Below, in pieces: positions 1 to 64,000 of a DNA stretch of 64,000 nt. The stretch comes from Sistotremastrum niveocremeum HHB9708 (Eukaryota > Basidiomycota > Agaricomycetes > Sistotremastrales > Sistotremastraceae). The DNA lies in contig KV419396.1 of assembly GCA_001630475.1 (NCBI GenBank), positions 372,001 to 436,000 of the forward strand, given 5' to 3'. The notes beneath the pieces were generated by a model. It made no database searches, was not told the origin of the DNA, and worked only from the letters and a program-made list of their open reading frames with translations. A program made the position numbers and the translations under genes. Numbering within the stretch: position 1 is the stretch's first letter; each line of letters opens with the position of its first letter.

Positions 1-767
1 TGATAGGTTTTGTTTTTTTTCTTTCAGGTACGGTCTTTACAGATCAGAGCGTTAATTCCGCCGCCGAAATAGCGGATGCTCTCTTGCGGGCCGAGATGCC
101 ATCTTCATTTCCTCCCAGCCAAGGGCAGAGTGCTGTGAATCGTATCCTGCAATTGTATCTGGACATTCCCTCTCTTGGAAGCCCCTTTGGCACTGGCAAT
201 GACACTTTTGGTCTCAGTAGCCAATATAAGCGAGCCGCAGCTATAAACGGCGATCTAAATTTTCAGGCTCTCCGAAGAGCTTGGATCCAAGCAGGCGCAA
301 GTCATGGCATCCGGGCATATGGCTATCTTTTCACGGATCCTCAACCCAACTCGGGTGCTTTAGGAGGTTTGTCAACTTATTGAAACTTTTGCTCGGATAT
401 GTACCATGTCTGACTCGCTGATGTAGTCTCGCATACCAAAGAAATCCCGTACGTCTTCGGCACCCAAACCCTGGGTGGAGATCCAGCAGTCGCGCTTCTC
501 AGCACACAGATGATGGACTACTGGATTTCCTTTGGTGTATCTTTAGATCCCAATGATGAGAAAGGTTCGCAGCGTGAGTTACGCCTTCCTTTTCTGAGAT
601 GTTATCTGATTGTTTGATTATATCCAGGCCCTTTCTGGTCTCCTTATAGTTCCACAAATCAGGCCGTTATTCAGTTGAACAGCGCCAATCTTACTATGAT
701 TCCCGATAATTACAGACAGGAACAAATATCGTTCTTGAATTTGGAGCCTCTTCTTTTCCATCATTAG
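1..767 (+). CDS. Type-B carboxylesterase/lipase, C-terminal part (cut by window start)
   Basis: C-terminal part of an alpha/beta-hydrolase of the carboxylesterase type-B (cholinesterase-like) family, which hydrolyses carboxylic esters and is usually secreted in fungi. The window opens in an intron that ends at base 27. The exons then read GTVFTDQSVNSA, a long helical stretch, and VSHTKEIPYVFGTQ, where the histidine sits at the place of the catalytic His of the family (GVxHGxEIPYVFG). A TAG stop lies at 765-767. Two introns are clear, one near 366-428 and one near 572-628, both GT-AG. The nucleophile elbow (GESAG) and the signal peptide would lie upstream, outside the window. The stop is 51 bp from the stop of the convergent URA3 gene. 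The substrate cannot be told from this part. Confidence 0.85.
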
Positions 768-818
768 GGTTATACAAATATATTTGTGTTGTTTTACATG
801 AGTGCCTGCGTTGGGAAC

Positions 819-1808
819 CTACTTGCTCAGGCGATCCAGATACGCCTTCCAACCTTCTGCTTGATACCTTTGAGCCTGTTTTCTTATTGCATCCACATCA
901 TCACCATTTCCGTATATCCCACGTCCAACGATGATCACATCACATCCCGCATCTGTTATGACATTCTTCGGCGTTCGGTACTGTTGGCCCATACCATCTC
1001 CTTGCACATCCAGTCCAACTCCAGGCGTGAGAATAAGAAAATCTTCGCCATGCGAGGTATCGTGAGACCCAATGGTTTCCATCCGTCTTTGTGCAATGAA
1101 GCCAATGACAAAATCAGGCCTTTGACGGGCCATTTGCACGGCACGCGTTGTGTATTCTCCGGTCGCGAGGTTGTCCTTGGTACTCATCTCGGCGAGTAAT
1201 AGTAAACCACGCCCTAACGGCAGGCCAACTGATGCCAGACCCTCTACGATAGAAGGTCCAGGGACCGGGTGCGCGTTTACTATGTGCGCCCAGTTAGCGA
1301 TTTTGTGGACGCCTTTAGCATATTGCAATTTAACAGTGTTGCCTATGATGAAAGTTAGATCTGTTGAAGAAGATCTAATCACTCGATAACTTTACCAATG
1401 TCCGCAAATTTTCGATCCTCAAAGATGAGGAAATCGTGGCGTTCGCTGAGAGCCTTCAGCTCGGCCAGTAATTGATCGTCGAAATCTTCAATGATATCAA
1501 CGTGTGTCTAGAGGGCAATCTGTTCGGGATGGTCAAATTAACAAGACTTCCAAATTAATCACCTTGATAAGACAGACATATGGGCCAACCGTGTCGATGA
1601 TACTTAGGAAAGATTGCTTCTGCGCAACATCCACGCTAACGCAAAGGTTGGACTTTTTCCGGTCCATCACCTCCAGAAGGGCCTTTGCAGCGCCATTCGA
1701 ATGTCTCTTTGATCTATCAACATAAGACGAAGACTTTGGATCCTTTAATCGGTCTTGAGTGGCATGAAGGAGACGTTGGCTCTGAGATCATACATAAACG
1801 TTGCTCAT
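819..1808 (-). CDS. URA3: Orotidine 5'-phosphate decarboxylase
   Basis: Decarboxylates OMP to UMP, the last step of de novo pyrimidine synthesis, in the cytosol. Four exons fit: 1808-1794, 1733-1563, 1507-1396 and 1342-819, giving about 273 residues, the usual length for fungal URA3/pyrG. Motifs in order: [10 protein letters not shown] (N-terminal substrate strand), [28 protein letters not shown] with the catalytic Lys and Asp pair (DxKxxD), [17 protein letters not shown], and VGRGIYG near the C-terminus (phosphate loop). The start is the weakest point. The second exon has no ATG in frame, so the first coding exon is taken as the five codons MSNVY, joined through a 60 bp GT-AG intron. The gene is divergent from PUS7, with 85 bp between the two start codons. 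Confidence 0.93.
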
Positions 1809-1893
1809 CTCGACCACAACAAGTTTTCACGGAGATTAGCGGAAATCGGATCTCGTTTAGCGGCTTCTTGCACTGACAACTGAAAGTACTGAA
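1809..1893. promoter_or_regulatory. Short shared intergenic region between URA3 and PUS7
   Basis: Only 85 bp separate the proposed URA3 ATG on the minus strand from the PUS7 ATG on the plus strand, so both core promoters and 5' leaders must overlap here or lie inside the neighbouring genes. No clear TATA box is visible. Its role as a bidirectional promoter is inferred from position alone. Confidence 0.4.
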
Positions 1894-4765
1894 ATGTCGA
1901 CTACTGCCATTCGGGAACGAGACGAGGATGAGGAGCCTACGAGAGAGGCCAAAAAGGCTCGTACTGATGCGGCTGACACACCGGTCGAGGGTTTGGAGGG
2001 CCAAGCGAAACAAGCGAGTAACAAGACATATCAACTGGACAACCTGCTTCCCCCAAGCCATGTTCTCTTGAACTTGCCCAGGTCAGAGAGCCACTCGGGC
2101 GCATCCCCAATTATACGAGAAGAAGATGTTGGAATATCGGAGTATATCTCGTCTGCGGTGTCTCCTATTGAGGGTATCATCAAACAAAGGTGCGTTTTCT
2201 CGACGGCTGGATTCGCTTTCTCAACAAATTCAGATTCACAGACTTTTTGGTGTTCGAAGTCGATCAGGAAAACAATGTAGTGCATCTGAAGAATCTGGGT
2301 CTGCCAGAATCATCCGATAAACCGAAGGATACCACAGCTAAGCCAGCCAGCGAAACTGCACCCGAACCCACCAGCGAAGCCACCGAAGTTGATTCAGATC
2401 CTCACTCTGCTGAGCAGCCGAAGACCAACGAGGCGGTCGATCAAGCAGAGGCTACCGATGAAGAACCTTGGCCTGCTAGATTCTCAACAAGACTTGAACC
2501 TCTTCTTTCCGAGCGCGCCCTGTTGGAGCTTAAAGAAATGTTCTTACAGGGACCAAACCCTCCACAAATCAAGAGCGAACAGCCATCTGGCTGGAATGGC
2601 TCGGGACAGAGTGCTTCTGTCGGAGATTTGGACCAGACACCAGGTGACGGGGTCAATGTGCCGGAAGAGTCATCAAGTAAAAGCGATAGAAATGCTAAGA
2701 GAGGAAGGGGCGGTCGGGGTCGAGGAGGTCGAGGAGGTGGACGCGAGAGAAAGTCGAAAGCTGCGGAAGATAATCGCAAGGTCATCACTGACGTAAGTGT
2801 TGTGATATACCTAATGCTTGCCCATCCAACGTTGACGCCAAGTGTAGCCTCTTCCATCCAAAGCCACTCGAACTGCGTTGCATACTGCGATTCGAGAATT
2901 GATGGGCGGAAAACTGGACACTGCCACCAATTCGAGCGACTCTAAGACGAACGCTGAAGGGGGGTCTCAGATCATCATTAAATGGGCCTCTCAGAAGCAA
3001 GGTTCTACTCGAGGCGGTCGACCAGACAGAGGAAAATACCCGTCTTCATTAAACTTATATCATTCTTATCTCCATCACAGGACAGAGAGGTTCCTCGGAT
3101 TGGAAGCCGCCGTTCATCCACTTCTCGCTCCAGAAAACCAATCGGGACACACAGGATGCGCTTGCCTACCTGTCGCGGACTTTGCATGTTTCGACAAAAG
3201 ACTTGTCTGTGGCTGGCACGAAAGACAAACGTGGAGTTACAACTCAGCGTGTCGCCCTCCGGAGAGGAGCAAAAACAGTGGAAGATATCTGGAAAATGGC
3301 TAACGGCTTTGGACGTCTTAAAACTATGGAACAAATTCTCAGTGAACGCGGTGACCGTGGGATCAGGATCGGCGATCTCGTGTATAGGCGAGCAGGGCTT
3401 GAGTTAGGGATGTTGAAAGGGAATGCTTTCGTTATCACGTTAAGGTGATACTCCTTTCAATCACTGAAACCAATATTCATTGAACCCAAGGAACGTCAAA
3501 GCGGATTCCGACGAGACGCTTGAAAAGGCGATGAATTCAATGAAAACGGGAGGGTTTATCAATTACTACGGTAATATTCATGCCTAGCGAAAATACTGAG
3601 AATCTCACCAATCACAGGCATGCAGCGATTCGGGACAGCCGCTATTCCAACTCACGCAATAGGACTGGCACTACTTCGAAGCGATTGGGCTGGCGCAGTA
3701 TCTTTGATTTTGCGTCCAAGGCCCGGCGAATACGCTGACGCCGAAGCGGCTCGTCGAGCCTGGCTGGAAGACCGTGATTTGGACAAGGCTCTCCGACTGA
3801 TGCCTCGACGAGTTGTTGCTGAGCGCTGCATCCTGGAAAGTTATCAGAAACAAGGCGGCGAAGATAGAAATGCCATGGGCGCACTCTCTACGGTTGGGAC
3901 CCTTTACCTAGATCTTTCATCGTGACTCATATGCGTCGTAGATCCCTCGAAATCTCCGGCTGATGTATGTGCATGCATATCAGTCATATGTATGGAACGC
4001 CATTGTTTCTGAAAGAATCAAGAAACACGGCAGCACGTCTCCAATTGTCGGAGACCTCGTCTACGAGAAGGACATCCAAGAACCAGAAGTTGTCGATTTA
4101 GATGGTGATATAGACATTGCGGCCGACGCTGAGTCAAAGGAAGTGGAAGAAACACTCCCTACCTCAGAAGATGTTGTTGAGGAAACCGTCTCGAGCCGCA
4201 AGTCGCGAAAGCCTTGGACAGCCCCGAAAGTCAAGGAATTGACAGCAGACGACCTCCCCCATTATTCGATCTTCGATGTGATCATGCCGCTGCCTGGAAA
4301 TGATGTGGCATACCCTGGGGGTGAATTGGGTGAAAGATACAGAGAATTTTTACGGTTGGACGGATTGGATCCCAACAACTTTGTCCGCAAGCAAAAGTCA
4401 GTCATGTCCTTGCGCTGTTGAAGAGTTCAAGCAGTTGACAATGTTATAGGGAGTACACACTTGGAGGTTCATATCGAAACATCCTGCACTTACCCAAGAA
4501 TGTGTCCTGGAAAGTCCTGCGGTATAATGACCCGGATGTCAGTCTGGCCCTGGCAGATGAGGACAAGATCCTTGGATTCGATGCTCCACTAGACGAAGCC
4601 GATGGACGTTTTATGGCACTTCAGATTGAGCTGACCTTGGGAACGGCAGCATATGCTACGATGGCGCTGAGGGAAGTCACCAAGACTGACACCGGTTCAC
4701 AACACCAATCTGCGTTGACCCAATCGTCGGATGACCAAAAATACAGACTATCGGCGACGACTTAA
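1894..4765 (+). CDS. PUS7: TruD-family tRNA/RNA pseudouridine synthase
   Basis: Pus7 isomerises uridine to pseudouridine in tRNA, U2 snRNA and mRNA. The start is the ATG of MSTTAIRERDEDEE. About seven introns are needed; the first is 2190-2233. Family landmarks in order: DVGISEYISS and, across the first intron, FTDFLVFEVD; KATRTALHTAIREL; FIHFSLQKTNRDTQDAL; VAGTKDKRGVTTQRVALR, which carries the catalytic Asp region of TruD enzymes; GGFINYYGMQRFG; MYVHAYQSYVWNAIVSERI; and a C-terminal GSYRNILHLP. Between the N-terminal strand and the catalytic part lies a disordered insert of about 160 residues, with an RGG-like run at 2700-2750. A second acidic insert follows the HAYQSYVWN segment. The splice junction near 3010-3085 is ambiguous, with several GT sites. 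The TAA is at 4763-4765. Confidence 0.93.
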
Positions 4766-5109
4766 AGGTGTGGGTATGCGCAAATTACCTAAAGTTTCCC
4801 ATGGTCTGAATGGGAGAATATGGTGCCAGGGCGCCTTCTCACGTTTGGAACTATAATGTAGAGGCTGTACTGCGTTGAATGAAAGACGTGGCTGAATGTG
4901 AGCTTCGTGATTGGAGACACGTATCTCTACCGAACGGGTCGAATTGAATGCTGACGCGAGCTTGCGGAAGAGTGGCTATATGCGCATTTCTCGGTCACCG
5001 GCGCTGAGCCGGCCAAGGTTACAGAAGTGCACGGCCTCTTATAGTTCGCAGTAACTCAACTTGCATGTAACTCAGCCATCACGTCCTCTCTCTGTAATCC
5101 GTGTCCAGT
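4766..5109. other. Intergenic region without a recognisable feature
   Basis: This 344 bp stretch lies between the PUS7 stop and the ATG of the MFS gene. It should hold the PUS7 3' UTR and the promoter of the transporter. I see no tRNA, repeat or conserved ORF in it. Confidence 0.5.
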
Positions 5110-6954
5110 ATGCCAAAGGTCGAATCAGTTGTCTTCTTGTCTTTAGTTCTTGACTTATTCGGTGCTGCGAATTCCTATTCCAGTCTTGAACCAGTGGCTC
5201 ACCTACGGATCCAGCGTTCACAATCCCCTTGCCATTGTTCCCTCGAATTATCGAATGGTACACAAAAGTGGGCTGCTTGCGTTCTACAAGACATCCACTA
5301 GTGCTGACCCCAGATACAGCGCGAGATCTCCAACCGAAACGGATTTCTTGCCCAAACTCTCTCACTTGTGGCTGGCATACGAAGCTTCCTGTACAAACCA
5401 TCGGCAAATTCGCAGAGATGGGACATAGTTCTTCTCGGTGCGTGTCTCCAGATCCATCCAGTAATAGGTTGTTCATGTTGAGTCAAGGTGGCTTGATGGG
5501 ATCACTGTTTTCGTACGTCCCAGCGGATTCCTCATACAGAACATTCGGTGACGAGTGGAATCACCAGGACGCTTCAGTTCATTGTATCACCATGGATAGG
5601 GAAACTGTCAGATAAATACGGGCGAAGAAACGTCCTTTTGATCACGATGATTGGTAACATCCTGTCTGCAGTGATGTAAGGGTTTTGCTCCCAGAAAGAT
5701 TGATTTAATTCATATGACCTTCTAGCTGGATCCAATCTACCACTTTTGCGTCCTATTTACTTTCCAGAGCAGTTGGTGGACTTAGCGAGGGAAACGTTCA
5801 GTTAGCCATGTGAGTCTCACAATCCCCACGCTAGTTCAGTATTCCAACTCTACTCCTGACAGCGCCATCCTCTCCGATGTCACGACCCCGGAAAATCGCT
5901 CGAAAGCACTGGCACATGTTGGAATCGCCTTCGCCATCTGCTTCATCATCGGGCCTCCGATCGGTGCCTACTTTGCATCCAGGCCCGTTCCTTATTCCCT
6001 CAATCTGAACGGAAAAGAATTGAATATTTATGCCACCCCTGCCATTTTGACCTTGATATTACTGGTGGCGGAGACAGTGTTCTTGATGGTCGCACTTCCG
6101 GAAACACGAGGTCGTAAGGCTGTCCAACCACCTACCGAGAAAGTGAATGGGCACGCGAATGGACATGCCAATGGGTCGAGCAAACCGGCCGCCAAGAGCT
6201 CCAAAGCAAATGTCGAGTCACGCATCAAAACTCTGAAAGAACTGAAGAACCTTCACTTCTGGTTCCTTGGCGCCTTCTCCGGCGTAGAGTTCACATTGAC
6301 TTTCTTGACGTTTGACTGTGGGTAGCGCTCTCTTCGAATATTTTCTTGCGATTTACGTGTCTATTTCAGTGTTCGATTGGAATAACAGTCAGAACGGTCG
6401 TCTCATTGGGTTCATCGGGATCGTTAGTGCCCTTTTGCAAGGTGGTTATGTCAGAAAAGCAATCACGAAATCTGGCGAAGGAGTGATGGCACGAAGAGGC
6501 ATTGCGAGTTGTGCAGTAGCCATGGCATTGATGGCTGTCATTCCTCATCTTTCCATCGACTCTCTGGCTCCTAAAGTTCTTCTGCTCTCTGCCGTATTCC
6601 TTGCCTTCACTTCTGCGACGGTCGTAAATTCTCTCACCGCCTATGCCTCATTACAATGCGACGAAGGGAAAGAGGATGATAATGGGAAGCCCCAGGAGGT
6701 GCCGCAACTGGCCAAGGGAAGAGCTTTAGGCGAGTTCCGATCTTCAGGGCAACTCGGTAGGGCGGTTGGGCCTCTGTTAGGTGAGTGCAGATCTTGATTG
6801 TCTCGAGCGATCGCAGGGTTGACCAAACTCCCTAGCCTGTGCTTTATACTGGACCGTCGGACCATCGATCACATACGCCTTGGCCGCATGTGCCATGACC
6901 ACACTCATCAGCACTTCAGGTGCGCTAGCACGACGGAAGACTGTACAATCGTAG
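5110..6954 (+). CDS. Major facilitator superfamily transporter (MFSD10/TETRAN-like)
   Basis: Membrane transporter of the MFS drug:H+ antiporter type. The start is the ATG of MPKVESVVFLSLVLDLF. An intron then leads into AFTIPLPLFPRIIEWY, the first helix of this subfamily. The MFS signature between helices 2 and 3 is clear as KLSDKYGRRNVLL, followed by hydrophobic helices, GGLSEGNVQLAIAILSDVTT, a polar central loop (PPTEKVNGHANGHANGSS) and a C-terminal half with several hydrophobic segments. About eight short introns are present. The frame ends in ARRKTVQS and a TAG at 6952-6954. The family resembles animal MFSD10 and fungal tetracycline-transporter-like proteins; the substrate is unknown. The N-terminus is short but fits the family. 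Confidence 0.82.
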
Positions 6955-7468
6955 GAGCCACACGTTTCTGTGATCTACACCGGATATCTTGGATATAAAT
7001 ATAAAGTAATATTCTTCATTATGTCATTGTATACTACGAACATTAGTTAGCAGCAATCCGTCCATCAATTTGAATACTCTATGGCGAATTTAAGGGCATC
7101 GCGTAATGCGAGAAAGTTCCAAGATATGTGCAAGAAATATGGCACGCGCCCGGGCCCATTAATAAACCAGAGGGGTATCCGAAACGAAAGAAAACCAGAG
7201 GAATATGTTTTTCTGGAAAAACAAAAGACCTCGAACTGGGGTCGTCCAGCAACAGACGGAAACAGCAAGGCCAACCCAAAAAACCGTTCGAACGAAATAA
7301 TTGTAGAGAGCGAATGAAGCTGGTGGATAGATAGAGGCAAGGATAGATATAAGTCCAAGCTCTGAAGGGATGAATAGTGGTGTGGGTATCTAGATGTGAT
7401 GGCGATGGCGAAGTGAACGAGGGGCTACATAGGCTATATAGTTAAGATGGATAAAGCTATGAGCTGAG
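6955..7468. other. Convergent intergenic region without a recognisable feature
   Basis: These 514 bp separate the ends of two convergent genes. Several short overlapping ORFs of 60-97 codons occur on both strands at 7065-7358, but they show no family resemblance and no codon pattern I can support. The stretch probably holds two 3' UTRs. Confidence 0.45.
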
Positions 7469-9208
7469 CTATGACTCTGGCGTCGGCTGGCCCTCCCATT
7501 CGCCCCAAGCAGTGCTCCAAGCACTACCAGGTGTTCGGGCTCCGCGTTCGTATGGCGGCGGCGACGGGGATGAGGATGCATGTCTTGTGGAGATGGGCGC
7601 AGGTCGAGGAGCACCTGCGAAGCGGAAAGAGGAGCCCGAAGCACCGATATCTGCGTCCTCTGGCGTATCGAAATTCACAGACCGAAGGTCGCCTTTCTTA
7701 TCTCGAGCAGGTGACACATGACGAGAGTGAGATCTGGACCGGGAATTACGAGAATTACGAGAAGTTGGCCGGGAAGGAGAAAGAGGGATATCCTCTTCGC
7801 TCTGGCTGCGGAGATGGACAGAGGATGAAGGCGTAAAAATGGCAGGGAGGAAAAAGAGGATGCTTCGGCGTCGGTGATGATTGCTGCCCGAATTTGCTCT
7901 GTGATACCGAGGCCGATCTGCCCTGCCTCCCCAAGACGCTCGAACCCAATCACGGGCGCCTCGGAAAGCATTGCTCGTGGCGGCCCCGAAACCGGAAGTT
8001 GTGGACTCGTCTGAAATGGGAGATGCCGGTGGCTCAAATGCCATGGGAAGCAATGGTCTGCGAACGTCCGTGAGAAGAGGAGATGGAGGCCCAGATGACA
8101 AAGGCGACGAGGACGCGGGAGAAGACGGCTGAGTTGCTGGCGTGGCAGACAATGAAAACGATCCGAGATCGATGGCCAAGTGTCCGTTGCGATGAACTGC
8201 TCGCGGCAGGATGATATCGTAACGGCCCATCAAGAGGCGGCGTCGCCCTGATGGAGAGTGCTTTGACTTGCGGACCCATAGAAGACGGGCTACACCGATG
8301 ACAAGAATAGCGAGACCAATCCACATCAAGAGCTTGCCGCGTTTGCCGAGGAAAGTGATGAATCCGGCATCATCAGCATGCCAGCTACTCCCATAGTAAT
8401 GAGTGAAATAGGTGTGTGGGGCCTCTCCCGGCTTCGCATTCTTGCCGTAAAGAGATTTGGGCAGGATACGAACTTCGCCACGGTGCGCAGCGTTGTACAA
8501 CCCATATTGGGCTGATAAGAACATGGGTCCTGTTGAGAACATGACGGTTGGATAATTCAACAACCAAGAGTGATCGAATGTGACCAGGTTGTGGATGGTT
8601 TGCTGCATGAATGGGTGTCCCTTTTCGGCGAACATGAGGTCATTGGATACGCCGACGGGGATAGTCTTGGGGAGTACGATGGGATAGTATAGGAGGGGGT
8701 CGAGACGCTTGGTGCAACCTATGTCGAGGTCGAGATATACACCGCCGTAGTGGTGCAGAACGAAATAGCGTATAGCGTCTGCTCGTTGGATGGGATAGGT
8801 GTAGGCATCGAAGGTGGGAATGAACCAGGCGTAGTGCGTCGCAATGAAGTCTCTCGAGCCCTCGTCCGTCCAGAGCATGTATTTGCTGCAGAAAAAGACG
8901 AAAATTAGGGCCAAATGAAAAGACAAGGCAGAGGAGCAAACGTACTAATCAGGCATGATATCCCGACAACCTTGTGAGACACCTCTCCATTTTTCAGGCA
9001 AGGTATCAGACTTCCAGGTCTGGTGCAGAATACGGGGAATGACCTCTGTAAGGTTGGCATCAACGTTTGCCTGGACCTCTTGTTCTGAGAGGTAAGCGGT
9101 GTCGTCGATACGGAGATAGAATGAGATGGTGGACAAGACGACGACGGTGCCGAGGAGAAAGAGGGCGAGGATAGCGAGCAGTATCTGGAAGACGCGACGA
9201 CGGGCCAT
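7469..9208 (-). CDS. SUR1: GT32 mannosyltransferase, MIPC-synthase-like
   Basis: Glycosyltransferase family 32 protein like yeast Sur1/Csh1, which add mannose from GDP-mannose to inositol phosphorylceramide in the Golgi. There are two exons, 9208-8946 and 8885-7469, with a 60 bp intron. The N-terminus MARRRVFQILLAILALFLLG is a type II signal anchor. PRILHQTWKSDTLPEKWRG follows, then YMLWTDEGSRDF, and the donor-binding DxD motif lies in HHYGGVYLDLDIGC. A second membrane segment (LLMWIGLAILVIGVARLLWV) follows the catalytic domain, as in Sur1. A long Ser/Arg/Pro-rich cytosolic tail of about 250 residues then ends the protein. That tail is much longer than in yeast. Och1 is also GT32, but the second membrane segment favours Sur1. 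The gene is divergent from the SWT1-like gene, 264 bp apart. Confidence 0.85.
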
Positions 9209-9472
9209 GGTCGCTGTCGTCGACGATGAGCAGAGTAAGAGAAGAAGAAGAGGTTGCCGGAAGTGTACGCAGTTCGGGCGTGTGAGTGGAGCTATCAAAG
9301 TTCCCACGCTCTTGACATTGTCTGCTATAACGACCAACTCGTCCTCGTCGTCGCACAGCACAGCGAGCGCGGTCCCAACTGATCGTACATGCTACCAGCG
9401 CCGCGTGTTCATTTCTATGCTACTCGTTGCCTCGTCTGTTCCAGCCATGCCCCCGCCTCGTTCCCGACCTCG

Positions 9473-11132
9473 ATGCAGCGTCGGCCCCGGACGGCAAGCG
9501 TATCTTGCTCGTTGTGCCTATCTGTTCCAAGATCGCTAGTCATCTTCGCTGCAGGGCTCGTCTTCTCCCGTCGAACGACTCAGCAGATCTCCTAAACCTT
9601 CGCTCGCTGCCCCAATTGGCGAGCGGACTTTGCGCGCACTTACTTCCGCTTACACATCCGATTCCCGACATTTCTTCTCCTTCCGGCACCCTATGGCCAG
9701 CAACAGTCCAGCCTCATACGCTCGCTCGTCCACTCTCTTTTCTCCATCGAGCACGTATCGACCTGGACAAGCATACAGACACCCAAGTCCACCCAACCAG
9801 CTCCCTCCCGATGACACCATTAATCAGCTCAATCGCCTGGTCGACATGGACGTTGACTCTGCCCAAGTATTGCTCGCACTGCCTCGTGTAATAATCCGCT
9901 CATTTCGCTCAGCCAGAGGAGATCCGTGTCTTCTTGATTATAGATACAAATGTTCTCTTGAACGACATTAGTCTTGTCCAGTCGCTCGCACAGCAGATCA
10001 TTGGACGACGTCTGCCCGTAGTCATCATCGTTCCCGGCATTGTTATCCAGGAGCTTGACAGCTTGAAGAACGGCAGCGATCAAAAGGCCTGGTCTAGCCG
10101 CTATGCGAGTCGGTGGCTCTTGGCGAAAGTTGTCGAAAGGCAAAAAGGGGGGTCTTCAGCAATTCGAGGACAAAGCTTGTCGGAGACCCTTCAAGAATCG
10201 CGATCATGGCGATTCCGTAACAAGGTACGGGGTCAAACAAGTATCATTGACTCTTCACTGATAGTCTACAAGGGAAGTTCAAACGACGATCTGATCGTGG
10301 ATTGCGCCCTATATTTTAGAAGGCGTTACGGGAACGATGGAGTCCAAAGAGGCTTCTTTGTATGGAGTGGGGACACTCAATTGTGCACACAAGCCGTAGT
10401 CGAAGGTGAGATTCCGACGCGATTATATCCGATCCCACGCTTCATTCTGTCGCAGGACTTCTGGTGGTCCATAATCAAGCCTCCAGTAGGCAGAGCCCGG
10501 ACGACATACTTGAGGCTGTTGGGTATAGTCGGCCTCTCTCGTCGCGACATTCCAAAAGCTCGGTAGCTCGTTCTTCGATGACGGAAGATGAATCCATGGA
10601 TGTGGATGATGAGATGCCCGATACGTCTTCACAAGACAACGGTCCTCCTTCCCTTTCTCTTAACGAACTTCATTCTCAAATCATTGACCATTTCTCGATC
10701 CTACTCCATGAATTAGCTTCTTCGAGAGCTAAAGCGTCTGCTGCCAGTCGTGCACGCCGGAAGGGCGGTTTGCATTCGTCGATACATGCACCCCGCCCGT
10801 TGGTCCCGTTGATCGACGAGACCGATGATCCTGCCGAGTGGAAGATGCATGAGTGTATCCATTTTCTATGTCTCGAAACTCTTGACGGGAAACGAAACAC
10901 TTGCTTGGGCAACTCTACAGTCCCTCGGCTAGCAAATTTTCTGACGCCCGCATATACGCCTGGTGGCAAACGAGGCGAAGAATGGAGCCGACAAGACTGG
11001 ATTGATTCCTTGAGTTTTCTCTGGAGAATTGCTGATTATTGGGGTGATCCAGCGATACTCAATGGCCTGCAGTCCCTTAAGTCAATCCTCGAACTTCAAA
11101 ACCCGCATGAAATCCAAAATCCCACCATCTGA
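9473..11132 (+). CDS. SWT1: PIN-domain endoribonuclease, SWT1-like
   Basis: Homologue of Swt1, a nuclear PIN-domain endonuclease that helps clear faulty mRNPs. The first exon reads MQRRPRTAS. A 54 bp intron leads to a Ser/Pro-rich region (GSSSPVERLSRSPKPSL). A second intron (9867-9912) joins to PEEIRVFLIIDTNVLLND, the first acidic strand of the PIN fold. Further PIN acidic positions are visible in GIVIQELDSLKNG, NDDLIVDCALYF and FVWSGDTQLCTQA. A third intron near 10406-10455 changes frame into a linker and an alpha-helical C-terminal domain (HECIHFLCLETLDGK). The stop is at 11130-11132. The start is a choice: an upstream ATG at 9447 is in another frame. The four acidic residues suggest an active nuclease. 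Confidence 0.85.
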
Positions 11133-11340
11133 TTGTCCTTGCATACATACCCTGACACATAATATACCTTCATCTTGTACATCTATAGTCTTACCAAATG
11201 TAGCATTTTCTTGGACCTGCAATGCCATGTCACCCTAAACGTAGAGTGCAAGTCGAACGCGTCTCGTCACACCGTGTTGGGCTGAGTCACATCGTGTTCA
11301 CGTTCGCTGCAAAACTTCGACCCTGGCTCAAATTCGTAAG

Positions 11341-14300
11341 ATGCCAAAGAAAACATCAGGTCTCCCAGAAGCCCCCAAAGAATCAAAACCTGTCAGCTTC
11401 TTCGAAAGTCTATCTATCTGACTCGCCAATTTCCTAATTCTGTCTGACTCAGGCTCGTAAGCGGCAAGCCTCTGGTCAGCAGAATCTTCGAGCGTTCTTC
11501 AAAGTCAAGTCTTCTCCAGCTGAGGAGGTCGCGGTGGATGTGGTTGATGCAGTGGATGGTTCTGGAGCTGAGGAGAAGCCGAGTGCGGTTGAAGAGTCGG
11601 CGGAGGTCGTGCCAGCGCAGCCTCCACCACCGAGCAGCGGTGGCTTGAACTGGGGAGCATCAGGCTCCAACTCGAGATTCTCATCACCACAACCTGGTAA
11701 TTACGAACCAATCTACAATGTCTCATCTACTGATGTAGGAACTAGACGTAAACCAATTCGCATCCTCTGATGGACCTCCCATAACCGAGCTCTCATCCTC
11801 GAGTCCCGCTGCAATAGTCATCACCCCATCTTCACCCATCGCGACATCCTCAAATGACGGACGCATGTCACCTAGTATTCTGTCAATATCTTCAGAAAAT
11901 TTCGCCTCCTCCTCGAAGAACCCACCACCACCACCACCATCAAATCCTTCCACCCAGAGCTCCGTCCGCGAACCAATAGTAATCGATGACGGATCGGACG
12001 ACGACGAAGTGGTTGTCCTGATGCCTCAGCGGCGGGATAAACGGCCTGTCAAGACCATCCATCCCTTCTTTGCGCGCAAAGCAACAAATCCGAAACCCTT
12101 AGATCCCTCACCGCCGTCACCTGAGAAATTCAGAGGGCGTAAACCACCTAGTCTTCCCGTCGAGGGATCCCAGCATATCCGAGGATCTCAGAACACGTTC
12201 GACGCTCCTGCTCTCCCTATCAAGCGCCGTGCAACGCGTCCGAAGAGAGGCCATTTAACCTTGCTTGACGAGAAGCTGCCTCGTTTGACCGGAGAGGCGA
12301 CTTCGCTTAGTTTCGAGGACCAGCCTACCGATTTCCGGTTACGAGCTTGCAATGATTTGGACGAAGATGATATTGAACGATATCTTGGATATGTTCCCGC
12401 TAAACACCTAAACCTCCCTGCTTTCAAACGATTCGACGATCATCTCCAATCACCCGATCCTCCACAGCCATCGTCCGAAACCTGGGCCGATAAATGGAGA
12501 CCTCGCGCAGCAGAACAAGTTCTTTTCAACGAATTGAACGCGCTGTATCTCAAGGCGTGGTTGCAGACTCTCTCACTCCAGCTAGAGTCCCGTGATTCGA
12601 AGTCTGCTCAGGGACTCAGATCAGACCCGCGTGGGGATGGTCAGATGGCGAGAGGATCAAAACGCCCTGCCGTTATCAGATCGGTACACAGACAAAAGGG
12701 TAGGAAGCGATTAAAACGGAATCCTTATGACGAGGAAGATGACGAGGACGATTGGATTGTCGATGATGATGAAGTCGAGGATTCGTGGATCGGGGAAGGC
12801 GACGACGTGGACGAATTTATATTCTCCCGCCCTGTGCCTCCCTCGGATCTTCCAGAGTCTACCCCTGTCGATGACAGACCGCCTGACGAGCCGTCAGGCC
12901 CACAGTCCCTGCCGACCCAACCGCAATTCGTGCCGGGGCAATCGCACCTAACTAACACGATTTTATTATCCGGTCCCTCAGGAAGCGGGAAAACTGCTGC
13001 CGTATATGCATGCGCTGAAGAACTTGGCTGGGAGGTCTTTGAAGTCTATCCTGGCATAGGTAAACGATCAGGCGCGAACCTCAGCTCTTTGGTGGGCGAT
13101 GTAGCCAAGAATCATCTGGTGAACAACAGAGGACCATCAGGCACATCAAATTCTATTTCGACTTTACTGGGGACATCCGACAAACGGACAGAAAAAAGTA
13201 GGGCGGATGCAAACCCTTCGGGATCTGTACGGCAGTCCATCATTCTATTGGAAGAGGTCGACATTCTATTCAATGAAGATATCAACTTCTGGCCATCCGT
13301 TGTCAAGTTAATCGCAGACTCGAGGCGGCCTGTGATTATGACTTGTAACGGCATGTCACTATTTTGAAAAAGGAGAGATGAAGGCACTAACGAGTGGCTC
13401 GCTCTAGACCCCAATCTGGTGCCTGTGACGGACCTCCCACTTCAGGAAATGCTGCAATTTCAGCCGTGTTCTGAATCACTGGCAAATTCGTACATCAAAT
13501 GCCTGGCCCTCGCCGAGGGACATCTAATTGATGCTTCCGATGTGCATTCACTTTGCAAGAACTCAACCTGCGCCTTTACTGCAGATGTGCCCGAGATTCC
13601 ACATCCTACGCCGAGTGAAGCCGTCACTGCATTTGATCTAAGGAAGGCTATAAACCAAGCTCAACTCTGGTGCGTCGACGGATCGAGTGTGAACACCATT
13701 TTGCAATCATGCAAAGAGTGGAAGCGAGGCGACGATTGTACGAGTTCAATGGTCGAGAAAGCGGCCGATTGGACCGAAGACCACGCGACAGCGCCGGAAA
13801 GATCGGTGATAAGCGATCGAAATGAGGCACGGTCGATGGTTGCCTTAACGAGGTTTATAGATAACGTGTCGTTCTCGGACGCCCAGGTGCTGCATCTATC
13901 ATTCCGGACGCTACAGGTAAACGCTCGTCTTTCATGAACGTTGAACCGAGAGACCTTATTCAGGGAAACCCTTTTTTCCAGGCACATTGGCAAGGCGAGC
14001 CCCTGGGCGAACGAGAGGAGACGATGGGCCACGTCGGACTTGCGAATGGATCGAACGACAGCGCGAGCCTGGCCTTTTATGACCGTGACGGGGAGATGCT
14101 GAGCACGATAGTCGAGGGCGGGCGAGCGTGGTATGAGAAGACCGGTGCGGGAAGACGATCAAGATCTGGCAGCGTGGAAAGTAAGACTCCGGGGCCGGCC
14201 ACGCGCTGGACAGGCAAGCGCTTCGATAGCGTGTCGCTTTTCCGGGTTCGTTCAAATTATCAGAGCGAGCTTGTGACGATCGTGGACAAGATATACCAAG

Positions 14301-14521
14301 GTATTCCGTTGAATGGTCGAAACGGCCCGTGGCTGCCACGTTCTGAGATGCACCTCGACTATCTGCCCTGTCTGCGGACGATGGTGGACGTCGACGACGT
14401 GCTGGCAGCAGCGATGGGGGGTGAGCGACGACGGACAAGGAGTGGACGAGGTGGCGGGTACGAGCGATATCTGTGGCTCGACGACGACGAGCAGAGAGTG
14501 TTGCGAGCGCGGTTTGGATAG
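11341..14521 (+). CDS. ELG1: ELG1/ATAD5-like PCNA-unloading RFC large subunit
   Basis: Large subunit of the alternative RFC complex that unloads PCNA after replication and repair. The first exon is MPKKTSGLPEAPKESKP. A 61 bp intron (11392-11452) joins to ARKRQASGQQNLRAFFKVK. QQNLRAFF fits the PCNA-interacting (PIP) consensus QxxLxxFF. A second element, TIHPFFARK, lies near 12055. The AAA+ core has WADKWRPRAAEQV, an acidic insert (EEDDEDDWIVDDDEVEDSW), the Walker A motif GPSGSGKTAAVYACAEELGW, a Walker B-like ILLEEVDILFNED and RRPVIMTCND. Asp in that last motif is formed across a GC-AG intron at 13351-13407. A final intron precedes AHWQGEPLGEREE. The stop is at 14519-14521. RFC1 was considered, but it has a BRCT domain and a DEAD-type Walker B, which are not seen here. 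Confidence 0.88.
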
Positions 14522-14618
14522 AGCAGAATATAAGTTGTATTTGTTGTGAGAAGAAAGAGTAGTATAGCCATTCCAGGCGCGGTGCTAGACTGCGTGCGTA
14601 CCACGTGCAGACCCCGCC

Positions 14619-16693
14619 ATGGCTCTATTACCGCCCTACGACATTTTCCTCGATTTGCCTTCTCCCGTGTCCAACAACTCACTCGCCTCGTCGTCGTCGT
14701 CTGCGTTCCCGATGGCCAACGACCACTCGCCCATCCAGGTCGACGACGCTGCTCTCTACGACGCCCCGCCCCCCGTCCAGCCCCGCCTCCAGTTCGTCTC
14801 TCCCCTAGCTCCTCTCGAATATCTTCAAAACCAACGACGGGGGTCAATTACCGACCCCTCGCTGCACGCCCACATGCACCCCCCAGCTCGCGACGACGCC
14901 GGTAGCTCGCCTTCGCACCGTCCACTCGACCCGTCGTCGTCCCAGTCGTCTCCAAAGCAGGAGTGGCGGCGTAAGAGCCCGCCCCATGTCACTACGTCTG
15001 CTACCCCTTATGTCTTTGGCGACGCTACCGTCCAGCCTCCCACTGACAAGAACTTGCGCAGACTCCTTCGGTCTCCTTCGGACAGCCCCGACACTTCCTC
15101 CCACCCCGATCCCGGTGATCCGCAAAGACACCATAATAACAGCTTTACCAGGGCCATGTCTGGACCCCCCGACGACAGAAGTGTGTCTCATCCACTCTGC
15201 TCTTTTTTTCTGATCCAACTATTCCTATCCTTGCAGCGTCCGGAGACCCCACAGCCAGACCCACCGACGACGCAGACGGCCAGGATCCATCGAGACGCAA
15301 ACCCGACGACAATGCGCACTCCCAACACCCCTCCGAATTCGACTGGAGCATGCGCCGTCACTCCATCGCCTCTGGTGCCATCATGCAGCAGACTGAACGT
15401 GCCCTCCAAGAACAGCAGCAGCGCTTAGGGGGAGCAGACGCTGATCGAGCCGAGCTGTCCAACCAAAACCCTCGACCCATTTTGCCACGGACGCTGAAAC
15501 GCAAAATGTCTGCAGATAGGATGCACTATCCAGGCGAGGACGTGGATCTGAACATGGCCGCACACGGGATAGCAGGTGCTCAAGACGATGGCCCTGCACT
15601 GAAAACGCGCCGAGGGTCGGCCTTCGACACCCAACGGATCGCCTCGTTAACGCTATACGATCGTCGCGAGTCCCTTTCAGCAGGGCCGCCGTCTCAACAG
15701 TGGTGGGATCGGCGAGATTCATCCGCATCCATGTTCTCTAATGTTTCGAGCGGAGGTGGGTACTCATCCACGGGTTTTCCCGGAGAGCCGGGCTCTCGTG
15801 CTGGCATGCAGACATTTGCGTGGCCTGCTAATGTACCCATGCAACCAGGTATTCCGCCACCAGGAAATGGCGCTCCTCACCACGAGGCAGACGCACACAT
15901 GGCAGGCCCTCCTCACCGGTCATTTGAATCCCCAATGTCTGCTCTGAACCCTCCCACTTCATCCATGGCCAGCTTTGGACACCCAGCACCTTCAGATCGT
16001 CGAATGTCAGTACCCGACACTATGCCTCCAACGGCTCCTACTCGAAGACGGCCTTCACGGCCTTCAAGATCGAACTCCAGAACGACAACTTCTGCTATCA
16101 AACAGCCCCCATCATCAGCTGCTCAAGTCACCTCTGCTACTGAATCGGACTCGGCGTCAGTAGAATCTCCCGCCCAGACCCCTGCCTCTCATACACCCCA
16201 ACGCGATAGCGCTTTACCCTACTCCCGATCTCCCGAACTGCGAGTATCGCACAAGCTGGCCGAACGGAAAAGACGCAAAGAGATGAAGGAATTATTTGAT
16301 GAGTTGAGAGATCAGTTACCAGCGGATAGAGGGATGAAGGCTAGCAAGTGGGAGATTTTGAGCAAAGGTGCGTGATTCTCTGTTCCACGTGAATCTGAGA
16401 CTCATATAGGGGCCGATGGAATAGCTGTCGACTACATCGGTTTCTTGAAAACGAACGCATCAGAGAGCCAACGAGAAATCGAACATCTGCGCCATGAGGT
16501 CGATCAATACCGCAGCGGAGGGCACATGCCAGGTGTGGGACAGAGTCCGATGGGCCACAATCAAGGTCCCCCAATCCCTCCTCCTCCAAACCCTTTCCCT
16601 GGGCCCAAAGCTCCTGACTCTGTCGGTATGCGGGGTCCACCCATGGGCCACTATCATCCTGTAAATGGTTCACGGCGGACGCCGCCTGTATGA
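14619..16693 (+). CDS. Basic helix-loop-helix transcription factor
   Basis: Nuclear DNA-binding regulator with a C-terminal bHLH domain. The start is the ATG of [18 protein letters not shown]. Most of the protein is disordered and rich in Ser, Pro and His. A first intron splits it near 15180-15237. The bHLH reads [20 protein letters not shown] in its basic region and helix 1, with the H..ER.RR contact residues of E-box-binding factors. The loop is [19 protein letters not shown] 42 bp intron (near 16369-16410) then falls inside helix 2, which continues as [15 protein letters not shown] and a coiled extension [15 protein letters not shown]-like. A Pro-rich tail ends at the TGA at 16691-16693. 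Targets are unknown. The gene begins about 100 bp after ELG1 ends. Confidence 0.85.
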
Positions 16694-16932
16694 TTGGTCG
16701 TCATAGGATAGACGATTTCCTCAGCAGCATCTCATTCGCTTGTACAGATTTATTATTAGTTTTGTTTAGTTGGATTGACTCCAAGGGATGCTAGGTACCT
16801 GTTGTTATTTCTGGGAGGCATATGAGAAAGGTGGGACTTTAGCTGTCTGGGCGAGTGTACTGGTACATATATTATTTGTGCATTCATAACCTATAAAGGT
16901 AGACCACAGGTTCTACTCGTATACACGATTGG
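16694..16932. other. Convergent 3' region between bHLH gene and DOM34
   Basis: These 239 bp separate two stop codons on opposite strands. The stretch is AT-rich in part, has no ORF of note and probably holds both 3' UTRs with their polyadenylation sites. Confidence 0.4.
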
Positions 16933-18555
16933 TTACTGTTCTTCCTCGGCGGCGGCCTGCTCTTCTTCCAACGCTGCCTTGTGCGCGGCCTCTTCAGCCT
17001 TCACGATGTCCACGTCTAGTGGGAACGTGAGGATGGCTGCGATCCCTGTTATCTGGTTGAGCTCTAGTTGGAATGTTATTAGATCTAGCGATGAAACCCT
17101 GAACTGAATGCGTACGCTGGCCCGACTCGTGCATACTGGAAAACGTGAGGACTTCGGCACCTTTCCCCTGAACTGATTCCACCAGCTGGACATATTTTTT
17201 TCTTACAGCAGGATCACTTGCCCTATATCATAGCATATAGACACCTTTTGCAGAGTGCATAACATAAACGACGAACCTGAACAGTTCATCTGAGATGAGG
17301 AGTGTACCGATGGCTCCGCGATCGGCTGCCAAAAGAACATCCTCCGGACCATACCATGCCCTCATTTCATCGGATCCCAGCATTTTGAAAAATCTATCCA
17401 GCATGATGCCCTCACGAGCGAATTTCGTTTCCTTGAGTTGCGCAGTAATCTGAGCACCAAGCGATTATTAGATGGTCCGAGGATACGGCATCATGAAACA
17501 CTTGCCTCAGGACTCTTCAACGCTTCGACCAGGCTATGAACATGAGGACTACTGATGTGGACCCGTAAAAACTTGTTTCGCGCTTGTAGAAGAGCTTTAT
17601 TCCCTGTTCTTGTGGCTTCTGCGAAAATGTGATCATATACCGAGTCTTTGACAAAGCCAGGACTGGCAATAATGACAACTCTTAGAGATGAGAAAGGAAT
17701 ATGTCGTAAAAGTGAGGCGTAAATCGTTTCATAGAATCTAGCAAGACCCTTTTCATGCATGGTAGCCGATCCTGTGCGTTTTCGAGGGATGGGGACATCT
17801 ATCCGCTGTCGTATGACAGTCATGTGCTCTGAGAGCAGGCATACAGCTGCTGTCCCTAATAGAGTTTCCTCCAGCATGAGGCAAATAGGACAGACGTGGA
17901 AATACTTGCGTACCTTCGCCACACACAATCGCCCCTACATCGGCCCCTCTGCCCTCTTTGCAAGATTCCGCAACACGATCCAAAGAAACACTATCCCACT
18001 CCTCTTTTATTATTCGTACATCTCGATGTGGCTCAAGATCCAGTGTATGATAGGCTCCCATGGTGACATTAGCATGTTGACTTTGTACGGGCCCCGATAT
18101 CGACAATGAGGCCCCTTGGGAAGCACCGGTTGATGTGGATGTGCCTGCTGTTCCAGAAGATGGTGCGGCAGCCGGAGAAAAATGCATTTTAGATGCAGTT
18201 AAAGTTAAATTAAGTCGCAGGCGTTGAGAATCTGTAGATCCAGTAGAAGATACATTGGTAACTCGTCTGTCCGCCGCCGCCGCCGGTCAGATCGGGAGGA
18301 GCAAGGCATTCAGTTGCTCACCTGATTGCTGGTGCCCTGACTAGATCCCCCTGAATGTTGGTTTTGTTAACGTCGATCAGATCAAGCGCATTGGCGGACC
18401 TCTTGTATGAGATTGTAGAGATGCCACATATCTTCGTCTTCCTCTGGCCGGAGAGTTACATGGCCCTAGGATGGCCGTTCCATTAAAGTTATTGACGAGA
18501 GTTCAAGAAAGCTGACAGAGTGATCTTTGGCTATATGCTTGTTGATGAGCTTCAT
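16933..18555 (-). CDS. DOM34: Dom34/Pelota ribosome-rescue factor
   Basis: Dom34 is an eRF1 paralogue that works with Hbs1 to split stalled ribosomes in no-go and non-stop decay. The start is the ATG of [13 protein letters not shown], followed by a 50 bp intron and [20 protein letters not shown], the Sm-like N-terminal domain. [20 protein letters not shown] follows, then an inserted low-complexity stretch ([19 protein letters not shown]) and [20 protein letters not shown]. The central domain has [25 protein letters not shown] and [12 protein letters not shown], and carries no GGQ, as expected for Pelota. The C-terminal domain has [20 protein letters not shown] and [14 protein letters not shown]. 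It ends in an acidic tail at the TAA at 16933-16935. At least six introns are present. The gene is divergent from PLP1, 88 bp between starts. Confidence 0.93.
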
Positions 18556-18643
18556 GACGAAAGAGTCTGTGGGTCCGAATGTTGGCGCGGAGGACAAACA
18601 AGATGCCGGAAACACGCTTTCCTTTTCCTGCTACGCTCACGAC

Positions 18644-19633
18644 ATGACCCAAACTGACGATGCACCGTACGAATTTCGCCCTAGACAGGAAAATTGCTCT
18701 AACGCTCGGCTTAGTTTGCGGCCTCCAACTCCTGAAGTAGATGAGAAAGTCCAAGCTGCCGTCGACAAACTGGTATCCGCGGAGCCATCTGGAGAAGACG
18801 GAGACAGCGATGCGGAACTATTGGAAGGGTTGGCTGCTGACGATGACTTTGACTTTGGACCACTACGAGAACGACGAATGGAAGAACTGAAAGAAGAGTG
18901 CGTATTAAAAACGCAGAACACCTGCAACTCTTTGACAACCATCTCGGATCAAGGATGTCGAAAATTCGAGACATGAGAGAAAGTGATCACGGAAAATACA
19001 CAGAAGTATTTGATGAGAAAGAGGTAGTCAAACTGAGTGCGTAAGTTTTGAAGACACTATATTCCGTGTTGTTTTTGAAGTCTGTTTGATCAGGAACGAG
19101 TCGAGATGTGTGATACACTTTTATCACAGGGACTTTACAAGATGCAAGATAATGGATAAACATCTAGAGGCTCGTTTATCAGGCCATCTATTCTACTCTC
19201 TGTCTGACCAACAAGTAGATGATCGCACCGAAATATTTTTCGACACGCTTTGTCCGCGTTTTCGTCCAGAATGTGCCGTGGCTAGTGGAGAAACTGGCCA
19301 TAAAAGTTTTGCCTTGCGTCATCTGTTTCATTCGTGGCGTGTCAAAGCATCGGTACGCATCTTGCTACCTTGTCCAAGCACACCCAAGCTCATTGTTTCA
19401 AGATTCACTGGTTTTGAAGAATTCGGAAATTCCGATGCGTTCGATACGGCGACACTAGAGCTTCGGCTGACACTATGCGGTGTGTTGATACTTCACCTTT
19501 TCATGATCGTTGCTAATAAATTGTAGGTGTGATTGAGAAACCACAAGCACGGTCAGGAGCCTCGCGGGTTGTCCAGTCGCGGGGTATCCGGGGTCCCAAA
19601 GAAGATGAGGACGACTCAGATTTCGATCTCTAG
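18644..19633 (+). CDS. PLP1: Phosducin-like/TXNDC9-type thioredoxin-fold protein
   Basis: Homologue of yeast Plp1 and human TXNDC9, thioredoxin-fold co-factors of the CCT chaperonin in tubulin and actin folding. The start is taken as MTQTDDAPYEFRPRQ; longer in-frame starts at 18527-18554 would overlap the DOM34 start. An acidic N-terminal part is followed by EEMSKIRDMRESDHGKYTEV, then CVIHFYHRDFTRCKIMDKHL, the conserved strand and helix that lack the CxxC redox site. APKYFSTRFVRVFVQNVPWL, IKVLPCVICFIRG and RFTGFEEFGNSDAFDTATLE complete the fold. The last exon is DSDFDL and a TAG at 19631-19633. Five introns are needed. The one between HLE and MIAPKY appears to start with GC (19170-19218). Confidence 0.88.
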
Positions 19634-19705
19634 TTCGGGTTTCGGTACCGATAACGCCGATTCGCGACGGAGTGACGTCGATCGATATTGAGCCGTTTGG
19701 ACGTG

Positions 19706-21957
19706 ATGATCTCTCGCTTTCGTCCACTTCATTTCTGTACCATTCGCATGTCGAAACACACTCGTTCGTCTAGTAGCCCGCCCCCGTCGTCGCCGACGAA
19801 AAAACACAAGTCAGACCAATCGCATTTCAACAAAATTGCAGAGGCCAAGAATGCTGCAGCGGTGGATGCAGATCCGCCATTCAACAAGCTCACAAATTTG
19901 ATGAAAACGCGAAAAGATGTGGCCAAGGGAGAATCAGTGATTTATTGGATGAGGATGCAAGACATGCGCAGTACGTTCTGTCTAATACCGACGCGACGGA
20001 CGCGTTTCATGCAATGAAATCCAGTTCACGATAATCGAGCAATTGCGATGGCATCTTCTCAAGCGGCCCAAGACAAAATTCCCCTGATTGTCCTATTCAT
20101 AATCAGTCCTCATGATTTCGAAGCTCATGATAGAGGTTCGAGAAGGATTGATTTCATGTTGCGAAATCTAAGTTGCGCTAAGGTACGTAGAAGGCTTTCA
20201 TTGCGAGACAACACATAACTTAGGAGCTTCAGGCCGAACTCGACAAACTTCATATACCTCTCTACATCCTGACACACAAACCGCGCAAAGACATTCCAAG
20301 AAAGGTGCTGGAGCTCATGGAAAGCTGGAGAGCGACCCATTTATATGCTAATATCGAACACGAAGTCGATGAGTTACGCCGCGACATCCAACTTTTCGAT
20401 CTTGCCACGAAACAAAACAGACAGTGCTCTTTCCTCAACGACAAACTCGTCGTGGAACCGGGTACATTGAAAACGCAAAATGGGAAAGAGTATACAGTAC
20501 GCTCAATGATTTCTTGTCCCAGTTCATAAGGCGCTAACATGCACACTTGAAGATTTATTCGCCGTGGCAAAGAAAATGGTTGGAAACCTTGAACAATAAC
20601 CTCGATCGGATCAAAGAGGCTCCTTCACCCTCAGCCAATAATCCAGCAACCAGAGACCACTCGGTCTATGGTCCTCTTTTCTCGAGTCCAGTTCCGGAGT
20701 TTGTAGAAGGATTCCAGTTAGCCACTGAAGACAAGGCAAGGATGGAGAAACTGTGGCCTGCGGGGACCGAGGCCGCAATCGAGGTCCTCGATAGATTCTT
20801 GCATACCAAGTCCAGGTTGTCACAAGTCGGAGACTCATCACCCCTTGCCCCAGGCGCAGAGAAAAGTGACACCAAGAGCCGTATACTCGTTTACGCCGAT
20901 GATCGCAACCGCTCCGACATGGATACCAGTTCGAGGATGAGCCCATACCTAGCTTCTGGGGTCATTTCCGCGAGGTATTGCATCAGGAAAACGATGGAAC
21001 TGCTTGGAAAGAAGACTGTCGAAGGAACCCGAGGAAGTGGTGTAGGCATGTGGGTTCAGGAAGTAGGTAAGTAATTAATAATCCGGATACATTCAAAAGA
21101 CTCATTTCGTGGAAGCGTGGAGAGACTTCTATACGCATATATTAGCCGCATTCCCCAGGGTTTCGATGGGTCGCCCCTTTCAAGAGAAATTTGCAGGTGT
21201 CAAATGGGAAACAGACAAAAAGCACCTAGAAGCATGGAAGGAGGGCAAGACTGGTGTTCCGATCGTCGATGCAGCGATGAGGCAAGCTAAAACTCAAGGT
21301 CAGTGCTCTTGACTCATGCTTGCGTACATAACTAAGGTCAACTCAGGATGGATGCACAATCGACCCAGGATGATCGCCGCTATGTATCTCACGAAAGATC
21401 TCATGATCGATTGGAGACTTGGCGAGAAGGTAAATTAAATGTTCAACGTGGGCGGAAGACACTCATCTCAACCGGGGTCTCAGTACTTTATGGAGCAATT
21501 TGTAGATGGCGACTTGGCGTCTAATAATGGAGGATGGCAATGGTACGAGTGTATTTCATTTAGCATGCAAAACTTAACATCGGCCATTTCATAGGAGTGC
21601 TTCAACAGGCACCGACGCACAACCTTATTTCAGGATATTCAATCCATATCTGCAGAGCGAAAAGGTCTGGAAGGGCAATGTCTGCAAAACGTTTAGTGAC
21701 CGGGTCCTATAGGCTGATCCATCGGGGGATTACATCCGCCATTTCGTCCCCGAACTGAGAAAACTGAAGGGAAAGGGTAAGCTCGCACTTTCCGTTGCTC
21801 TGGTACCATTTCATGACAACGAACAGTGCTTCATGATCCGGTCAGTCATATGCCTAGGCATGAATTTGAGAAGCTGGGATACCCTCGGCCCTTGGTCGAT
21901 CATAAAGTGGCAAGAGAGAGGGCGGTTAGGCGGTATAAAACTCCGGGAGAAGAGTAG
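19706..21957 (+). CDS. PHR1: Class I CPD photolyase
   Basis: Light-driven repair enzyme that splits cyclobutane pyrimidine dimers using FADH- and an antenna. Two in-frame starts occur. The ATG at 19706 gives [14 protein letters not shown] before the ATG at 19748 ([15 protein letters not shown]). The basic [10 protein letters not shown] near the N-terminus looks like a nuclear signal. The antenna domain has [30 protein letters not shown] and [11 protein letters not shown]. The FAD domain has [87 protein letters not shown] and [20 protein letters not shown], all typical of the family. The final exon runs through YKTPGEE to a TAG at 21955-21957. About nine introns. It starts only 72 bp after the PLP1 stop. 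Confidence 0.94.
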
Positions 21958-22124
21958 TCTCGGTCTACATGTAAATTCGAGACCTGTAATAGTATGCGAT
22001 CCAGTCGCGTCTTATGTCGATGTAAGAATCACATTCCCGAACAAAGATAGACGTGTGTTGGTTTCGGAGCAGAGATTCGCTGAGACAACAAACACCAACA
22101 GTTGACTTTCTATTCTTTGATCAT

Positions 22125-23193
22125 ATGGGCTTCACAGGGCAAGTTCATCGGTACGGACGTCCAGCTGGCTCTAAAATGACCTTAGTCTTGCATTTTGGAT
22201 AAATGCACCGCCCAATGCTGTCGAGCTGGTTAGCGTGGGTATTCAGAGGAATCATGCGGTGAGTTCGGTTTCTATGTTCCTGATTGCAAAGATTGACTGC
22301 TTTCAAAGGGCACTATACGTGGACAATGGTTATTACAAGTGCGATCATATCGTTCAATCGTGAACCAGGGGTCTCCCCATCCACCGCGTTCAATGTGGGC
22401 TGTCACGATGAATGACAAGGCTTTCGTGCTCCTCGAAGATCCAGCTGTTGTGCCTTTCCAACAAAGTTCTCCAGAAGCTCAGGCTCCCGAATCTACTGCT
22501 GCCTCGAGTCCATCACGAGGCAAAGGAAAACGCAAGAATGAAGAAGGTCACCCAGAGCCACATCGAAGAAATACATTCGTAACCATTAGCCCTGCCAATT
22601 CACTGGAGCCACTGTTGAATCAACTACGTGCTCGATGGATGCCTGTCCGACAATCTGCCCCCGGAGCTGGTGTTGCGAAAAATCCTGGTAGTGGATCGTC
22701 GGCACCGCAGCTTTCTATTGATGGCATTATATTTAACATCGGGACTGATTGGATTGTTCGAGCCGGAAATGTGAAGCTGTCCGGTGGCGGAACAAGAGGC
22801 ATGCTGCTTGAGGTAATTATGAACAATAGTCTCTGGATCTTTCTTCTCTGACACCATATGCAACAGGCCGAATATCTACCATTACCTTCCCTCTCGTCTT
22901 CAGCTGAAGGCGCATCTGAGCTGTTATCGAATCTCCTTGCCTCTCTCTTCCCCCACTTCCCAGATTCCAAAACCGTCGCAGTGACGATCAGTGACAGTCA
23001 ATGGGAAGACGTAATGTTCGACGGAGCGGATGCTGAGGAAACGCACGAAGAAGAGCCAGTCATTGACGAGGTGTACGTTTCAGGAGATTCGAAATGGACA
23101 CCTAAGAAGAAGACAGACTGGGTTGGCACTGCTAGAGATAAACGATCTTCATTTTTGATAGTTGGTGTTTTAAAATCCGAAGGAATATTATGA
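22125..23193 (+). CDS. MED20: Mediator complex subunit 20
   Basis: Head-module subunit of the Mediator coactivator, partner of Med18. Four exons: MGFTGQVHR, a very short 35 bp intron (22151-22185), then LAFWINAPPNAVELVSVGIQ. GTIRGQWLLQVRSYRSIV follows, then MWAVTMNDKAFVLLEDPAVV. After a polar insert comes QLSIDGIIFNIGTDWIVRAG, with AGNVKLSGGGTRGMLLEAEY matching the Med20 strand around VGNVxxxGxxxGVLVEVEYLP. A Trp-rich C-terminal end (GDSKWTPKKKTDW) and a TGA at 23191-23193 close the frame. The length and the order of these strands fit the beta-barrel fold of the family. The assignment rests on these motifs; overall conservation of Med20 is low. Confidence 0.78.
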
Positions 23194-23293
23194 TTTCTGC
23201 TATCGGCCTTGTCGAGCCGAATCTCCGACCACCTCGCTTCTGACTAGACGATGACTTGACTGGCTGTTCAGGAGACTATATACCCTCTTTATA

Positions 23294-25268
23294 ATGTTCT
23301 GCAGAGCCAGGACGATACGCTATCGACATGCCCTCGTTTTGCAAAGTTCAAGAAACCTCAGTACCCAGTCTCAAATGAATGCAGTGCATTTTTATCAGAA
23401 TCGACAGCTGGAGCTGTATGCTGCTCGAAATGCTAATCGACTTACTCTAAGACAGCTGGTACGATTCTGTGAAGTTCTGTCTGGGAATATATGACTGAGA
23501 ATATCTGGAACTTAGGTCTTCTTTGGGCGTTCAATGAACGAGGAACGTTTGATTAAGGTGCGCTAACATTGTGCCACCGCATTCCATTGACTGAGCGATG
23601 TATACAGAGCGCAAACTATGTCCGTACTGAGCTACCAGTCCGTATTGCTCACCGCCTGCGTGACCTTCAAGCGCTCCCCTATGTTGTGGTCACGAACGAG
23701 AGCGTCGCCAAAGTTTATGAGGTACGTCTCACTTCCGGAGTGTTGCTGCAACTTTTATATTGAAACTTCGCACTCTGATTAGTTGTACTGGTCCGCATTT
23801 GAGAAGTCCGTATTTCCTATCAATACTCCAAGACTCTAGCATTAAAGGCGCCTCACAGACTGCGGCGGTACCCTGCTATTACAACTTTAGCAGAGAATGA
23901 GGCATTTTGCAGTTTCCTCCGAGGCATTCTGAACGAGCAGTAAGCACCTTTCTTCGCCTCATAACATACAAAATTTCTGACACAATGATGATAGCTTACC
24001 AGTAATCCCTCTTCTGTCTCTCGGCCTTTCGCTTTCCTCACCTCATCTGGCCCCTGACTATCTTGATTCATTCATGCGGCGGATGTTGGTTTCGAGAATA
24101 TCTCGAAGAGTGTTAGCTGAGCATCACATTGCCCTCACAGAGTCTCTGGTCGAGCAAAGACATCGGATCAAGAGTCGGAATAAGGCCCATGGTGATGTGG
24201 GCATCATCTATACTGACTTACGGCCGAAAGAAGTGAGTCTTCATTACTATCCCGCTTCGTAGAGACTAATGGTAGCGTGCGACAGTCAATTGAACGTTGC
24301 GTTAGGTTGCTTCATGCGGGACCAAATCGATTGGTGCCTGGGCTGAGTGACCAGGCAGAGCTAACACCACCCGAGGTGATCATCGACGGTGACGCGGATA
24401 CTCGTTTCGCGTACATTCGAGAACATCTTGAGTGAGCACATTGGCTGACGTGATTATTGAGCATGACATCTGACGCGCGCTTCCCGAGTTATATAATTTT
24501 TGAATTACTGAAAAACGTAAGCAAAAGATGTGCCATCTGTTATCTATCCGGCGTGGGCGCTGACGACATGATTAGGCTATGAAAGCCACAGCCACACGAC
24601 ACCGAAGCCAGGGCGGTACTGGTGCAGTGCCTGTAGTCCGAGCGACGATCGTGGCAGGTCCGAACGAGGTCAATCTTCGAATATCGGATCAAGGTTCGTG
24701 TTTGTTGGCCGAGCAAATCCGGGTGCCGTGACGCTGAAAAGAAACGGACTAGGGGGCGGTATATTGAGCCCGTACATCACATCGACGTCTGATCTGTTCT
24801 CCTTCTCGCACGTGCGGAACGCAGCCCGGATGGAAGTTGATCGACTCGGCGCCTTGCGTCTAGTGAGTGCCAGCCAGCATGGACTGAGCGCAACAGTCGG
24901 GGAACAAGTCGGGGAACGTGATACGGAGAAAAAGATTGCTCCGATGGGGATGGGAATCGGTCTTCCCATGAGCCGCATTTTTGCAAGGTATGTGATATCT
25001 TGCGCCATCAGAGAGCGACTGGAATCAAGGTGATGCAGGTACTTTGGAGGCTCTCTTGAACTTGTATCGCTTGATGGATGGGGTAAGCAGTTGATAGGAA
25101 CAGGGTTTGATGGTGAATTAACGTTGCACCCTGCGACAGGGACTGATGTCTATTTGCGTTTGCCCAAGCTTGTAAGTCCACGCACGATGGACAAGAACAT
25201 TGTCTGTGTGCTTATCGATCTGACTGTGATTTGTTTAGGGGACGAACCTTGAGGGCCTGGAAGTCTGA
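23294..25268 (+). CDS. Mitochondrial dehydrogenase kinase (PDK/BCKDK family)
   Basis: Mitochondrial Ser kinase of the GHKL fold that inhibits pyruvate or branched-chain 2-oxoacid dehydrogenase. The N-terminus MFCRARTIRYRHALVLQSSR is basic and looks like a mitochondrial presequence. Next come HFYQNRQLELYAARNANRLT, LRQLVRFCEVL, SANYVRTELPVRIAHRLRDL, RISRRVLAEHHIALTESL and a conserved VGIIYTDLRPKE. The nucleotide-binding motifs are clear: the N box YIIFELLKNAMKATATRH, the G1 box RISDQGGG, split by an intron, and the G2 box MGMGIGLPMSRIFARYFGG. The protein ends GTNLEGLEV with a TGA at 25266-25268. Some ten introns. The GTNLEG ending is typical of one fungal subgroup; whether it acts on PDH or BCKDH is not decided by the sequence. 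Confidence 0.88.
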
Positions 25269-25684
25269 GGAAAACACATGTCGCGGCAGGAAGACTTGTA
25301 CGACCAAGAAAGGGGATGACGCACGACGATCTACATGTGCTGTATCTGTATTTGAAGACAAGCTGGAATGCTACAGTGGTTACGGAAGAAATACAGATGA
25401 CCAAGAGCGAGAAAAAGAGGTGTTTGTAATCGGGAAGAGCCGAGTGACGGAAGGTGCAGACGGACGATGAGCTGGCGTTTCGGAACGGTTGATGTCAGTG
25501 GGAGCGGAAAGCTGAAAGCGAGTCGGATAAATAGAGTGCAGGTGCAGAAATAAGCCGAAGCCCTGTCTTGCGGTTGTTGCAGAAAAAGCGGCCCCTGAGT
25601 TTGAGTTTCGGCCCACGAGCTGAATTTGAATTTCCCGCTTTTTTCGTGTTTATTACTCCACCGAACCCTCATCCGCTCTCCAAA
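25269..25684. other. Intergenic region without a recognisable feature
   Basis: This 416 bp stretch lies between the dehydrogenase-kinase stop and the cyclin ATG. Long open frames cross it on the minus strand but only mirror the GC-rich coding start of the cyclin gene. It likely contains the promoter and leader of that gene. Confidence 0.4.
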
Positions 25685-26876
25685 ATGCTCGCTCTCGCCC
25701 ACCCCATCCAGTCCAGCGACAGAGACCGCCCCGAGTCCACGCACTCCCAGTCGTCGTCGTCGTCGCAGCCCTCGTCGTCCAAGTCTCGTTCCCAACGCCA
25801 TCACGAGCACCGCCCACCGACGCCACCCGCAGACACACCACCACAACCTGCCCAACGCTCCCGTGCTTTTCCTCTCTCTCCCAGATTGGCCCCGTTTTCC
25901 CAACCCCAAGATGCCCACCAGCACGCTTCAAGCTCGTCGCAATCATACGCCAACGGTTCCGGCGCTAACCAGACCGACGAGCGAAAAAACGGGCTCGACA
26001 TCCACCGTTATCCATCAGCGAGTCTGGTCAAGCTCTTAGCCACCCTTCTCCAGACGATGGCCACCTCGAATGATGGTCTTCGCTCAGCTTCAGCACCCCC
26101 AGCTCGAACCATCAGCCAGACGTGTTCTGACAAGGACGCAGCCCAGTGTTCGACTCATCTCCCTGCGTGGCATAGCCTCACTACCGCGTCTCGCGACGCC
26201 TTGGGCACGCCATCCTCCTCTCTTGCATTCCATGCGAGACACGTGCCCACCATCTCGCTGGAAAACTATCTCCAGCGCATTTTGAAATATTGCCCTACGA
26301 CAAACGAGGTTTTTCTTTCCATCCTCGTCTATTTTGAACGCATGTCTGTGCTATCAAGGAATACCACTGGAAAAGAATTCATCATTGATAGCTACAATGT
26401 GCATCGTTTGGTGATCGCCGGCATCACTGTCGCCAGTAAATTCTTCTCCGACATTTTTTACACCAATTCCCGATATGCTAAAGTGCGTCTTTTTTGCGAC
26501 CCCACACATTCCATCTCATTGACACGCTCTTCTTTTTGTCTAGGTGGGCGGTCTTCCTCAAGCTGAATTAAATCAGCTGGAACTTCAATTCCTGCTTCTC
26601 AACGACTTTGACCTCGCTATTACCGATGAAGAGATGGAGACGTATGCTCGGAGGCTGATCGATTTCAATTCCCAGCTCGCTGAGCCGGTGGAATCGATAC
26701 CCACCGCATTCTCAGAATATGCTGCTCCGTCATCCTCCATGGGAGCCTACGACGCCTATCGGTCTGAGGACGCTTATCAGACGGATACGGCGGAGACCGA
26801 GCAGGACGACGGGGACGAGGCATACGAAGAAGACACCGTCCGGCCGTCTTCGACACGCAGCAGCTCCTTCGCCTAG
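25685..26876 (+). CDS. PHO80/PCL-type cyclin
   Basis: Cyclin of the Pho80 subfamily, partners of Pho85-type CDKs in phosphate, glycogen and cell-cycle control. Two exons joined by an intron near 26481-26544. The first 120 residues are disordered (Ser, Gln, Pro, His). IHRYPSASLVKLLATLLQTM then starts the cyclin box, which after a variable loop continues as FHARHVPTISLENYLQRILK, YCPTTNEVFLSILVYFERMS, FIIDSYNVHRLVIAGITVAS, KFFSDIFYTNSRYAKVGGLP and ELNQLELQFLLLNDFDLAIT. This order is that of Pho80-type cyclins. The C-terminus is acidic and ends SSFA at a TAG at 26874-26876. The insertion between the first helix and FHARHVP is typical of basidiomycete members. Confidence 0.87.
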
Positions 26877-27386
26877 TCGCATATTCCCATTCTGCACTTC
26901 CACCGCCGGCGTTTCCCGCCCTACGACGGGATTCTCCGGGGTCATTTTATGCAGGTTTTTCCATAATAACAGCGATACTCGATGTATACGCTCGCCTGCG
27001 CATCTTTCCATGTTTGCAGTTTTCCTATCACTCGCACCTCCCATACCCATGCTTTCTCCCTGCGTCACGTCCCATCCATCTGACCGTCGCTCTGTTCTTT
27101 TCTTGCAAACAAGTTTTCATATGGACCATAGTCCGAGCATGATCCCCAATAATCTAATATCCTGTGTGGCGTAGACCTTGTACCAAGTCCTTTCCAGTCC
27201 ATAGTTGTGTAAATATGTTCACCCCTGTTACATATCTCTTCCAAGTCCATTGTTCAACTCCGCGGGGTCAGCTCGGTTGAACAGTACGCTCACCATCACG
27301 GGATGCCACGAGCGGCTTTCCTCAGATCACTGGTCTCCATAAAGTCAAGTGAATAGAATGGACCATGGGATCCTGGCGCCCTCACA
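26877..27386. other. Intergenic region without a recognisable feature
   Basis: These 510 bp separate the cyclin stop from the P450 ATG. Short frames of 60-150 codons cross it on both strands but match nothing I recognise. It probably holds the cyclin 3' UTR and the P450 promoter. Confidence 0.4.
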
Positions 27387-29457
27387 ATGTTCTCGTTCCA
27401 GTCATCTTTAGAGCTGCTCGTTCTCGCAGGCTTTGCTGCCGTCGTGCTGGTGCTCGCCTTTCGATCCGGGAGACGAAATGAATCAGCTCTCCCACCTGGA
27501 CCCGTGGGACATTGGCTCCTGGGAAACGAAATTCCGAAACCCTAGTGCGGATGTTTTGACCCCGCATAACCTGAAGCACCCTTATCATAATCATATAGTG
27601 CCTGGCGCAAATTCACCGAATATACGAAACAATATGGACCAGTATTCTCGCTTCGGCTTGGAAGACAGGTTCTAATCGTGATCGGAAGTTATCAGGTCAG
27701 TGATCGAATGAGGCTTCTTGTGTTTGACAGCGAGTCGATCTGAGACTCTGACTGATCGGGTCCGAACTTGAAATTTAGGCCGCAGTTGATGTCATGGAGA
27801 AACAAGGTGCTCTTTTGGCCGACCGTCCAAGGTCTATTGCTGCGGGAGAAATTTTGAGTGGCGGAAAGAGGACTCTGCTCGTGCAACAGGGAGAGCGGCT
27901 GAAGCGACTTAGAAAGTATGCTATTTTTCTAATTTTTATTCGATATTTTCTCAACAACGAGCAGGGCCTTGCATGGACATTTGCAGCCCAAAGTTGCTGT
28001 CAACTACGAGCCGCTGCAGGCCAAAGCAGCTCTTATAATGATCATAGATATTCTTCACGATCCACAACACTTTCAGGATCATGCTAAAAAGTAAGCCATC
28101 ATGTTTTCACAAAGTGACCATCCTAACATCACTTATAAAAATGAACAGATACGCTGCTAGTGTGATTATGACCCTCACATACGGGAAAACGACGCCCACC
28201 TCGTACTCGGATCCCGAAGTCCAGATGGTCAATGAATGTACCCGCCGTCTTGGCACCGTCGTCAAGCCTGGTGCATGGGCTGTAGATTCATGGCCAATTC
28301 TACGCTACGTGCCGGGGTATCTATCGGTCCTGAATCGACATCATCGCGAGGAACTGGCTCTTTTCAGGGGACAACTGGACAATGTTCGGAATCAAATGGT
28401 GCGGATGAACTTCGAGGCTTGGGTCTTGCCGCGACGATCTTCTCAGACTGCCGATATTATAGACTGCTGGAACTGCCCAATCGAGCTTTGCGAAGGAGCT
28501 TATTGAACGTCAAGTTGAATACGGGCTCTCGGACGACGAAGCGGCTTATTTGTGCGGCTCGCTTTTTGGAGCAGGTTCCGACACTGTAGGTTATTCCGCC
28601 CTGCGCTTTGATAGTGACTGATCGATGGACTAGACTGCTGCCGCTATCGCAGTCGTTATAATGGCAGCCGCTTCTTTCCCTGATCTACAAGCCAATGCTC
28701 AGAAGCAGCTCGATATGGTTGTTGGTGCTGATAGGAGTATGTGTCTTATCGAAGTTTCCCGTTATGGATCACTGAACATTATTATGGGTAGCTCCGACGT
28801 TCAACGACAGAGAAGAACTGCCGTATATTGAAGCATTTGTGTTAGAGACCTTCCGGTGGCGACCCATCAGCTCGGGAGGTCAAACGGATCCATTCTCTCC
28901 CTTTTTTTTCTCACAATATTCGGCTAGGTTTTGCCCATCGAGCGACGGAAGACATTATCTATGTCCGTCTCCGTCTCTTCAATAAAGTTCCGAGAAAATC
29001 TCACGAACTCTCTCTAGAACGGCTATTTAATCCCGAAAGGAGCTACGGTCATCGGCAACCACTGGTGCGCCACTGCTGATCCCCCTTGAGACCGCAGTTG
29101 ACGTCTAGCACGCACAGGTCCATTGCACGCGATCCCGACGTCTTTCCTGATCCCGAGGCGTTCCGACCTGAGCGGTGGTTGACTCCCGAAGGGACTATTC
29201 GTGAAGACTTGCGATTTTATAATTTCGGATTTGGGCGCAGAGTCTGTCCTGGACAACATTTGGCTAACAGGAGCCTTTACATCAATACGGCTAATTTATT
29301 ATGGGCTTTCAAGATTATGCCGGACCCGACGAGGCCTATCGACACGCTTGCATTCACGGATACTGCAAATTCTCATCCGCTGCCATTCCAAGTCAAGTTC
29401 GAGAGTCGAAACCCCAATGTTTTCAAGACAGTGAAGGCGGCGCTGGAGCAAATGTAA
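27387..29457 (+). CDS. Cytochrome P450 monooxygenase
   Basis: Microsomal class II P450, a heme-thiolate oxygenase that takes electrons from CPR. The N-terminus (SSLELLVLAGFAAVVLVLAF) is a membrane anchor, followed by the Pro-rich hinge LPPGPVGHWLLGNEIPKP. An intron leads to WRKFTEYTKQYGPVFSLRLG. VDVMEKQGALLADRP is the usual helix-B region. The I helix reads LFGAGSDTTAAAIAVVIMAA with the AGxDTT oxygen-activation motif; an intron splits it. ExxR is EAFVLETFRWRP. The PERF region is FPDPEAFRPERWL and the heme loop is FGFGRRVCPGQHLANRSL with the axial Cys. The frame ends VKAALEQM at a TAA at 29455-29457. About ten introns; all joints keep frame, so the gene looks whole. The CYP family number cannot be assigned here, and no biosynthetic partner lies beside it. 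Confidence 0.92.
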
Positions 29458-29622
29458 ACATCGTTCTGAAAAAAGGACTGTAGCGAAGTCTCGGTTGTAC
29501 TTTTAAATCTTTGTATTTGTAACTGAATTGTCAAGTTGTTAACCATGTGATAAATACATGTAGTGGGAGTGCTTGTTGAAAGAGGACTACGCCCTGTAGC
29601 CCACGAACCTTTGCATACTCGG

Positions 29623-31695
29623 CTACAATTCGACTTTTGGATTCTCTTCAATTTCGAGAGGCAGACACAATGCAGGCGTCTGTCCGACAATATGATATTC
29701 ACACTTCTCCGGTTCTGAGACGGAGTGCAGGACATTCTCTGTTCCACAGCTCAGGTGCAGCTAAGCGTCATTTTCCATGAGTATTGAGCCTCCCAAGTTG
29801 AATAAACAACGTACCGTAAGACTGCGTTCTGGGCCATTCCAACACCTTGTACCGCCCGTGTAATATTGTTTGGAATAGTATTGCGGGTCGTCGGTACTGA
29901 ATTGAGTGTTCCAATGTGAGAAGTCACCGAGATTACTATGAGAGCCAGTCTTGGCTTTCTGTTTCGCTGAGCCGAACAGGCAGACTTCATAGATATATCT
30001 GGCCGAAGATGAGCGATGACACGGTCAGATCACAGACAGTACTTACTCTCCGGTGTCCTTCTCCAAGCATACGTCTTGCAATTTCTTCCATTCACCGCTT
30101 TTGCCAAAACCTTCCGCGCTAAACAAGCGTCCCAATTCTTGCTCGGTGTCCTCTTTGTTTTCGCTTGACTCTCGAAGACGCTTCTCGGCATCTTCGAAGG
30201 CAATCCGAGCACGGTTGGCCTCTGATGAACGAGATGAGTGTAGAACAGAAAATGAATTTGCTGATCAATCACCTTCGGTGACCTCATTCGAGCCTCCCTT
30301 GATCAATCCGACAGACTGAAGAGTTGAAATAAGGGTGTCTCGGACAGATTCATATTGGGGTCGGATAGAGTCAGGAATGTATGACGACAGATCATGGACT
30401 GAGCGAGATCAGTGAGGGGATATGTGGCTTCTCGAAGAACTTACGCAATGAAGGCTTCTCCAATGACTCGAGGTAAGTTTCGTGTTGAAGGAGAAGGTCC
30501 AGGTAATCTTGATTGATAAGATCGTTGAGTTGCCATTCCAGCTGTCCTTCGGTCCAAGCCCCTTCTTCCAACTCTTCCTCTTCCGCAGGGCTGTTGACAA
30601 CCACGTCATCATCCTCTGAACCCTTTGGAGGAAGGCCCTCTGCTGCCTCCCAACCTCGGACTGCTTCGAGTACAGCCATGTCCTGATAGTTGGGATTGTA
30701 GCCGTCACGTAAGCCGGTCAAGATATCACCCAGCAGTCTTTCCCGCTCTTTCAGCTTCTTGTGGACACGTTGGAATGATTTCAAAGCTTTCGAATGAGTG
30801 ATGAGACTGAAGTATAGGGCTGTGGGGAGCGCTTGAGACAGAGCGATTGTTAAGGAAGACAGAACATACGAGACTGTTTCTTCAGTTCCATGGTGGCAGC
30901 AGAAATTGATTCCGTCTTTTCCTTGTGAGCTATAGTGGATTGGTGAGCCGCTGGTTCTCGGGTTGGAAGAAAAAGTAGACCTTTTAACTTATCAACCTCT
31001 GCCTGTCGTTCGGCAATCTCGGCTTCGATAGATACCAATTCTTTCTCCAGCCTCTTTTTCTCCTTCTGAGCATGAGCGATGTACGTTGACCGAATTTTGG
31101 AGCCCTGTTGAGATGATACGATTTGTATGAAGATCGGTCCGGGATGGTGTAGAGAACTCACAGTCTTCCGCAGCTTGCGTTCTGCTTCCACCTGCTCTCT
31201 GTATTCTCGTCCGGTCTCTTCGCACTTATTTGGGCAGAGCCCTTCCGGTTCGTCTGAGCCATCACAACATTCTGGCTCTGCATAAGACGTTAAACTGCTG
31301 CCACAGCGCCATTTACCTAGCGAGGAAGACGTACCACAGAGGCCGTCGCGTACTCTAGAGCTCGGGATCACTGCACCAAGATGACCTTCGTTTCTACAGT
31401 AGAATGTCGTGTTGGGACATGCACTGGTTCCTTTCGGCTGAAATTCAGTTTAGGAATGACTAGGTTCGTGAATATACACACCTGGCTCGTCACTGCCGTC
31501 TGGGCAATCGCAATAATCATCATTCACAGCTGAGAAGGGAATTTCTAATGAGCCATCAAGGCATTTCCATGTTGGCGGGGTTTTGGAACAGATGGGGGTG
31601 TAGAGGGGCGCTAATGCAGGTCGAACACCAAAGACATGAGGAGGTTCTGCCCGCACTGGAAGTGCTAGAGTGAGCAGGAGGGGGAGCGGTAGCAT
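29623..31695 (-). CDS. GTB1: Glucosidase II beta subunit
   Basis: Non-catalytic subunit of ER glucosidase II, which trims glucose from N-glycans; its MRH domain binds mannose. The N-terminus MLPLPLLLTLALPVRA is a signal peptide. Two LDL-receptor class A-like modules follow: NDDYCDCPDGSDEPG and ECCDGSDEPEGLCPNKC, with Cys and acidic calcium residues. A coiled coil (AHAQKEKKRLEKELVSIEAE) and a second one (RVHKKLKERERLLGDIL) come next, then an acidic EEEELEEG stretch. The MRH domain has YEVCLFGSAKQK, SNLGDFSHW and QYYTGGTRCWNGPERS, and the Cys-bearing strands LSCGTENVLHSVSEPEKCEY and TPALCLPLE. The C-terminus is NPKVEL, TAG at 29623-29625. KVEL replaces the usual HDEL retention signal. About nine introns. 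Confidence 0.92.
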
Positions 31696-32129
31696 CGACG
31701 TGTCACAGAACAGGAAGCTTTACCGTGGCTTCCAAACCTGAATCCGGAAGTAGCCGATGTCTTGTGCCACTGCAACTCTTCGTGCCAGTAATTCAAGTTA
31801 ATCTATCATAAAATAGGATCTAATATAAGCTTGAAAGCTTCATTGAAGATGGCATCTGTTGCTTTGAACATAGATCGTATCCTGTACCAAATCCAAAGAA
31901 CCCTCAGACCGCCGACAAAATAAAACAGTGCGAATATTATACACAAGTAAATTAAGGCATGGGTTTTACTCCAAGGTTCCAAAAATCAAATGCTGGAGAA
32001 AATGCTAAAAATAATGGGGAGACGTCGGGGTAAGGCACTGCGAGCCACGTGGCCAGAAGCGGTCTCCAGATTGACGCGCAAGAAAATTATCGGGCCTTGC
32101 GTCAATTTTGCACTTTGACTAGTCACATC
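31696..32129. other. Divergent promoter region between GTB1 and FOL2
   Basis: This 434 bp region lies between two start codons on opposite strands and so should hold both promoters. The middle is AT-rich. No tRNA, repeat or conserved frame is seen. Confidence 0.45.
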
Positions 32130-33317
32130 ATGAGCTCCCATATCGACGACGAACCGTCCTCTCAAGCTGTCCCCACCGTCTCTGACGATACCGATCTTAC
32201 AAAAGAAGCCGACATCACCGAGCTTCGTCTAAGCACCAGCAAGGCTCTCAACGGTCACGACAACCATGACCAGATCGTGGAGAGCTCTGCGGCACATCCA
32301 GCTCGTCGCATTCGAGAAAGCCTTTCCAGTATAGAGACCAGGTCGCTGCCTATTGTTCGCGAAGGATATGGCTTCCGTCCATCGTCAGGACAGGGCACTC
32401 CACTTCTTCATGCAGCCGACACTCCTCAGTCAGCTTCAATAGCAGATGTCAACGGTCTTGGATGGCCCGGTGGGTCAGAGCTCTTTCTCTTCCTTGCTTT
32501 TCTCTTATTCAGTTTGGCCTAACCTCTTTCTTCTTACATTAGCCAAGTCTACGATTTCTCGTCTGAATTCTACTCCTGAGGAACGAGCCATACGCGAGGC
32601 GCGCCTCTCAGGAGCTGTCAAAACCATCTTGGAATGTATCGGAGAGGATCCTGAACGAGAAGGGCTCTTGCGCACGCCAGAGCGATATGCACAAGCGTTG
32701 TTGTACCTGACAAAAGGCTACGAAGAGAAGCTGTCAGGTCTGTTTCTCCGTTCTTGCATCATCTTAAGCTCTGATTCGTTGCTACATCAGACGTTATCAA
32801 CGACGCCATCTTCGCGGAGAATCACGACGAGCTCGTCATTGTCCGTGACATCGATATCTTCAGTCTGTGCGAGCACCACCTTGTGCCTTTCACCGGTCGA
32901 GTAAGTGCCCAAATTTCGTACCGCACTTGATCATTTCTGACAATTTCACGCCAGGTCTCCATTGGATACATTCCCAACAAACTTGTTCTTGGCATATCTA
33001 AACTTGCGCGCATTGCGGAGACATTTAGTCGGCGACTCCAGGTACAAGAGCGACTGACTAAACAAATTGCCGTGGCCGTTGAGGAGGCTATCAAACCCCG
33101 CGGCGTGGCAGTCGTGATGGAAGCGACGTGAGCATTGGGCTTCTGTCTACCTGATTCATCTCTAATATAACCTAGTCACTTGTGCATGTCCATGAGGGGT
33201 GTGCAGAAGCCTGGTTCGACTACCGTCACATCTTGCATGCTTGGATGTTTCCGGACACATCAAAAGACTCGAGAAGAATTTCTTACTCTCATTCGCTCTC
33301 CTTCCTCCACTCGTTAA
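32130..33317 (+). CDS. FOL2: GTP cyclohydrolase I
   Basis: Converts GTP to dihydroneopterin triphosphate, the first step of folate (and tetrahydrobiopterin) synthesis, as a homodecamer. The start is the ATG of [20 protein letters not shown], a disordered regulatory-like N-terminus of about 115 residues. The catalytic part begins after an intron: [58 protein letters not shown] with the zinc-binding Cys and His, [55 protein letters not shown] (second zinc Cys, His 112/181-type) and [20 protein letters not shown]. The protein ends SPSSTR at a TAA at 33315-33317. Five or six short introns. All active-site residues I know to look for are present. Confidence 0.95.
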
Positions 33318-33456
33318 TGCATCCCACGGATATTAACGCCTCAGAATATACATTACAGCGGAACCTTGTATTTAGTTAGCATAGCCAGATACCACCAGAT
33401 GAACATTACAATTTAAGTTATACTGAGCTTTACATCATGACAGAACCTGAGCAGAA

Positions 33457-36400
33457 TCAACTACGGCCCTGCCGCGATCTCTCACTGTCTAAATGTCTAT
33501 TGATCCCAGCCACGTATCGTGTACGATCAATTCGCTTTCGCTTGGGCGCTTGGGAATCTGGTGGCCCTTCGCCTTCATCGTTTTCCCGGTCTGTAGATAT
33601 GTTCTTAGCATCATGTAATCAACGAGTCCAAGTCTATCGCTTACCAGCAGGTCTCTTCTTGATATTTTCGGACGCACGACTATCGCCAGACGTTTCCGCT
33701 TTTGGTGGATTGGCAGTCGGCTCTCTGCTCTCGCTGATCCGTGCGCGGAGACTTCCACCTTGCACCTGTGGGGAGGGAGGGTCCTGCGCACGACTGCTAC
33801 GATGACTAGCGGGTGCTCCAGGAGGCGCTACTTGATACAAGGCTTGATCTCGATCTCTTGAGGGTTTCGAGTGAGTCCGGGAGCTATCGCGGCTTTGATC
33901 GAAACCAGTTCGGCTGCTTCTTGGTGTCGGTTCTGAAGCCATCGCTCGTGGAGCAGAAGGTGGTTCAGCAGCATGCCGTTTCTGTTGAGAGTCCTCAGAA
34001 GAGCGAGCGTTTCGGTCGGAGGGCTGAAATACTATGAGGAGTCTGACAGCCGCAGAGGGAAAAGAAACGCACCTGATGTGAAGTGTCGTCTCCGCCGTGC
34101 CGGTCATGAGAATCGGACTCGTTCCGCGACTCCCGTTCTCGTTTGTGAGGGCGTCTTTCACCGTCCCTCGTACGCTCAGAGTCTTTGTCCCGATGCCGCG
34201 AGCTGCGATCATCTCGGCCGTCTCGACCCGACCTTTCATGCCTCGGGTTTCTTTTGGAGCTTGATCGATCCACCTACAGTCAAGTGAGCTACATCGTGCA
34301 ATGTCGATCAATAAACCGTACCTCTTCGTCTGACAGCTTTCTCCGTTTCGAGGATTGGTCGTCATCTTGACGTGAGCGCGTAGACTCAGCACGGCCGCCA
34401 CCATTGGCATCGCTGTAATCTCTTCTCGAACTCGAAGCAGAGGCACGCGATGGTTCCTTTTCCTTGTGTTCTCTCTCTGACTTCTCCCAGTCTCTTCGGC
34501 GGTCCCGTTCTCTGTCTCTATTGCGATCCCTGTCTCGATGGTCCCGGTCCCGGTCCCTATCTCTACCAGACTCCGGCCTATCCCTTCTTTCTGAGCGACT
34601 GGAACGACCTTCGTCTTCTTCTCCACGTTTTGAACGTCTCTCGCTATGTCGATCAGCCCTGTCTGTGTCACGGTCAGACCTTGAGCCACTGGCTCGGCTG
34701 TCTGGGCTTTCGTTGCGAAGCTCGCCACGAGAGGATCCTTCTACCGCGGATTTTGGTGGTGGTGTGGGATTCCGGGACTCTGGACGTGAGCTTGAAGTCC
34801 GGACATTGTTTTCCGTCTCGGTCTTTGTATCGCCATTGGCTTCGCGAGCTTGCTGAGTTGATTGTTTCACCATATTCCGCAATTCGTTCGCCGATAAGGT
34901 TTGACTTGGCTCCTTGGGAGGTGGCATGGACGAACTGGAATCAATCTTAGTTGTTTCCGAGGATGGAGGTTTAACGTCCGGGAGGGGCAACAATGGGCTA
35001 GGGGGCACAATAGGCTGAGGAGCCACGATGGGCTTCACTTCTTGATGTATGGTGCCATTTAGGCTGACGGCCGCGGGAGGGGCAGGTTGAGACAAGATTG
35101 GAACCTGAGGCACAGGGGTGTTGCGAGAACTGCCATCGCCATCGGCCGGATTTGCCACTTTGCCATCCACGGGGGTCCCACGAACCCGCTTGACAACCTC
35201 AGGCCTCGGGATACTAAGGCATCGTCAGTGATACTCTGGAATTGATGATGATTTATCATACCTCTCTAGTGCGAGCTTCGTTGCATGATTGAGCTCTACG
35301 TTACTGGCGTCAGAGCGAGCCGGATCGGGCGGTGGATTGGAAGGAGGGAGGTCTGCTTTCGGCATCTGGGGTAAATTGGATGTATCCATAACCTTGGCAA
35401 GCTGAGCCGAAGGTGTCTCTTTGACTGGAGTCGGCTTCGGCGGGGCGGGAGATGACGGAGGAGGAGCAACACGGCCATTCTGGCGTGGTTGCGTGGGAAT
35501 AGCGCCCGTTTGGCTTGACTGAAAAGGGAGATGAGCGGCACAATGACGAAACTTCAGAACTCTACATACCTTAGGCTTGGACTCAGATGGAGCATCTGGG
35601 GCCATCCAAAACTTCTCTCTTCCATGCAAACGAGCCTTGTACCTATGAACTATTGAGAACAACAAGTTGGTGGGCATAAAGAATGTTCCTCACGATGCGG
35701 CAAGAATTTGTAGATCCCGACGAGTCTCATGAGCATGACAAAGTTCGATCGCTCGATATATAAACTTCCCGGTGGCTGAGTTGACAGTAGCAACAGGAAA
35801 AACTTCCAGGATCTCCTTGAGTATGACTATCGCATTATGTATATGGATGTATTCCTCAGATCTCAGGCAAGCATCGAACGTCTGGATGACACTGAAATTT
35901 AGCGAGTGTATGGGGAGAAAATGATCAGACTAACGGCTGCTAGTTTCTTATGCCACTTTTTATTGAGACTGCGGAATTCAGACCATGCAAGTAAATCTGA
36001 TCGCTCGAGCTTTTCTTTCCCGGTCCATGATCTCTGGAATCCTGGAAGAACGTCGTTGCCACTCATATTATACTTCTTCCACGCTTCTTCGTTGTCGTGT
36101 AGTCGTGAAAGGTTCGTCAATATGCCCATCAAGAATCGTCCTACAGATCTTTGAGAAAACTATGGATCATAGAGCTTAGCCATTTACCATAATTGACCGC
36201 TTCCTGTTCAGAACAACTGAAGATTGTAGTAGTGACACAGTCATCCAACAACTTTTCTTGGGATTAGCTTGAATAGTCGAGGAGAAACAAAAAAATCATA
36301 CTTTATCATAGATGAACGTGGTCAAGAACCCCGGAGTTCCCATAGTGTGCAGCACATGAATGATGTGGGCACAATAATCAGCATCTGACTGTGACAACAA

Positions 36401-39400
36401 TGCTCGCGGATGAAGACAATATTTAATTATTTGCACCGCTAGAAATTTAGCTGAAGCTTGATCAACTGAAACTCTAATCAGCGATACGGCAAGGAATAAG
36501 GCATAGATTGCCTACTGGAAGAGAACCAGTGGTTCTTCTCAAGTTCTAAGCGTTTTTGAACAGCAGCACAATTCGCTACTTGTGCCTTGGCCTCCGCAGC
36601 CAAAAGTGCGATAGCATTGTTGGCTTTGGTTTTCTGCAACTCGTCAGCGTCGGTAGCTGTGCGCCGAGCGATCTTGTCCTTGACGGTTGTAAGAATGGTC
36701 TTGAGTCGCAGCGTCTCCTCGCTGTACCGCTCGATTGGACAAATCAAATCGTACATTGTAAGTTGCCAGAACGTGAGGTAGAAATGCACCCTGCGTTACC
36801 GCTTAAAGTCAACGAAAACTACGCCAGCATAGAGAATATAGTCGTACCCGATGGTGTCTTGTGCACGCTGCGGTAATATCTTACGTAATTCGGGGCCCAC
36901 AGATTCCAACATTGGGACCCAAGGAGCACCCTGGAAAAAAACCTGAACAGGATCCGAATTGCATGAATCAGGGCTACACACCTCAGACGGCTGCTCAGGT
37001 GTTTTCCGAGAAATATCAGCACTATTTTCCAACGACTGCTGATTACCACGAGATGCCATTGAACGCTCTCGAAGGCTCTTCTCGGCTAAATCTTTGAATT
37101 GCGAGAGCTCCTATGCATTTAGTTAATATTTGCCAGGAACGTAGCCCCAAAACCCTACCATTCGTAGTTTTGGTCTGTATATGAGCATAGCTATGGAATT
37201 CTCTATGCCGTACTTCGTCGAGAGTTCCGAGAGTGGAGGAAGACTCGTGACATAGTTCGAGTTGTGCGCACCCATCGTCAGAGCGTCGATGTATTGACAC
37301 AGCAGTGCTTCGCTCTACAGGACATGATGAGCATAAGGGGATAGCAGGAAAGCCCGATGTCCTCACGATGTCATACAAGTGAGCAAGTGCTTTCAAATGA
37401 TCCTTTCGAGAGGTATGCACACATGATTGCCGTTGCTGTGCCAATAAGAGTAGAAGAGGCAGCGATAATTCTGTCACTTTGAGCGCCCCATTAAATCTAT
37501 CGAGCGTTCTCGAAATGAAAGTGGATAACACGCCGCGATGTGATGATGCCACTGCCTCGGTCCGCAAGACGGGTCCGCCTCTCATGCCAACAATTTGTGA
37601 CTCCGAGAGATCCAGAAGTGGGTGAATACCACACATCTGAGCTATAAGATCTTGTAGTATAACAACGTCTTTATGCTCGCCACCACTAAATTGATGAGTG
37701 ATGTATCTGAGCATTGAGGAGAGTTCCATGCGAGGATACACTCTAAAGAGTCCAGATGCGAAGGTCGATAAATCTGAGAATAGTAAGCTATGAGTACTCC
37801 CAGGCAATAAATTAACGTACTCATGAGCCAATCCGAAACACTAATACCGTCATCTTTCATATGATCTCGATCCGGTTTGGAGAAAGCATCAAGAATCACG
37901 TATGTTAAGACGTCGTGTGCAAGGATTGTGACTTTGCTGAGCGCTTTAATCAGCTCAGGTGCCATGTTCTCGTAAGCCTGTACTTGATTCACGGCAATCG
38001 AAAATAAGAGGCACGGATTGGAATGCGCTAGCTTCGCCACAGTCATGTGAAAGTCGTCGACATTCTCGTTGGATAATCTTCGGAGGAGATTCTTGACTTC
38101 ACGATTGACTTCGGTCCTCTTCAATCCCAGCTCGGGATGTCTGGTGTACGTGTGATGTCCCCATTCCGCATATAGCTGCCAACGCTGTGCGACCTCGTAG
38201 TTCTTGAGCACATTCCAAACATCGACTGCAAGGATGCTTTGAGCACCTGTCATGCTCACAGCTGGGAGGATGTGAAGCCGCAGCATCCGTAGCCAATGGG
38301 CATAAGTGTCCTAAGTCTCAGAGTTAGACCAAATCAGTATACACCGAAGCGCAACGAGTCACCTTCTGTTGAGCAAGTTGTTGGCGCGCGACTTGACACA
38401 ACTGAACGACAAAATTCAGATCTCGATGAATCTGAAAGCCAAGTAAATTGACGAGAGGTTCGATCACGAATTCCGTGTCTCGATCGCTCTCGCACAGAGG
38501 GATATTTTGTTGCCAGTGAGGGTAAAAGAAAACAAATTCAGTGCTGACAGTTCCTGGGGGTGTGGGAGCCCAGACCGTCAGAACTGGCTTTGGAGCTTGT
38601 GCTTCAACACGCCCGCCTGAAAACCATTTCATTCGAGGTTGTGTCAAAGATGCCACGTGCTCCATGTTTCGAGGGAAATATGAATCGAAGCGAGGCTTTA
38701 TTGAGATTTTGAGGATTCGAAGGAGAAGATCTGAGATCTCGGGGTGTGAATGAACCATCCACGGGAATTTTGTTATTAGCGAGACAGCCGGCCGTATAGC
38801 CCCGAGGGACAGAAGTGCGGCGGTAATGCCGATTTTTTGCACAAGTGGTTGTCTAGGCACAACGTTCCCCTTTTTAGATTGAGTAGCGGATTTGCTTGGC
38901 TCAGGCGCCATCTGACGAGGTCTTTGAGGAATATCGTCCTTCGACAAGGGGGCTGCTGCTGCTAAAGCATTTGTACTGCTTGCCGATGCCGCCGTCTGCA
39001 AACTATCGAGGTAGTCGCGCTCTATCTTGGGCATTTCTTCGTCACCGGGACTAAGCTAAAGACATAAGTCAGTGTTGCCGTGACTTTATCTTTTCAAATG
39101 GAACAAACATGAGGATAGAGGTCTTCAAGGTTGATGAAGCCCTCTCTGATCAACAGTGCAGCTGTTAAAAACAGGTTCTTAGGAGCCTCTTCGTTCTGCG
39201 CCATATACTGAGTATAAATTGTGTTGGATAATTAATGGGATTTGAACTATTACCTGACATCCGGCAAATTTGAATCCCAAAACTTGAGCACAGACCGGTG
39301 ATTGCCCGTGATCACCGAGAGTGACGTTTCCTTCAGCAATTCTTAGCACTTCGTCTAAGGTTTTGCCAGAGTATGAGCACGGCTTCTTCGAAGCCTCGTG

Positions 39401-40592
39401 ATCAGTCCCATTCAGCCCATCGGGTGCAGGCGAAAGATCACTCATGTCAACATCAGGACTTGAAGATATTCCAGCAGCACTTGCTTGATCTGGGCCCTTT
39501 GAGTGAGCAGTCGTGGGGTCGTTAGATGATTTTCGCTGTCGGCACCAGGGAGAGCAGCGAAGTAAAGCCAGGAAGAAGGCATAGTGGCTCGCGATGTGTA
39601 TAGAGAATATGTCGAGCGTGAGATCTAACGCTCGGTTTGGATCAAGATCGAAGTATCCAATAAGGCTGATCAATTTACTCCAAGCGGCACGAGCGCGAAT
39701 CTGTAAAGCATGATTCGACTCAACAGGTGAACCCGAGAAGGGATCATGTGGTGGACCAAGACTTGCTACCAGTTCTGTCGCGAGCTTGGTATAGCCCTCC
39801 GATTGTTCTCTGACAAGGTTGAACTTGTTCTGCTTGTAGCTGAAAGAAAACTATGTCGGTGTCGAACAGTGACGAAGGAGCTTGAACTTACAAAATGGCT
39901 GTTCTTGTACGCACTTCTCTTTTCTCGAACGCGAATTTATCTGCCACAAGGCCATTCGAGACTAGTATTGTCAAGTCCAGCCTCTCTCGGCAAGTTTTCA
40001 CGTCCAACACTCCGATTGCCTAATCCTTGCACGTCAAACTAAATCGTCTCTCTAAAGCTATCGAGGCTTACCAAGAATTTCTGAAGGACAGCTACCATCA
40101 CATCTTTATCTGCCTCCGCGTCTACCGCCGCCTGCTCTGCCTGTTTAGATGCCGGACTTGGCCCTTGTGACTCCAGATTTTTGACAGCAAGTTTGGCGTC
40201 AAATAATCTATCATCCACTTCAGTGTCGACTGACCACAGAGCATCAATCACGGCGTCGTTGAGTACGGCAAGGGGCCCTGAAGCTCCTGCAGACGAGGAG
40301 GGTAATCTGCCAACTATCTGGTGAATGAAAGTAGCAATCGCGTCCGGAGAAAGCCCTTGAATGGTGGTGGATTTCAAGGCTGAGTTTATGATGGCACATA
40401 GAGTGGTGGCAATGATCACAGGACCATCAGGATTATTTTGGGACAGGAAGTGAGGGACAAGGAGGTTGATCCTTTCGGTGGTGTGGGTCAGCGCGGACAG
40501 ACAGACTAGATAAGCGGGACATACACTTCGCCACGTCCACCGACTTCCCAGGTCTCTATCATACGCCCTAGTCGGTCGACGAGGGCGGCCAT
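33457..40592 (-). CDS. THO2: THO complex subunit 2
   Basis: Scaffold of the THO/TREX complex that couples transcription to mRNA packaging and export. The ATG at 40592 gives MAALVDRLGRMIETWEVGGR, matching the N-terminus of THOC2 (WxxxWExxGRGE), so the start looks right. The helical core continues over more than 15 exons. Diagnostic stretches lie at 37640-38290: WQLYAEWGHHTYTRHPELGL, NREVKNLLRRLSNENVDDFH, TVAKLAHSNPCLLFSIAVNQ, AYENMAPELIKALSKVTILA and HDVLTYVILDAFSKPDRDHM. YKARLHGREKFWMAPDAP marks the end of the folded part. The C-terminal 450 or so residues are disordered, with RD/RS repeats near 34480-34570 (RDRDRDHRDRDRNRDRERD). The last exon ends DSERSRQGRS and a TGA at 33457-33459. Total length is roughly 2,000 residues. 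The gene is divergent from the glycosidase, 195 bp apart. Confidence 0.92.
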
Positions 40593-40787
40593 GAATGAAT
40601 CCGAAATCGTGGACCGCCTGAATTTGGAGGCTCAGGCTGGTCTGCACGACTTTGTTTGGCTCTGTTTGCACACACGGCATCATATCGGGTGGCGACCACG
40701 TTCTTGTGCTGCTCATCATCATCTTAAGCAGGATGATATCATGGTCGTTAATAACATTGCCCCCTCCATACTTTGTTTCCGTTCTGC

Positions 40788-42396
40788 ATGTTCACCATCT
40801 CGCGGCTGCAAGCTCTCGCAACTCTGCCATGGCTTGTAATATCGCTATCCGTCCTCGGAGCAGCTAGCCCTACGCTTTCGACGGGACTCTCTGTCGACCA
40901 GATCTCCAAAGTCAGGGCTCAGATGCTAAATTTGTCCACACAGAGGTGATTCAAGCCCTTTCATACATCCTTTCGCGTTGTTCATGGACTCTTGCAGTTG
41001 GGAGCTTGGTACTGCGTCCGAAGTCCTTCTAGAGCTAGAGTGGCCCGCCCTGTCTGTCTTTGGGGCATCGCCATTTCCACCGCCAATCCAATTAGATTCG
41101 TCTTTGAACCTCTCTGACGTCCTTGCTATCGCCACAAAGTATATTGCATGCTTGCCTCTTCGTGCTCTCTCTGAAGCTTCTTGTGCAGCGTGGTCAACAA
41201 CCGCCCAACAGACACGTTGGAGTTGGTAAATGATGGAGCAGTAGGAGACCCAGCTAGTCAGTAGCGTCTCTCACAAAGATTCGCCCGTCGCTCAAACTTT
41301 CAAGGTCTCGGCGTGGCCGTTCTCTTGGCCAACTGGACCCGAACAAATCGATCCGACAACAATTTCGCGTCAGCGGCCGGCTCGGAATTATCCTACGTAC
41401 TCAACGTTGCCCCCCGAGCACCCGATGGCGCCATCTCTCATCGCAGCGATCAAGTGCAACTATGGTACGCCCTCGAATTTCACTCGATGATCGGGGCTCT
41501 CATGTACGGCAGGGCGGATTTCATATATATGGCACCTCCATTCATTGCGTACTTCGGCGTTCTCCAAGGAGGAGATGCCGAACTTGGTCTACTTCAAGAG
41601 GCATATACACAATGTTCCCTTTATCGAGATAATCTTCAAGATCCCGAAACAAAGCTATGGCAACATATCGGCCTCGGTGACTGGCAGGATCCCACGTTGT
41701 GGGCCACAGGTAAGAGTTTTCGCTAAATCATCATATCTATCTTCCTTCTTGATAAATATTGTCTATTCAGGAAATGGTTGGGCTGCTGCGGGCATGCTGA
41801 GGGTCTTGGAGACAATACAGAAATCTACTCATGCTAAGGAGCTAGAAGGGCAGTCGAAGAACCTGACTCAGTGGGTAGATGAGATCGTGACGGCCGCGTG
41901 GACCTTTCAGGTGACTTTTTTTGGACTCATCACTCTTCATCGTTGATACTCAATTTCTACCCAACAATCTGAAGCAATCCAATGGAACTCTCCTTAATTC
42001 CATCAACGACAATAGCTCGTTCGCGGACTCTTCCGGGACTGCACTGATTGCTTCCGCTACATATCGGCTGGCATTAATCACCAATGATACATCTCATATT
42101 CCAGCTGCCAACAAGGCGTTCACTTTGATACAGAACAGTCTGTCCGACGACGGACTCTTAGAAAATGTAGTTGATCCCCTTACATTCAATTCTCCGGGAA
42201 CAATCAGCCCGGAGGGCCAGTCGTTCGTCCTTCTTCTTCAGACAGCTTGGTGGGACTGGTATAGAAGTACACAAGTGAAGAGTGCGCCAGCTCTGTCGGC
42301 TCTGACGGCTGCCCTTTCTGGCCTGTTCGGCTCGGTATGTTTCCCCATGTCATCTATAAAAGCTCAACTCATAGTCCTCGACATCTTTAGGTCTAG
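40788..42396 (+). CDS. Secreted six-hairpin glycosidase (GH105/GH88-like)
   Basis: Predicted secreted alpha/alpha-barrel glycosidase of the six-hairpin superfamily, nearest in look to GH105 unsaturated glucuronyl/rhamnogalacturonyl hydrolases. The start is MFTISRLQALATLPWLVISL, a signal peptide. Exons then give WELGTASEVLLELEWPALSV, NNRPTDTLELVNDGAVGDPA, LLANWTRTNRSDNNFASAAG, ALMYGRADFIYMAPPFIAYF, YRDNLQDPETKLWQHIG, LWATGNGWAAAGMLRVLETI (the GNGWA turn common to six-hairpin enzymes) and ISPEGQSFVLLLQTAWWDW. The frame ends LSGLFGSV at a TAG at 42394-42396, with the last codon after an intron. Several N-x-S/T sites support secretion. Five introns. The exact family and substrate are inferred from fold-level motifs only. 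Confidence 0.65.
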
Positions 42397-42932
42397 ACAT
42401 CCATCGCTTTCTCGCGTATTTCGCAGGCATCAAATGCCATGCCATGAACATTTTAATTTTAGTACAGGCACACGCTTTCCTCATTAATAATAGATACCAC
42501 TAATAATTATACTATACCAGAGTGACTACACATATTAGCATGTCCATACTTGAACGTGTCGATTAGATGTCAATCATATTACAGTTTATATGATCGTTCG
42601 ATATACGTGGCCTGGGGACATTATTTTTTGAAGTCTGATCCGTTCCAAGGAGAACACGGATTTCGGAGCCGGGAAGTTAGCGGAGTCGAGCGGGGCTTGA
42701 ACCTTCCAAAACTGCCAGACGCTGCAGCAAGACCCTCATCCGAGGACACAGCAGGTGAGTTATATTCCCTATGGTATCTTTTCAGCCGAAGCTGGTGGAT
42801 TCGAGACGTGGAGAGGCGTATGAATGCTATGAGATGTGAAAGAAGTGGCGAAGTGGCTGTCTTTGGGTTGGATGCAGAGCATGAGCAGCGGATGTACTGA
42901 CTATCAGTCCTTTCAGGCTTTGCCACTTCAAC
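42397..42932. other. Intergenic region with probable RPS7 5' leader
   Basis: This 536 bp region separates the glycosidase stop from the RPS7 ATG. A 116-codon frame at 42550-42900 has no recognisable content. A good intron signal lies in the second half (see next entry), which suggests that the RPS7 transcript starts upstream of 42755. The first half shows nothing. Confidence 0.45.
42755..42916 (+). other. Probable 5'-UTR intron of RPS7
   Basis: A strong donor GCAG|GTGAGT at 42755 and a pyrimidine-rich acceptor (TCCTTTCAG) ending at 42916 frame a 162 bp segment that ends 16 bp before the RPS7 ATG. Leader introns are common in ribosomal protein genes. A shorter choice of acceptor exists near 42785. 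This is inferred from splice consensus only. Confidence 0.4.
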
Positions 42933-43637
42933 ATGTCCATCAATAACAAGATCCTTCGGACTGCCAACGCTCCCTTAACACCCCCCGATGAGGTCGAAAC
43001 CAACGTCGCCCAAGCTCTCGTAGATTTGGAAAACAATGTTCCTGAGCTCAAGGCTGAGCTCCGACCCCTGCAGATCTCTGCTGCTAGAGAAGTTGATGTG
43101 AAGGGTGGAAAGAAAGCTATCGTGGTGTTCGTCCCCGTTCCCCAGGTGAAGGCTTTCAGAAAGGTGCAACAGAGGTGCGTACTTGCGATTTTTAACAAAC
43201 GAGACAAAGCTAAACGTTGAATGCACTACTTTTAGACTTACTCGCGAGCTCGAGAAGAAGTTCTCTGATCGTCACGTCGTCTTCGTTGCCCAGAGACGAA
43301 TGCTCCGCAAACCCACCCGTACCTCCCGCGTGAAGCAGAAACGCCCCCGCTCGCGCACTTTGACCAACGTTCACGAGAGAATTCTGGAAGATCTTGTGTT
43401 CCCCACCGAGATTGTTGGCAAGCGTACCCGCGTTGCTGTTGATGGCTCCAAGCTGTTGAAAGTGTGAGTGTTGATCTGATATTGAATGTTATTCGGATCT
43501 TGAACACCCCGATTAGCTTCCTTGACTCAAAAGACGCGACCTCCGTCGAATACAAGTTAGACTCGTTTTCATCGGTGTACCGACGTCTGACTGGCAAGGA
43601 TGTCGTTTTCGAGTTCCCTGTTGTTGCTGCCGAGTAG
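42933..43637 (+). CDS. RPS7: 40S ribosomal protein S7 (eS7)
   Basis: Structural protein of the small ribosomal subunit. The ATG at 42933 gives [20 protein letters not shown]. Two introns of 53-65 bp are inferred, after FRKVQQR and after GSKLLKV. Family stretches: [100 protein letters not shown] and [14 protein letters not shown]. It ends PVVAAE at a TAG at 43635-43637. Length is about 195 residues, normal for eS7. The very even codon use compared with its neighbours fits a highly expressed gene. Confidence 0.97.
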
Positions 43638-43857
43638 GAGGGAAGACTTATGCTTTTCTGAAAAGTCTGCCTATGCATATGTCGATAGATAGTCTAATGA
43701 TGATATGCTGCAAACACAAACAAGCGGAGGACTAATAAGAGCGTCAAGCGCGTTGTGACCTGAACCAAGTTAGGGGTCAGATATTACACCGAAACTGAAT
43801 GCGGGTCACTGCGACACTACACTCTCATCTCGCTCTTTCCTGATTGTTGTCTCTGCT

Positions 43858-45343
43858 ATGAGCGAGCCCTTCCCTGTCCCCGCGCTCGACGTCCCTCGCA
43901 GGCTCAACCGCGAAAGTCTGGACGCAAAAATCGTAGTTTTGGGCAACTCAGGCGCGTTATCGTTCAACTCGACTTTCAATCAGCTAATCTCCGCCATCAC
44001 CTTAGGTGTAGGGAAAACGAGTCTGCTGCACGTATGTGTTATTGATTTGACACGAAAAATGCCACTGAAATCCCTTTTTCCAGCGTTATGTTCAAGATGT
44101 ATTCGATCCTGCACATACAACTTCAACCACTGGCGCGTTCTTCGTAGCCAAGCGACTCTATGTAGACGGTCTGAAGGTCCGCTTACAACTATGGGATACT
44201 GCAGGACAAGAGAGGTTTCGTAGCATGGTACGCTTTCGTCGTCTCGTGGTGCCAAAAGTGTTCACTCTGTTTTCAAGGCCCCCATGTACTATAGGGGTGC
44301 CAATGCTGCACTATTACTGTATGATATTACCAAGGCCTCTTCCTTTAGTGATTTGAAGAACTGGGTATGTTTTGTAGGCCAGTTTCACCTTTCCGGACAC
44401 TGACGCTGTTTGCTGTAGCTCCATGGTAGGCTCTCACTTTCTCGGTCTCCGGTCCCATTATGAATCTCTGTCCAGAATTAAAGAAGAATCGCACCGGTGA
44501 CCTCCTTGTATTTATCGTCGGTGCAAAGGCCGATCTTCATAAACACCGAGAGGTTTCTTCTGACCACGTCCGTCTGTCACTACATACCTGGTTTCCTCCT
44601 CCCAAACCGCCATCGCCGCCTCCCTCACCAAACCCATCGTCATTTATTCGTCCAAGATTCACTAGCCTCACTTCCCTCACATCATCTCATTCAGTACCAT
44701 TCCTTTCGCCACGTACCCGTACCCAAAGCCACTCTCAATCCCCCCCTTCAACACCAGCGCTCGGTCAAGTTACCGTACATAGGTCTGACTCATGCAGTGC
44801 TGTTGCACCATCGCGGGGCGTACGTCCCAACCTTGTGCGAAGGAACACAGCCGCGTCAGTCCCATCCACTGCACTTCCCCTAGTCCAGGATGAGAAGGAT
44901 GAGCACAAACACGAATTCCGGTTCCCCAAGCGTCCACCGGCTTTGCGTCTGAACTCACATTTGGGTCATCAAAACGGAATGGAACAGCAACTGATGTCTT
45001 CCACAAGTGAAATTGTGGAGGAAGATGACGAAGTTGACGACTTTGAGTGGGGAGTAGAAAGGGGTATGCAACTTTTCGAGGTCTCTGCCAAAGATGATCA
45101 AGGTCAGTGTTTTCGTAGTATTTTCGACCACACCGCTGACCCCATCCAGGCGTCCGAGAGCTGTTTGACACACTCATCCGCGCTATCATTGAGCGGCGAG
45201 ATATCATAGACCGCGAACGCGAATTGAGGGAGCGAGATAGCGTTTATCTTCCCGACTCCATGTCACGACCTGATTGGTCAGCGGCTGCAGACGAGGAAGA
45301 AGCGCGTCTTGCTTCAGCAAATCGTTGGCAAACTTGTTGCTGA
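43858..45343 (+). CDS. Rab-family GTPase with a long insertion
   Basis: Small GTPase of the Rab5/21/22-like group, acting in endosomal vesicle traffic. The start is [21 protein letters not shown]1 is [15 protein letters not shown], with an intron starting GC inside it (43952-44005). The effector Thr lies in [13 protein letters not shown], and G3 is [38 protein letters not shown] is followed by a 7 nt exon (44419-44425) that completes WLHELKKNR. G4 is unusual, IVGAKADL instead of GNKxDL. Then about 140 residues of Pro/Ser-rich and acidic sequence come before G5, [29 protein letters not shown] forms the last helix. The C-terminus WQTCC carries a double-Cys geranylgeranylation signal. The TGA is at 45341-45343. 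Confidence 0.85.
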
Positions 45344-45697
45344 GACTGCCGCAAATTCTCTTGTTCACGCTGTTTTGTTCATATCATTTCCAATCGCGTT
45401 TCGATACCCATTCCCTATCCGTCGCTCCTGCTTTTTGTTACACTAGATCACACATCCATTTTGTTTCTCGCTCCATCCATCCATCCCTTGTCACGACGAT
45501 ATCTATATCAGCACATCTTGTCATCATCATTCTTAGTGATTCCTGCATTATACAGTACATAAAGTAATACCGTCTTAGCATTGAATAAATGATAGAAGAC
45601 ACTCGGATCTATTTCAAAGAGGTATGCGACTGAGTATGACATTTCTATTCGTACAATAATCACGGTTAGATTCGGAAACGCTGCCGTACTACGGTGG
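45344..45697. other. Convergent intergenic region without a recognisable feature
   Basis: These 354 bp lie between the Rab stop and the stop of the minus-strand BBE-like gene. The stretch is AT-rich with many ATC/CAT runs and probably holds both 3' UTRs. No gene or repeat is supported. Confidence 0.45.
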
Positions 45698-47926
45698 CTA
45701 AGCAGCCACTGGCTCAATGCCCCACCAACGGTTGAAGACGTTGCTTGGATCATATTGGTGCTTAATCTTTTGGAGACGGGGGTAGTTTCCTTGGAAAAGC
45801 TTCTTCGTGGTGCTAGTGGGTAGCGTTTCGTCACTCGCTAGGTAAAGTCAACGACTATAAACCTTAATAATGAATGAAAGAAACGCACCATAGTTGGAAT
45901 ATCCTCTCTCTGTATCAGCTGGGTTGGCGTGTGATCCTTCTCCCTCCACGAAGATTCCTTTGATCGCACTATGGTGCGGGCCACTTAGTCACCACTACTT
46001 TTGTATAGCGCCTACTGCTCGTCCAAAAATGGTAATGAGGCTTATCCCTCTAATAGAAATGCTTGTATTGACGAGAGGAACAAATCTGTAAGAGGGATTC
46101 CGCAGATTCTCAAAACTGACGGAGTTAGAGACTTTTGTCCGGACCAAATTGGCCGGAACCCTTAAATTCCCTTATTGGGCCATCCCGGACATGATGCCCG
46201 ATATTTCCGTGACTCGGATTCGACGTTTTTGGCTCAATTTGAGTGTCCAAAATCTGAAAATTTTCCCAGATCCAAATTGGCCGGGCGCCTAATGCTATAC
46301 ACAAGTAGCGGTGACTAAGCGTCCCGCACCATAGTGATCTTCTTCGCGGTGTCGGCGTATTCTGTGCCATCAGCGTCCCATCTTGCCATGACCAGAACGC
46401 CGACTTGGCTTTTTCTGGCAGGAAAAGCGGTAGCATCAAGTGGAACTGAAGATATCTTTCCGTGTGGGAAAAATTCCAATCCAAACGCAGAGTCGAAGGT
46501 TCCGTCTTCGCTAGTTTCGATTACTTTTTGGAAAGCTGCGACTGCAATTTCAGACTTTGCTTCCTCTTGAGCCGTTCCAGTCATGTAGGTGTAGCGACCG
46601 TGCACAGCAACTGGATTCTATCGCGTTTGTCAGTGTGCTGTCATTATAATGCGAGGAGCAAGCGCACTTGGAATGTATTGATGACGGTGATAGGTACTTC
46701 GCCCGTGTGATCAGCAATTGGACCTTGCCGTTGGTTAGTTTGCAGTGTGTCTGAGCACAAAGAAAGGATTCACCGACGGCAATGAACTCTTTGTATTTCT
46801 CTCTTCCCTCAGCTTCGGTGCCGTTGTAAAACGCATTGAATATAACAACAGGCTACATCGAGGTCAGCAATCTACCTGTTGCGCAATCCAGGATTGTGCA
46901 CAAACCTGGCGACCGGGACCTCGGGTGGCTATCAGAAGCGCACCCTCCTTTGGGGACGCCGTCTTATGCCATCTACGGGCAACTTCGACAACCTCTTTCA
47001 ATTTATCTCCAGAATATATGAGCAAGCCTGCATAAACGGTGGGTCGTTGTGGGTAGCATTTGAGGACAAACTGAGTAACAACCCCGAAATTGCCACCGCC
47101 GCCTGGAAGAAATGTTAATACCAACAATGCACGGATGCAGGTTAGATGTACCTCGCAAAGCCCCTGATGTGAGTTAAGTCAGTACAACCTTCACATTCGG
47201 AGAATCTCGATGCTCACAGAAGAGTTCCGGTTCGGATGTCTCACTCGCAGTGACTATACGACCATCTGCAAGGACAACGGTTGTCTATGATGATACAAAA
47301 TTCAATATAAAGGTCTTGGATACAAACCAACACTAAGTTGTTTACCTCCACTAAATTATCGACAACCAATCCGTGTTCCCCGGAAAGAAAGCCATAACCG
47401 CCTCCCAAAATGAGTCTGGCCACCATATCAGGAGATCCTCAACCCAAAAAGGTGGAATGAAGACATACCCTCCAACGCCAGTATGGTTGACGGTGCCTCC
47501 GGGCTATCAGCGTGAAAGTGAGAGACTGGACCCGTAATTGCGAACGAGCTTACTGTTGCGACACCATTATCGGCACCTGTTTGATCGACGTCTTTCCACA
47601 ATGCCCCACCGCCTACATACAAAACCTGCTTGTCCTCGCTAACGGTAACCTGGTTTAAGTATCGTGAAAGATCAATGACCAGGCCATCTTCGGAAGAGGA
47701 TGCTCCAGAAGCAGAATGACCACCTCCTTTGACGGCGAGGGGAACCTTGTTGGCTACAGCCCATCTGACAATGGCTGAGACAGCCTCGGTGTCCTTGGGA
47801 AATGTGACATATCTAGCTTTTCGCTCGGCGTTTTTCGCCCAGCGAGCGATTGACTCGGTGTAATCAGAGTCGCCAGGTAAGACAAGATCACCATTGAAGA
47901 CAGCTTTGAGGTCGGCGGCTTGTGAC
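45698..47926 (-). CDS. BBE-like FAD-linked oxidoreductase, copy 1, split by a MITE
   Basis: Berberine-bridge-enzyme-type flavoprotein of the VAO/PCMH fold; such enzymes oxidise sugars or secondary metabolites. The ATG gives MSQAADLKAVFNGDLVLPGD, with no signal peptide. KARYVTFPKDTEAVSAIVRW, VKGGGHSASGASSSEDGLVI (His for covalent FAD) and GGTVNHTGVGGLILGGGYGF follow; the usual second-site Cys is not seen, so one covalent link is likely. GGGGNFGVVTQFVLKCYPQR, VAVHGRYTYMT and the C-terminal BBE end VFNRWWGIEPVAA are intact. Between YADTAKKI and AIKGIFVEGEG a 370 bp inverted-repeat element interrupts the exon. A stop follows within the element, and no splice pair that keeps frame was found, so the gene may be inactive. 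Copy 2 upstream is its close paralogue and is continuous here. Confidence 0.82.
45967..46009 (+). repeat. Left terminal inverted repeat of the MITE
   Basis: 43 bp beginning CACTATGGTGCGGGCCACTT. It pairs with the reverse complement of 46294-46336, differing at four positions. Confidence 0.85.
46294..46336 (-). repeat. Right terminal inverted repeat of the MITE
   Basis: 43 bp whose reverse complement begins CACTATGGTGCGGGACGCTT, matching the left end at 39 of 43 positions. Confidence 0.85.
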
Positions 47927-48599
47927 ATGATGCAGGGGATGAGGTGAGGGGGCCAATGCAAGCCAAGCTTATTATATAGGGTATATATAGGGTATAAGAA
48001 GGGACCAGGGACGCTGAGACATGTTCGCGATCGGTGCTGAGACGGCTGTGAAGGGACTCCGGGCCAAGGGCTATTGATATTAGGGAATGTCGGAACAGAG
48101 GCAGTGAAGATTGATGCGATTAGATCAAGCCAGATAGACCTTCGGGCCGTCAGAACGAGAGAAACGTATGGTATCCGTGCCAAAGCATCGGCAACCACAG
48201 GCCTCACAGGCTAAGCTTGAGAAAGTAGAGCACCTTGAATGGTAAGGACAGACAAGCGAGGGACAGGATGCTGGTAGGCTAGGGCATATTGCCATCAGTG
48301 CTGAGGGTCAACGTTCAACGCGTGTTGATGACCGCCGCAGAAGACGAAAGATGGCCGGGTCTGCCATTTAGTGGTGCGTAGACAATTGTGCGTAGATATT
48401 GTTAGTATTTATACCCCGTAATATGACTTCGAAGCAAACAAGTACTAGGTAACGGCAGGCCATAGGAAGATATCATGATTCAAGAAGATAAAGGTGCTAT
48501 AGATGATGATGGCATCAAAAAGGTCGGCTCTAGCAGAAGGACGAGTTAGATCGAAGCGGCATAGCTCGGTTCAATCTCTATCTCGGAATATGCAATAAA
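47927..48599. other. Spacer between the two BBE-like genes
   Basis: This 673 bp spacer holds the promoter of copy 1 (a TATA box at 47982-47989 on the minus strand) and the 3' UTR of copy 2. A short direct repeat, GTGCGTAGA, occurs twice near 48374-48400. No gene is supported; the frame that extends copy 1 upstream to 48207 has no conserved content. Confidence 0.5.
47982..47989 (-). promoter_or_regulatory. TATA box of BBE copy 1
   Basis: TATATATA on the minus strand, 56-63 bp upstream of the ATG of copy 1, within TTATACCCTATATATACCC. The position suits a fungal TATA box and matches a similar one in front of copy 2. Confidence 0.5.
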
Positions 48600-50474
48600 T
48601 TAGGCAGCTGCTGGCTCAATACCGTACCAGCGGAAGAAGACGTTGTTACGATCATATTGATGTTTAACTCTTTGGAGACGAGCGTAGTTTCCTTTGAAGA
48701 TATTCTTAGTACTGCTTGCCGGGAGTTTCTCTTCGCTCGCTGAACATCAAGTCAGAATCAAGTTCGTATGAAAGAACGAATCACATACTGTAGTTTGAAT
48801 ATCCAGGCTCAGGATCAACCAGACCTGCTTGCTTGCTTGCACCCTGGATAAAAACATCCTTGATCGAACGGATCTCATTCTTTGCCCTGTCAGCAAATTG
48901 CTGGCCCGCTTCGTCCCATCTCGCCATAAATAGCACACCGATTTGACTTTTCCTCGCAGGGAACGCAGTTGCTTCAACCGGAACAGAGGCTATTTTTTCA
49001 TGAGGATAGAGCTCTAGGATGAATGCAGTGTCGACAGCCCCATCTTCGCTCGTTTTCAGGACTTCGTGGTAGGCCGAAACACAAATGTCAGGATCTGGGC
49101 CCGCTTGGGACGTCGCTGTCATGTAGGTGTACCGACCATGTACAGCAACGGTATTCTTCCATCTCACTTCAGTGCCAGCGGCACTTCTGAAAATTAAGTG
49201 ATCGACGTACTTGGAACGTGTTGATAACTGGAACAGGGACCTCCGCAGCGGTATTGACAATCGGACCTGAGAACATGGTGAGTCACATAGTCACTCATAG
49301 TGGGAGATAGTATACCAAGGGCGATGAAATCCTTGAACTTTTCTTCGCCATCAGATACCTCGCCATTGTAGAATACATTGATGGCTACGACAGGCTATAT
49401 ATAGTTTAAGATCAGTAGATACTTTTCATGAAATGTGGACCAACCTCACGGGCAGGGCTGCGTGCAGCCGTCAGAAGAACAGCTTCTTTAGCAGACGGGC
49501 CTGCATTCCACCATTTGCGGGCAACTTCGATGACCTCCTTGATTCTTTCTCCAGGATAGAACAGTCGGCCGCCATAAACTGTGGGTCGCTGGGGGTAGCA
49601 TTTTAATACGAATTGGGTCACAACTCCGAAATTGCCGCCTCCGCCTACGACAGATATCTCATGAAAGGTGATCGTGAAATGAGACGCCATTAATACCTCG
49701 AAGAGCCCCTGGGAAGATATGCGTGAGTATGCTATGGAGGCTCGAAGATTATTGAATCGTCTCACAAAATAGATCCGGCTCTGAAATTTCACTAGCAGTG
49801 ACAATACGACCATCGGCAAGGACAATGGTCACCTATAAACATTAGATGTTTTGGTCCTCGTTTGAGGAGATATTATTCACCTCCACAAGGTTGTCAACCA
49901 CCATTCCGTACTCCCCGGACAAATATCCATATCCACCCCCAAGAATGAGTCTTTAAGTAGAATAAGTGACCCGATAGCTAACAACCGCCTGTCGGTCTAG
50001 AAAACGCACCCTCCAACGCCAGTGTGATTGACGGTGCCTCCGGGCTGTCATTTCTACTGCTGAGGAAGAGGCACCGAAAAAAAGGCAGCATGAACTGACT
50101 GTTGCCACGCCGTTTTCGACACCTGCTCTATCAACGTCTTCCCACAGTGCACCACCGCCTATAAAGAAGACTTTCTTATCTTCACTGACAGTGACTTTGT
50201 TTAGGTGTCGTCCAAGATCGATAACTAGACCATCTTCGGAAGAGGAGGAACCAGAGGCAGAATGCCCACCACCTTTGACTGCAATAGGTATATTGTTAGA
50301 ATCAGCCCAGTTGACGATAGCTGAGACGGCCTGTGTGTCTTTTGGAAATGTGACATATCGTGCCTTACGCTCGGCATTTATGGCCCAGCGAGCAATAGCA
50401 TTCGCATAATCGGGGTCACCAGGCAAGACGAGTTCGCCATTGAAAGCAGCTCTAAGTTCGGCGTCCAGTGACAT
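48600..50474 (-). CDS. BBE-like FAD-linked oxidoreductase, copy 2
   Basis: Tandem paralogue of the gene at 45698-47926, with the same exon order and no insertion. The ATG gives MSLDAELRAAFNGELVLPGD. KARYVTFPKDTQAVSAIVNW, VKGGGHSASGSSSSEDGLVI with the FAD-linking His, PGGTVNHTGVGGLILGGGYG, GGGNFGVVTQFVLKCYPQRP, AINVFYNGE, VAVHGRYTYMTATSQ, FPARKSQIGVLFMARWDEAG and GASKQAGLVDPEPGYSNY follow. It ends NNVFFRWYGIEPAAA with a TAA at 48600-48602. About ten introns. No signal peptide is seen, so an intracellular location is likely, unlike secreted GOOX enzymes. The substrate is unknown. Nearly identical motif spacing in both copies points to a local duplication. Confidence 0.87.
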
Positions 50475-51448
50475 GGTCGAGATGTTAACAAGGCGTAGGG
50501 GTGAAAGATGGTAGCGGGTCGAAGGACTGATGTGGGTGCATTATATATAGCAAAGAGAAGCGTTCAGGAACAGATAAGAAGCTTGGTGTTTAACATCACC
50601 TCTTCGAACGCCGAAACCATCTGATATGTCGAATGGACAAGTTGTGATGCACGATCGTGGTTATCAGCTTCACAGATACCGATAGAGTGTCGGCACTTCA
50701 TTCGGTCCGTTGCGATCAAGGTACAGATGTCTTTGCACCATCTTGCCAGTGGAAGCGACAGTCCAGACCTCGCGCCGCACAAGCAAAGAGCAGATCCGTA
50801 TCTGAGCTGAAGACAGGCAAAGCAGCGTTCGAGTTGGGTTACTAGTAGTAGTATGGATACGCGGCCGTGTTTCGAAACTTGCGTGACATTCAAGTTGGCA
50901 TCAAGCTTCGACGACCAAGAACGCTTCCCATTGTAGTAATCCAGTTGCATGTATCACCCAGTTAGTTCAACTGCATCAGCTCAGAACTCGTCCGTATGCA
51001 CAGTCATTCGGGGAGAAGGAACGGGTTATTTTCGGGTCGCGCTTCGTTCATGCCCGACGGGCTTCACTCCATGCCGCTCTTGTTAGAATAAATGCCTCAT
51101 TCGTGTCGCAGTCCTAGTAAATACCCACAATAGCGCAGGTTTGAGAGCTCGGGTACTTATTGGAGACTCGATCCAGAGAATTTATCCAGACGTTCGGTAT
51201 CGGTATCGTTCTGGGACATCACATCAGGATCCTGAGGAGACAACAATACCGGAAATAATCGTTCATTGTAGGATACAAAGGAATAAAATCAGATCATTTA
51301 TCTAAACAACAGCGATGTGCCAACCTTGTGCCTGGACAACAATGACTGGGTGTGCATGTGTCTCGAGCAGCATAGACATGCCAAGGATCAGCGCATATTC
51401 CTACACAGACTTCATGGGCTTACGTTCATTGACCAGTCAATGACTCTA
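50475..51448. other. Intergenic region, 974 bp
   Basis: The largest gene-free stretch of the window, between the BBE copy 2 start and the RBM42-like stop. It holds the copy 2 promoter near 50475-50560. A 128-codon minus-strand frame at 50564-50950 resembles nothing I know and has no splice context. The rest (50950-51448) shows no repeat, RNA gene or frame that I can support. Confidence 0.5.
50542..50549 (-). promoter_or_regulatory. TATA box of BBE copy 2
   Basis: TATATATA on the minus strand, 68-75 bp upstream of the ATG of copy 2. Both paralogues therefore share a TATA-type promoter layout. Confidence 0.5.
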
Positions 51449-52224
51449 CTAGTATGGCTTGCTTCGGTTGTTCTTCTTTCGGTCAATCTCGAGTTGCTTA
51501 GCTTTCCTGTGCCCGATTTCCACAGGCCGGATTGCAGTTGTATCAGCCTTCCTAAGCTTAACAGGTCGATTGCCCACGTATTTCCCTTCGATAAAGTCAG
51601 CGACGAAACCACGTACACATGAACAAGGACTAACCATCCATTTCTTTCCATGCTTTCAGGAAATCTTCGGGATCAGAGAATGCCACAAATCCGTACTTGG
51701 CCTAGACAGTCATCAGCACGAGTCGTAGGACCAAACGAAGGTTCTACCTTTTGACTGAGACGGTCTCGGATAACACGAGCTTTGGTGAATGTCGGATATT
51801 TCTTGAACGCATTCGCGAGAACGTCATCCGAGACATCGTTGCTAAGATCACCCACAAACAGCCTGAACCAACCTGCTCAAGATTGTCAATGAAGTCTTAG
51901 GTGCACAGCCCAGGATGACTCACTTGAATCCCACTCGAGCAACGTCTGATCTTCCCATGTTTTGCCTCCGCCTTTGCGAATGACAGTCGTTCGTTTCCCT
52001 CCCTTAGCCACCTTCCCGCCTGCCCCACCACGCTTGTCGATCATAGCACCCGGAACATAAACGCTCTGCTGGGCGAGGATGCCCACGTCATATTCGTACG
52101 CGTTGGATGGGACTGGAGCGGAATGGGATGAAGAAGATCCTGGATAAGAAGGTCCTGACCATGGCATATGGTAGGGATTGACTGACGGATCTGTAGCCGA
52201 TGGATTGTATGCTGGATAGGACAT
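51449..52224 (-). CDS. RNA-binding protein, RBM42-like
   Basis: Single-RRM protein like human RBM42, which associates with hnRNP K and pre-mRNA processing factors. The ATG gives MSYPAYNPSATDPSVNPYHM, a Ser/Pro/Tyr-rich disordered part. A conserved basic segment just before the RRM follows, KRTTVIRKGGGKTWEDQTLL, EWDS. The RRM begins after an intron: FRLFVGDLSNDVSDDVLANA (RNP2 is LFVGDL), FKKYPTFTKARVIRDRLSQK, an intron, YGFVAFSDPEDFLKAWKEMD (RNP1-like KYGFVAF), and KYVGNRPVKLRKADTTAIRP. The C-terminus NNRSKPY ends at a TAG at 51449-51451. The IRKGGGKTWED segment and RRM position are typical of this family. Three introns. Confidence 0.88.
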
Positions 52225-52522
52225 GATAGTTCGGGGACTGGTGCGGGCCTTGATTCGGGCTGATGGAGTTCGGAGTTAAGTGTCGGCACTTTCCGTACCC
52301 CTCAAGACTCTCAAACCTAAAACTCGGACCATCCTCAACGACGAGATCAAGGTAAATCATCTTTCATTGCTATCCAGAGTCGGTGCATGTTCATTCAGAC
52401 TGGCTTGATACGCTCTCGTTTCAAATTTGGAGTGCAAAAGGGGTCTCCAAAGCAATGGATGGCATGCTCCCTCTGTGGATGTGCTGGATCGGAAGCACAC
52501 TGAGCTGAATCTTTACGTGCAG

Positions 52523-53668
52523 ATGCCCTTCGTCAAGGTCCAAAAATCCAACGCCTACTTCTCCCGTTTCCAGGTGAAGTACCGTCGCCGAAGAGAAGGC
52601 AAGACTGACTGTAAGGACTTGCATTTCTTGCGTCTGCGCTCCCTTAAGCTAACCTGCTCCTAGACTATGCTCGTAAACGGTTGGTGGCGCAATCAAAGAA
52701 CAAGTAGTAAGTACGGTGCGATCGAGGGGTTTTCTGTCCTGACAGAACTTGCAGCAACGCTCCCAAATACCGCCTGGTTGTGCGCTTCACGAACAAGGAT
52801 ATCATCGTCCAAATCATCTATGCCCGCATCCAGGGTGATTTCGTGCTCGTGCAAGCACGCTCGGCTGAGCTGCCCCGTTATGGCATCAACCATGGTTTGA
52901 CGAACTGGACTGCTGGTACGAGAAACTCAGCGTATTCGTGTCAACGCGACCTAACCCGCTTGTAGCATACGCGACCGGACTTCTTTGCGCTCGTCGTGCC
53001 CTCACCAAACTCGGGCTCGCTGACAAGTACGAGGGTGTAGCTGAGCCAGATGGCACCATCAAGCTTACCGAAGCTCTTGACGAGGAAGACGCTCCAAGAC
53101 CCTTCAAGTGTTATCTTGATGTTGGTTTGAAACGGACATCAACTGGATCTCGCGTGTTCGGTGCCATGAAGGGAGCAAGCGACGGTGGAATCTTCATCCC
53201 TCATTCTGAGAAGCGATTCCCCGGGTTTGATGCGGAGAGCAAGGAGTTGGATGCCGAAGTGCTCAAGAAGTACATCTACGGCGGGCATGTTGCTGAGTAC
53301 ATGGAGAGTCTTGAGGAGGAAGATGACGAACGGTGAGTCACTATTGAGATTCATTCGACTGTCTGTGTCTGACATCGCTCTGTAGCTTCAAGAAGCAGTT
53401 CTCAACCTACTTGGCCGATGGTGTTGGCTCTGAAGATATTGAGGAAATCTTCACCAACGCTTATGCTGCCATCCGCGAGGATCCTACATTCAAGCCCACG
53501 GAGAAGTCCACGGACTGGAAGACGGAAACCGCCAAGTACATGACTCCTCGTCTGACATATGCTCAAAGACAGGAGAACATCCAAAAGAAGATTGCCGCTT
53601 TCAAGTCAGGTCAAGCTTCAGGGGCTGCAGAGGAAGAAGACGAGGAGGAAGACGAAGACGAAGAGTAG
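52523..53668 (+). CDS. RPL5: 60S ribosomal protein L5 (uL18)
   Basis: Binds 5S rRNA in the large ribosomal subunit. The ATG at 52523 gives MPFVKVQKSNAYFSRFQVKY, followed by RRRREGKTDYYARKRLVAQ across a first intron. YRLVVRFTNKDIIVQIIYAR, ELPRYGINHGLTNWTAAYAT, GLLCARRALTKLGLADKYEG, FKCYLDVGLKRTSTGSRVFG, AMKGASDGGIFIPHSEKRFP, EVLKKYIYGGHVAEYMESL and MTPRLTYAQRQENIQKKIAA follow. The acidic C-terminus EEEDEEEDEDEE ends at a TAG at 53666-53668; it is more acidic than in yeast. About four introns, all keeping frame. The ATG directly follows a CAG, so an intron in the leader is possible. Confidence 0.97.
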
Positions 53669-53881
53669 ATCTAGTCATTCGCATTCTTCTTTTGTTTTTA
53701 TTTTACTATACTGTCGAGTATGCACACACTATGCTCATGCTGCATGCACCAAATTTTGCGCTGTCGTGAATATTTGAGCAGCTGCGTGAAAGGGTTACGC
53801 CAGCTGTTACGAGTCCAGCCTCGTCGGCTGGCTGACTTGGACTTCGAAGTGTACCGTGACGCCGCGCCAGCACCTTACTAC

Positions 53882-54869
53882 ATGTCTTCCAACACTCCTG
53901 AGTCAAATGTTGCGTCGAGCAGTGTTCCTCGAAATGCTGTCTTGACTGCGGTGGAACGAAGATTAGAAGGCACATCTCATGAAGATATTGACGAACTTCA
54001 GTTTGGCAAGGAAAGAGACATGCGTCAACACTTTCGCAGACTCTTAGACCCAGGCATTATGAGACCCAACAGTCGAGAAACTGCTATTGCCTCTCTTCAG
54101 GCGAGCTATGCCTTGAGAGCAGTCTTAGTCAAGTGTCTGATCTAGTACTTACAAGATCTTGCGCACCATTGCCTCTAATCTTCTGAAAGAGCCCCAGAAT
54201 CCCAAGTTCTGCAGATTCAAACCTACCAATGCAGCCATCAAGAAGAACCTAGTGGAAGTGCCGGGGGCTCTTGAATATGCCATCGCAGTGTGTTACTCGC
54301 CGTTCCGTCTCTTATGTCCCTCATGCCTTGATGACTTGCTGTCAGATGGGGTTCTCACCGGAAGTAGAAGATTTCCAGCCATACTATGTTCACAACAAAC
54401 GTCGATTCCTTGAGCTGCGAATTGGCGAATCCATCTTGGCCGAGGCTTTGACTCGCATTACATCCACACTGGAGAGAGATGCGAGATCCAAAGCCTCTGA
54501 GAAAGCTGAGCAACTGCGTGCAGCGGAACAAGTACGAATTCTTTGCCAGCTTTCCCTCAAATTTAATCTCACACCTTCGTACAGGTCAGAAAGAATTTCG
54601 AAGACGATAGAAAGCAGAAACAGCTGCGCGACAAAATGGAGAAAGAGGCTCGAGTGGCCAAAGCTGAAGCAGCGAGGAGACAAGAACTTGCATTAGCCTC
54701 ATCCGCGAGTCCCGAGCCATCCACTGGAAGCACAAGTCCGCCAGGCGGATTTCTTTCATTGCAAGGTGGCAGGATGCTGGCGGACCCCGCTGGAGTCGGT
54801 CATCCTAATTCAGATCCTAGCCCCTCGGCGGATTCAGATTCTGAGATGCACAGTGGTCCCGAGGTATAA
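53882..54869 (+). CDS. PUB-domain protein
   Basis: Protein with one PUB/PUG domain, a helical fold that in other proteins binds the tail of the AAA ATPase p97/Cdc48 (as in PNGase and UBXD1). The start is taken as MSSNTPESNVASSSVPRNAV. FGKERDMRQHFRRLLDPGIM leads to the PUB domain: ILRTIASNLLKEPQNPKFCR, FKPTNAAIKKNLVEVPGALE, YAIAMGFSPEVEDFQPYYVH and FLELRIGESILAEALTRI. A coiled coil (DDRKQKQLRDKMEKEARVAK) and a Ser/Pro-rich acidic tail end at a TAA at 54867-54869. The intron before ILRTIA appears to start with GC (54101-54155). No UBX or transglutaminase domain is seen, so it is neither a full UBXD1 nor a PNGase. A Cdc48 co-factor role is inferred. Confidence 0.75.
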
Positions 54870-54967
54870 GCCAACTGCATTATTGTTACTAGTCTTCTCA
54901 GTTTTGCATATTTGGATTTAAACGATTCCGTGGAAAATAAGTAGATAAATAACAGGGACAGTGGCTT

Positions 54968-57900
54968 CTATCGCAGTAGTCGTTGAACTTCTGATCTATC
55001 GACGGCAACCACGGAAGTTTTGCGAGCGAATTTTGAGGGCCCGAATGCGCCTTCCGGGTTGTGAGCGGCTGTCAATGTCAACTTAGCATTGCCCTCTCGG
55101 TTCAAACACAAATGCTCACCTGCCGCTAACGACAACGATTTAGCTCTTTCTAGGACAAGACTATTCCGCTTCATTCGTCCTGGTGTTTCGGCATGCTTGA
55201 ATCCCAGCTGACCTTCCTGGACGGACTCGGTGCGTCCGGATTGAGAGTGTCGTAAAGACCGGTTCAAAGACTGTACGCGAGACAGGACAGCCCCATGAGT
55301 GGAGGCGGAGAGCTCATCTGCTATGGGGGGCAGAGGTGGAACAGGCGGGATAGATGAGGAAGGGCGCATCAGAGTGTCAGACCTGGGGCGAACTCGGCCA
55401 ACAGACGCATGACTGGGTGCCGGAGGCCGCTTTTCATCTCCAGAATGCACCGTCGATGAATTCGCTAATGAGGAAGGGGTCGACGTGAAGCCATGAGGAA
55501 AGACCATGTCGTGGAGCTCGGAGTGACTGCGCCTCCGTGGAACGCGGTTTGTCACGGTTATGGCGATGGCCGTGCTATCCAAATGACTGGTCACAGTTAA
55601 ATTGGCTTGCGTGCTAGGGACATCAGATGACACTTGAGCAAGAAGTTCCCTGTCTGCCATGACATGGTACCCAACCGTGTCATTCGACAGTGTATCGGGA
55701 TAAATCTCGATGAAGGGATAGACTGGAGGATCTGGGATGATGGTAAGAGATGAACACAGTAGCTCTGTGTTTAAACTCACAGAGGGAAAACTTTGGATAT
55801 TCTGGTTTGATCGTCGTCGACAATTCCAGAGAGGGAAGAACGTCGTCGATGACACAGGGAGCAACAGAGGGAGCGACGACCAGAGGATAAGGCTCCACAA
55901 ACGGATACACCGCTGGGTAAATGACCATATTTGGATACGAAGGTGCCAAGCTAGTATTACAATATGTTCCAGGTGCAGTGATACGATCTGTGAAAAAGAA
56001 CTATAAGCCTCGGTGGAAGTTCAAAAGTAGAAAGGCAAACCATTATCCGGTTGTTGCGTTGGTAGAAGTTGGTTTATTCGTTGTTCCGTGTGACCTTGAT
56101 TATAGGGATCGAGGTGAGGGTATACAGGAGGATAAGGTAGGACGCATGGATATGCTGGAGTCAAGCTAGTTGTGATTAGATCTCGCGAGACTTCGTGATT
56201 GTGAGGCCGGTGGATATTAGTGGTCGACATTGACATTGGAGGATAGATTATCAGGTCAGGGTATATCGGAGGATCTAGACCATGACATGATATCAGGAAC
56301 AACAAGCCTGAGAAGGACGGAGGGCTCACAAAGAATGAACGTAGGATACTGGGTCCGCAATATCCAAGGAGATTCGAGATTTGGCAGAGGCGCCCGAAGT
56401 GCTGAAGTTTCGAGGCCTTCACTCGTTTCATTGACGCCGAAGCATGAGCCTTCACAATATATATCGAAGTATGGGTACTGAGGTGGATCTATCATAAACA
56501 GTAAGTAGAAGGATATGACAGGAAAGTAAATTCACGAACAAATATTGAAATTTGGATATACCACCGTTGTGAGCACGTCTTGAGACATTTCCGAAACTGG
56601 TGCTCGGATCGATGGAGAATCAAGAAGGGCGGACATGGGAGGGTAGATGATGAGATGAGGGTACACCGGTAGATCTTTGGTGATCCTTTCAGCATCGGTT
56701 TTGAGATTCGTTAAATTTATAGGACTTACATATATTAAAGAAAGGGTATCGGTCCTCAAGTTGAACAACATCCGGAGAGTCTGCGTTCGAGAGACGCCTG
56801 CTGGATGGATGATCAATGAAACGGTCGTCAAAAGCCATGTAAAGCTTACGTAGTTGCAGACAGACAACGTTGCACATTTTGCATCGCCACTTCACTCGAG
56901 AGGGTGGCACTGGCACCCAGCGGGGACGGCATTTGCACAGCAATGGGTGGGTAGATGGAGAGTTCGGGATACAGCGAAGGATCTGGATTGAGGAAATGAG
57001 CAAGGTAGGTCCGCCTAGACAACAACAACTTACAAAGATCGAAATAAGGATATACACTAAACGGATTAGGATTGGGCTCAGGCTATATATATCTCTCAGG
57101 TGTAGTCTCTTGCGTATGGGAAGAGCTCGGCTTACCACTGGTGCGTGATCATCGTGAATCACAGCATCTTTGGACGGTCTCACATGTTGATCAACTTCAT
57201 CGTGAGGCGTCGAAATCTCGTATGGTATGTATGGCCAAACTTGCTTAAAGACTCCAATCTCGACATTCGATGATGTGGTATCAACGACTGGAATGTCGTT
57301 AGAGTGATGCTCCGAGAATGCTTGGGCCAGTCCTTCGACCGTCAGCGGCACTGGATGAGCCGAAAGCGGGTGTGGATATGTTGAGGGTGATACCGGAGCG
57401 CTTCCTCTACTTCGGTGCGCGAGATCCACCGAGGGTGGTCGCGAATGGATAGTAGATGAGAATGACGATGTGGGCGAAGGAGGTCCCCACGATGTGCAAG
57501 TCGACGGTGTACATGGCACACTTTCGATCGCTCTCCAGGCAATGTCAGGCGATGGTAACCTATAAGGATCAGGCAATAAATCTTCCTCTGCTGTGCTATC
57601 GTCGGCGCCGAACGAAGTTGCAATGGAAGGCGTATTGCAAACTGAACCGCGCAGACGTTCTGGCAGATCAAGAGAATCTAATGGGGAAGGCCACTGATTT
57701 GGTTCAGTGTCGCCGCTCGGAGGGCCATACGAAGAAATTGACCATCTGAATTCATTGAGGTCGAGTTCCCGAGCGGACTCTGGAGAGTCATCAGACGCAT
57801 CTAGCGAGATGATTATGGGGGCGGATGATGGATCTGGGGATACAGGAACGGAATTGGGAGAATCTGCAGCGTCCATAGTGGTTCGCCATAGGGCTGAACG

Positions 57901-59021
57901 AGCACTGGCTGGAGTCAAGGTAGACTCTCGCCAGGATTGGACCACCGACGCTAGGTCGTTTCCACCGCCATCTGGTTGTTCGTCGACTTGAACAACAGGA
58001 GAGAGCGAGTGAGTGTGCTGAGGCCGTTGGCTAAGAGGGTTCAAAGCGCTGCGCCCATTCGGAGACCGAACTGGCAGTCTGGATACAGAGGAAGATGCGC
58101 TGGGAGGGCGTTTCTCGACCAAGGAAAGCCTTCGAGGAACATGTCGATGTTTGGGCGATGATCCCCGCGATCCCCGTTCATTGGTCTGATTGGGTGCCGC
58201 CCATTCTCCATCAGCTTCGGTAACAGAGAACGCAGCGTCGCGCGTGGCTGGTATGGTCGACAGGGACCCTCTTGGGGTTTCAAACATCTGGCGACGCTGC
58301 GCATTCAGCCAAGTATCGAACCATCGAGCTCTTCGAGGATCAACATCAAACTCAATCCAACCACCAATGGGAAGGGGTGACTGGGGCGATGGTGCGAAAG
58401 GTTCGTCGAAAAGATGACTCCAAAGAAGTGACCAGCTTTCATCGGAAATACGAGGGGGTTCAAGGGAAGAAGGACTCGAGACGTGCAGGTACAAGCACAA
58501 CCCAGAAGTGCTTGGAAAGTTGAATTCGCGAGCAATAGCAGTTAACTGGTGATACATCTGGATAAGTGTGTAGAGTCAGATGATCGATCAGCATGTCTTT
58601 GGAGAATGGAGCGCACCGTCGACATCAGAGGCATAAGAATACCGCTTCCAAATCGAGTGGGCGGCCCTACGGACAGCGTATGCCCAAGGGACGAGAGTCC
58701 ATGCGGTAAAGAGGGCGGTGGGAGGACAACGACAAGCCATTTCGATGTTCTTGTCTGGGTACGTGTATCACGTATACCATGCTGTCCATAAGAAAGGGTC
58801 GAAACTTTTTTTACACGGGAGAAAGGCGAATCAAAGGGTGGTAGAGCGTCATCGTCGTCGTCGGCAACATAAGAGGCATGGAATCTCTCGGCCCCATGTT
58901 GCGAGGGGACATCTGTTAGTTCTGAGTCTGGCGGACTGGACGACTTTGGGTGTAGTTCAGCCCTGCGTATATCTGATGGAACCCGCCTCGCAAAAGGTAG
59001 CCTGGATGTCAAATGCGACAT
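54968..59021 (-). CDS. Large basidiomycete protein with C-terminal Tyr-Pro exon array
   Basis: No known function. The first exon starts MSHLTSRLPFARRVPSDIRR and holds SKWLVVVLPPPSLPHGLSSL and TRFGSGILMPLMST. The second, after an intron, is long: YHQLTAIAREFNFPSTSGLC, LYLH, RISDESWSLLWSHLF and GGWIEFDVDPRRARWFDTWL. As I recall, this N-terminal half is conserved in many basidiomycetes without assigned function. About 350 Ser/Pro-rich residues follow. From 57082 to 55690 small exons encode repeats of the type YPPxYPx(L/F)xIYPP. The last exon (55731-54968) is a Ser/Arg-rich tail ending AVDRSEVQRLLR at 54968-54970. No membrane helix or signal peptide is seen. PPxY and YPxL motifs suggest a trafficking or ubiquitin-ligase scaffold; this is inference. 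Confidence 0.72.
55690..57082 (-). repeat. Exon-encoded Tyr-Pro repeat array
   Basis: Exons 57082-57034, 56982-56850, 56797-56730, 56674-56540, 56488-56330, 56274-56041, 55987-55781 and the start of 55731-54968. Most units run from (Y)P.YPx(L/F)x(I/L)YPP through a variable middle to YPx(F)x(I/L)Y. Clear units: YPELSIYPP, YPHLIIYPP, YPDLIIYPP, YPPVYPHLDPY, YPPQYPYFDIY, YPNMVIYPAVYPF and YPPVYPFIEIYP. At five exon joints the intron is in phase 1 and splits the tyrosine codon as T|AT. Exons of 135, 159, 234 and 207 nt are all multiples of three. Confidence 0.8.
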
Positions 59022-59359
59022 GAGCCGAGGTAGCGAGGTCAAATGGTGTAAGCACGAAGAATGAGTCGACTAGCGAATAAAACGAGAAAGAGCGAAGAGC
59101 AAATGCAGAGCAGAGAGCAAGACTGAGAACGTTGTACGTGATCATCATCACAAGTCGCCAGGGAAGCAGAGATGGCAACAAATTGGCGAAACGGACCAGT
59201 AGGCGCTGTGGCTGTGCTGTCACTTGTGTACAGTTACGCTGTGGGCGTGTGTTAGGACTTGTGGACGCTGTACCCCTGAGCGGAGATCTAACGTGTTTCA
59301 GACTCAGAACCAACTACAGGCCTACGTCACTGCGCACGCAGCTTCTGTTCACTACCACC
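59022..59359. other. Divergent promoter region of the Tyr-Pro gene and PEP4
   Basis: A 338 bp spacer between start codons on opposite strands, expected to hold both promoters. Frames cross it on the plus and minus strands but only extend the neighbours and have no conserved content. Confidence 0.45.
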
Positions 59360-60917
<1,558 letters not shown>

Positions 60918-61077
60918 AGTACATGTACAATCCTTTCAGTAGTGACTTCATTCTTGTAGCTGTAATATTGTTGCCAATCCTCATAATTCATGCACCACCC
61001 CCTTGTCACATGTTTACTGCTGCTTGAAGCTCTTCCACCGCACTCCATGGAACCTGGCTAGACGCCAAATCCATGTC

Positions 61078-63164
61078 ATGGCTTTATATGACTTGCGATC
61101 ACCGCATCTGCTTCGTAAATTACAGCAACTACAAAGCCCAATTGCCGTTCCATCTACGAGACTGCATAGGCGTTTACTGGGCAGAGAATATTACGAACAT
61201 TTGGATCTGGTGAATGAATTGGAGGGTCACGAAGGGTAGGCATTGGACAAGGGGCTTCGACAACTAAGTGAGGACTAAACGTATGTGATCCTTAGATGCG
61301 TGAATGCATTGTGTTGGTCTGCAGATGGTTCGATTTTACTTAGTGGAGGAGATGATCAGACGTGAGCCGCTCTTTTCTACCCGACGCAAATTGAACATCA
61401 GACGCTATGGACGTGACAGCATCCGACTCTGGCGCATTGATGAACAGGAACACACGACAGAATTCCCATTTACTACTCGAGCATGCCTCCGGACTGGCCA
61501 CACCGCGAATATATTCAACGTTCAATTCCTTGCTAACTCTTCAAAAGTGGCGACTTGTGCTGGCGACAACCAAATCAGAGTCTTCGACATCAATCGCATT
61601 CCGGAATCCACAGACAAGTCTAATGAAACGGTTCATCCATATTCCTCGGCTTGCCTCTCTGTCTTGCGCTGCCATACTGCACGTGTGAAGAGACTAACCG
61701 CCGAATCCTCACCCGACCATTTCCTCAGTGTTGCCGAGGTGGCATCCATATTTATCGGTCCCCGCGATTCATTATTCTGATGAAGTTGCTCAGGACGGCA
61801 CGGTTCGACTTCATGACTTAAGAACTCAACATTCATGCTCGAGGCGTGGCAGGGGTTGTCCTCCGCCACTTGTGCATGTGCCACATGATCTCTCGACTCT
61901 GGCTGTTTCAGCACTGACTCCGCACCTTTTTGTGGTGGCGGGAGAGTCACCCTATGTACGGACTGACGAGCTCACTTCTCCTAAGAATTTTGACATATTC
62001 TGGCAGGGTCTCTTATTCGATCGTCGTCAATTAGGTCGCAACATTCAGGCCGAATGGGGAATACCATGCGATCAAGACGCGTTGACTACATGCGTTCGAA
62101 TATTTGGAAGACGGCAATTGGGCCGCTACGAGCACAAGGGCGAAGAGCACGTCACAGGAGCTCGGATGTCGCAAAGTAACTCAGATGAAGTACGTGATTA
62201 TGCTGGATCTTGCGCTGAGCTTGAGCTGACTATGCGTACGATTTAGCTTCTTCTATGTATGAGGATGCTGCTTCTGAACCATCTCACTGACTTTAATTGA
62301 TTCCAGCTTATAGCTCTGATGCCGTTCATCTGTACAATATTCGTGATGATCTGGTGTCACCTCGGTCGTCTACCGTGTTAGAACCCAACCAGGGAGAAGT
62401 GCCAAAAGATAACGCTGTCCTCAACGATCATACTAGCACTGTCGACACTTTGCCACACGAAGACGCCGAGCACGCGATGCTGGAGCAGCTGATGGACGAA
62501 TTCGACTCATATCGACGAGAAGCTGAACCTTCAGGACGAAATGCTCAAGAGGAGGAAGATAGTTCCTCAGAAGCGGGCTCTCAAGCCGATGAGATACTCA
62601 AACGTTTTGACGATAAAGTCATCTTATCGCGACTTACATACAACGGCGCCTGTAATGTCAGGACGGTGAAGGATGGTGAGCCCTCTCTTACGCGTTTTGG
62701 AGTGATCTGACTGAACGCTTTGCCTTTAACCTCGAGCAGTAAACTTTCTTGGGCACTTTGATCAATATGTAACCTCGGGATCTGATGACGGCAATTTCTT
62801 CATTTGGGAGAAAGAGAACGGCGCTATAGTCAACATTCTCGAGGGCGATGGTTCGGTCGTCAATGTCATTGAACAGAATCCTTGTTTGCCTTGTGTTGCG
62901 GTCAGCGGCATCGACCACTCGGTGAAGGTTTGCAACGGTATTCTCCAATAATCCCTGTTTTGACCATTGTGCTGCCAGATTTTCGGGTCAAACTTTGCAA
63001 CTAATAAAGCATCTAAAAAAGACGAGGCTGAGGACATAGTTCGAAGTAACAGGGAACTTTCCGATCGAGGTGCCGAACGGCGGGCTCAGATGTCATCTTT
63101 GTTGGCTCGATTTCGAGTCGTTATGGCAGAGACAGGAGAGGCCCCAAATTGTAGCTATCAATGA
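61078..63164 (+). CDS. WD40 protein, DCAF6/DCAF8-like
   Basis: WD40 beta-propeller protein resembling DDB1-CUL4-associated factors, which bring substrates to CRL4 ubiquitin ligases. The start is MALYDLRSPHLLRKLQQLQS. Repeats in order: LVNELEGHEGCVNALCWSAD and GSILLSGGDDQTIRLWRIDE; TGHTANIFNVQFLANSSKVA and TCAGDNQIRVFDINRI; LRCHTARVKRLTAESSPDHF with DGTVRLHDLRTQHSC, whose HDLR resembles the WDxR box that docks on DDB1; LIASYSSDAVHLYNIRDDL; then an acidic insert (RNAQEEEDSSSEAGSQADE) and YVTSGSDDGNFFIWEKENGA with VVNVIEQNPCLPCVAVSGID. It ends APNCSYQ at a TGA at 63162-63164. Some eight introns. The acidic insert between propeller blades is typical of DCAF6/8. Confidence 0.82.
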
Positions 63165-63880
63165 AATAAGTCGCCTGGCTTTGCCCTGTATTTTGTACAC
63201 ATGTAATCGTGTTTTATGCTACTGCCAGTGATGTTAACTTTTTCTGTACACGAGTTCAACCCAATTTCTCATATGGCCCGGCGACTACAAATTCAGACTC
63301 ACAACAAGTGCCTGAGGGACCTCCGTGATCTGCAAGGTTGACCGTACTTGGGCCACCGCTGATTCATATAAATAGCAAGTAACGATCTCAACTCAATAGT
63401 TCCATCCATCAGCTCGTCGTCGTTGCGTACTAGTACAGGACGCACGCCCGAACGCCTTCCGGAACCGTGTTGTGAGGTATGCCACCCATTCAATGAATAA
63501 TATGTATAACTGAACTCGATATCTTCGGTGCATTCAAGTCTCTCTCGTTCGCCTTAGTCGAGGCTAATATACCATACAAGTATTCAGACGACCGAAGTCA
63601 CGGCGACTTCCAATCTTCAACGCCCCCACGCAGGCTGGTGCGTTTTCATTAGCGGGCTGACGAGGCACAGTTACTGATGGAGTCCGGGTTACTGTCTTCA
63701 GAGCACATTGGTTCAGGATAACTCCTAGACCTATTCCACTTCATATTGGTCTCGTGCAGCGCACCTCCATCTGTTCGGCCATTGTTGAGTCCTGTGTGTA
63801 ACCAACTCTCGCGAGTGTTCTCACTGGGCCACCCCCATCAACTCTCTTCCTCCATCTTACACTACGTTACACCCTTTCCC
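63165..63880. other. Intergenic region, 716 bp
   Basis: Gene-free stretch between the DCAF-like stop and the next ATG. The second half is rich in C and CT and likely holds the promoter and leader of the next gene. No RNA gene, repeat or supported frame is seen; a 64-codon minus frame at 63299-63493 has no recognisable content. Confidence 0.45.
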
Positions 63881-64000
63881 ATGCAATCACAACAACGCGA
63901 TAGACGCAAACGAAAACAAAACCATCGATCTGGGGGACCGAACAACCGAATCAATGAACCTGAGGAGATGCTGCTGGTCTCTCGAATCGATGATTCTCCG
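63881..64000 (+). CDS. Start of a further gene, cut by window end
   Basis: The ATG at 63881 opens a frame that stays open to the end of the window. It reads MQSQQRDRRKRKQNHRSGGP and then NNRINEPEEMLLVSRIDDSP, 40 residues in all. The start is very basic and could act as a nuclear signal. A pyrimidine-rich leader just before the ATG is usual for fungal starts. I do not recognise the family; the part visible is too short. Confidence 0.5.
   Translation, partial: MQSQQRDRRKRKQNHRSGGPNNRINEPEEMLLVSRIDDSP

Follow-up and report, generated by a model that had tools for sequence, protein, structure and literature searches.

Which part of a dense Tyr-Pro array is kept, and what might read it, is the question raised by a gene in the 64,000-nucleotide stretch of Sistotremastrum niveocremeum DNA that was analysed as a whole (the window). 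Basidiomycetes appear to be without the Rim8 arrestin of ascomycetes, and their pH signalling is described as using sequence-unrelated parts (PMC12345238). Because Rim8 is apparently missing there, unnamed motif-rich scaffolds are candidate missing links. A sequence-only reading of this gene had proposed a multivalent scaffold for ESCRT, Rsp5 or pH signalling, in which PPxY and YPxL motifs interleave in repeated YPPxYPx(L/F/I) units.

The gene extent given by that reading, 54968-59021, was borne out on the minus strand, with the ATG at 59021 and the stop at 54968. We built the splice model by hand, using GT-AG introns of 49-59 bases and a single open frame, and it predicts from the sequence ten exons and a protein of 1192 aa:

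59021-58617, minus strand, predicted exon 1
58557-57136, minus strand, predicted exon 2
57082-57034, minus strand, predicted exon 3
56982-56850, minus strand, predicted exon 4
56800-56730, minus strand, predicted exon 5
56674-56540, minus strand, predicted exon 6
56488-56330, minus strand, predicted exon 7
56274-56041, minus strand, predicted exon 8
55987-55781, minus strand, predicted exon 9
55731-54968, minus strand, predicted exon 10
58288..58745, minus strand, N-terminal conserved domain (aa 93-225) with intron 1 inside it, common to a paralogue on contig C21
54968..55699, minus strand, C-terminal tail with RRRS, RKTS and a PPVPPLPP stretch, read from the spliced protein

The 1192-aa protein matched no Pfam family at E up to 1, and exon 2 had no match in NCBIfam. 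With no arrestin domain among these results, the protein was rejected as a Rim8/PalF arrestin. The RRRS and RKTS of the C-terminal tail are presumably phosphorylation-like sites. Lysine is scarce, with two residues in the 340-residue array region (against 11 Arg, 15 Asp and 15 Glu) and 17 in the whole protein. An aspartyl protease frame flanks the gene on one side; on the other lie plus-strand frames at about 53.7-54.7 kb with no Pfam match, followed by ribosomal protein L5. Elsewhere in the window, two minus-strand FAD_binding_4 frames (47431-48210 and 49956-50540) lie within about 3.1 kb and are perhaps tandem duplicates.

The array occupies window positions 57052-55700 (aa 620-949) and comprises, once the gene is spliced, seven copies of a 17-residue block with the shared format YPxΦx(L/I)-YPPΦ-YPxΦx(L/I)-Y:

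56951..57052, minus strand, block 1, aa 620-636, YPYFDLYPSLYPELSIY, intron 3 within Tyr 626
56643..56748, minus strand, block 2, aa 688-704, YPFFNIYLPVYPHLIIY, intron 5 within Tyr 694
56457..56558, minus strand, block 3, aa 733-749, YPNFNIYPPQYPYFDIY, intron 6 within Tyr 739
56243..56348, minus strand, block 4, aa 786-802, YPTFILYPPIYPDLIIY, intron 7 within Tyr 792
56102..56152, minus strand, block 5, aa 833-849, YPCVLPYPPVYPHLDPY, no internal intron
55887..55937, minus strand, block 6, aa 887-903, YPNMVIYPAVYPFVEPY, no internal intron, neither PPxY nor YPx[LI]
55700..55799, minus strand, block 7, aa 933-949, YPKFSLYPPVYPFIEIY, intron 9 within Tyr 939

The Tyr of columns 1, 7, 11 and 17 and the Pro of columns 2 and 12 form an invariant skeleton, present in 42 of 42 cells across the seven blocks; the Tyr spacing of 6-4-6 never changes, and the block is pseudo-symmetric. 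Hydrophobic residues (V, I, L, M or F) fill columns 4 and 14 in every block, columns 6 and 10 in six of the seven and column 16 in five, while columns 3, 5 and 13 are variable. The flanking columns are variable as well (entropy 1.7-2.8 bits, ceiling 2.81), with the exception of the column directly after the block, where five of the seven copies have Pro (1.15 bits). The linkers, of 28-51 residues, vary in length and sequence. Scanning the protein with the block profile returned seven copies at 43-53 bits and no eighth copy, the next best place scoring 8.2; each block scored 25-42 bits against a profile of the six others, and shuffled proteins reached 13.1 bits at most against the full seven-block profile. 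Moreover, YP occurs 26 times in the protein, against a mean of 5.3 and a maximum of 15 in 5000 shuffles of the whole protein. The Tyr-Pro array is real and lies beyond chance. A literature search found no described fungal YPPxYP array.

The codons tell how the array has been kept. Of the 42 codon pairs that the invariant Pro columns (2 and 12) provide, 13 (31%) consist of the same codon, compared with 27% expected from random draws on the Pro codon use of the gene itself. Since the codons are scrambled and the residues invariant, selection keeps the protein, and silent sites that are saturated under unmoved residues speak against a recent expansion and against simple low complexity. That the array is a low-complexity or recently expanded repeat, devoid of site-specific function, is therefore highly improbable. 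Such a repeat would account for the Tyr/Pro richness, the repetition and the absence of the array from the two frames read of the C21 paralogue, but not for saturated silent sites beside 42 of 42 kept skeleton cells, nor for a 17-residue unit whose frame is fixed while the linkers around it vary.

Next, we asked which short motif is kept. All the motifs listed by the sequence-only reading, namely PPQY, PPIY, PPVY (twice), YPEL, YPHL (twice) and YPDL, are present in the spliced protein, as are YPSL, YPPI (twice) and YPFI, giving eight YPx[LI] and four PPxY. In 5000 whole-protein shuffles, YPx[LI] had a mean of 0.67 and a maximum of 5; PPxY likewise had a mean of 0.67 and a maximum of 5, so that some shuffles reach the observed four. 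However, neither motif runs through the array. PPxY is found in four of the seven blocks (3, 4, 5 and 7), its would-be position reading PSLY in block 1, LPVY in block 2 and PAVY in block 6; YPx(L/I) is found in five (1, 2, 4, 5 and 7). Block 6 (YPNMVIYPAVYPFVEPY) has neither, yet it keeps every Tyr. The proposal that interleaved PPxY and YPxL are the kept sites thus fits poorly.

The outcome of shuffling within the blocks depends on what is held fixed. When Tyr was fixed and Pro was moved, YPx(L/I) was enriched (7 against 1.9, P = 0.0016) and there was no enrichment of PPxY (4 against 2.0, P = 0.11). With both Tyr and Pro fixed and the other residues reshuffled, YPx(L/I) fell to chance level (7 against 7.5 expected), and it was below expectation (7 against 10.7) when hydrophobic residues were dealt among hydrophobic sites only. 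YPx3(L/I), present at 11 of 14 half-sites, exceeded its expectation of 4.2 with Tyr and Pro fixed (0 of 20000 shuffles) and of 6.2 in the hydrophobics-only shuffle (P = 0.0006), counts that describe what is kept and are not independent trials, because the motif was chosen with the blocks in view and all seven have a common origin. Furthermore, column 4 holds F, V or M, never L or I, in all seven blocks, which argues against a plain YPXL/I reading. The half-site that is kept is YPxΦx(L/I)Y; the constant part is the Tyr/Pro skeleton and not PPxY or YPxL. Of the repeat unit that had been proposed, the array itself stands, and the YPPxYPx(L/F/I) unit gives way to a 17-residue block whose second Tyr is spliced together in five of seven cases.

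Five blocks (1, 2, 3, 4 and 7) have a phase-1 intron that splits the codon of this Tyr behind the first base, as T|AT; in blocks 5 and 6 the codon is unbroken. Because the second Tyr of these five blocks forms only by splicing, the whole 17-residue unit is not visible until the exons are joined. All 15 forward joins of a T|AT donor to a later acceptor, including the five normal joins, keep the frame and a full block. Accordingly, omission of exon 6, exon 7, exons 4 and 5 together, exons 8 and 9 together or longer runs is safe for both frame and block; exon 4, 5, 8 or 9 singly is not such an omission. Skipping of exons, or their gain and loss, could thus tune the valency of the array. Among the ten pairs of the five T|AT introns, 3-9 (z 4.0), 7-9 (z 3.0) and 3-5 (z 2.5) are more alike than shuffles, and the remaining seven pairs have z below 2; these values lend weak support to an origin of the introns from one duplicated intron.

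The rest of the genome (34.7 Mb in 111 contigs) holds one clear paralogue (C21:346500-355000, L011, frame 1943-5047), matching the N-terminal domain at E 1.4e-8 in the genome search and E 4.5e-8 by blastp. The N-terminal domain, which carries a long insert in the paralogue, is all that the two proteins have in common. The 1035-aa frame of the paralogue matched no Pfam family either, so that Pfam offers no name for the shared domain, and AlphaFold gave the N-terminal domain of the paralogue a low mean pLDDT of 44.9. The two frames read contain three and five YP, no YPx(L/I) and no Tyr-Pro array, and the block pattern YPxΦxΦYP has no place on C21. As the paralogue is without the array, the array was either gained by one copy or lost from the other.

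Searches for a second array in the genome found none. The pattern YPxΦxΦYP, which misses half-blocks split by introns, occurred at 24 places, five of them within the array gene, and the reversed control pattern at 23. A brief look at the 19 places elsewhere revealed a stop inside the match in three (L063, L068 and L073), no two places close together and no further array. Two of these places (L059 and L074, at C8:711706 and C40:92782) lie in near-identical frames with YPILTIYP and YPILAIYP, unrelated to the array, which we take to be copies of one mobile element of the KDZ type. A protein search with the joined blocks hit the array gene at six places (E 3.9e-11 to 0.013) and elsewhere in the genome two chance-level places only (E 1.7 and 1.8); another genome search returned the array gene alone. 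Collections that are non-fungal by description yielded no relative of the family, and such negatives are uninformative on its spread: a 100-aa piece of the N-terminal domain had none among viral contigs, a two-sequence alignment of the domain gave 87 pattern matches and 0 confirmed among genome contigs, tblastn against plasmids gave none, and the best match among solved structures had E 0.31.

Candidate readers for both motif types are encoded in the same genome. Contig C48 encodes a protein with a BRO1 domain and a V domain (ALIX_LYPXL_bnd, E 2.6e-44 for the V domain). A second protein of this architecture was not found with part of the C48 protein as the query, in a loose first pass that may miss split or diverged genes. 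Contig C2 encodes a second BRO1-domain protein, which we take to resemble PalC. An FY pair in the second arm of the C48 V domain was matched by alignment to yeast Bro1 (E 6.3e-5) and, weakly, to human ALIX (E 0.051); it presumably includes the position of ALIX Phe676. This residue is described as required for binding of p6 by ALIX (PMC2397435). For WW ligands, one stretch of contig C1 combines three WW domains with two HECT pieces, a candidate WW-HECT ligase.

The genome also encodes a PacC/Rim101 homologue, found on contig C7 (C7:510300-514800, L077) as two pieces of 65 and 66% identity to a zinc-finger-like query. The array protein is thereby excluded as PacC itself. In the unspliced frames 656-1255, 1146-1481, 1490-1822 and 1855-3438 of this homologue, there are three YP and no YPx(L/I); PacC of Aspergillus nidulans is described with two YPXL/I sites for PalA (PMC4832277). 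It is conceivable, and quite unlikely, that PacC of this lineage lost its Rim20-docking YPXL/I sites and that the array protein supplies them in trans, as a many-site tunable strip. On this long shot, the strip would join a Rim20-type protein, perhaps together with Rsp5, for pH signalling or endosomal sorting, and the choice of in-frame exons retained would fix the number of sites. A point against docking in trans is that Rim20 reportedly binds PEST domains, which are found in Rim101 of Cryptococcus neoformans too (PMC2824755).

We consider that the array protein has about an even chance of being a multivalent docking scaffold for a putative partner. Of the proposed scaffold, multivalent docking fits, and PPxY and YPxL as its kept sites fit poorly. 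The scaffold would be composed of the N-terminal domain, a long region rich in Ser, Thr and Pro that is probably disordered, and seven modules of the same format, each with two half-sites YPxΦx(L/I)Y linked via PPΦ. We infer that the modules may serve as extended peptide ligands for a partner recognising Tyr-Pro and the Leu/Ile five residues after Tyr, and seven double half-sites on flexible linkers would then provide high avidity and clustering. The leading putative partner is the ALIX-type V-domain protein (Bro1/Rim20 class) on C48, since the array shares its L/I-specific spacing with YPX3L late domains. A V-domain partner accounts for half of the weight given to docking and is itself a tentative assignment. 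Such a partner does not, from what is known of V-domain ligands, explain why Tyr 7, 11 and 17 are invariant as well. AlphaFold predicted no regular structure for a 68-residue array exon (mean pLDDT 51.7, with two sequences only), a low-confidence result that would fit a peptide ligand and says little either way.

Two other readings bear on the same blocks. The block might be a structural unit, two short strands of alternating hydrophobics around a YPPΦ turn, through which the protein would cluster homotypically with no dedicated reader. The invariant 6-4-6 Tyr spacing and the pseudo-symmetry of the block, with hydrophobics at 4, 6, 10, 14 and 16, speak for such self-assembly, as does conservation that covers the whole block rather than one short motif. 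It is nevertheless doubtful, as the same prediction for the array exon contains neither strand nor helix, the blocks are Pro-rich and the linkers differ in length and sequence. Alternatively, the PPxY sites could recruit several copies of a WW-HECT ligase of the Rsp5 type and make the protein a ubiquitin-ligase adaptor. The four PPxY exceed the whole-protein expectation of 0.67, block 2 carries LPVY, a form also accepted by WW domains, and a protein with three WW domains and HECT is encoded in the genome. In Cryptococcus neoformans, Rsp5 is described as activating the Rim pathway via Rra2, which bears motifs but has no arrestin domains (PMC12345238). However, PPxY is present in four of the seven blocks only, without enrichment in the within-block shuffle of non-Tyr residues (P = 0.11), PSLY and PAVY stand in its place in blocks 1 and 6, and the two Lys of the 340-residue array region leave few nearby ubiquitination sites. 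The adaptor role is thus unlikely.

Whichever partner a docking scaffold might have, the array illustrates clearly how the copy number of a composite short motif can shift by whole exons with the motif intact, making valency easy to study. If the partner is of the Bro1/Rim20 type, the protein would be an unusually multivalent natural V-domain ligand.

Among known systems, Rra2 is described as the Cryptococcus neoformans functional analogue of Rim8, with two predicted membrane spans (PMC12345238). By description, the array protein is like it in being a basidiomycete protein with short motifs and not arrestin domains; Rra2 acts with Rsp5 and ESCRT (PMC12345238). In the array protein, by comparison, the most hydrophobic 19-residue window scores 1.56, at aa 905 in the array region. 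The usual cut-off for a membrane span in such a window is 1.6, and this value lies just under it. The likeness to the PacC ligands of PalA/Rim20 lies in Tyr-Pro followed by a hydrophobic residue. PalA is described as binding two YPXL/I motifs in PacC72 (PMC4832277, PMC10301932), with Tyr, Pro and Leu/Ile all crucial (PMC10301932), whereas the array has seven double half-sites, with F/V/M as the third residue beyond the first Tyr and the L/I-specific position five residues after Tyr (n = 3). The same n = 3 spacing is found in the YPXnL late domain of HIV-1 p6, LYPLTSL (PMC2397435), and ALIX is described as binding syntenin, a cellular ligand, around Phe676 (PMC9531180). Unlike p6, the array is part of a host fungal protein and presents 11 such sites over seven blocks, with an invariant Tyr on both sides.
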